In this document: in pieces, positions 1-29,843 of the stretch
How the letters are laid out: each line of letters begins with the position of its first letter
Position numbering within the stretch: position 1 is the first letter of the stretch
Virus record (IMG/VR): IMGVR_UViG_3300022701_000154
Location: 1-29,843 of that record
Length of the DNA: 29,843 nt
Direction: 5' to 3' (one strand)
Source: a virus
Translations under genes and position numbers: made by a program
Notes under the pieces: model-generated
Told to the model about the DNA's origin: nothing
What the model saw: the letters and a program-made list of their open reading frames with translations, nothing else
The model's database searches: none

Positions 1-3000
1 CAATCATCAGAAGTACCATCTTTTTTTCCACCCAATTTACATGATTTCTTTATGACAGGTTCTGTCATTTTTGGCATCCATGTTTTTATTCTTTCTTCAA
101 ACACAAATGTTGCATCTGGTTTTTTTCTTAATTGTGAATATGCTTTATTGATTTTCAACAAGTTAGGTTTACCCTTTTGTTCAATATGCCCATCCATAAA
201 ATAATTAGCAACACCTTCTTCTGGTGTACCAATCAATACAGCATCTTGACCAAATTTACCACCCAACGCAATAATCCATTCTTTAAAATCTTGAGTGTCC
301 ATACCCTCTGGTTTAGGTATGAAGAACGATTGTTCTTTAACATTTACTGTTTCACTTGCTTGACCTGTTTGTAATTCTTCCCAATGACCAATCAAATTTA
401 TAAAACCTGCTTGTTTGCTTTGAAGTTCTTTTGAAAGCATTTCATTTGACTGTTTATTTTGTTGCATATCATAGTCGTTACGATTTGCACTCATAATTGC
501 AAAATCGTTTTCCTTCATATGATTCAACAATCTATTGATACCTGCACCTGCTTCTGTTACCAATCCTTCTGAAACAAAATCAAATGCTTTATAATCTTGA
601 TCTTCAAACTCAATATCTGTTCCTATTTTCTCTTTCTTACCATCAACATAGTATAGGATGAAATTTCCCTTCTTACCGTATATAAACGCCTCCTGTTCGA
701 ACTTCTTTGCGATCATGGATACTATGTTAAAAAACTCTTTCGGTGTCAGAGAAGCCAGCTTTTTGATTATATAAGACTGTTCATGAGTATCAGTATCATT
801 GTCCCATTCACCAATACCAATTACATATTCAAACTTAAATTTATTTAGTAAATTTTTTAGTTCTTTTGATGCTTTATTATTGCGTTCATTATCCTCTAAT
901 TGATGTGGTGAAACAATTCCCACATAATCATCAAAAATATTTTCTAATTTATTTGCATCTTCATCAGAAACAATTGTTTGATCTTCTTCTAAAGACTTAT
1001 TATCTGATGGATTAACAGTTCCATGCTCAGTTCTATATAATGAAGTACCATCTTCGTTTGTCCATGTTTCTTTTTTATCTTCCAACACACTAACAATTCT
1101 ATTTGGTTCAATATCATTTGGACTAATCCATTCATATTCAACGGAATCCATTAAATCTAAACCATTTGTGTTGATTTTCAATATGACTTCATCATAATCT
1201 TCACCAGTTTCTTCTTCCCATTCTTCAATTCGTTCACCTAACCATTGATATAATGCTGTTTGAACATCATTAAGTGTTTTGAAAAGATAAACACCCTTCA
1301 TATCACCACTATCACCATAATCCTCTGGAACTCTTGCTTCCAATCCTTTCGATTTTATTTTTGGTAAGTTTTTTCTTCTTGTTACATGATATGCAAAATT
1401 TTCATTAACATCTTCATTTAAAGATTCAGCACCTATTTTATATTCATCTGATTCAGGGTCAGCACTACCATCAGTATGCCAATAAACCAAATCTTCTTTT
1501 ATAAGTCCAAAATTTTTCAACAAATTTTGAATATTAATTATCTTATTAAAGAAACCAATATCGTCTCTTGCAAATTGCATTGCTCTTTCAATGTTTTGTG
1601 AACTAATTAAATATCCTTTATATAGATTTGAAATATCATTAAGTAAATTTTTACTTACCTTTGGTAAACCTTCAATATATTCAACCGCTTTCTTTAAATT
1701 TTGATCACCAATGTCGTGATAATCATCCCATTCTTTAAGTTGTGTTACAACACCTTCATGATAGATTTTATTTATTTCTTTTGTAAGAAACGCATCACCC
1801 AATTCAAGTATTGAGTGTTCTCTTTCACCATAAGGATCATTAGAAATAACATTTTGATGATTTTGATACATTTTATATGTATCTATTGGTTGAGAAGTAA
1901 TATATTTTTTATTTAAGTATGGTTCAGGATGTATCTGATCTTTTAGATCAATTGTTTGTGCTATATATGGTTTTCCTTGACCTTGGAAAAACTCTTTCCA
2001 TACGTTTTTTGCTTCGGGTGTTACCTCATTTTTATGTCTACTTGGAATAAGACCTTTATTACCAGCAGCACTCATTCCAATTAAATATAAGAGAGGTCCG
2101 TACCCCTTTTTGGCTGCAATACTGACAATTTCCATCGCATCATTTTCTTCATTATATCTTGTTGCCATTCCACCAAGAATATAATCTTCCATTTCTTCCC
2201 AATCTTGATTATCAATTACGTCCACAATTCTTGGGTCATATAGATAATACATATCATTATCAATAACAAGACCTAAGTTGTTATAATCTGCAACACCTTC
2301 ATTAAGATCATCACCCTCTAAACCACCTTGTGAAACTGAGTTTGGTAATAATGCCCAACCAGCATAACCACCATCACGCATGTTATCTGTATCGACAAAA
2401 TTTTCTAATTCATCGTTATAGTTAACTTCTGCTTCATTAGTTCTATTATAATGAGAACTCCAAACATCTTGATTTAACCCATAATCAGTTAAAACCACAT
2501 CAGGTTGACCATTACGAATAACCTCTCCATAAGAAGAAATTCTGCCGAGATCACCAGCACTCATATCGTAATTTTGCATAAAAGTAACAATGCCAGAAGA
2601 AAATTCATTTTCCCAAAGTTCTTGTTCTAATTCTTTATCTTGACTAAATAACTTTCTTTGACCTCTGTTTTGTAATTCAAAATTTCTTAAAAATCTTTCT
2701 AAATCCCTAATATTGACACCAGTTATTTGTGTAAATCTATTTGGTGTTAATTTTTTTCCACGTTCAGCTATTAACCATTGTGCATCATCGTTTTGATCAA
2801 AATCAAATACTTGTGTAACAAAATCAGCAGCATAATAATCATTATAACCAAGTTCGATTTCTAATTCATTTTGAGAAAAACCTTTTGGGTTTTTTGCGAG
2901 TTTTAATACCTTATCATCGCCAAATTCATACACTATTCTTGCTGATCCTGATGCTATTCTTGGTAAATGTTCTTCGGCATATCTTTTACGTGCTGCAAAA

Positions 3001-3095
3001 GATCGTAATTGTTTGAATTGATCTGTATTGAAGTTACCTATTGCAGCTTCATCTAAAGACCAAATTTCTCTACTGATAAGTTCTGTTAAGTCCAT
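1..3095 (-). CDS. Multidomain 'polyvalent' phage protein, kinase-like/GNAT-like/ART-like/2x DUF3293-like (3' end outside window)
   Basis: An open frame of 1031 codons starts at the ATG at 3095 and reaches base 1 with no stop, so the C-terminus is missing. Residues about 48-215 resemble a reduced protein kinase: a glycine-rich GSARIVYEF, candidate lysine K65 in KVLKLA, and D204 in TDYG (DFG-like). Residues about 300-370 carry KKGYGPLLY, an acetyl-CoA-loop-like signature of a GNAT-like phage domain. Residues about 568-675 (YHVT, then KGVYLF, then a late I-x-P) resemble KptA/ADP-ribosyltransferase-like domains. Residues about 724-806 and 865-956 are two copies of a DUF3293-like unit (N-rich helix, G-x-W, E-Q-S-[YF], K-F-x-Q-[ED]-A). 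It is the first gene after a terminator. By analogy with described polyvalent proteins it may be packaged and injected with the DNA, which is inference. The open frame is certain; the kinase and DUF3293 resemblances are moderate; the ART and GNAT calls are tentative. Confidence 0.8.
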   Translation of the reverse strand, partial: MDLTELISREIWSLDEAAIGNFNTDQFKQLRSFAARKRYAEEHLPRIASGSARIVYEFGDDKVLKLAKNPKGFSQNELEIELGYNDYYAADFVTQVFDFDQNDDAQWLIAERGKKLTPNRFTQITGVNIRDLERFLRNFELQNRGQRKLFSQDKELEQELWENEFSSGIVTFMQNYDMSAGDLGRISSYGEVIRNGQPDVVLTDYGLNQDVWSSHYNRTNEAEVNYNDELENFVDTDNMRDGGYAGWALLPNSVSQGGLEGDDLNEGVADYNNLGLVIDNDMYYLYDPRIVDVIDNQDWEEMEDYILGGMATRYNEENDAMEIVSIAAKKGYGPLLYLIGMSAAGNKGLIPSRHKNEVTPEAKNVWKEFFQGQGKPYIAQTIDLKDQIHPEPYLNKKYITSQPIDTYKMYQNHQNVISNDPYGEREHSILELGDAFLTKEINKIYHEGVVTQLKEWDDYHDIGDQNLKKAVEYIEGLPKVSKNLLNDISNLYKGYLISSQNIERAMQFARDDIGFFNKIINIQNLLKNFGLIKEDLVYWHTDGSADPESDEYKIGAESLNEDVNENFAYHVTRRKNLPKIKSKGLEARVPEDYGDSGDMKGVYLFKTLNDVQTALYQWLGERIEEWEEETGEDYDEVILKINTNGLDLMDSVEYEWISPNDIEPNRIVSVLEDKKETWTNEDGTSLYRTEHGTVNPSDNKSLEEDQTIVSDEDANKLENIFDDYVGIVSPHQLEDNERNNKASKELKNLLNKFKFEYVIGIGEWDNDTDTHEQSYIIKKLASLTPKEFFNIVSMIAKKFEQEAFIYGKKGNFILYYVDGKKEKIGTDIEFEDQDYKAFDFVSEGLVTEAGAGINRLLNHMKENDFAIMSANRNDYDMQQNKQSNEMLSKELQSKQAGFINLIGHWEELQTGQASETVNVKEQSFFIPKPEGMDTQDFKEWIIALGGKFGQDAVLIGTPEEGVANYFMDGHIEQKGKPNLLKINKAYSQLRKKPDATFVFEERIKTWMPKMTEPVIKKSCKLGGKKDGTSDD

Positions 3096-3140
3096 TAATA
3101 TTTTTTATAAAAAAACTCACAGCAGATGATACTGTGAGTT
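3096..3140 (-). terminator. Rho-independent terminator after the 238-aa gene
   Basis: A perfect 9-bp inverted repeat (3114-3122 pairs with 3132-3140, 9-base loop) reads AACTCACAG...CTGTGAGTT on the coding strand and is followed by a T-rich run (TTTTTTTATAAAAAAT). It lies between the 238-aa gene and the large multidomain gene, so read-through or a promoter close to 3100 is needed to express the latter. Confidence 0.85.
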
Positions 3141-3155
3141 ATTATTATCTGCTTT

Positions 3156-3169
3156 TATAATAAATACTA
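3156..3169 (-). promoter_or_regulatory. Boundary element TAGTATTTATTATA (copy 1, variant)
   Basis: The element starts with the TAG stop codon of the 238-aa gene. Unlike the other copies it lies upstream of a terminator hairpin, about 60 bases before the next start codon, so it may not act as a promoter for that gene. Confidence 0.45.
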
Positions 3170-3883
3170 TTTTTTTTGACTATTGCGCTTTTTAAGATTT
3201 AAAATTGTATCTACTACAATCTTTTGTATCATATCCTTATTTTCATTTAAAGCACTTGCTAATTTTTCTTTTTCATAAATTTCCATCATTGTGTTCTTAA
3301 CTGCCTGTTCAATGATTGACACTACGTTTGAAGTTTGAAAATAAGTTTGAACCGCATTATTAACTTGTTCAATTAAATAATTTGGATTTGATGTAGGTGC
3401 TGGTTGAGGATTACGTGTGCTACCCATGTTTGTATATTGAGATATTGCATCACCCAAACCTACATTATTAGCATTACCTAATATTTGTTTTGATTCAGCT
3501 AAATTCTTGTTAAATTGTGCGTCTCTTGGATCAACCGCATTTGGGTCAGGTTGATTATATTTTTGTTGTGGTTGATTTGTTGGTTGTTGTGGTTGTTGTA
3601 CAGAATTTACTTTTTGATGCACAACCTCATTTATTGGTTGAGTATTTTTATTTGCAACAACTTGTCCACCATCAACTACCATATTCTCTGAACGTTCAGC
3701 AACAACACCCAATTTTGCCGTTGCAGTATTTGGTCTACCTGTTTCAATTGCTTGTTTTAAACCATACAAAAATTCGTCACGTGCCATTGGCACATCAACA
3801 CCCTCTGAAACAGCTTGTTGTTTCTTTTCCTTTTTGCTTTTATCTATTTCTTGTTTAATAAAATCTAAATCGACTCCTGCCAT
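3167..3883 (-). CDS. Hypothetical protein, Q/P/N-rich linker between two helical parts (238 aa)
   Basis: I do not recognise the family. The N-terminal 60 residues are charged and helix-prone (DFIKQEIDKSKKEKKQQ). The middle, about residues 75-165, is rich in Gln, Asn and Pro and probably unstructured. The C-terminal 70 residues are again helical with a basic tail (LKKRNSQKK). This helix-linker-helix layout suits a virion-internal, scaffold or tether protein, but nothing in the sequence proves it. The start at 3883 lies 31 bases downstream of a boundary element, there is no Shine-Dalgarno, and the stop is TAG. It is the last gene before the terminator at 3114-3140. A plus-strand frame over the same bases is Val/Leu/Gln low-complexity and is a shadow of the Q-rich linker. 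Confidence 0.85.
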   Translation of the reverse strand: MAGVDLDFIKQEIDKSKKEKKQQAVSEGVDVPMARDEFLYGLKQAIETGRPNTATAKLGVVAERSENMVVDGGQVVANKNTQPINEVVHQKVNSVQQPQQPTNQPQQKYNQPDPNAVDPRDAQFNKNLAESKQILGNANNVGLGDAISQYTNMGSTRNPQPAPTSNPNYLIEQVNNAVQTYFQTSNVVSIIEQAVKNTMMEIYEKEKLASALNENKDMIQKIVVDTILNLKKRNSQKK

Positions 3884-3914
3884 AATATTTTTTTTATAAA
3901 ATTTTATTATTTTT

Positions 3915-3925
3915 TATAAATACTA
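3915..3925 (-). promoter_or_regulatory. Boundary element TAGTATTTATA (copy 2)
   Basis: Exact consensus copy in the 61-base gap between the WYL-like gene and the 238-aa gene, ending 31 bases before the ATG at 3883. Candidate phage promoter element. Confidence 0.55.
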
Positions 3926-3944
3926 TAAAAATTGAAAAAATTCG

Positions 3945-4844
3945 TTAACCCATCTTTTTATCTGCAATTTCTGCCCTTCTTATTTGATCTTTAAAAAACT
4001 TTGCTTTATCTTGATCCCAATCATCAGCTTGTTTTCCTGTAAATTTAGTGTATAAATCACCTAAATTACCAATGACTTTATCACCACCAATATTTTTTCT
4101 TGCTTTACTATTAAATGGTAAAGCATAGTATCTTCCATCGTCTCTTTTAAAGACATCATAATTTTTTGGTGATCTTTTCTCATAACTATCAATCAAATCA
4201 TATAATGCAACAACATTTTTTATTAATGTTGCTTTTTGATCAGATGCATCAACATTCCATTTTTGTGTTTGTGCATCAAAAGCAGATAATTTTTGTTGTA
4301 TTTCATCAGGTAAGTCTACTGAATCAGTACCACCAACACTTTGTGTTCCAACATCCGAAGGTGGTTGCACTGCAACTACAACGTCTAATTGTTTATCATT
4401 TGGATTATATAATGGGCGAAGATTTTTACCTTCTGGTGGAAATTTTTTCCCTGTTAAAAATGCAGAGGTGATTCCTTTTAGTTTAAATAATCTCCATCCG
4501 GGTTGACGACTACGACCATACTCATTGTTATCAAAATATTCATGATTTCTTCTTGGTGGATGGTGCGCCCATCTACCAACATCATTATATGAATCAGAAG
4601 AACCTGCTTGTTCCCATGCACGTACCGCTAAATCACCAGAACCTTTTTTGGTTTTAATAAAACCCATTGCATATGGTTCAATTGTTCGATACCCTCTGTT
4701 TATGGTATCATCACCTGCATAAAATATTTTTAAAATTTCACGATTATTTATAGCATCGGCAATATCTCCCCTACTCGCATTCTCTTTAAGAAGCGTTCGG
4801 AAATTCTTAATATTGTCAAATATAACTTCGTGTTCTAAAAGCAT
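3945..4844 (-). CDS. WYL domain-like protein (299 aa)
   Basis: Residues about 32-135 follow the WYL pattern: a strand with the hydrophobic-Y start (REILKIFYAGDD), a basic strand ending in a Pro motif (GYRTIEPYAMGF), then RLFKLKGITSAFLTGKKF, which matches the family's R-x-F-x-L-x-R-I...G-x-x-F region. WYL domains usually sense nucleic acids or nucleotides and are often attached to a helix-turn-helix. No DNA-binding domain is visible here, so it is a stand-alone WYL-like module with a long unassigned C-terminal half (residues about 165-299, charged and helical). The gene is translationally coupled to the 88-aa gene through TAATG (start and stop share base 4844). A regulatory or nucleic-acid-binding role is inferred; a virion role cannot be excluded. 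Confidence 0.8.
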   Translation of the reverse strand: MLLEHEVIFDNIKNFRTLLKENASRGDIADAINNREILKIFYAGDDTINRGYRTIEPYAMGFIKTKKGSGDLAVRAWEQAGSSDSYNDVGRWAHHPPRRNHEYFDNNEYGRSRQPGWRLFKLKGITSAFLTGKKFPPEGKNLRPLYNPNDKQLDVVVAVQPPSDVGTQSVGGTDSVDLPDEIQQKLSAFDAQTQKWNVDASDQKATLIKNVVALYDLIDSYEKRSPKNYDVFKRDDGRYYALPFNSKARKNIGGDKVIGNLGDLYTKFTGKQADDWDQDKAKFFKDQIRRAEIADKKMG

Positions 4845-5110
4845 TATGCATTGTTGATGTTGTATGGGTTATTTAAACTATACTTGTTTTTTGCTTTAGC
4901 TTCATTTCTTTTCTGAATATCAGTTCTGCTACCAATTGAATCAGTTTCACCCTTTCCTTTTTCATCACCATCAGACTTTGCATTTTCATGTCCAATGTTG
5001 TAAGTATCACCTTCTTGATATTCATTTCTTGCTATTTCTCTTTCACGAAATTCTTCACTTATTCTTGATAAGTTACTTGACGTATCGTTTTGATCTTGTT
5101 TTAAAGGCAT
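4844..5110 (-). CDS. Small charged hypothetical protein (88 aa)
   Basis: No recognised family. The protein is highly hydrophilic (Asp, Glu, Lys, Asn, Ser) with almost no hydrophobic core, so it is probably disordered or acts as a linker or adaptor. Support for a real gene is its context: a boundary element 30 bases upstream, a start codon at 5110 preceded by the leader block shared with the 1506-aa fibre gene, and a stop that overlaps the start of the WYL-like gene by one base. Translational coupling suggests the two products are needed in related amounts. Confidence 0.7.
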   Translation of the reverse strand: MPLKQDQNDTSSNLSRISEEFREREIARNEYQEGDTYNIGHENAKSDGDEKGKGETDSIGSRTDIQKRNEAKAKNKYSLNNPYNINNA

Positions 5111-5131
5111 TTTATTCTCTTTTTATATAAA
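5108..5131 (-). repeat. Leader block identical to the one before the 1506-aa fibre gene
   Basis: The 24 bases upstream of and including the start codon (coding strand TTTATATAAAAAGAGAATAA, then AATG) are identical to 27936-27959. The shared AAAAGAGAA may be a translation-initiation or promoter-proximal sequence. Confidence 0.7.
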
Positions 5132-5140
5132 GTTATTTAT

Positions 5141-5150
5141 TATAAATACT
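5141..5150 (-). promoter_or_regulatory. Boundary element AGTATTTATA (copy 3)
   Basis: Overlaps the TAA stop codon of the Nudix gene by one base (5150) and ends 30 bases upstream of the 88-aa start. Candidate phage promoter element. Confidence 0.5.
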
Positions 5151-5938
5151 TATTCATATTCTTTAATTGCAATATTTATGTAATCCATTAGATTTGGCAC
5201 TGTGTCAAGAAATTTTATTTCATTATAACCAAACCAACCATAACCTTGATTTTCAAAATCTAATTTAATATTGAATGGATCACCATCATATTTACCAATA
5301 AAAAGATGTTCAACTGAATCAGGGTTTCGTTGCATTACAGCTTTTTCAAGAAGATTATCTATAACCAATCCTGTTTCTTCTTTAATCTCTCTTTTACAAC
5401 CAGCAATTGGTTCTTCACCTTCTTCTACACCACCACCAACTAATGCCCATTTGTTAGGCATCCATTGATCAGGATATGTTGATCTTTTTAATAGAAGAAT
5501 TCTTTTTTCTTCATTAAAGATAACTGCCAACGCATTTTTTGTTAATTCTGGTTTTTCTTCAACTTCTTTTTCTTCGGCTTCACCTAATTTTGTTGGTTTT
5601 AAACCAAGTTTCATGTTTGGATGAATCTGTGAGGTCGCATCTTTTGATGTTTTAGCACCATGTCTATCTGCTTCTAATGTATGCTCAATAAAATTGCGCA
5701 TATTATTCCCACCAGATAATTCATATTCTTGCATGGAATCAGATGTTTGGTCAAAATGATCAAAAAAGTTTTTTATTCTTTTCATCATTTGATACGTAGC
5801 ATACCCATTATTGACCAAAAACTTTGCTCTCTTAACACCCTCACCACTTAAATCATTTGAACTCATTAACTTTGCTTTAAGTTCTTTGATTATAGGTAGA
5901 GGAATGGGATATTTTTTATCATATAATTCAGAATTCAT
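5150..5938 (-). CDS. Nudix hydrolase with phage-specific N-terminal domain (262 aa)
   Basis: Residues about 135-262 form a Nudix domain with an intact box: G169, E175, then REIKEETGL at 183-191 (G-x5-E-x7-R-E-U-x-E-E-x-G-U). The acidic residues needed for metal-dependent cleavage of a nucleoside diphosphate linkage are therefore present. Residues 1-110 form a separate domain (GVKRAKFLV, TYQMMKRIKNFFDHF, EYELSGGNNMRNFIEHTL) joined by an acidic linker (AEEKEVEEKPE). I believe similar N-terminal sequences occur in other phage proteins, but from memory only. The substrate cannot be predicted. Start 5938 overlaps the stop of the 202-aa gene by one base. Roles could include housecleaning of oxidised nucleotides, ADP-ribose or NAD turnover, or RNA cap removal. 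Confidence 0.92.
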   Translation of the reverse strand: MNSELYDKKYPIPLPIIKELKAKLMSSNDLSGEGVKRAKFLVNNGYATYQMMKRIKNFFDHFDQTSDSMQEYELSGGNNMRNFIEHTLEADRHGAKTSKDATSQIHPNMKLGLKPTKLGEAEEKEVEEKPELTKNALAVIFNEEKRILLLKRSTYPDQWMPNKWALVGGGVEEGEEPIAGCKREIKEETGLVIDNLLEKAVMQRNPDSVEHLFIGKYDGDPFNIKLDFENQGYGWFGYNEIKFLDTVPNLMDYINIAIKEYE

Positions 5939-6546
5939 TACTTCTTTTTCTTTACTTCAAGTAAGTTCATTAATTTATCTAACTCATTCTTTGGTAGTTG
6001 AGAAAGAAGATCGGCAACTTTATCTAATTTATTTGCACTTAATTCTTTCTTATCTTTTTTTACAATATCGTTTGATTTCTTTTTCTTAGTTAGTTTATCT
6101 TCAACAACCTTTGCTTCGTTAATATCTTTTTTCATATGAGGTTCTAATATTTTTAATATATCAGATGCCCATTCGTAATCATGTTCTCTACTACCTTCTG
6201 GTTGTGATTCAAAATCAACTCTTTGATGAAGTTTCCAATCTGTTTCTAATTTATCGGGATTTTCATGATAAAAATCTAATGTTTCAAGATACTTCTCATA
6301 CATCTTTCTTGCTAACTTATTTTCAACATTTTTATTATCTTCTTCTGATTCATAAAAATAAAATCCGAATCGACCTAAAAAGTCGTTTTTATAGTTTTGG
6401 TGTGCTATTCTTGCATTTTTGTCAGTAGTTCCACCAGCTTCGGTTTCTTTGTTAGCACCAGTGGTTGGTTCATCACTTCCACCAACAAGATTGTTATTAG
6501 AATCAATAACTTCTTCTATCTCTGATTTTTTAAATTTCTTTTCCAT
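5938..6546 (-). CDS. Hypothetical protein with Lys-rich helical C-terminus (202 aa)
   Basis: Not recognised. Residues 1-50 are acidic and low-complexity (VGGSDEPTTGANKETEAGG). Residues about 50-145 have a more globular composition with aromatic residues (FGFYFYE, LETLDFYHENPDKL, HDYEWASDILKIL). The last 60 residues are strongly Lys-rich with repeated Leu spacing (KLDKVADLLSQLPKNELDKLMNLLEVKKKK) and may form a basic helix that binds DNA or membranes. It is the first gene after the polymerase terminator, has its own boundary element 13 bases upstream, and overlaps the Nudix start by one base, so it heads the operon that runs to the 238-aa gene. Confidence 0.82.
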   Translation of the reverse strand: MEKKFKKSEIEEVIDSNNNLVGGSDEPTTGANKETEAGGTTDKNARIAHQNYKNDFLGRFGFYFYESEEDNKNVENKLARKMYEKYLETLDFYHENPDKLETDWKLHQRVDFESQPEGSREHDYEWASDILKILEPHMKKDINEAKVVEDKLTKKKKSNDIVKKDKKELSANKLDKVADLLSQLPKNELDKLMNLLEVKKKK

Positions 6547-6559
6547 AGAATACTTTTTT

Positions 6560-6570
6560 TATAAATACTA
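6560..6570 (-). promoter_or_regulatory. Boundary element TAGTATTTATA (copy 4)
   Basis: Lies immediately after the polymerase terminator and 13 bases before the 202-aa start codon. An element directly downstream of a terminator and upstream of a first gene is the strongest positional case that it is a promoter. Confidence 0.65.
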
Positions 6571-6571
6571 T

Positions 6572-6597
6572 AAAAAAAAGGGATTTTTAAAAATCCC
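6572..6597 (-). terminator. Rho-independent terminator overlapping the DNA polymerase stop codon
   Basis: The coding strand reads a perfect 18-base palindrome, GGGATTTTTAAAAATCCC, followed by eight T. The polymerase TAA stop (6587-6589) is inside the palindrome, so a ribosome at the stop would cover the hairpin. With no loop bases, the central A/T pairs probably open to form the loop. Confidence 0.85.
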
Positions 6598-9500
6598 CTT
6601 CATCTATGTCAAAATATTCTGCTGGTATACTTTCATTTCCACCAGATGCCTCTGCAAGCATTTCATCGAATGCTGATTTTGATTCTGGTATTTCTTTAAA
6701 AACAAAATCCATATCCCATTCCCAAGGTAAGTTAAATTTTTTCTTAAAATCTTTAAATACTTCTATTTTTAGGTCTTTCACGTCTTGAACACGTGCTTGG
6801 AATTCTTCTACCTTTGCATCACCCTCAACACGTAATTTTTCAATCTTCTCCATTTCTTCTATTTCAAGTCGCTCCATTTCTTCCTCTGTTGGAGAAGCAG
6901 GAATTTCCATTTCTTCTCGAAGAATTTCGATAAACTCACCATTATTATAACCTAAATTGTATGTATCAAAGTTTTTCAATAAAACATAATCACCTTTATT
7001 TATTTCATCATTTACTGATTTAACTGATTTCTTACCAGCTTTAACCATTTGATCTGAAACCCACTTAACTTTGAATTCATAAATTTCAGGATATAGTTTA
7101 TGTTGTTCAGAAACAGTATAACCATCCCAAATACGACTTGGGTCATATCCAGTTCTATTCCAAAATTCAACTTCTTTCTCTTCCAAACACATTGAACTTT
7201 CCAAATCATCTGCATCGAAATTCTTCAATTCAAGTTGTTCTTTGGTGAACATATTTTTAGCTAATGTTCTTTCTGAATATGATTTACCAGCAGCATCTTT
7301 TTTCTTTTCTTGTTTTACTACTACTAAAATATCTTCTCGAACCTCTTCATCAAAACCATCAAGAAGAACCTTAACACGTGTATTAAATGCATCAAGATAT
7401 TTTTCAATATTATATTCACCTGTCATATCAGGATTTTCTTCTAAGTCTTTTGCATTGATTAATTTACAGTTAAGATTCATTTCACCAGTTTTTGGGTCTT
7501 TCTTAACATCACCATGCGATTTACGTTCACCAGTATTCACATAATATATCATTGAATCCAATTCTGGTTCAGGTGGCATCCAAACATCAACTAAATTTAA
7601 AATTTCAACATCAGTAAATGTGTCTTTTGCTTTATCTGAATGAAACTTACCTGCCTCTAACAATTCATCATACTTTTCTTCAAAAAGTTCTCTTGCAATC
7701 TTGGCACGTTCAGCCACAATCAATTCCATATGTGCTTGAGACGCTTTAGGTTTACCATTCTTATCCGTACCACGATTCAAATAGTCTTTTATGCTATTCT
7801 TATATTTTGATTTTGATGCTATCTTTTTCAATGGTATTTGTTTGTAATAAATTTTTTCAGCATAATCCTGATAATAATCTACAAACTCTTTACCTTTACC
7901 ATGAAGAATCATTTCAAGACCAACATCAATGAAATCTTCAATAAATTCTGGCATTGTTTTACTCTTGATAGTATTACCAGTGAGTTTTACTTTCAATTTA
8001 GTTTCACCAGTTTCTTTATCTTTCTTTTCTTGCAACAATGCGTAATTAATTCTTGACAAATTAAGACAAGATACAAACTCACCATCATTATCAACTGACA
8101 TATATGGTGGTGGCATTTCTTCTTCATTGAATTTTTTTATCAACGCTGCAACCCCAACTTCGCCTTTATATTGCCACGCTTCTTCATTGCGCATTAAACC
8201 TCGTTTTAAATCAACACCATCATCCCTTACCTGCCAACTGGTAAGATCAGGAATTGCAAAGTTAACACCATCAGTTACTGCTAATAATGGAACACATCCA
8301 AACTTATTGAACCAATCCATAACTTGACGTAAATAAACCCTACCACTACAAGTAATTCTTGCAGCGCAAGTATTATCAGACCAATTGAACGCATATCCTG
8401 AACCAAGTGCACCAAACAATGAGTTATTCAAAATCTTAATAGGTAATTGCTTAACCTTGTACAAGTTACGTTGTTCTTTGGTAAATCCAGTTCCATCAAC
8501 TAAGATCATATAACTTTCTTCATCAATATGTCTAAGTAACATTACTTCATCATCAGCCAAATCACTGCCATTAGCCAATTTCTTATAGATGTTACGAGTG
8601 GTTGTCATATACGTAAGCATCTTTTGGATTACACCAGTGATATCAAATAATGGGAATACACCCCAAGTAAGTTGTATCATTGGATAAAGTGATGCAAAGT
8701 CAATCTTCACCAATCTTTTTGTATAACCTTTCTTATAACAACGTGCAAGACCACCAGAGAAACGTTCCATTTTATCTGGTTCTGGTATTGCCAAATCATT
8801 TTCATAACTCCATGCTGTCATTAAAAGATTCCAGACGGCAGCATTACCCATTGTTGCTGCACGACCATAACTTGTTGGTACGATCTTAGCTAACAAAAAT
8901 GATGATTGATTGTAAAGATTATCAACTTGTTCAGTTTCCCAAAGGTCATCTAAAAGATATTGACGTAAGATTTTCTTACCAGTGATAAATTTAACATTAC
9001 CCTTTATAGATGAATAATCATGAAATAATTCACTACTATTTTCTCTAAACCATTTTACAAAATCTTTATCTTCATTTAGAAATGCTTTTTTAAATGCTTT
9101 ATATTTGTTTTCAGGTAAAGTATCTTTCTTTAATTGAAGTACCAATAAATTCTTTGCAATATCTTGAAACTGATCTGGTATTTGAATATAGCGATTGTTT
9201 TCAGGGTTGATGATATGAATTTTATTATCATGCCACATTTTACCAATACCACCATCTTCACCATCAATATACATTCGGTTTTCCTTTGCTATTTCTTCAT
9301 ATTTACAAACATATTTTAACTTGTTGTTTTTCAAGTCACTATTGATTGCTGCTGTTCTTTTTACAGCATGAAGAATATCAAGAACAGTAAAACCCCACAT
9401 GATAGTTTTCATGTAATCTTCTGTTTGATTACCAAACTTAACAGTAGCAGGTTTTCTTTTTAATTTTTCAACCGCACTTAAAGAGGTATTAAGTGAATCA

Positions 9501-10318
9501 ATATTCATCCCCAATAATTTTGCTCGACCTAAAATAAAATCAAAGTCAAACATTTCAGAGTTATAACCCATGATAACGGCAGGTTTAACATAACTAAGAG
9601 TGTTGAAAAAATCTTGGATAAGTCTAATTTCAGAATCATTGTCATTCTCTTTATCAACTTCAAGAATTGTTTCAAAACCACGATTGTCACGCACACCAAT
9701 AGAGAATATACGAGAAATTTCATATCTTAAACCAGTGGTTTCAATATCAAATGTTAGTTTATGTAAATCTTTATATTCTTCAATTCCTTTGAATAGACGT
9801 GCACCAGTAGAAATAAAGAATTGATCTTCCAGACGTGGTGTATAAAATAAATGACGATTGGTAAATTTAACTCTACCTCTATTATCTTTAATTATTTTAT
9901 TATTTAAATCTCTTTTCTTTGCAAATGGGTCTAAACCACCTTCTTTGAAAAATTCAAGCAACATATTATATGATTTATGGCTTGTAACTTTAATAGGAAA
10001 ACCTTGCACTAATCTTGGTTGTCCACCAGTTTTCATTTCTTTAAAGGTAATACCATATTGAATCATTTTTGATTCCAATAGTTGCTTATCACCATTATAA
10101 AGAGCATAACCCATGTCTTTTAATTTTTTAGTATAAAGAAATGGGGTGTATCTATGTTGTTCAACTCTTGGAGTGGCATTTGGTTCATGAATTACACATG
10201 CAGCCGTATCTGTAAATGGGTTAACTTCTACATTTACTATGTATTTTAAATCCTCATTTTTACCTTCTAAAAATGATTGAATTTCACTAATGACTTGTTC
10301 TTTTGTTTGTTTACTCAT
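6587..10318 (-). CDS. Family B DNA polymerase with 3'-5' exonuclease (1243 aa)
   Basis: Replicative polymerase. Exonuclease motifs: Exo I FDIETTGL (D191, E193), Exo II GYNSEMFDFD (N253, D258), Exo III YLLDD (about 454-458). Polymerase motifs: motif A DFASLYP (540-546), motif B KILNNSLFG (628-636; K-x3-NS), motif C AVTDGVNF (680-687). Motif C differs from the usual DTDS: the first Asp is Val, the second (D683, the metal ligand) is kept, and Ser is Gly. At 1243 aa it is long for a phage family B polymerase. The extra length includes a region between Exo II and motif A and a C-terminal extension with a Glu-rich helical stretch near residues 1130-1185. No intein is present. It overlaps the 124-aa gene by ATGA, and the stop lies in the terminator stem. 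It presumably works with the SNF2 helicase encoded upstream in the same cassette. Confidence 0.97.
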   Translation of the reverse strand: MSKQTKEQVISEIQSFLEGKNEDLKYIVNVEVNPFTDTAACVIHEPNATPRVEQHRYTPFLYTKKLKDMGYALYNGDKQLLESKMIQYGITFKEMKTGGQPRLVQGFPIKVTSHKSYNMLLEFFKEGGLDPFAKKRDLNNKIIKDNRGRVKFTNRHLFYTPRLEDQFFISTGARLFKGIEEYKDLHKLTFDIETTGLRYEISRIFSIGVRDNRGFETILEVDKENDNDSEIRLIQDFFNTLSYVKPAVIMGYNSEMFDFDFILGRAKLLGMNIDSLNTSLSAVEKLKRKPATVKFGNQTEDYMKTIMWGFTVLDILHAVKRTAAINSDLKNNKLKYVCKYEEIAKENRMYIDGEDGGIGKMWHDNKIHIINPENNRYIQIPDQFQDIAKNLLVLQLKKDTLPENKYKAFKKAFLNEDKDFVKWFRENSSELFHDYSSIKGNVKFITGKKILRQYLLDDLWETEQVDNLYNQSSFLLAKIVPTSYGRAATMGNAAVWNLLMTAWSYENDLAIPEPDKMERFSGGLARCYKKGYTKRLVKIDFASLYPMIQLTWGVFPLFDITGVIQKMLTYMTTTRNIYKKLANGSDLADDEVMLLRHIDEESYMILVDGTGFTKEQRNLYKVKQLPIKILNNSLFGALGSGYAFNWSDNTCAARITCSGRVYLRQVMDWFNKFGCVPLLAVTDGVNFAIPDLTSWQVRDDGVDLKRGLMRNEEAWQYKGEVGVAALIKKFNEEEMPPPYMSVDNDGEFVSCLNLSRINYALLQEKKDKETGETKLKVKLTGNTIKSKTMPEFIEDFIDVGLEMILHGKGKEFVDYYQDYAEKIYYKQIPLKKIASKSKYKNSIKDYLNRGTDKNGKPKASQAHMELIVAERAKIARELFEEKYDELLEAGKFHSDKAKDTFTDVEILNLVDVWMPPEPELDSMIYYVNTGERKSHGDVKKDPKTGEMNLNCKLINAKDLEENPDMTGEYNIEKYLDAFNTRVKVLLDGFDEEVREDILVVVKQEKKKDAAGKSYSERTLAKNMFTKEQLELKNFDADDLESSMCLEEKEVEFWNRTGYDPSRIWDGYTVSEQHKLYPEIYEFKVKWVSDQMVKAGKKSVKSVNDEINKGDYVLLKNFDTYNLGYNNGEFIEILREEMEIPASPTEEEMERLEIEEMEKIEKLRVEGDAKVEEFQARVQDVKDLKIEVFKDFKKKFNLPWEWDMDFVFKEIPESKSAFDEMLAEASGGNESIPAEYFDIDEGDF

Positions 10319-10689
10319 ACATTTTTATATTTCTTCTTTTTTTTCAGTTTGCAGGATTTTGTGTCAAAGGTATAAATAAATTTTGTATTTTCAAAGATAT
10401 TTCTCTCTAAAACTTTTTTTGTGTTCATTGGAAATTCCCCGATAAACCAAAGAGCACATAAAATATTGTCAGGTAATATTGTAATTTTTTCACCAGTTTT
10501 ATCGTAACGTAAATCATATGAAAAATGTGTTAAATCATTTCTATTCATTAACTTGGTAGATAAAAAATCTATACATTCATTATCAATCATATCAATTGCA
10601 TCATTATTTTTCAAATTTAAAAAACTATATTTTGCATATATATCACCTAAACTTTCATAATAATTAGTTGCGAACCACACTGCTTCCAT
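10315..10689 (-). CDS. Hypothetical protein between helicase and polymerase (124 aa)
   Basis: No recognised family. The protein is mixed alpha/beta in composition with several aromatic residues (VWFATNYYESLGDIYAKYSF, ALWFIGEFPMN) and a strongly basic tail (KSCKLKKKKKYKNV) that could contact nucleic acid. The start at 10689 overlaps the end of the helicase gene by 26 bases, and the TGA stop overlaps the polymerase start (ATGA), so all three cistrons are probably coupled on one transcript. The position suggests a replication-accessory role, which is inference. A later Met at residue 34 would give a shorter product and avoid the overlap, but would break tight coupling to the helicase stop. Confidence 0.75.
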   Translation of the reverse strand: MEAVWFATNYYESLGDIYAKYSFLNLKNNDAIDMIDNECIDFLSTKLMNRNDLTHFSYDLRYDKTGEKITILPDNILCALWFIGEFPMNTKKVLERNIFENTKFIYTFDTKSCKLKKKKKYKNV

Positions 10690-13456
10690 ATTTTTCTTTT
10701 ATTTTTGCTATGACCTCACCAATAACTGATTCAGACACATTTGATTTGTAATCTTCATTATCGATTACTTTATTAATTTCTCTTCTTTTCCCTTCTATTG
10801 CCCAAAAAACATATTCATCTACTGTACCAGAAAAAAGCACCGCATATGCATTAACAACATCTTTTTGCCCTATACGATGTAATCTATCCATCGCTTGATC
10901 GAGTTCACCAACTGAATATGGTAGAGATATAATGAATATTTTACTTGCAGCAGTAAGAGTTAAACCATAATTACAAGTTTGAATTGAACCTAAAAATATT
11001 TTTGTTTTACCATTAGGGTTTTGAAAATCTTTCACTATTGCAGCACGATCTTCTACTGACACATCACCAGTATGAAGACCAGCAATGTCTTTATAATGTG
11101 CTTTTAATTCATTTAATGAATCTTTAAAGTAATCCATTATAACCACCTTTTCACCTTCATCCAATATTCTATCAATGAATTCTTTAAGAATGTGTGCTTT
11201 TAATGATGCAGTAAATTGTCTTAATCTAAGAATTTTTGTTAATGGATTTTCAATTTCTTCATTTATAAATTCATTTGCAATACCTTCTTCAATATCATTA
11301 TAAATAGATTGATTCTTACTGTCCATTTCAACCATAATCTTTTGAAATATCTTATCTGGAAGATCAGTGAGAACCTCTTTCTTTTTCTTACGGTGAGTAA
11401 ATGGTTCAATTTTATGATATAAACTTTCCAAATCTTCCATTGAAGGATTCTTTGACCACCCACCAAATGCGTCTGGATCATATTCCATACCAAGATAGTT
11501 CTTATAAAAGAAAGTTTTATTTGGGAAATCTAATGGTGATATTTGATTAAGCACAGTATAGAGTTCTTGTGATCGGTTGGGTGCAGGAGTACCTGTCATA
11601 AATATTTTCGATACCTTATTATTTTTAAAGATTTTATTTTTAAAAATTCTTTTAAAATTTTTATATGTATTAGATTTTGTATTTTTTAAACGGTGAGATT
11701 CATCACAAATTAAACAATCAATTTCTTTAATCCCCAACTCTTTGAACTTCTTATTCATCTTCTTTGAATCACTTGGATTGAAGTATTCATAGTTTACAAT
11801 GACATATTTAGATTCTTCTATTGAATAACGATTCTTATTCCAGTTAATTATATGTGCTTTTGAACCTTTGGTAAACTTTTCAACTTCATCATAATAGTTG
11901 AACTTCAATGAGTTAGGTGTTATTACAAAAACCTTTTCAAAATTATTCATTTCAACATATGAAATACTCGCAAGAGTATTGTGTGTTACAACGCAATTAT
12001 CTGTTAAATACAAATGATCTTCTGCTTCAACTAAAATACACTGCGCTTCCTTTTTACCAATATAACTTATTTCTTTGATTGCTCTATTTGGTAGATATTT
12101 TGTTGGTGGTACAAAACTATCTATTTTACGTTGTAATTTAAATGGAATGAATTGGGGTGGTAATTTAATTGTTATTCTGTAATATTTTCTTTTTTCACCT
12201 TTATACGTCAGCCATTTATCTTTAATTCTACCAATACCACCTAAACTTTGAACAATAAATTGAACATCATAAATTAATTTCTTAGATGCTAATGTTAATT
12301 CGACAATACTATCTTTTCTTGAATGACCATCCGTATCTAAAATACCTCTTAATAATTCAAGTCTTTGTTCAAGAGAACCTAATTTATAATCATTTGGTAT
12401 AAATTTAGTGTGTGAATTACAACCCTGTAAATTATATTGTTTTAATCCTTGATTTATATAATTATTTCTTCCATCAGAAGTTAAATAATAATCTTTATTA
12501 CTCTTTGATTGTAATTTTAATTTGTGGTTTTTTGGTAACAAACGTGTAACATTTGTTTTTATTTCTTCATCAATTGTAGTAAACGATATTGAATTTTTAA
12601 CTGTTAAGCCACCATCACCTAACAAACACCCTAATATATATGGATTAATTTTTAAATCTTTCTTTTTAAATTCAATTGGTTTTACAATAGGAATATAATG
12701 TTTATTATTACCATTTTTATATTGTAAACCATCGTTCATTATTTCACGAAGAGTTTTTGTTTGATAAGGATTATTTCTTTTATTTCTTGTTGCAGTGTTT
12801 ACATTCCATAAATGTTCATCACATGATTGTGCAGTAGTACCATCATTAAATTTTAATTCATAAATATCTTTTTCTCCTTGTGGAAAAACACCCAATACTT
12901 TTGTTGGTTTACCATTACTACCTATAACATAATCACCTATTTTTATATCACCCATTCTAACCCAACCATTAGGTGTAAGTAATTGAGAATCAATAGGATT
13001 GGCTTTCCCTAACCCCATATCGTGAGAAAGTAATGCATTACGCACCTTGTCAATAAACATAGTTGCAGTAACTTGGTGGGGATAAAGATTTATACCTTCT
13101 TTTAGTTCACGATGTACAACTTCTTGATATTTTTCATATTCTTCATCAAGAGTTTCTTTAAATTTTAACCAAACTTTTTTACTTTCTTCAAGTTGAATTA
13201 ATAATCTTGCCTTTTCTTTTTCATCAGCATCAATTTTTTTGATTTGATTTAAAAAGACATCACGATCATCAAAATCAAAATGAATTTTATTTGATCTTTT
13301 ATAAATTTTTATGATTTTGTATAAACCCTTAGTGGTTATTTCCCAACATCTATCATAGCTATTCCAAATACGTTGTTCTTTTGGTAAACTTTTAATTCGG
13401 TCTATGAGTTGGTCGTTTGGTTGGAAATAAACCCTATATTTGGATTTTCTTCCCAT
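10664..13456 (-). CDS. SNF2-family helicase/translocase with in-frame intein (930-aa precursor, about 588 aa after splicing)
   Basis: A superfamily 2 ATPase. Numbering starts at the Met at 13456. An N-terminal HARP-like region (about 8-60; YRVYFQ...RIWNSYDRCWEI) is followed by the Walker A motif DMGLGK, cut after K151 by an intein (152-493) and resumed with T494. Later motifs are DESH (585-588), GTPAPN (622-627) and QAMDRLHRIGQK (854-865), all typical of SNF2 proteins. A longer frame starts at 13492 (12 extra residues, MQTAPFLVSCVK), but the -7 promoter element ends at 13497, so transcription would begin at about that ATG. The Met at 13456 fits the Lys/Arg-rich start of the conserved region and leaves a leader of about 35 bases. 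Likely roles are fork remodelling, origin opening or replication-linked repair. Without splicing, Walker A is broken and the enzyme should be inactive. Confidence 0.95.
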   Translation of the reverse strand: MGRKSKYRVYFQPNDQLIDRIKSLPKEQRIWNSYDRCWEITTKGLYKIIKIYKRSNKIHFDFDDRDVFLNQIKKIDADEKEKARLLIQLEESKKVWLKFKETLDEEYEKYQEVVHRELKEGINLYPHQVTATMFIDKVRNALLSHDMGLGKANPIDSQLLTPNGWVRMGDIKIGDYVIGSNGKPTKVLGVFPQGEKDIYELKFNDGTTAQSCDEHLWNVNTATRNKRNNPYQTKTLREIMNDGLQYKNGNNKHYIPIVKPIEFKKKDLKINPYILGCLLGDGGLTVKNSISFTTIDEEIKTNVTRLLPKNHKLKLQSKSNKDYYLTSDGRNNYINQGLKQYNLQGCNSHTKFIPNDYKLGSLEQRLELLRGILDTDGHSRKDSIVELTLASKKLIYDVQFIVQSLGGIGRIKDKWLTYKGEKRKYYRITIKLPPQFIPFKLQRKIDSFVPPTKYLPNRAIKEISYIGKKEAQCILVEAEDHLYLTDNCVVTHNTLASISYVEMNNFEKVFVITPNSLKFNYYDEVEKFTKGSKAHIINWNKNRYSIEESKYVIVNYEYFNPSDSKKMNKKFKELGIKEIDCLICDESHRLKNTKSNTYKNFKRIFKNKIFKNNKVSKIFMTGTPAPNRSQELYTVLNQISPLDFPNKTFFYKNYLGMEYDPDAFGGWSKNPSMEDLESLYHKIEPFTHRKKKKEVLTDLPDKIFQKIMVEMDSKNQSIYNDIEEGIANEFINEEIENPLTKILRLRQFTASLKAHILKEFIDRILDEGEKVVIMDYFKDSLNELKAHYKDIAGLHTGDVSVEDRAAIVKDFQNPNGKTKIFLGSIQTCNYGLTLTAASKIFIISLPYSVGELDQAMDRLHRIGQKDVVNAYAVLFSGTVDEYVFWAIEGKRREINKVIDNEDYKSNVSESVIGEVIAKIKEKYGSSVVRN
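11978..13003 (-). mobile_element. Class 3-like intein with LAGLIDADG homing endonuclease, inserted at helicase Walker A (GK^T)
   Basis: 342 codons in frame. The first residue is Ala (ANPIDSQLLTPNGW), so the usual Cys1/Ser1 nucleophile is absent. The class 3 W-C-T signature is visible: Trp at the end of block B (DEHLW, precursor residue 217), Cys in block F (AQCILVEAEDHLY, residue 473), and Thr before the C-terminal His-Asn (VVTHN, residue 491). The +1 extein residue is Thr. Two LAGLIDADG motifs are intact: ILGCLLGDGGL (D281) and LLRGILDTDGH (D376), so the endonuclease is probably active or recently so. The ends give exact coordinates: GCC (13001-13003) to AAT (11978-11980). Removal restores DMGLGKT. 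Confidence 0.93.
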
Positions 13457-13496
13457 CTTTACGCATGAAACTAAAAATGGTGCTGTTTGCATAGTG

Positions 13497-13526
13497 CAAA
13501 TATACGAAAAAAAAGTGATTTGTCAA
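13497..13526 (-). promoter_or_regulatory. Bacteroidota-type sigma-A promoter for the replication cassette
   Basis: On the coding strand, TTG (13524-13526, within TTGACA) is followed after 19 bases by TATATTTG (13497-13504), a full match to the Bacteroidota -7 consensus TAnnTTTG with its -33 TTG. It occupies almost the whole short gap between the 218-aa gene and the helicase. Expected transcription start is about 13489-13492. It should let the unmodified host RNA polymerase transcribe helicase, 124-aa and polymerase genes. Confidence 0.82.
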
Positions 13527-13528
13527 TG

Positions 13529-14185
13529 TTAATAAGTGTATTGTGTATATAATCTATATGGTTTATCCATTGCCATAAGTGCAATTTCAACTTCTTTTAA
13601 ACATTCTTGAAGTCCACCACCACAAAGTACAATATTTTGATTATAATTTTGTAAAAATTCCATTACATCAGGAATGTTGATCATATCATCGGAAAATTCT
13701 AATAAATCTCTAACTTCACTTTGATCATGATTATATTCTTTCATGAATAAAATCCACATTTCTTCATCCATATCACGACTATCATTAATGTCATGTCTAA
13801 CCATGAATTTTACTAAGTCTGCAAGATCATCATCGTCAACACCAAAATCAATACAATAGCGAAAAAATGCATATCCTTTATCGTAATAATATGAATTATA
13901 TACTATGTGTTCTTCAATACCACATTCTTCCCACAACCAATGTTTATATTCGTCTTCTGATGGGAAACCAAGATCAGGACCGTTGAAAAGAAACGTCAAT
14001 CGTGCTAATGAATCGTAGTTTTCATTAATCATGTTACCAAAAGACATTTCATCAAAAGTAAACGCTTCATGATATTCAGGTTGAATATCAACAGATATTA
14101 GATCAGCATTATTAAGAATAGAAACTCCTGAATTTTCAAGAATTTTATTATATTGTTGTTCTTTTAAAAACTTTTCCTTTCTCAT
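13529..14185 (-). CDS. Hypothetical acidic protein with C-terminal CGGG motif (218 aa)
   Basis: Not assigned to a named family. The protein is acidic and rich in aromatic residues (FPSEDEYKHWLWEECGIEEH, GYAFFRYCIDFGVDDDDLADL). It ends with a compact conserved-looking unit, IVLCGGGLQECLKEVEIALMAM, then a Tyr-rich tail. I recall similar Cys-Gly-Gly-Gly...Glu-Cys-Leu-x-Glu endings in other marine phage proteins, but cannot check here. It is the last gene of the tail/baseplate run: its start overlaps the stop of the BppU-like gene by one base (TAATG), and its TAA lies three bases from the -33 element of the helicase promoter. The function could be a tail accessory protein or an early protein co-transcribed with the tail genes. 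Confidence 0.8.
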   Translation of the reverse strand: MRKEKFLKEQQYNKILENSGVSILNNADLISVDIQPEYHEAFTFDEMSFGNMINENYDSLARLTFLFNGPDLGFPSEDEYKHWLWEECGIEEHIVYNSYYYDKGYAFFRYCIDFGVDDDDLADLVKFMVRHDINDSRDMDEEMWILFMKEYNHDQSEVRDLLEFSDDMINIPDVMEFLQNYNQNIVLCGGGLQECLKEVEIALMAMDKPYRLYTQYTY

Positions 14186-14598
14186 TATACAACATCAGTT
14201 TTGGTAATTGAATCTTGAATTACAATAGGGATTTGAGTGTCTACTGGTAAAGTTATTTTACCACAATTATCACCAAGGAAATCTACTTTAAATTCACCAA
14301 AAAATCTACCTGCTTTACGTGTATCTCTTCTTTGAAAACGATAAGCAAGAGTGTATTTAACTTCATCTGGACTATCATCAATATTATTATCTATGATTAG
14401 TTTAGCTTCAACATTTGCAATTCGAAATATTCCATCAGAATCAATCATTGAAAAAGTAATTGCACAATTATCCAACATATCAGAAGTGATATTATATTTT
14501 TCCATAATACGTTGATTTACCTTTAACATTAATTCAGGTAATGTACTATCTTTTTTTATAAAAAATGTTCTTGTACTATATATGTCGTGATTGTGCAT
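14185..14598 (-). CDS. BppU-like baseplate/tail Ig-fold protein (137 aa)
   Basis: The sequence follows the pattern of the BppU N-terminal-like domain found in baseplate and tail proteins. It starts with a strand and a K-x-D-x-x-x-x-P-x-L segment (KKDSTLPELMLKV), then a potential 'D-x-x-x-C-A-I-T-F-S-M-I-D' strand (residues about 40-55). Next comes a Tyr/Arg strand (LAYRFQRRDTRKAGRFFGEFKVDF), matching the family's Y-x-W/F...D-T-x-x-x-G-x-[FY]-x-x-E-F, and a final P-x-x-x-x-I-x-V-x-I strand. Full length is one such domain, so it probably serves as a connector in the baseplate. It lies between the 220-aa and 218-aa genes and overlaps the latter by one base. Confidence 0.75.
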   Translation of the reverse strand: MHNHDIYSTRTFFIKKDSTLPELMLKVNQRIMEKYNITSDMLDNCAITFSMIDSDGIFRIANVEAKLIIDNNIDDSPDEVKYTLAYRFQRRDTRKAGRFFGEFKVDFLGDNCGKITLPVDTQIPIVIQDSITKTDVV

Positions 14599-14607
14599 GA
14601 TTTAAAA

Positions 14608-15270
14608 TTACATATAAATATTATTTACGTCATAATTAATATTGATTCCATCAGCAAGATATTGTCTTACTAATATTCCACCAGTATTTGGTATTTCAAA
14701 ATCTAACCATCCGTGATTTTGTGTGGTCATTAATGCTGTCATTAATGGTGATTCAACACCTTCAATATAAATATTAATTTCAGGGGTAAATTCTTTTAAA
14801 AATAACCAACCAATTTCTTCCGCATCATTTTGTGTTACACCAGATGCCATCATAATCAAACCAATTGATTCAATTTTTAGGTTTGTTATACAATTTCTTC
14901 TTCTTCTTTCACCAACAGCAAGTGATTCTGCTTGTGTATAATATTTTTCTGTTTGTTTGGTCGCACCAGAAGCACCATCAGAATAATACCATACAATATC
15001 AATTTCTCTTTTATAAACCATTTCATTAATACGATAATATGTTCTATTTTCGGTTAAAATTAAATCGTCATAAATATCATTTGTAAAATCATATTTACCA
15101 TAATATTCTACCTTATTCAACTCACCCTTTGTAAAATATCTTTTTTTATGTAAATTTATTATATTATAGTTTACATCAAACGGGGGTGATTGAAAATTTT
15201 CTGGTGATATATTTTGTGTATAATTATATATCTTATAAATTCTATCGTCTGTTATTCCTGATATTGGCAT
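14608..15270 (-). CDS. Putative tail/baseplate protein (220 aa)
   Basis: I do not recognise a named family. The sequence is beta-rich with many Tyr, Asn and Ile. The N-terminus MPISGITDDRIYKIYNY is followed by a run of short strands (YYGKYDFTNDIYDDL, NRTYYRINEMVY) and a more globular C-terminal half including SIGLIMMASGVTQNDAEEIGWLF. The flanking genes are a lectin-like fibre (10 bases upstream) and the BppU-like gene (9 bases downstream), so a tail or baseplate role is likely by position. The end of the gene contains AATATTTATA, one base off the boundary element, but it is coding sequence and I treat it as chance. Confidence 0.78.
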   Translation of the reverse strand: MPISGITDDRIYKIYNYTQNISPENFQSPPFDVNYNIINLHKKRYFTKGELNKVEYYGKYDFTNDIYDDLILTENRTYYRINEMVYKREIDIVWYYSDGASGATKQTEKYYTQAESLAVGERRRRNCITNLKIESIGLIMMASGVTQNDAEEIGWLFLKEFTPEINIYIEGVESPLMTALMTTQNHGWLDFEIPNTGGILVRQYLADGININYDVNNIYM

Positions 15271-15279
15271 GATTATTAA

Positions 15280-16377
15280 TTAATATCTAAATCCTGTTAT
15301 ATAAAATGCACCACTTGATGCTTGTGGTAATACAAATGGACACACAATTGGGTCGTCTGAGGGACAATTTGATATCCAAGAATGAATCACAACATGATTA
15401 TCCCAATCATTAGGGTTGACTTCTGAAATCGAACATTCATATCCTTCCAATCCAGAAAAATCAAGTTTCAATTTATAGTATTTGTTTTTATCAATAACGA
15501 TATTTGAACCAATGTTTTGTGACCAATTTGTAACATCCCCACCACCATACATGGTATTCACTAAATTATTATTATGATACATTCCAATTTCTTGTTTATA
15601 ATAAGCAGAATTAATACCATTAACACTTAAAATTACAGATGCTAAACCAATCATAAATAATACATCTGCTGTGCGGGTAAATATTATTTCTAAAGTAATA
15701 TCGTCTGCTCTATTCCATGTATGTGCTGCAAATTTAACACCCCTATTCCAACTATTGAAATTTGAAGTAAATCTTAAACCTTTTTCAGAATCTTGTGTTA
15801 CATTAATTCCATTTGTCATTTCCAAACCTAATAATCCAATGTCTTCTGTTCTTAAATCAACAATTGTTTTTGCTTTTACTGAAATTTCTTCATAGCCAGA
15901 GTCTTTTGAATGTAATTGGTCATTATTAACAATTATATTAAACAACCCTTCTTCGCTTCCAACAGTGATTTCCGATAATATTTTTTTTGGTGAAACAAAA
16001 TATGTTGTATTAACAAAATTTTCTTGTCCTGATATTTCTACTGTTGAAAATGGTGAAAAATTAATTCCTTCTATTTCAACAACTTGTGTTTTATTTGGTA
16101 GAAATTCACTATTATTTACTTTATCAACATGTGGTTCAAGGTCTAAACCAGACAACAAACCATCTTCCGAATAAAAAGTCTTGATAGTTGTTTCGTCATT
16201 AACTGTAACACCAGAAATTTCTTCATCATAACGATAAAAAAACGGGTTTTGTCCAGTTGGAAACACATAATCAACCTCCACTTCAAATTCATTTTCTTTT
16301 AAATCTAAGTATTCTTCACCACTAATTTCAATAATGGAATTATTTCTGTTTCTATCTACTTTTACTATATACCCCAT
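15280..16377 (-). CDS. Tail fibre: anchor domain, IPT/TIG-like domain and lectin-like C-terminus (365 aa)
   Basis: Three parts are visible. Residues 1-80 resemble the N-terminal anchor of the neighbouring 635-aa and 859-aa fibres: VFPTGQ...VTVNDETTIKTFY against FVPTNQ...IVPNDQATIDEYL. Residues about 92-155 match an IPT/TIG immunoglobulin-like domain (LPNKTQVVEIEGINFSPFSTVEISG, later GLFNIIVNND). Residues about 170-365 have the composition of a concanavalin/LamG-like jelly roll (ITLEIIFTRT, VLFMIGLASVILSVNG, KYYKLKLDFSGLEGYECSI, ending GAFYITGFRY), a plausible glycan-binding head. It follows the 635-aa fibre by 4 bases, so all the fibres are probably on one transcript. Its role is presumably host-surface binding or a tail decoration. 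The lectin call is by composition and order of strands only. Confidence 0.82.
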   Translation of the reverse strand: MGYIVKVDRNRNNSIIEISGEEYLDLKENEFEVEVDYVFPTGQNPFFYRYDEEISGVTVNDETTIKTFYSEDGLLSGLDLEPHVDKVNNSEFLPNKTQVVEIEGINFSPFSTVEISGQENFVNTTYFVSPKKILSEITVGSEEGLFNIIVNNDQLHSKDSGYEEISVKAKTIVDLRTEDIGLLGLEMTNGINVTQDSEKGLRFTSNFNSWNRGVKFAAHTWNRADDITLEIIFTRTADVLFMIGLASVILSVNGINSAYYKQEIGMYHNNNLVNTMYGGGDVTNWSQNIGSNIVIDKNKYYKLKLDFSGLEGYECSISEVNPNDWDNHVVIHSWISNCPSDDPIVCPFVLPQASSGAFYITGFRY

Positions 16378-16381
16378 AACT

Positions 16382-18289
16382 TTATGTTCCTAAATATTTC
16401 ATTCTTACAAATGACGCACCTGCTTTTGTTAAAGTACTATTATCATCACCCAATCTAAATCCAACAATTTCAACAAATTCGTTTGCATTTAAACTAATAG
16501 TACAAGGTGGTAATGTATTATTGTTATCATCATTACTTGCGTTTCTACTATAATTAGCAGTTAATGTTTTCTCATATAATGTTGTTCCTTGCCATCTAAC
16601 TTGAATACCAGTTGTTGAACGACTATTTGTTTGGTTATCCGAATTAATATTGTATGATATTTCATATAATCCAGTTACATTTACTGTAATTGTCGATGTT
16701 CCTGCAACATGAGTAAAATAATTCGTATCAATATATTCATTAGTACCCCACAATATTGCTATTGGAGAAATATTATTTAATTGTTGACCACCAGTTGAAT
16801 CAATTAACTCAAGTAATTTACTTGAACCTACTCCCTCTCCTAAAGATACCGTTGCTTTTCCACCACCATTATCTGTAACTTCAAAATTATCATCAAAATT
16901 TAATGTTCCATGTGGAGTATTGGCAACATTAACATTATTTTCTTGTAATATTATGGTATTTCCACTACTACTGCCACCACCAGAATCACCTTTTTCACCT
17001 TTTAAACCTTGCCATTTAGTGACAATCATTGTTGCATCTGCATTAACATCTTGATTAGCCAATAACCCTTGTGTTTGTAATGTTACATAATCACCTGCTG
17101 TTAAATTAGTTAAAAAGGTTCTTGTAACTGGAATCCAAATGGCAGATGCATCTGAGATAGCATTACTACCATTAATAACTGTGCTATCATTAACTCTTAC
17201 TCTTGCTTCTGCTTCATCATCGACTTCAAAATGATAGTAAATCATATATAATCCACTTTCAAAAACAAATATTCTATCAGTATTGGTAGTATTATGTTCA
17301 ATTACAGTTGGGTCGTTTTCAATATCTGTTGTATCAAAATTAAAATCTGCCCAAGAAGCGGGTATATTATTTACAGCAGTGCTTTGACGAACTTGTACTG
17401 ATTTCAACTCACCAGTTTCACCAGTAATTGAAGAAAGTGGAATTTCTAAATCTTCAACCTGACCATCATTTGTAAATGTTGCCACATTACCTTCTGTTGC
17501 TGATGGTACTTTATCAATTTTATTTGCCGTTTGACCACTTACCGTTGCAATATTTGTTGTATTCGTATCTGTTTGTCCTGAAACAGTATCTAAATCAGTT
17601 TCAATGTTAGATATTCTATTATCTGTTGTTGCAGTGTAACCAGTAAAAACGGTATTTGGTACAACAGGAATTCCTGCCGTTCCACCTGAAACAGGTACAC
17701 CATATACCATAACTGAATGGTCTGTATCAACTAAAACATCTGGTGATGTACCATTATCACCTTCACCCATTTCAACTCTAAAACCATTTATTGTCACATT
17801 AGAAATCTGACTGTTTGTATCTGTAGTTGTACCAAATGGTTGTGCAAAAACACCATAATCTGATGTTGATGCAGGAATATCAAAAGTATAGTCATATGTA
17901 CCTATAGAAACCCTGTTAACAGATAAATTAAAACCATCATCAAATGTTCCGTTTGCTTGTGTTTTTGAAAAAGCATATAACGGAACTTCTGTAGATAATT
18001 GTTCTATTTGTTGGTGTGTTGTTGCGGTATAACCAGTAAATGTTCCTAAATTAATGGGGTTTTCTGGTTGTGGTGGTTGGGTAGCATCTAAATATTCATC
18101 AATTGTTGCTTGGTCATTAGGCACAATACTACCACCATCCTCTTTCCAAAGATATAAAGGTTGGTTTGTTGGAACAAATTGACTTGTTAATATTTCACCC
18201 GTATTAGGTGGCAAAGGAGCGAATGAAGTATCGCTCCTACCTGTCAATGTATTATTGAATAATGTGGTATATATAAAATATTCTGCCAT
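16382..18289 (-). CDS. Tail fibre with two C1q/TNF-like jelly rolls (635 aa)
   Basis: Residues 1-80 are the shared anchor (YIYTT..., FVPTNQPLYLWKEDGG, IVPNDQATIDEYL), ending at the FTGYTATT tag also seen in the 859-aa fibre. A shaft follows with a second FTGYTATT and coiled-coil-like segments (residues about 215-265). Residues about 285-430 form one jelly-roll domain (DRIFVFESGLYMIYYHFEVDDEAEARVRVN, ...LTAGDYVTLQTQG). A short collagen-like piece (GLKGEKGDSGGG) and a FDDNFEVTDNGGGKATVSL linker lead to a second jelly roll at about 490-635 (GLYEISYNIN, NANEFVEIVGFRLGDD). Jelly rolls of this type trimerise and often bind receptors in phage fibres. There is a single Cys in 635 residues. The start is 18289, 18 bases after the 859-aa stop. 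Confidence 0.9.
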   Translation of the reverse strand: MAEYFIYTTLFNNTLTGRSDTSFAPLPPNTGEILTSQFVPTNQPLYLWKEDGGSIVPNDQATIDEYLDATQPPQPENPINLGTFTGYTATTHQQIEQLSTEVPLYAFSKTQANGTFDDGFNLSVNRVSIGTYDYTFDIPASTSDYGVFAQPFGTTTDTNSQISNVTINGFRVEMGEGDNGTSPDVLVDTDHSVMVYGVPVSGGTAGIPVVPNTVFTGYTATTDNRISNIETDLDTVSGQTDTNTTNIATVSGQTANKIDKVPSATEGNVATFTNDGQVEDLEIPLSSITGETGELKSVQVRQSTAVNNIPASWADFNFDTTDIENDPTVIEHNTTNTDRIFVFESGLYMIYYHFEVDDEAEARVRVNDSTVINGSNAISDASAIWIPVTRTFLTNLTAGDYVTLQTQGLLANQDVNADATMIVTKWQGLKGEKGDSGGGSSSGNTIILQENNVNVANTPHGTLNFDDNFEVTDNGGGKATVSLGEGVGSSKLLELIDSTGGQQLNNISPIAILWGTNEYIDTNYFTHVAGTSTITVNVTGLYEISYNINSDNQTNSRSTTGIQVRWQGTTLYEKTLTANYSRNASNDDNNNTLPPCTISLNANEFVEIVGFRLGDDNSTLTKAGASFVRMKYLGT

Positions 18290-18306
18290 TAATCATTATT
18301 TACGTA

Positions 18307-20886
18307 TTATTGTAATGTTCCCTTTTTCTTAATCAACAATGAACCGTTTGGTGCAGAGTCTGCATCGCCACCACCACCAGTTCTAAATGCAATTAAAGTT
18401 AATTCATCACCAGCAGTTAAACTTAAATTAATTGTTGGTATTGCAACACTACCTGCTTGACCAACACTTGTTGTAAATCCTGCTGCTGCTGTATTATCAA
18501 TAATAGTTCCATTCACAACAATATTAGCACCAATCGCCTTATCTTGACCACCACCAGTTTGATTAAATGGAATGTTATATGAAACTTCATAATCACCCGT
18601 TTCATTAATTGTAATTACTGTTCCACCAGTATAAGTATACGCTGAACCAACAGTAACACCAGTATGCCAAATAATACCTGTTGCAATTGTAGTGTTTAGA
18701 TTTGTACCACCAGTATGAATTACAAATAATTCATTTGACTGTGTACTTGCAGTATAACCTGTGAATATGTCTGTATCAAGTTTAGTGTCAGTTACACCTG
18801 AAATAAATGCTATATCGGCAGCGTTTGCTACTGTTTCAGCACTAACGGCTGCAATTGCTGCCGTATTACCTGATGTTTCACCAGATAAGAAAGCTATGTC
18901 TGCTGCATTTGTTGCAATATTACTTGCATTTGTAGAAATATCTGCCGTATTTCCAGAAGTTACGCCCGAAATGAATTGAATATCATTTTCAATTCCAGTA
19001 ATTGTAACATCAGTTGCAGCAGTATAACCAGTGAATGTATCTTCTGTTACATATGTTTGTCCTGTTATACCAGAAACTGATGATTCAAGATTTTCAATTC
19101 TTGTTGTGTTTGAATCAGTAACACCTGAAATGAATGCTAAGTCAGCACTTGTTTGGGCAGTATATGAGTTAAATGTACTATCTAATACCACACCAGTTAC
19201 ATCTAATTGAGTACCTGACCATGAAAGATTATCGCCAGCTATTGATGCACCGTCTAATGATATTACATTTGAAGTTATATCAATACCCACACCTGCGGTA
19301 AAACTACCTGCTTCGCTGAATTGTGTAAATGTTAATGGTGTAGTACCAACAGAAATTGGGTCTTGAGTAACTAAAACCCAACCAGAAGATGCATTTGTCG
19401 AACCTGTCTCAACAAATGTGAATGCCCCTGATGTTACATTTGGATTATCAAAATCAATAGCTCTACTAAAAGTATTAGTTCCATTAGAATATATATAAAT
19501 ACCATTATCTTCGGGTGCACTATCTTGATTTTTAACCAACACTCTATCACCATCTTGTACAGTATATCCATCAATAGTACCACCAAACGTACCACCACCT
19601 AAATCAATATCAGTATTACCAGAAGTTGTTGCTGCTCTTACCGATTCTTTTAAATCAAGACCTGCTGCAACAGCATCTACATATCCTTTATCAACTAATG
19701 AACGATTTACAAATTGTGGGCTATAATCCCCCGCATATCGTAAACCACCATTTGCACCTAAATCAGTAATTGTTGAAACACCGCTAAAAGATAAACCAAA
19801 CGCACCTAAATTACTTAATGATAATGTAAAACCAGAAGCACCATCAACAGCAGTGTTTTCTATTAATGTACCACCAAGTTTTATATCACGACCTGATGCA
19901 GTTAAACCATTGGTCGCACCTGTAATTGCAGCATCTATTATTGGTTGAGTATCACCTGTATATGTATCGAAAATGGTAGTATCAAGTTTTGTATCGGTAA
20001 CACCTGAAATGAACGCTATGTCGGCAGCATTTGTTGCAATATCTTCTGTATTACCAGAAGTTACACCTGAAATGAATTGAATATCAGCAGTTATACCAGA
20101 AGTGACACCAGAAATAAATTGAATGTCAGCAGTTATACCAGAAGTGACACCAGAAATAAATTGAATGTCAGCAGTATTTTGGTCTGTAATACCTGAAATG
20201 AATGCAATGTCTGCTTCGACACCAGCAGTTAAACCTGAAAGTTCAATGTCAACATCTGGAAGACCTTCTGTTCTTTGCAATGAAAGAATTGTACCTGCTA
20301 ATGTTCCACCAGAAACAACACCATCGGTATTTCCAGTACTAACAATGGTAACAGTTAAATCTGGAAGACCTTCTGTTCTTTGAAGTGTTAATGTTGACCC
20401 AACATAAGTCATGCCTGACACATAAATATCTTGGGTGGCTGCTGAAAGCGCAACACCAGTATCTACTAAATTACCAGACACATCAAATGTACCTAAATTA
20501 CCAGTTGCACCAGTTACAATATTAATCTTACCATCTAAATCAGTTTGAGTTTGTGCCGTATATGCATTAAATATAGTTGTATCAACCTTACCATCTAAAT
20601 CAGTTTGAGTTTGTGCCGTGTAACCAGTAAATACACTATATAATACTGGATCGTCAGGACCGATTGGATTAATAAAATTCAAATAATTCTCAATATTTGA
20701 ATCTATATTGGGTACAACATCTGTTCCACCTGTTACTCTCCAAAGATACAATGGTTGTATCTCAGGAATTACGAAATCTGAAAATAATGAAGCCTCATTC
20801 ACTCCGGGATCATCAATTGTACTTTCTCTTACAATTGTTTCTGCGTATGTTGTTCCAGTGCTGTAAATTAAATATCTAAATGCCAT
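18307..20886 (-). CDS. Long tail fibre with 14-residue repeats and jelly-roll tip (859 aa)
   Basis: Domains in order: anchor (1-85; IPEIQPLYLWRVTGG); two copies of [FY]TAQTQTDLDGK (about 89-120); beta-rich shaft with the repeated TLQRTEGLPD / SLQRTEGLPD (166-213); a run of ADIxFISGVTxxxT repeats (225-300), two encoded by identical DNA; a conserved phage tail domain (395-545; VDKGYVDAVAAGLDLKESV, DGDRVLVKNQ...NGIYIY, GAFTFVETGS); a second run of FISGVT/FLSGET repeats (about 570-715); and a C1q/TNF-like tip (about 725-859; GDYEVSYNIPFNQTGG, LTAGDELTLIAFRTGGGG). I see no Cys. The 14-residue period and hydrophobic spacing suit a trimeric shaft. It most likely acts as a receptor-binding fibre. Confidence 0.92.
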   Translation of the reverse strand: MAFRYLIYSTGTTYAETIVRESTIDDPGVNEASLFSDFVIPEIQPLYLWRVTGGTDVVPNIDSNIENYLNFINPIGPDDPVLYSVFTGYTAQTQTDLDGKVDTTIFNAYTAQTQTDLDGKINIVTGATGNLGTFDVSGNLVDTGVALSAATQDIYVSGMTYVGSTLTLQRTEGLPDLTVTIVSTGNTDGVVSGGTLAGTILSLQRTEGLPDVDIELSGLTAGVEADIAFISGITDQNTADIQFISGVTSGITADIQFISGVTSGITADIQFISGVTSGNTEDIATNAADIAFISGVTDTKLDTTIFDTYTGDTQPIIDAAITGATNGLTASGRDIKLGGTLIENTAVDGASGFTLSLSNLGAFGLSFSGVSTITDLGANGGLRYAGDYSPQFVNRSLVDKGYVDAVAAGLDLKESVRAATTSGNTDIDLGGGTFGGTIDGYTVQDGDRVLVKNQDSAPEDNGIYIYSNGTNTFSRAIDFDNPNVTSGAFTFVETGSTNASSGWVLVTQDPISVGTTPLTFTQFSEAGSFTAGVGIDITSNVISLDGASIAGDNLSWSGTQLDVTGVVLDSTFNSYTAQTSADLAFISGVTDSNTTRIENLESSVSGITGQTYVTEDTFTGYTAATDVTITGIENDIQFISGVTSGNTADISTNASNIATNAADIAFLSGETSGNTAAIAAVSAETVANAADIAFISGVTDTKLDTDIFTGYTASTQSNELFVIHTGGTNLNTTIATGIIWHTGVTVGSAYTYTGGTVITINETGDYEVSYNIPFNQTGGGQDKAIGANIVVNGTIIDNTAAAGFTTSVGQAGSVAIPTINLSLTAGDELTLIAFRTGGGGDADSAPNGSLLIKKKGTLQ
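20087..20170 (-). repeat. Two identical tandem 42-bp units in the 859-aa fibre
   Basis: Bases 20087-20128 and 20129-20170 are identical. Each encodes one 14-residue shaft unit (ADIQFISGVTSGIT). Exact identity at the DNA level, beside degenerate neighbouring units, points to a recent duplication or slippage that lengthens the fibre. Confidence 0.95.
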
Positions 20887-20911
20887 TTTCTTATTGTTTT
20901 ATCTCTCTTAA

Positions 20912-21952
20912 TTATATTTTCTCTATTTTTAACCATGAACCATCTGGTATTGTCAACACACTACCAGAACTTCCAATTCTAAATGCTATTAATTCGATAT
21001 AATCACCATTTAATAACGCCACTTTATATGGTGACATGACGTTTGTTAGTGCGTCATTTGTTGTATTTCTTGAATATGAACTACTACTCATTGGTGTTAT
21101 ATCAATATTTCCGTTTTTTCTTATTAAAGAACCAATTTGTTTTCTTGAATTAGTTTGATTCTCACTATTCAATACATAACTTATTGTAAAATCTGTATCT
21201 TCTTCTATATAAATACGAGAACCCCCTGTAAAGTTTAGGGATGTTCCTGTATATTCTGTTGTTGTCCATTCAATAGGTGTATTAATAATTGTATTTACTT
21301 CTGTACCACCTGATATATCTTTTAATTGTAATGGTATTATTCTATCTTGCTTAGTTGCAGTTATTGCAGAAAGTGTTGCAACATCACTTTGAAGTTGAGT
21401 GATATCATTTTCAATACCAACCAATCTTAATTCCGTTGTTGCCGAATAACCAGTAAAACCACTTATTGTTAAATATGTATTTGGTGCAGTAACACCAGTG
21501 TAGAAATTAAAAATTGATTCATCAACTTTACCATCAATGTCTGTTAGTAATGCTACTGTACCATCTTTATCTTGCCATGTATATTGTCTAAATGTACCAC
21601 CAGTTATACCACTGGTGATAAATTCTATTCCTTTTGTTGGGTCAGTACCATCATATACTTGGAAATTATCTGAATCAAAAAAGGATGGTATATCTCCCAA
21701 CCTATACCATGTAAGTCCATTAGAAAAATAAAGACCTGCTTCTTTTCTATTTAACACATAATCTCCTTCTGATTCTTTAACAAGATAGGTTTTACCGTTA
21801 AATGCGGATGGAGGACTTGGTAAACTTGAATAGTTAAGTACTTCGGGATATGTTGCCCCCGAAGTCGTACCCGTACTCCCTGTACCACCACCGATGTCGG
21901 GAACAAACAAAAATACACGTCCTGATAATAAATCTATTGCGAATGTTGCCAT
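20912..21952 (-). CDS. Tail fibre with jelly-roll C-terminus (346 aa)
   Basis: The N-terminus MATFAIDLLSGRVFLFV is typical of phage fibre or head-fibre-like proteins. Next is a YPEVLNYSSLPSPPSAFNGKTY...GLYFSNGLTWYRL region, then DKDGTVALLTDIDGK, an FTGYSATT tag and a short coiled coil (RLVGIENDITQLQSDVATL). Residues about 205-346 form a C1q/TNF-like jelly roll homologous to the tips of the 635- and 859-aa fibres (FTISYVLNSENQTNSRKQIG, LNGDYIELIAFRIGSSG). I see no Cys. I chose the start at 21952 rather than the upstream in-frame ATG at 22012: the first 20 residues of the longer frame are encoded across the terminator tail and the boundary element at 21971-21981 and look non-coding. It is the first gene after the terminator at 22004-22027. 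Confidence 0.9.
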   Translation of the reverse strand: MATFAIDLLSGRVFLFVPDIGGGTGSTGTTSGATYPEVLNYSSLPSPPSAFNGKTYLVKESEGDYVLNRKEAGLYFSNGLTWYRLGDIPSFFDSDNFQVYDGTDPTKGIEFITSGITGGTFRQYTWQDKDGTVALLTDIDGKVDESIFNFYTGVTAPNTYLTISGFTGYSATTELRLVGIENDITQLQSDVATLSAITATKQDRIIPLQLKDISGGTEVNTIINTPIEWTTTEYTGTSLNFTGGSRIYIEEDTDFTISYVLNSENQTNSRKQIGSLIRKNGNIDITPMSSSSYSRNTTNDALTNVMSPYKVALLNGDYIELIAFRIGSSGSVLTIPDGSWLKIEKI

Positions 21953-21970
21953 ATAAAAAACATAGTTTCT

Positions 21971-21981
21971 TATAAATACTA
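21971..21981 (-). promoter_or_regulatory. Boundary element TAGTATTTATA (copy 5)
   Basis: Exact consensus copy placed between the terminator at 22004-22027 and the 346-aa start, ending 18 bases before the ATG. As with copy 4, its position just after a terminator favours promoter activity. Confidence 0.65.
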
Positions 21982-21989
21982 TATTTTTC

Positions 21990-22027
21990 TGTTTAAAATA
22001 AAAAAGGAGCAATGATTATTGCCCCTT
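21990..22027 (-). terminator. Rho-independent terminator between the 117-aa and 346-aa genes
   Basis: The coding strand reads AAGGGGCAAT-AATC-ATTGCTCCTT (22018-22027 pairs with 22004-22013), a 10-bp stem with one G-U pair and a 4-base loop, then TTTTATTTTAAAC. It separates the adhesin module from the tail-fibre module. Confidence 0.88.
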
Positions 22028-22049
22028 AAAAATAAATTTATATTATTTT

Positions 22050-22403
22050 TTATAGATACGGTAATAATGATCTTTCTGTCCATTTATAACGATACCATTG
22101 ACCACCATATGCATACTCTTGATACCACACATTTCCAATCTGTTGTATTCTTCTAATTTTCCAAACAGGATCAGATTCATCCGAACCAAATTCTGCCCAT
22201 CCAAGATAGTAAAGAAAGTCATTTACTTCATCTATACGTGTTGGTACTTCATCTTTTATAATAACCGTAGGACGACCATGTGCATCTGTTCCTTCCGTAT
22301 CATAACGTTCAGGAGCAGTATTTGTACCAATCGCTCTGAATTTATTAAAAGTATCTCTTCCCGATGCTTTATTACCTACGTCACCACCACCATCATTTGC
22401 CAT
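22050..22403 (-). CDS. Small conserved tail-associated protein (117 aa)
   Basis: No named family. The N-terminal half is polar and Gly/Asp-rich (MANDGGGDVGNKASGRDTFNKF, then AHGRPTVIIKDEVPTRIDEVNDFLYYLGWAEF). The C-terminal third is a compact aromatic beta unit, DPVWKIRRIQQIGNVWYQEYAYGGQWYRYKWTERSLLPYL. From memory, W-K-I-R-R-I...W-x-x-x-Y-A-x-G-x-x-x-[FY]-x-Y-x-W endings are frequent in small phage proteins next to fibre genes. I cannot verify this here. A fibre connector or assembly factor is a reasonable guess. A boundary-element variant is 13 bases upstream, and the terminator follows the stop. Confidence 0.82.
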   Translation of the reverse strand: MANDGGGDVGNKASGRDTFNKFRAIGTNTAPERYDTEGTDAHGRPTVIIKDEVPTRIDEVNDFLYYLGWAEFGSDESDPVWKIRRIQQIGNVWYQEYAYGGQWYRYKWTERSLLPYL

Positions 22404-22416
22404 AGTTGTATTTTAT

Positions 22417-22428
22417 TATAAATAGTTA
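22417..22428 (-). promoter_or_regulatory. Boundary element variant TAACTATTTATA (copy 6)
   Basis: C replaces G at the fourth consensus base. It ends 13 bases before the 117-aa start, in the 25-base gap after the 104-aa gene. Confidence 0.45.
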
Positions 22429-22743
22429 TTATTGAATAATTTCTACATTGCCCTCTCCAACATATGTTTCTAAATATGCTTTTGTGTCAATATGAACTTG
22501 TGTTGGTGTTAACCCACTCATTTCTTCGGGAGTTAATTCTTTGGTGAAGTTTAATTGTGGAATTTCTATTGGTCTATATGATGTAAGACCACCAATATAT
22601 GCTCCCTCATTTCTCCAAACTTTCATAGAAACACTATAAGAATCTTCTGTCATTGGAAAATATAACTCCATTTTTACATGTGATCCTGATGGAACAGAAG
22701 CACCATCTTTACTCGTTAAGTTTTTATTTATCTGTAATGCCAT
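22429..22743 (-). CDS. Small tail-module protein, paralogue of the 101-aa protein (104 aa)
   Basis: Function unknown. Aligned by eye it shares a framework with the product of 28846-29151: DGASVPSGSHVKMELYFP against DGSVVSAGAHISLEIEFP, then VWRNEGA against FFRNKQI, Pro-x-[EV]-I near residue 60, a [KL]-E-L-[TS]-x-E segment, an A-Y/A-F helix and a final V/C-E-I. Both are about 100 residues and probably all-beta with a C-terminal helix. They bracket the big fibre gene in the same module, so they may be fibre connectors, chaperones or decorations of two different fibres. The start is 22743; a boundary element lies 32 bases upstream after an unusually T-rich (coding strand A-rich) leader. Confidence 0.82.
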   Translation of the reverse strand: MALQINKNLTSKDGASVPSGSHVKMELYFPMTEDSYSVSMKVWRNEGAYIGGLTSYRPIEIPQLNFTKELTPEEMSGLTPTQVHIDTKAYLETYVGEGNVEIIQ

Positions 22744-22775
22744 TTTATTTTTTTTATTTTATTTTATTTATTTCA

Positions 22776-22786
22776 TATAAATACTA
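22776..22786 (-). promoter_or_regulatory. Boundary element TAGTATTTATA (copy 7)
   Basis: Exact consensus copy just after the stop of the glycosyltransferase gene, ending 32 bases before the 104-aa start. The intervening leader is almost pure A/T. Confidence 0.55.
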
Positions 22787-23425
22787 TTATAATATACAAT
22801 CACCAAAATTGTATTCCAAAATATTTGATTTATGAACACAACACCCATTCCTATTTTCATTTACATTTTGTCCGTGTATGATTTTTATTATGGGAATTTC
22901 AAATCGTTTAACTTTATATCGTAAACCATATTGACCCACAAATTTTAAATCTTCACCATAACCATCTACATTATAAATTAAATCCTTTTTTTTAAAGAAA
23001 AATGCATTTGGTGCAAATTGTTCTTTAGCAAGAACAGAATATTTTTGTGTATTACTATCATAGAAATAAATTCCTTTGGTAATTACACCATCATATTTAT
23101 CTCTGATAATTATTTCATGTAATGTCGAAATAAAATGTATTGGTTTTAAGTCATCATCATCCCATTGAACACAAATTTCACCACAATCAATCTTTTCTAA
23201 TAACTCATTTCTTAATTTAACAATACCAACTGTTTTGGTTTTATATTCTCTTATTGAATTATTTGGAAATAATTCTTTAATGGATTGTTTTCCTTGGTTT
23301 AAAATATGTAAAACCTTAAAAGGGTAATCTTGATCAAAAAAATTTTGAACTGATTTCCTGATCAAACTACCCCTTTGTTCTAATCCAACGGTTATCATTA
23401 AACCGTTTACATTTATATTATCCAT
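22787..23425 (-). CDS. Family 2-like (GT-A) glycosyltransferase (212 aa)
   Basis: The N-terminus gives the GT-A start: a beta strand, MITVGLEQRGSLIRKSVQNFFDQDYPFKVLHILNQG, with the typical R-x-x-x-[LI]-x-x-[ST]-[IV]-x-x-x-x-x-Q-x-Y spacing. Residues 65-95 carry V-G-I-V-K-L-R-N-E-L-L (family 2: 'K-x-x-A-R-N-x-G') and QWDDDDLKP, an acidic cluster at D89-D92 equivalent to the metal/nucleotide-sugar DXD site. At 212 aa it is short and lacks membrane segments, so it is probably soluble. It overlaps the stop of the 1506-aa fibre gene by 8 bases (ATGGATAA), which argues for coupled synthesis. That coupling suggests it modifies a fibre or another virion protein, though host-glycan modification is possible. 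Cys at 81, 85 and near the C-terminus may be incidental. Confidence 0.85.
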   Translation of the reverse strand: MDNINVNGLMITVGLEQRGSLIRKSVQNFFDQDYPFKVLHILNQGKQSIKELFPNNSIREYKTKTVGIVKLRNELLEKIDCGEICVQWDDDDLKPIHFISTLHEIIIRDKYDGVITKGIYFYDSNTQKYSVLAKEQFAPNAFFFKKKDLIYNVDGYGEDLKFVGQYGLRYKVKRFEIPIIKIIHGQNVNENRNGCCVHKSNILEYNFGDCIL

Positions 23426-26400
23426 TTTCTAATGTAACAATACGTGCTTCAAGCTCCTTAATTTTTTCTACTAAAACAGGAACTAATTGTCTGTAATCAA
23501 CTGTTTTGTACACATCATTTCCAATTGCTAAATTATCTTTAACAGCAAGTGGAAATACTTTTTCAACATCTTGTGCAATTAAACCATATGCACATTCACC
23601 AGCATTAACATTTATTTCATTAAATTCAAATGAAACACCACATAATGATGTTAAATCAACACACGTTAATGGTTGAATATTTGTTTTTAATCTACAGTCA
23701 GAAACAGATGCTTGAGTCACTTTTCTAACTTTTGAACTACCAGAATCCCAAGTTAATAAATCATCTGAACCACCTGCTGTTGGTGTTGTCCAAATAGCTA
23801 AATTATTTGCAACAAGATGTGCATCAAACGATGAACCACCAGTAATTGACACAGAATCCATTGCTGCAAATACTGAGGATGAACCACCAGTGATTTGTGA
23901 ATTATAGCTACCAATTACTGCTTTATTATAACCACCGTCATTGGCAATTTTATAACCATGTAGCATTATATTTGAATCTCCTGTTGTTGTACAATGAGAA
24001 TAACCAAACATTTGAATATTTGACCCATACCCACATACTTTATTATCATTACCTTTTATTAGAATATGATAACTACCATCACCATTTGCTTCAATACAAT
24101 TATTATAACCCATTACATCAATGTAAGAAGCATATGCACCACCAGTGGGTTGTATACCAACACAAACACCGTTAATTGATGAATTACTTAAACTATGTAC
24201 TCTTATTGCCTCACCAGTTAAATGATTATATCGTATTTCTGTTGTGGTATTAGGATTACCAATTAGACTTGAATTTTGTGCATTACCAGTACAAACACAT
24301 GACACCATAACAATATTTTGGTGTGCACGACCATATACTGTTTGATTTCTTGCCGAACCCGAACCACCAATATATGATGAATGCCATCTACTTGTTACAA
24401 TGTTACCTGTTTTACCTGAATTACAAGTTGAATAATCACCAACTCTATTTATTATGCTGTTATCACCTGCAATTATGTTGGAATATCCATGTACTTTACT
24501 TATTGCACCACCAGCAGCAGCAGCAATATTATTACCACCAAAAACTTCGTTACATTCACCACCAGCTAATATGTTACCATTACCACAAATACCTGCACCA
24601 TAATAACCACCACCAATTCCTAAGTTACATGAACCAATAATTGTTCCGTTAATTCCAAGGTTATGTGAACCTATTACACATGAATAAGTAGCAATATTGT
24701 TATTACCAATACAAGCATATGCATTGTCTGTTAACTTAGAAGTAAGTGCTATGTTATTACAACCTTTAATTCTTGATTCAATAGAAATATTACAATTACC
24801 ACAAACATTATTAAACGCAAAATATGCACTCGCAAAATAATTACCAATACCGATATTATAATTTCCACAAACTTTTGCACACTTACCAATAGTAATATTA
24901 TAATTACCTTGTACTGCTTGTGGACAAGCTGCTGTACCACCAAGAGCAATTGAAGAATTACCAGTAGTACTACCACCACTTAATGCACCAATTACTAATG
25001 TATTGTTTGGAGTTAAATATTTAAATCTTGTATCAGCACTAAATGCATCAGCACTATTAAATTGAATATCATAAGTATCTCCTGCTGCTGAACCACCACC
25101 AAGTGATGAATTTATTTTAACTTTATTATCTGCTGCATCATAAACAAGTGCACTTGTGCATGTTGATGCACTTGGTGTTGTCCAAATAGCAAGATTTTGT
25201 ACAACAGTATGACAGTCGTAATTGTTTGTTGTATTGCTTAAACTAAAACTTGCTGGTGGTGCTAATAAAACAGTACATTTTGAATCAATAATGGATGAAT
25301 TTCTACCACCTAATATAGCTGAGTGTGTTGCACCTGAACAAATTGTACTCGTATCACTAATTGACATTGAATGGTCAGCACATGCGATACCTCTTGCTGT
25401 TGCAAATGATTGAAGACCTATTGCTTTAGATAAACAACCGATAGCTGCTGACCCATCACCATATGCACAACTAAGCACACCAATTGAAACTGCTCTTTGA
25501 CCATATGCTCTTGCACCTGCAATACCAACACTACTATAAGTAGTTGCTCTACCTGTTCCTAATGCAACAGAATTTTGACCATATGCTTTTGCAAAAGCAC
25601 CAAATGCTACTGCATTGCTACCTGTAGCACAAGTACTATCACCAAAAGAGAATCCATAACCATTACTACCAATACATGTTTGTCCAGTTAAAGAACCACC
25701 TAAACTAACAGTATTACCGTTAAGAACAATACCGTTATTTGCAGCAGTTGCACCTGAACCACCGCCACCACCTGCTGCCCAAGTTGCATAACCAGACGCA
25801 TCAGAGGTTAATACATAACCTGCTGTTTCATTACCGTCTCTTAATCTAAAACCACATGTAGCACCTGTTGCTAAAATATCTAATCTTGCTGTTGCACCAG
25901 TAAGACCAAGACCTAATTTTGGGAAATCTCCACTCGCTGCACCTAAAATATATGAAGGGTTAGAACAAGCAACTTGTAATAAATGTTCATCACAAGAAGT
26001 TCCACAAAAACCTACAGCAAACGAATATCCAATATTATTTATTTGACTTCTACCTAAAGTAACAGTATTTGATTGATTAACCGTATTACTTAAACCTATT
26101 GCGACCGATGAAGCAGTATTAACAAGATTTGTATTACCAATACCAACACTTCCAGTGTTAAGTACTCGACTTGAAACACCAATAGCAACAGAGTTTGTAT
26201 TTGTTGCACAAGCACTACCACCAATAGCAACTGAATTTGAATTTGTTACACAAGCACTACCACCAATAGCAATACCTCTAAAACCAGTAGTAACTGTTGT
26301 TGCACAACCAATTACTACAGTACTTGTTCCAACACTAACTGCACTCTCACCAATAATAATAGAACAATCACCAACATTTTGATTACCACCAACACCTCCA

Positions 26401-27938
26401 CCAGCTTTATATCCCATCACAATGAAATTGTCACCATGTGAACCACTCGTACAACCAGCAGCAGTACCAATTGCAATACCTCTATCAGCACCAGAACCTT
26501 TGATACAAGTATTTATACCTATTGCAATTGCACAGTTTGCACCAGTATCAATTGTAGCTGAGTTTCCAAAAGCAATTGCATTTGTTCCATTCGATGTTGC
26601 ATTATAACCAATTGCAAAAGAACCTGCACCTGCTGTTGGATTATTACCTATTGCAATACCTCTAATGCCTGTTGTATTAGCACCACTACCTAATTCAACA
26701 CTGGTTGTTGAAGCACCTCCCGCTCTTAAAATTGAAGTACCGCTTATTGCAATATTACCAACAACATTTAATTGTCCTGTTGATTGCGTCCAAGTAAAAT
26801 CTGATGTGCCACTAAACGAACCGCTATTATTAAACTGAACATTTGTATCTGCTCCACCCGGTGTTCCACCACCGCCACCGCCAAGCGATGCTTTTGAAAC
26901 ATATTCAACAATTCCAGTTGTAGTGTTTCTTATTAAAACTTGGTCTGATGAACCACTTGCTGGTGTGCTCATTATCGCTAATTTTGACAATGCAGTAGCA
27001 CCTGTATAAGCTGTCCCTGTTAATTTAATCGTATCTCCACCAATGATTGTTGCACCAATGTTACCCACCTCAATATTGTGATTACAACCACCTAAAATTG
27101 TTGAATAATGAGCATTAGCACCATGACCACCTACTTGATTACTATCATTAGTTGAAATATTTAATGAACTACAACCACTTGCTATAATATCTTTTCCAAA
27201 ATCAAAACGACCTAAACCGCCAGCAAACGAGAAATCACCACATGCAATTGTAAAACCACCCTGCGTATGTGAAAAACAACCAAAAGAACATGTTTGTCTA
27301 CCTTCTGCGTGTGAGTATGCACCACATGCAAATGTTTCACAACCCTCAGTATGTGAGAATGTACCAATTGAGAATGTACCATTACCTTCTGCATGTGAAA
27401 AATTACCACGTGCTTTAGTACTAAAACCTTCTGCATGTGAACTTTGACCAGTTGCACATGTACTATTACCTTCTGCGTGTGAATAAGTACCTATTGCACG
27501 TGTTTGTTTACCTTCTGCATGTGAAAAATTACCAACAGCACATGTACCATTACCTTCTGCGTGTGAACATGCACCCGGTGCAAGTATAAGATTACCATGT
27601 GCAAATGATGTGTTTCCAGTTACACCAGCACCTCTTGTACCTAATGTAACCGCCCCATCATTAGCATCATCAATAAAAAATTTAGCGTTGCCACCAAACG
27701 AACCTGCATTGTTGAATTGAACTTGGGTGTCTGAACCGCCCGGAGTGCCACCGCCACCAGTTCCTGCTGAAATAGTAATAGTATCTGTACCTTCTATTAA
27801 TTGTACACCAGAACCACCAGAAAGTGATTTGAATTGTAAATTATTTATGAATGTTTTTCCTTTGAAAACACCTGAACCGCTACCAACGTTTTCACCAGTT
27901 ACGGCTGCACCTACTAAATTTAATGTACTTCTACTCAT
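23418..27938 (-). CDS. Giant tail fibre/adhesin with YadA-head-like repeats and S74 chaperone (1506 aa)
   Basis: After an N-terminal segment (LNLVGAAVTGEN...FINNLQFKSLSGGSGVQLI), TPGGSDTQVQFNNAGSF modules occur near residues 65-90 and again near 360, with a weaker one near 985. Between them lie SHAEG repeats of about 14 residues (about 125-225) and long stretches of A-I-G / V-A-I-G repeats like the YadA/Hia trimeric adhesin head (about 440-640 and 755-850), then C-G-N-x-N-I-x-I-G repeats (about 1020-1140). Residues 1413-1506 are a peptidase S74 intramolecular chaperone: SDCRLKTNI, YGLIAQDVEKVFP, YRQLVPVLVEKIKELEARI. S74 units cleave themselves before the Ser of SDxRxK after trimer folding. 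About 52 Cys are present, far more than in the other large fibres. It probably forms a trimeric fibre for host recognition. Confidence 0.95.
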   Translation of the reverse strand: MSRSTLNLVGAAVTGENVGSGSGVFKGKTFINNLQFKSLSGGSGVQLIEGTDTITISAGTGGGGTPGGSDTQVQFNNAGSFGGNAKFFIDDANDGAVTLGTRGAGVTGNTSFAHGNLILAPGACSHAEGNGTCAVGNFSHAEGKQTRAIGTYSHAEGNSTCATGQSSHAEGFSTKARGNFSHAEGNGTFSIGTFSHTEGCETFACGAYSHAEGRQTCSFGCFSHTQGGFTIACGDFSFAGGLGRFDFGKDIIASGCSSLNISTNDSNQVGGHGANAHYSTILGGCNHNIEVGNIGATIIGGDTIKLTGTAYTGATALSKLAIMSTPASGSSDQVLIRNTTTGIVEYVSKASLGGGGGGTPGGADTNVQFNNSGSFSGTSDFTWTQSTGQLNVVGNIAISGTSILRAGGASTTSVELGSGANTTGIRGIAIGNNPTAGAGSFAIGYNATSNGTNAIAFGNSATIDTGANCAIAIGINTCIKGSGADRGIAIGTAAGCTSGSHGDNFIVMGYKAGGGVGGNQNVGDCSIIIGESAVSVGTSTVVIGCATTVTTGFRGIAIGGSACVTNSNSVAIGGSACATNTNSVAIGVSSRVLNTGSVGIGNTNLVNTASSVAIGLSNTVNQSNTVTLGRSQINNIGYSFAVGFCGTSCDEHLLQVACSNPSYILGAASGDFPKLGLGLTGATARLDILATGATCGFRLRDGNETAGYVLTSDASGYATWAAGGGGGSGATAANNGIVLNGNTVSLGGSLTGQTCIGSNGYGFSFGDSTCATGSNAVAFGAFAKAYGQNSVALGTGRATTYSSVGIAGARAYGQRAVSIGVLSCAYGDGSAAIGCLSKAIGLQSFATARGIACADHSMSISDTSTICSGATHSAILGGRNSSIIDSKCTVLLAPPASFSLSNTTNNYDCHTVVQNLAIWTTPSASTCTSALVYDAADNKVKINSSLGGGSAAGDTYDIQFNSADAFSADTRFKYLTPNNTLVIGALSGGSTTGNSSIALGGTAACPQAVQGNYNITIGKCAKVCGNYNIGIGNYFASAYFAFNNVCGNCNISIESRIKGCNNIALTSKLTDNAYACIGNNNIATYSCVIGSHNLGINGTIIGSCNLGIGGGYYGAGICGNGNILAGGECNEVFGGNNIAAAAGGAISKVHGYSNIIAGDNSIINRVGDYSTCNSGKTGNIVTSRWHSSYIGGSGSARNQTVYGRAHQNIVMVSCVCTGNAQNSSLIGNPNTTTEIRYNHLTGEAIRVHSLSNSSINGVCVGIQPTGGAYASYIDVMGYNNCIEANGDGSYHILIKGNDNKVCGYGSNIQMFGYSHCTTTGDSNIMLHGYKIANDGGYNKAVIGSYNSQITGGSSSVFAAMDSVSITGGSSFDAHLVANNLAIWTTPTAGGSDDLLTWDSGSSKVRKVTQASVSDCRLKTNIQPLTCVDLTSLCGVSFEFNEINVNAGECAYGLIAQDVEKVFPLAVKDNLAIGNDVYKTVDYRQLVPVLVEKIKELEARIVTLENG
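27212..27580 (-). repeat. SHAEG-type tandem repeats in the 1506-aa fibre
   Basis: Nine or so degenerate 42-bp units each encode a 14-residue repeat of the form F/Y-S-H-[AT]-[EQ]-G-x-x-T-x-x-x-G. The plus strand shows the recurring 'cttctgcatgtga' or 'cttctgcgtgtga' block. The period matches one turn of the left-handed YadA-type beta roll. Confidence 0.85.
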
Positions 27939-27959
27939 TTTATTCTCTTTTTATATAAA
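27936..27959 (-). repeat. Leader block identical to the one before the 88-aa gene
   Basis: Identical over 24 bases, including the start codon, to 5108-5131. Here the block merges directly with boundary element copy 8. Confidence 0.7.
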
Positions 27960-27964
27960 TACTA
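27954..27964 (-). promoter_or_regulatory. Boundary element TAGTATTTATA (copy 8)
   Basis: Exact consensus copy in the 28-base gap before the 1506-aa fibre gene, ending 15 bases upstream of its ATG. Confidence 0.55.
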
Positions 27965-27966
27965 TT

Positions 27967-28185
27967 TTATATTGCTAAACTAACCTCAATTGGTTTTTGT
28001 AGTTCTTCTAATGTCTTTTTTCTTTGGATTTTACTATTGATTCTTTTTTTTAAAATAATAGGAATTTTTTGTTTACCAATTTCTCCCACATCTAATTCAT
28101 CGTTCTGAATTGAAATTATTTTCTCATTAAGATAATCAATTACCCTTTGTATTTCTTTTATTTCCTTATCGTATTGTAATTCCAT
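27967..28185 (-). CDS. Small coiled-coil protein (72 aa)
   Basis: No recognised family. Charged and helix-forming throughout, with leucine/isoleucine spacing of a coiled coil in residues 5-30 (EIKEIQRVIDYLNEKIISIQ) and a basic second helix around residues 45-62 (KKRINSKIQRKKTLEEL). Such short helical hairpins next to fibre genes sometimes act as assembly chaperones or trimerisation aids, but nothing proves this here. It has no boundary element, follows the 214-aa gene by 9 bases, and ends two bases before the element of the 1506-aa gene. Gene status is supported by the tight packing and by a clean start at 28185. Confidence 0.7.
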   Translation of the reverse strand: MELQYDKEIKEIQRVIDYLNEKIISIQNDELDVGEIGKQKIPIILKKRINSKIQRKKTLEELQKPIEVSLAI

Positions 28186-28194
28186 TTTTATATT

Positions 28195-28839
28195 TTAAAA
28201 AGCTGCTTGTGCAATTGAAGTTACACATCTTGTACCCAATGCCCCTAAATTTACGTTTCCATTTGTGTTACCAAATGAACAATAAACATATAATTGTCCA
28301 GAAGCATATCCATAACCACCACTACCAGCACCATATACACCCCTTGAACACGTTATTAAACAAACATTATCATTACTATCAATTGGACCAACAACTGTTG
28401 TACCAAAACAATTTGTATATCCTACAGTTGTTCTATTTACAACACAACTCATTGTGGTGACACCATTACACGCTACTCGAACAGTTTGATAACCACGTGA
28501 AAAACTACCTTCTGCTGTCGCATATGCTTTCCAACAAATACATGCACACCATGTTTGACTTGCTTCTAATGCAGGGTCATATGTAAGACACGAAAACACA
28601 CAATGACAACAAGTAAATTGTGAACCTAATGTTGAATAACAATTTATACCAAGTTCACTACCAGAACTAAATCCTTCAAATTCACTCATTGAATGTGGTC
28701 TTGCACCTGAACCAAATGCAGTATCACCTAATGTTAGTAATTGTTTAGGTGTAGTAACATTTCCATCTACTTCTCTTGCTATGGAACGTGTAGTTCCTTC
28801 TGCATCTAAAATTGCTAATGGTCTGGTTGGTAATGCCAT
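28195..28839 (-). CDS. Cysteine-rich virion/adhesin protein (214 aa)
   Basis: Not a named family. The N-terminal 55 residues (MALPTRPLAILDAEGTTRSIAREVDGN...PHSMSEFEGF) look like a conserved virion-docking segment. The remainder is beta-rich and Gly/Ser/Thr-rich with 15 Cys in 214 residues, several in tight patterns: TCCHC, WCACICW, and single Cys at regular intervals later. No metal-enzyme family fits. The Cys could make disulfides in the mature virion or bind metal. It sits between two fibre genes and is almost certainly part of the same adhesin module. It starts 6 bases after the stop of the 101-aa gene, and no boundary element precedes it, so it is cotranscribed with that gene. Confidence 0.82.
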   Translation of the reverse strand: MALPTRPLAILDAEGTTRSIAREVDGNVTTPKQLLTLGDTAFGSGARPHSMSEFEGFSSGSELGINCYSTLGSQFTCCHCVFSCLTYDPALEASQTWCACICWKAYATAEGSFSRGYQTVRVACNGVTTMSCVVNRTTVGYTNCFGTTVVGPIDSNDNVCLITCSRGVYGAGSGGYGYASGQLYVYCSFGNTNGNVNLGALGTRCVTSIAQAAF

Positions 28840-28845
28840 AATTTA

Positions 28846-29151
28846 TTAATTTACTATTTCACAAATAGGTGAATCAAATTGATCATTTATAAAAGCAACA
28901 GTTTCAGTATATATTGTTGAAACATTTACATCTTCGGTAGATAATTTTCTAAATTCATCTTCAAAATCTTTAATTCTAACAGGTTCATAACCATTTTCAA
29001 AAATTTGTTTATTTCTAAAAAAACTTACTCTTGCAACATAACCATCAAATAATGAAGGAAATTCAATTTCCAATGATATGTGTGCTCCTGCTGATACAAC
29101 ACTACCATCAACTGCTGTTAATCCTGTTAATGTAACTATATCTTTTTTCAT
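28846..29151 (-). CDS. Small tail-module protein, paralogue of the 104-aa protein (101 aa)
   Basis: See the 104-aa entry at 22429-22743 for the shared framework (V-D-G-S-V-V-S-A-G-A-H, F-F-R-N, E-P-V-R-I, L-S-T-E-D, final C-E-I-V-N). Function unknown. The two copies differ at most positions, so the duplication is old. This copy follows the edge-truncated S74 fibre gene directly, whereas the other follows the glycosyltransferase. The placement suggests each serves a different fibre. A boundary-element variant lies 11 bases upstream of the ATG at 29151. Confidence 0.82.
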   Translation of the reverse strand: MKKDIVTLTGLTAVDGSVVSAGAHISLEIEFPSLFDGYVARVSFFRNKQIFENGYEPVRIKDFEDEFRKLSTEDVNVSTIYTETVAFINDQFDSPICEIVN

Positions 29152-29162
29152 ATTATTTTTAT

Positions 29163-29173
29163 TATAAATACCG
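29163..29173 (-). promoter_or_regulatory. Boundary element variant CGGTATTTATA (copy 9)
   Basis: Matches the core GTATTTATA, with CG in place of TA upstream. It fills the 22-base gap between the stop of the S74 fibre gene (29174) and the 101-aa start. Confidence 0.5.
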
Positions 29174-29843
29174 TTATTCTTTCTTTAATTTTTCTATTTC
29201 ACATTTTAAGCATTTAACTTCACAAGAAAGTTCTTGAATTGCTTTAACTGCAAGTGCTGCAAACTTATCATATTTAAGACCATATCCTTCTTTATCACTA
29301 CCAACCACCAATCTTGGTTCTACTTCTTTTACGTCTTGTGCAATGAATCCCATATCGTGAGTATCATCTTGACACCAAGTATAACATACAGGCATTAAAT
29401 GATTAATTTTATCCAAACCACATTCGTAAGGAACAATGTCTTTCTTTCTTCTACAATCAGAAGTTGCAATCCAATCGACAGCACAACCACATGAGTTAGG
29501 TAAACAAGTTCTAATACCTGTAAGTCCAACAGCAACTTTTAGTAATGATGATGCACATAAAGTAGATGCTCTTGCACATGTTGTAAAACAACCTGTTGGT
29601 GCACAATGACAAGATGTTGCACGTGCAATACCCAAAGTACAAGTACCATCAGAACGAGTATAAAATTTAGCTAAACCATTATTATATAAACACGTTGCAC
29701 CATTTTCAGTACTTTGTATATGCCATTCACTACTTGAATCATCATAAAGACCTGCTGTTGTATCATTTGCCATCCATGACCATAATCTTGTATCATGATT
29801 AACTTGAATGCCTGTCCAAGCATTTAGACCATAACAATTTATT
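29174..29843 (-). CDS. Tail fibre with S74 chaperone, cysteine-rich (5' end outside window)
   Basis: The frame stays open to the window end, so the gene starts beyond 29843. The Met at 29773 is internal: 23 codons upstream read INCYGLNAWTG...RLWSW and run into WMANDTTAGLYDD, a typical fibre segment. 222 residues are visible. The C-terminal 95 are a peptidase S74 intramolecular chaperone (SDCRRKKDI, MGFIAQDVKEVEP, YDKFAALAVKAIQEL, then a coiled coil). S74 units trimerise fibres and are then released by self-cleavage before the Ser of SDxRxK. About 18 of the 222 residues are Cys, including an unusual CEVKCLKCEIEKL in the final coiled coil. It is probably a second receptor-binding fibre, separate from the 1506-aa one. 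Confidence 0.93.
   Translation of the reverse strand, partial: INCYGLNAWTGIQVNHDTRLWSWMANDTTAGLYDDSSSEWHIQSTENGATCLYNNGLAKFYTRSDGTCTLGIARATSCHCAPTGCFTTCARASTLCASSLLKVAVGLTGIRTCLPNSCGCAVDWIATSDCRRKKDIVPYECGLDKINHLMPVCYTWCQDDTHDMGFIAQDVKEVEPRLVVGSDKEGYGLKYDKFAALAVKAIQELSCEVKCLKCEIEKLKKE

Follow-up and report, generated by a model that had tools for sequence, protein, structure and literature searches.

According to the article that cites the original work, the Snf2 intein of Deinococcus radiodurans is an experimentally studied prototype of class 3 inteins (Brace et al., 2010, cited in PMC3196547); as described there, it resides in a Snf2-family helicase, like the intein reported here, and its host is a bacterium. 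A phage origin was proposed for the class (PMC3196547). A survey from 2020 comprised 1701 class 3 inteins, 82.5% of them with LAGLIDADG motifs (PMC7891396), and in mycobacteriophages class 3 inteins with P-loop insertion and active endonucleases were described (PMC5050341). Two class 3 DnaB inteins, DnaBi1 of Mycobacterium smegmatis (6bs8) and the one of M. chimaera (6rix/6riy), share with the present intein Trp at block B:12, Cys at F:4 and Thr at G:5 (W-C-T), as well as His at B:10, Ala at position 1, the terminal His-Asn and the HINT fold. The insertion site of DnaBi1 is likewise reported to be a P-loop, but DnaBi1 is devoid of an endonuclease domain, whereas the present intein contains a LAGLIDADG domain. 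Position B:7 is Asp in DnaBi1 and Cys in the present intein, and the +1 residue is Ser and Thr, respectively. In gp233 of Pseudomonas phage PhiPA3 (L194), a protein annotated as SNF2 helicase from an unrelated jumbo phage, an intein 36% identical to the present one is inserted at GTGK^T (the caret marks the junction) and shows the same Ala1, CDEHLW, QC and VTHN^T. An intein of the same type is inserted at GMGK^T in a Bacteroides phage protein whose annotation is terminase.

The window analyzed here, a stretch of 29,843 nucleotides of viral DNA (IMG/VR record IMGVR_UViG_3300022701_000154), contains such an intein within a helicase gene (Table 1). Counted from the first ATG, the open reading frame encodes 942 amino acids, and the precursor matches the Pfam domains SNF2-rel_dom (1.3e-21) and Helicase_C (4.6e-12) and a DNA helicase family in PHROG (7e-86); the host protein thus belongs to the SNF2 family, with both domains present and its Walker A motif split by the intein. 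The intein corresponds to precursor residues 164-505, is in frame without any stop codon, and lies between the Lys and the Thr of Walker A (DMGLGK^ANPIDS...CVVTHN^TLASI), the residue following it being Thr. Since the P-loop is split, the ATPase should be blocked before splicing. The intein matches Pfam LAGLIDADG_3 with 1.7e-10. All sequence details of the first-pass annotation, i.e., Ala1, the W-C-T set, the terminal His-Asn, the +1 Thr and the Asp of both LAGLIDADG motifs, were found again. Its W217, C473 and T491 are the right residues, but their numbers are 12 below the count from the first ATG (W229, C485 and T503), an offset consistent with Met13 as the start. This alternative start, at about position 13456, is plausible. 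Directly before the first ATG, TATATTTG occurs at 13497-13504, which would be compatible with the later start provided that the phage uses Bacteroidota-type promoters.

Table 1. Features of the intein-containing helicase gene, in positions of the window
Feature	Description	Positions	Strand	Remark
Precursor gene	phage SNF2-type helicase with intein	10664..13492	-	Pfam and PHROG matches
N-extein	163 aa, Walker A ...DMGLGK at its end	13004..13492	-	
Intein, class 3-type	342 aa, Ala1 ... Thr340-His341-Asn342	11978..13003	-	
Cys61	block B:7	12821..12823	-	
His64	block B:10	12812..12814	-	
Trp66	block B:12, W of W-C-T; block B DEHLW	12806..12808	-	
Predicted homing-endonuclease domain	residues 115-300, approximate limits	12104..12661	-	
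LAGLIDADG motif 1	LGCLLGDGG, Asp130	12611..12637	-	invariant in 23-row alignment
LAGLIDADG motif 2	LRGILDTDG, Asp225	12326..12352	-	invariant in 23-row alignment; Pfam LAGLIDADG_3
Cys322	block F:4 (AQC), C of W-C-T	12038..12040	-	proposed first nucleophile
Thr340-His341-Asn342	blocks G:5-G:7	11978..11986	-	T of W-C-T; putative Asn cyclisation site
C-extein	437 aa, Walker A Thr (+1) as first residue	10664..11977	-	

The alignment to the solved class 3 DnaB inteins 6bs8 and 6rix places Trp66 at B:12, Cys322 at F:4 and Thr340 at G:5 with none of them displaced, and His64, His341 and Asn342 likewise fall on published block positions; for the M. smegmatis intein these are reported as His65 (B:10), Trp67 (B:12), Cys118 (F:4) and Asn139 (G:7) (PMC5222942). 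Trp66, Cys322, Thr340, His341, Asn342 and the Asp of both LAGLIDADG motifs are invariant among 23 aligned relatives. Among solved sequences, class 3 DnaB inteins come closest (E about 1e-10), and the gp41-1 inteins rank behind them. In a tree of 119 rows drawn from the relatives, the class 1 row is set apart on a very long branch. Judged by sequence, class 3 membership is well supported, and so is the earlier proposal of a class 3-like intein with a complete LAGLIDADG endonuclease in the Walker A motif of a phage SNF2 helicase. We assign a probability of roughly 0.93 to the reading that this intein is a mobile class 3 element with a LAGLIDADG homing endonuclease at that site. By analogy with the family, Cys322 would attack the peptide bond preceding Ala1, together with His64 and Thr340, the N-extein would be transferred from Cys322 to Thr+1, and cyclisation of Asn342, assisted by His341, would leave the exteins joined and GLGKT restored. 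The endonuclease would cut helicase alleles without intein at the P-loop site, resulting in the intein being copied in; the intein would be a selfish element, and splicing would spare the host gene the cost of carrying it. Class 1 chemistry is ruled out here by Ala1.

Class 1 inteins carry Thr at position B:7 (TxxH), where the present intein has Cys61, a neighbour of the active site. A wider set, assembled from viral contigs and bacterial genomes, comprises 172 distinct full-length relatives; 74 of them, including the present intein, have Cys at B:7 and 62 have Asp. Class 3 inteins were characterized with Gly or Asp at this position, or Ser in the case studied by the authors themselves, and Cys B:7 is not among the residues functionally characterized in class 3 (PMC7891396). 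Such a Cys could make the intein conditional, i.e., splicing in the P-loop would be restrained, for example by oxidation of Cys322 with the nearby Cys61, and the helicase would be switched on only under certain infection conditions. In the mycobacterial class 3 intein DnaBi1, a disulfide formed by the catalytic Cys is inhibitory (PMC6195587); however, the partner residue, Cys48 of DnaBi1, is not conserved, with Ile aligned in the present intein, and B:7 is variable: at the same SNF2 site L005 has Gly, and other relatives have Asp, Thr, Gly or Ser. Moreover, constitutive splicing was suggested for class 3 inteins with endonuclease (PMC7891396). We consider a conditional intein very improbable, and it would be a long shot that Cys61 sits beside Cys F:4, the catalytic residue, and pairs with it in a reversible disulfide acting as a redox- or infection-stage-dependent helicase switch in phage P-loop class 3 inteins. 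The idea that splicing could gate replication found no support, as there was no sign of conditional splicing or of a role in replication.

The mobile class 3 intein has also to be weighed against a decayed one, which despite its apparently complete sequence would have lost splicing or cutting, the dead helicase being tolerated by the phage. A pseudogene intein of the class 3 clade, Arth_1007, is on record (PMC3196547), and the window is a metagenomic fragment. However, the intein contains not a single stop codon and every catalytic residue, and its AlphaFold model is of high confidence with a mean pLDDT of 92. Foldseek retrieved as top matches VMA/PI-SceI inteins with endonuclease (E from 5e-19), followed by the class 3 DnaB inteins 6riy and 6bs8. 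In comparisons with six relatives, NG86 dN/dS is lowest in the HINT (splicing) part, at 0.14-0.24; the endonuclease has values of 0.24-0.39 and the C-extein of 0.15-0.29, with extein silent sites near saturation. Splicing part, endonuclease and helicase are under purifying selection, which also speaks against decay, and a decayed intein is in our view highly improbable.

The IMG/VR contigs L002, L003, L028, L029, L034, L036, L004 and L005 carry an intein 62-77% identical to the present one in the same gene and at the same site, and these inteins form one clade; residue 1 is Cys in L002 and Met in L005 versus Ala here. Unlike in the present precursor, the gene in L004 and L034 contains an additional intein, which is of class 1 type. 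It has Cys1, CTPDH in block B and ...VYDLE...LVSN^C, and is inserted in the C-extein at helicase motif II (DE^C), which in the precursor of the window is an uninterrupted DES; a single phage gene can thus carry two kinds of intein, class 3 at Walker A and class 1-type at Walker B.

Divergence at codon level was counted among codons for the same amino acid, with the helicase codons far from the intein as the reference. Relative to L002 (0.25 vs. 0.41, p=5e-5), L028 (p=0.002) and L036 (p=0.04), divergence is lower in the intein than in the helicase, while the lower silent divergence of the intein relative to L003 and L029 is not significant. This hints at movement between related phages, and codon bias could also explain it. 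As to co-conversion, codons at most 40 from the junctions were not less diverged than distant ones and thus gave no signal of it. The first-pass annotation had suggested a search for intein-free homologues; four homologous helicases in other viral contigs (L026, L030, L031 and L032) have an uninterrupted GLGKT/S and are missing exactly this insert, which confirms the insertion site. The intein-free L026 and the intein-bearing L002 have the same IMG/VR sample number (3300011118); since identity across the DNA they have in common is only about 67-76%, they represent different phages and not alleles of one population. The locus adds one more clean class 3 intein with a homing endonuclease for which occupied and empty homologous genes are available.

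Relatives were detected by tblastn in 779 phage records and in more than 580 stretches of viral contigs. These numbers, together with the Pfam matches and the intein-free alleles with precise junctions, argue that the intein is not a chance pattern. W-C-T is kept in 170 of the 172 distinct relatives; the search seeds included the conserved ...TH end and endonuclease motifs, making the census a biased intein sample in which the counts of Thr G:5 and His G:6 are shifted upwards, whereas Trp and Cys lay outside the seeds of two of the searches, including that of the viral contigs. Of the two exceptions, one comes from a contig in which stops interrupt the intein; the only stop-free one, the L065 intein at a different kind of site, carries the class 1 set of Cys1, Thr B:7, His B:12, Asp F:4 and Cys+1. 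In the remaining relatives residue 1 is free, being Ala in 134 and otherwise Ser, Cys, Val, Glu, Gly, Asp, Leu, Phe, Pro or Met, and with Ala1 in the present intein a nucleophile at this position is not obligatory, as expected for class 3. In the 119-row tree residue 1 changed between nucleophile and non-nucleophile at least 13 times, which is not to be expected of a residue responsible for the first splicing step. The relatives thus represent a natural experiment, in which residue 1 flips and Cys F:4 stays, supporting the class 3 scheme across viruses. That the intein belongs to class 1 or class 2, with W-C-T incidental and splicing via residue 1 or direct attack by +1, can be dismissed as exceedingly improbable: some relatives do have Cys or Ser at residue 1, but Cys F:4, Trp and Thr are kept in 170 relatives with residue 1 freely variable, and reports of class 2 inteins are confined to KlbA (PMC3196547).

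Of the relatives that differ from the present intein, the closest (77%), at L002:4001-5026, combines Cys1 with an intact W-C-T at the same site. By its sequence alone it would be a natural hybrid of class 1 and class 3 signatures, and it was counted against the reading as a mobile class 3 intein. Inteins with W-C-T also occur in L143, L166, L174, L179, L184, L190, L191 and L193, which are loci of bacterial, mostly actinobacterial, genomes; their insertion site, MRGR^TL, is conserved and is not of the GK type.

The present intein adds to a large family that is already well described and is otherwise ordinary, given the 1701 class 3 inteins surveyed, the 779 phage records, the same P-loop position in PhiPA3 and the Deinococcus Snf2 prototype. 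Its interest had been seen in a minority class; within this family of phage inteins, however, membership in class 3 is the rule. The assignment to a Bacteroidota phage was not supported either: the leaders in the window are A-rich without Shine-Dalgarno sequence, which is merely compatible with such a host, boxes of the Bacteroidota promoter type TAnnTTTG were not enriched, and the window contains no tRNA genes for host assignment. Protein matches show no single focus and include phages of Salinibacter, Bacteroides, Oceanotoga and others. A large open reading frame at 3-3095 on the minus strand, which runs off the window, has a C-terminal S-adenosylmethionine lyase-like domain (Pfam 1.8e-16); S-adenosylmethionine lyase is used by some phages against restriction.
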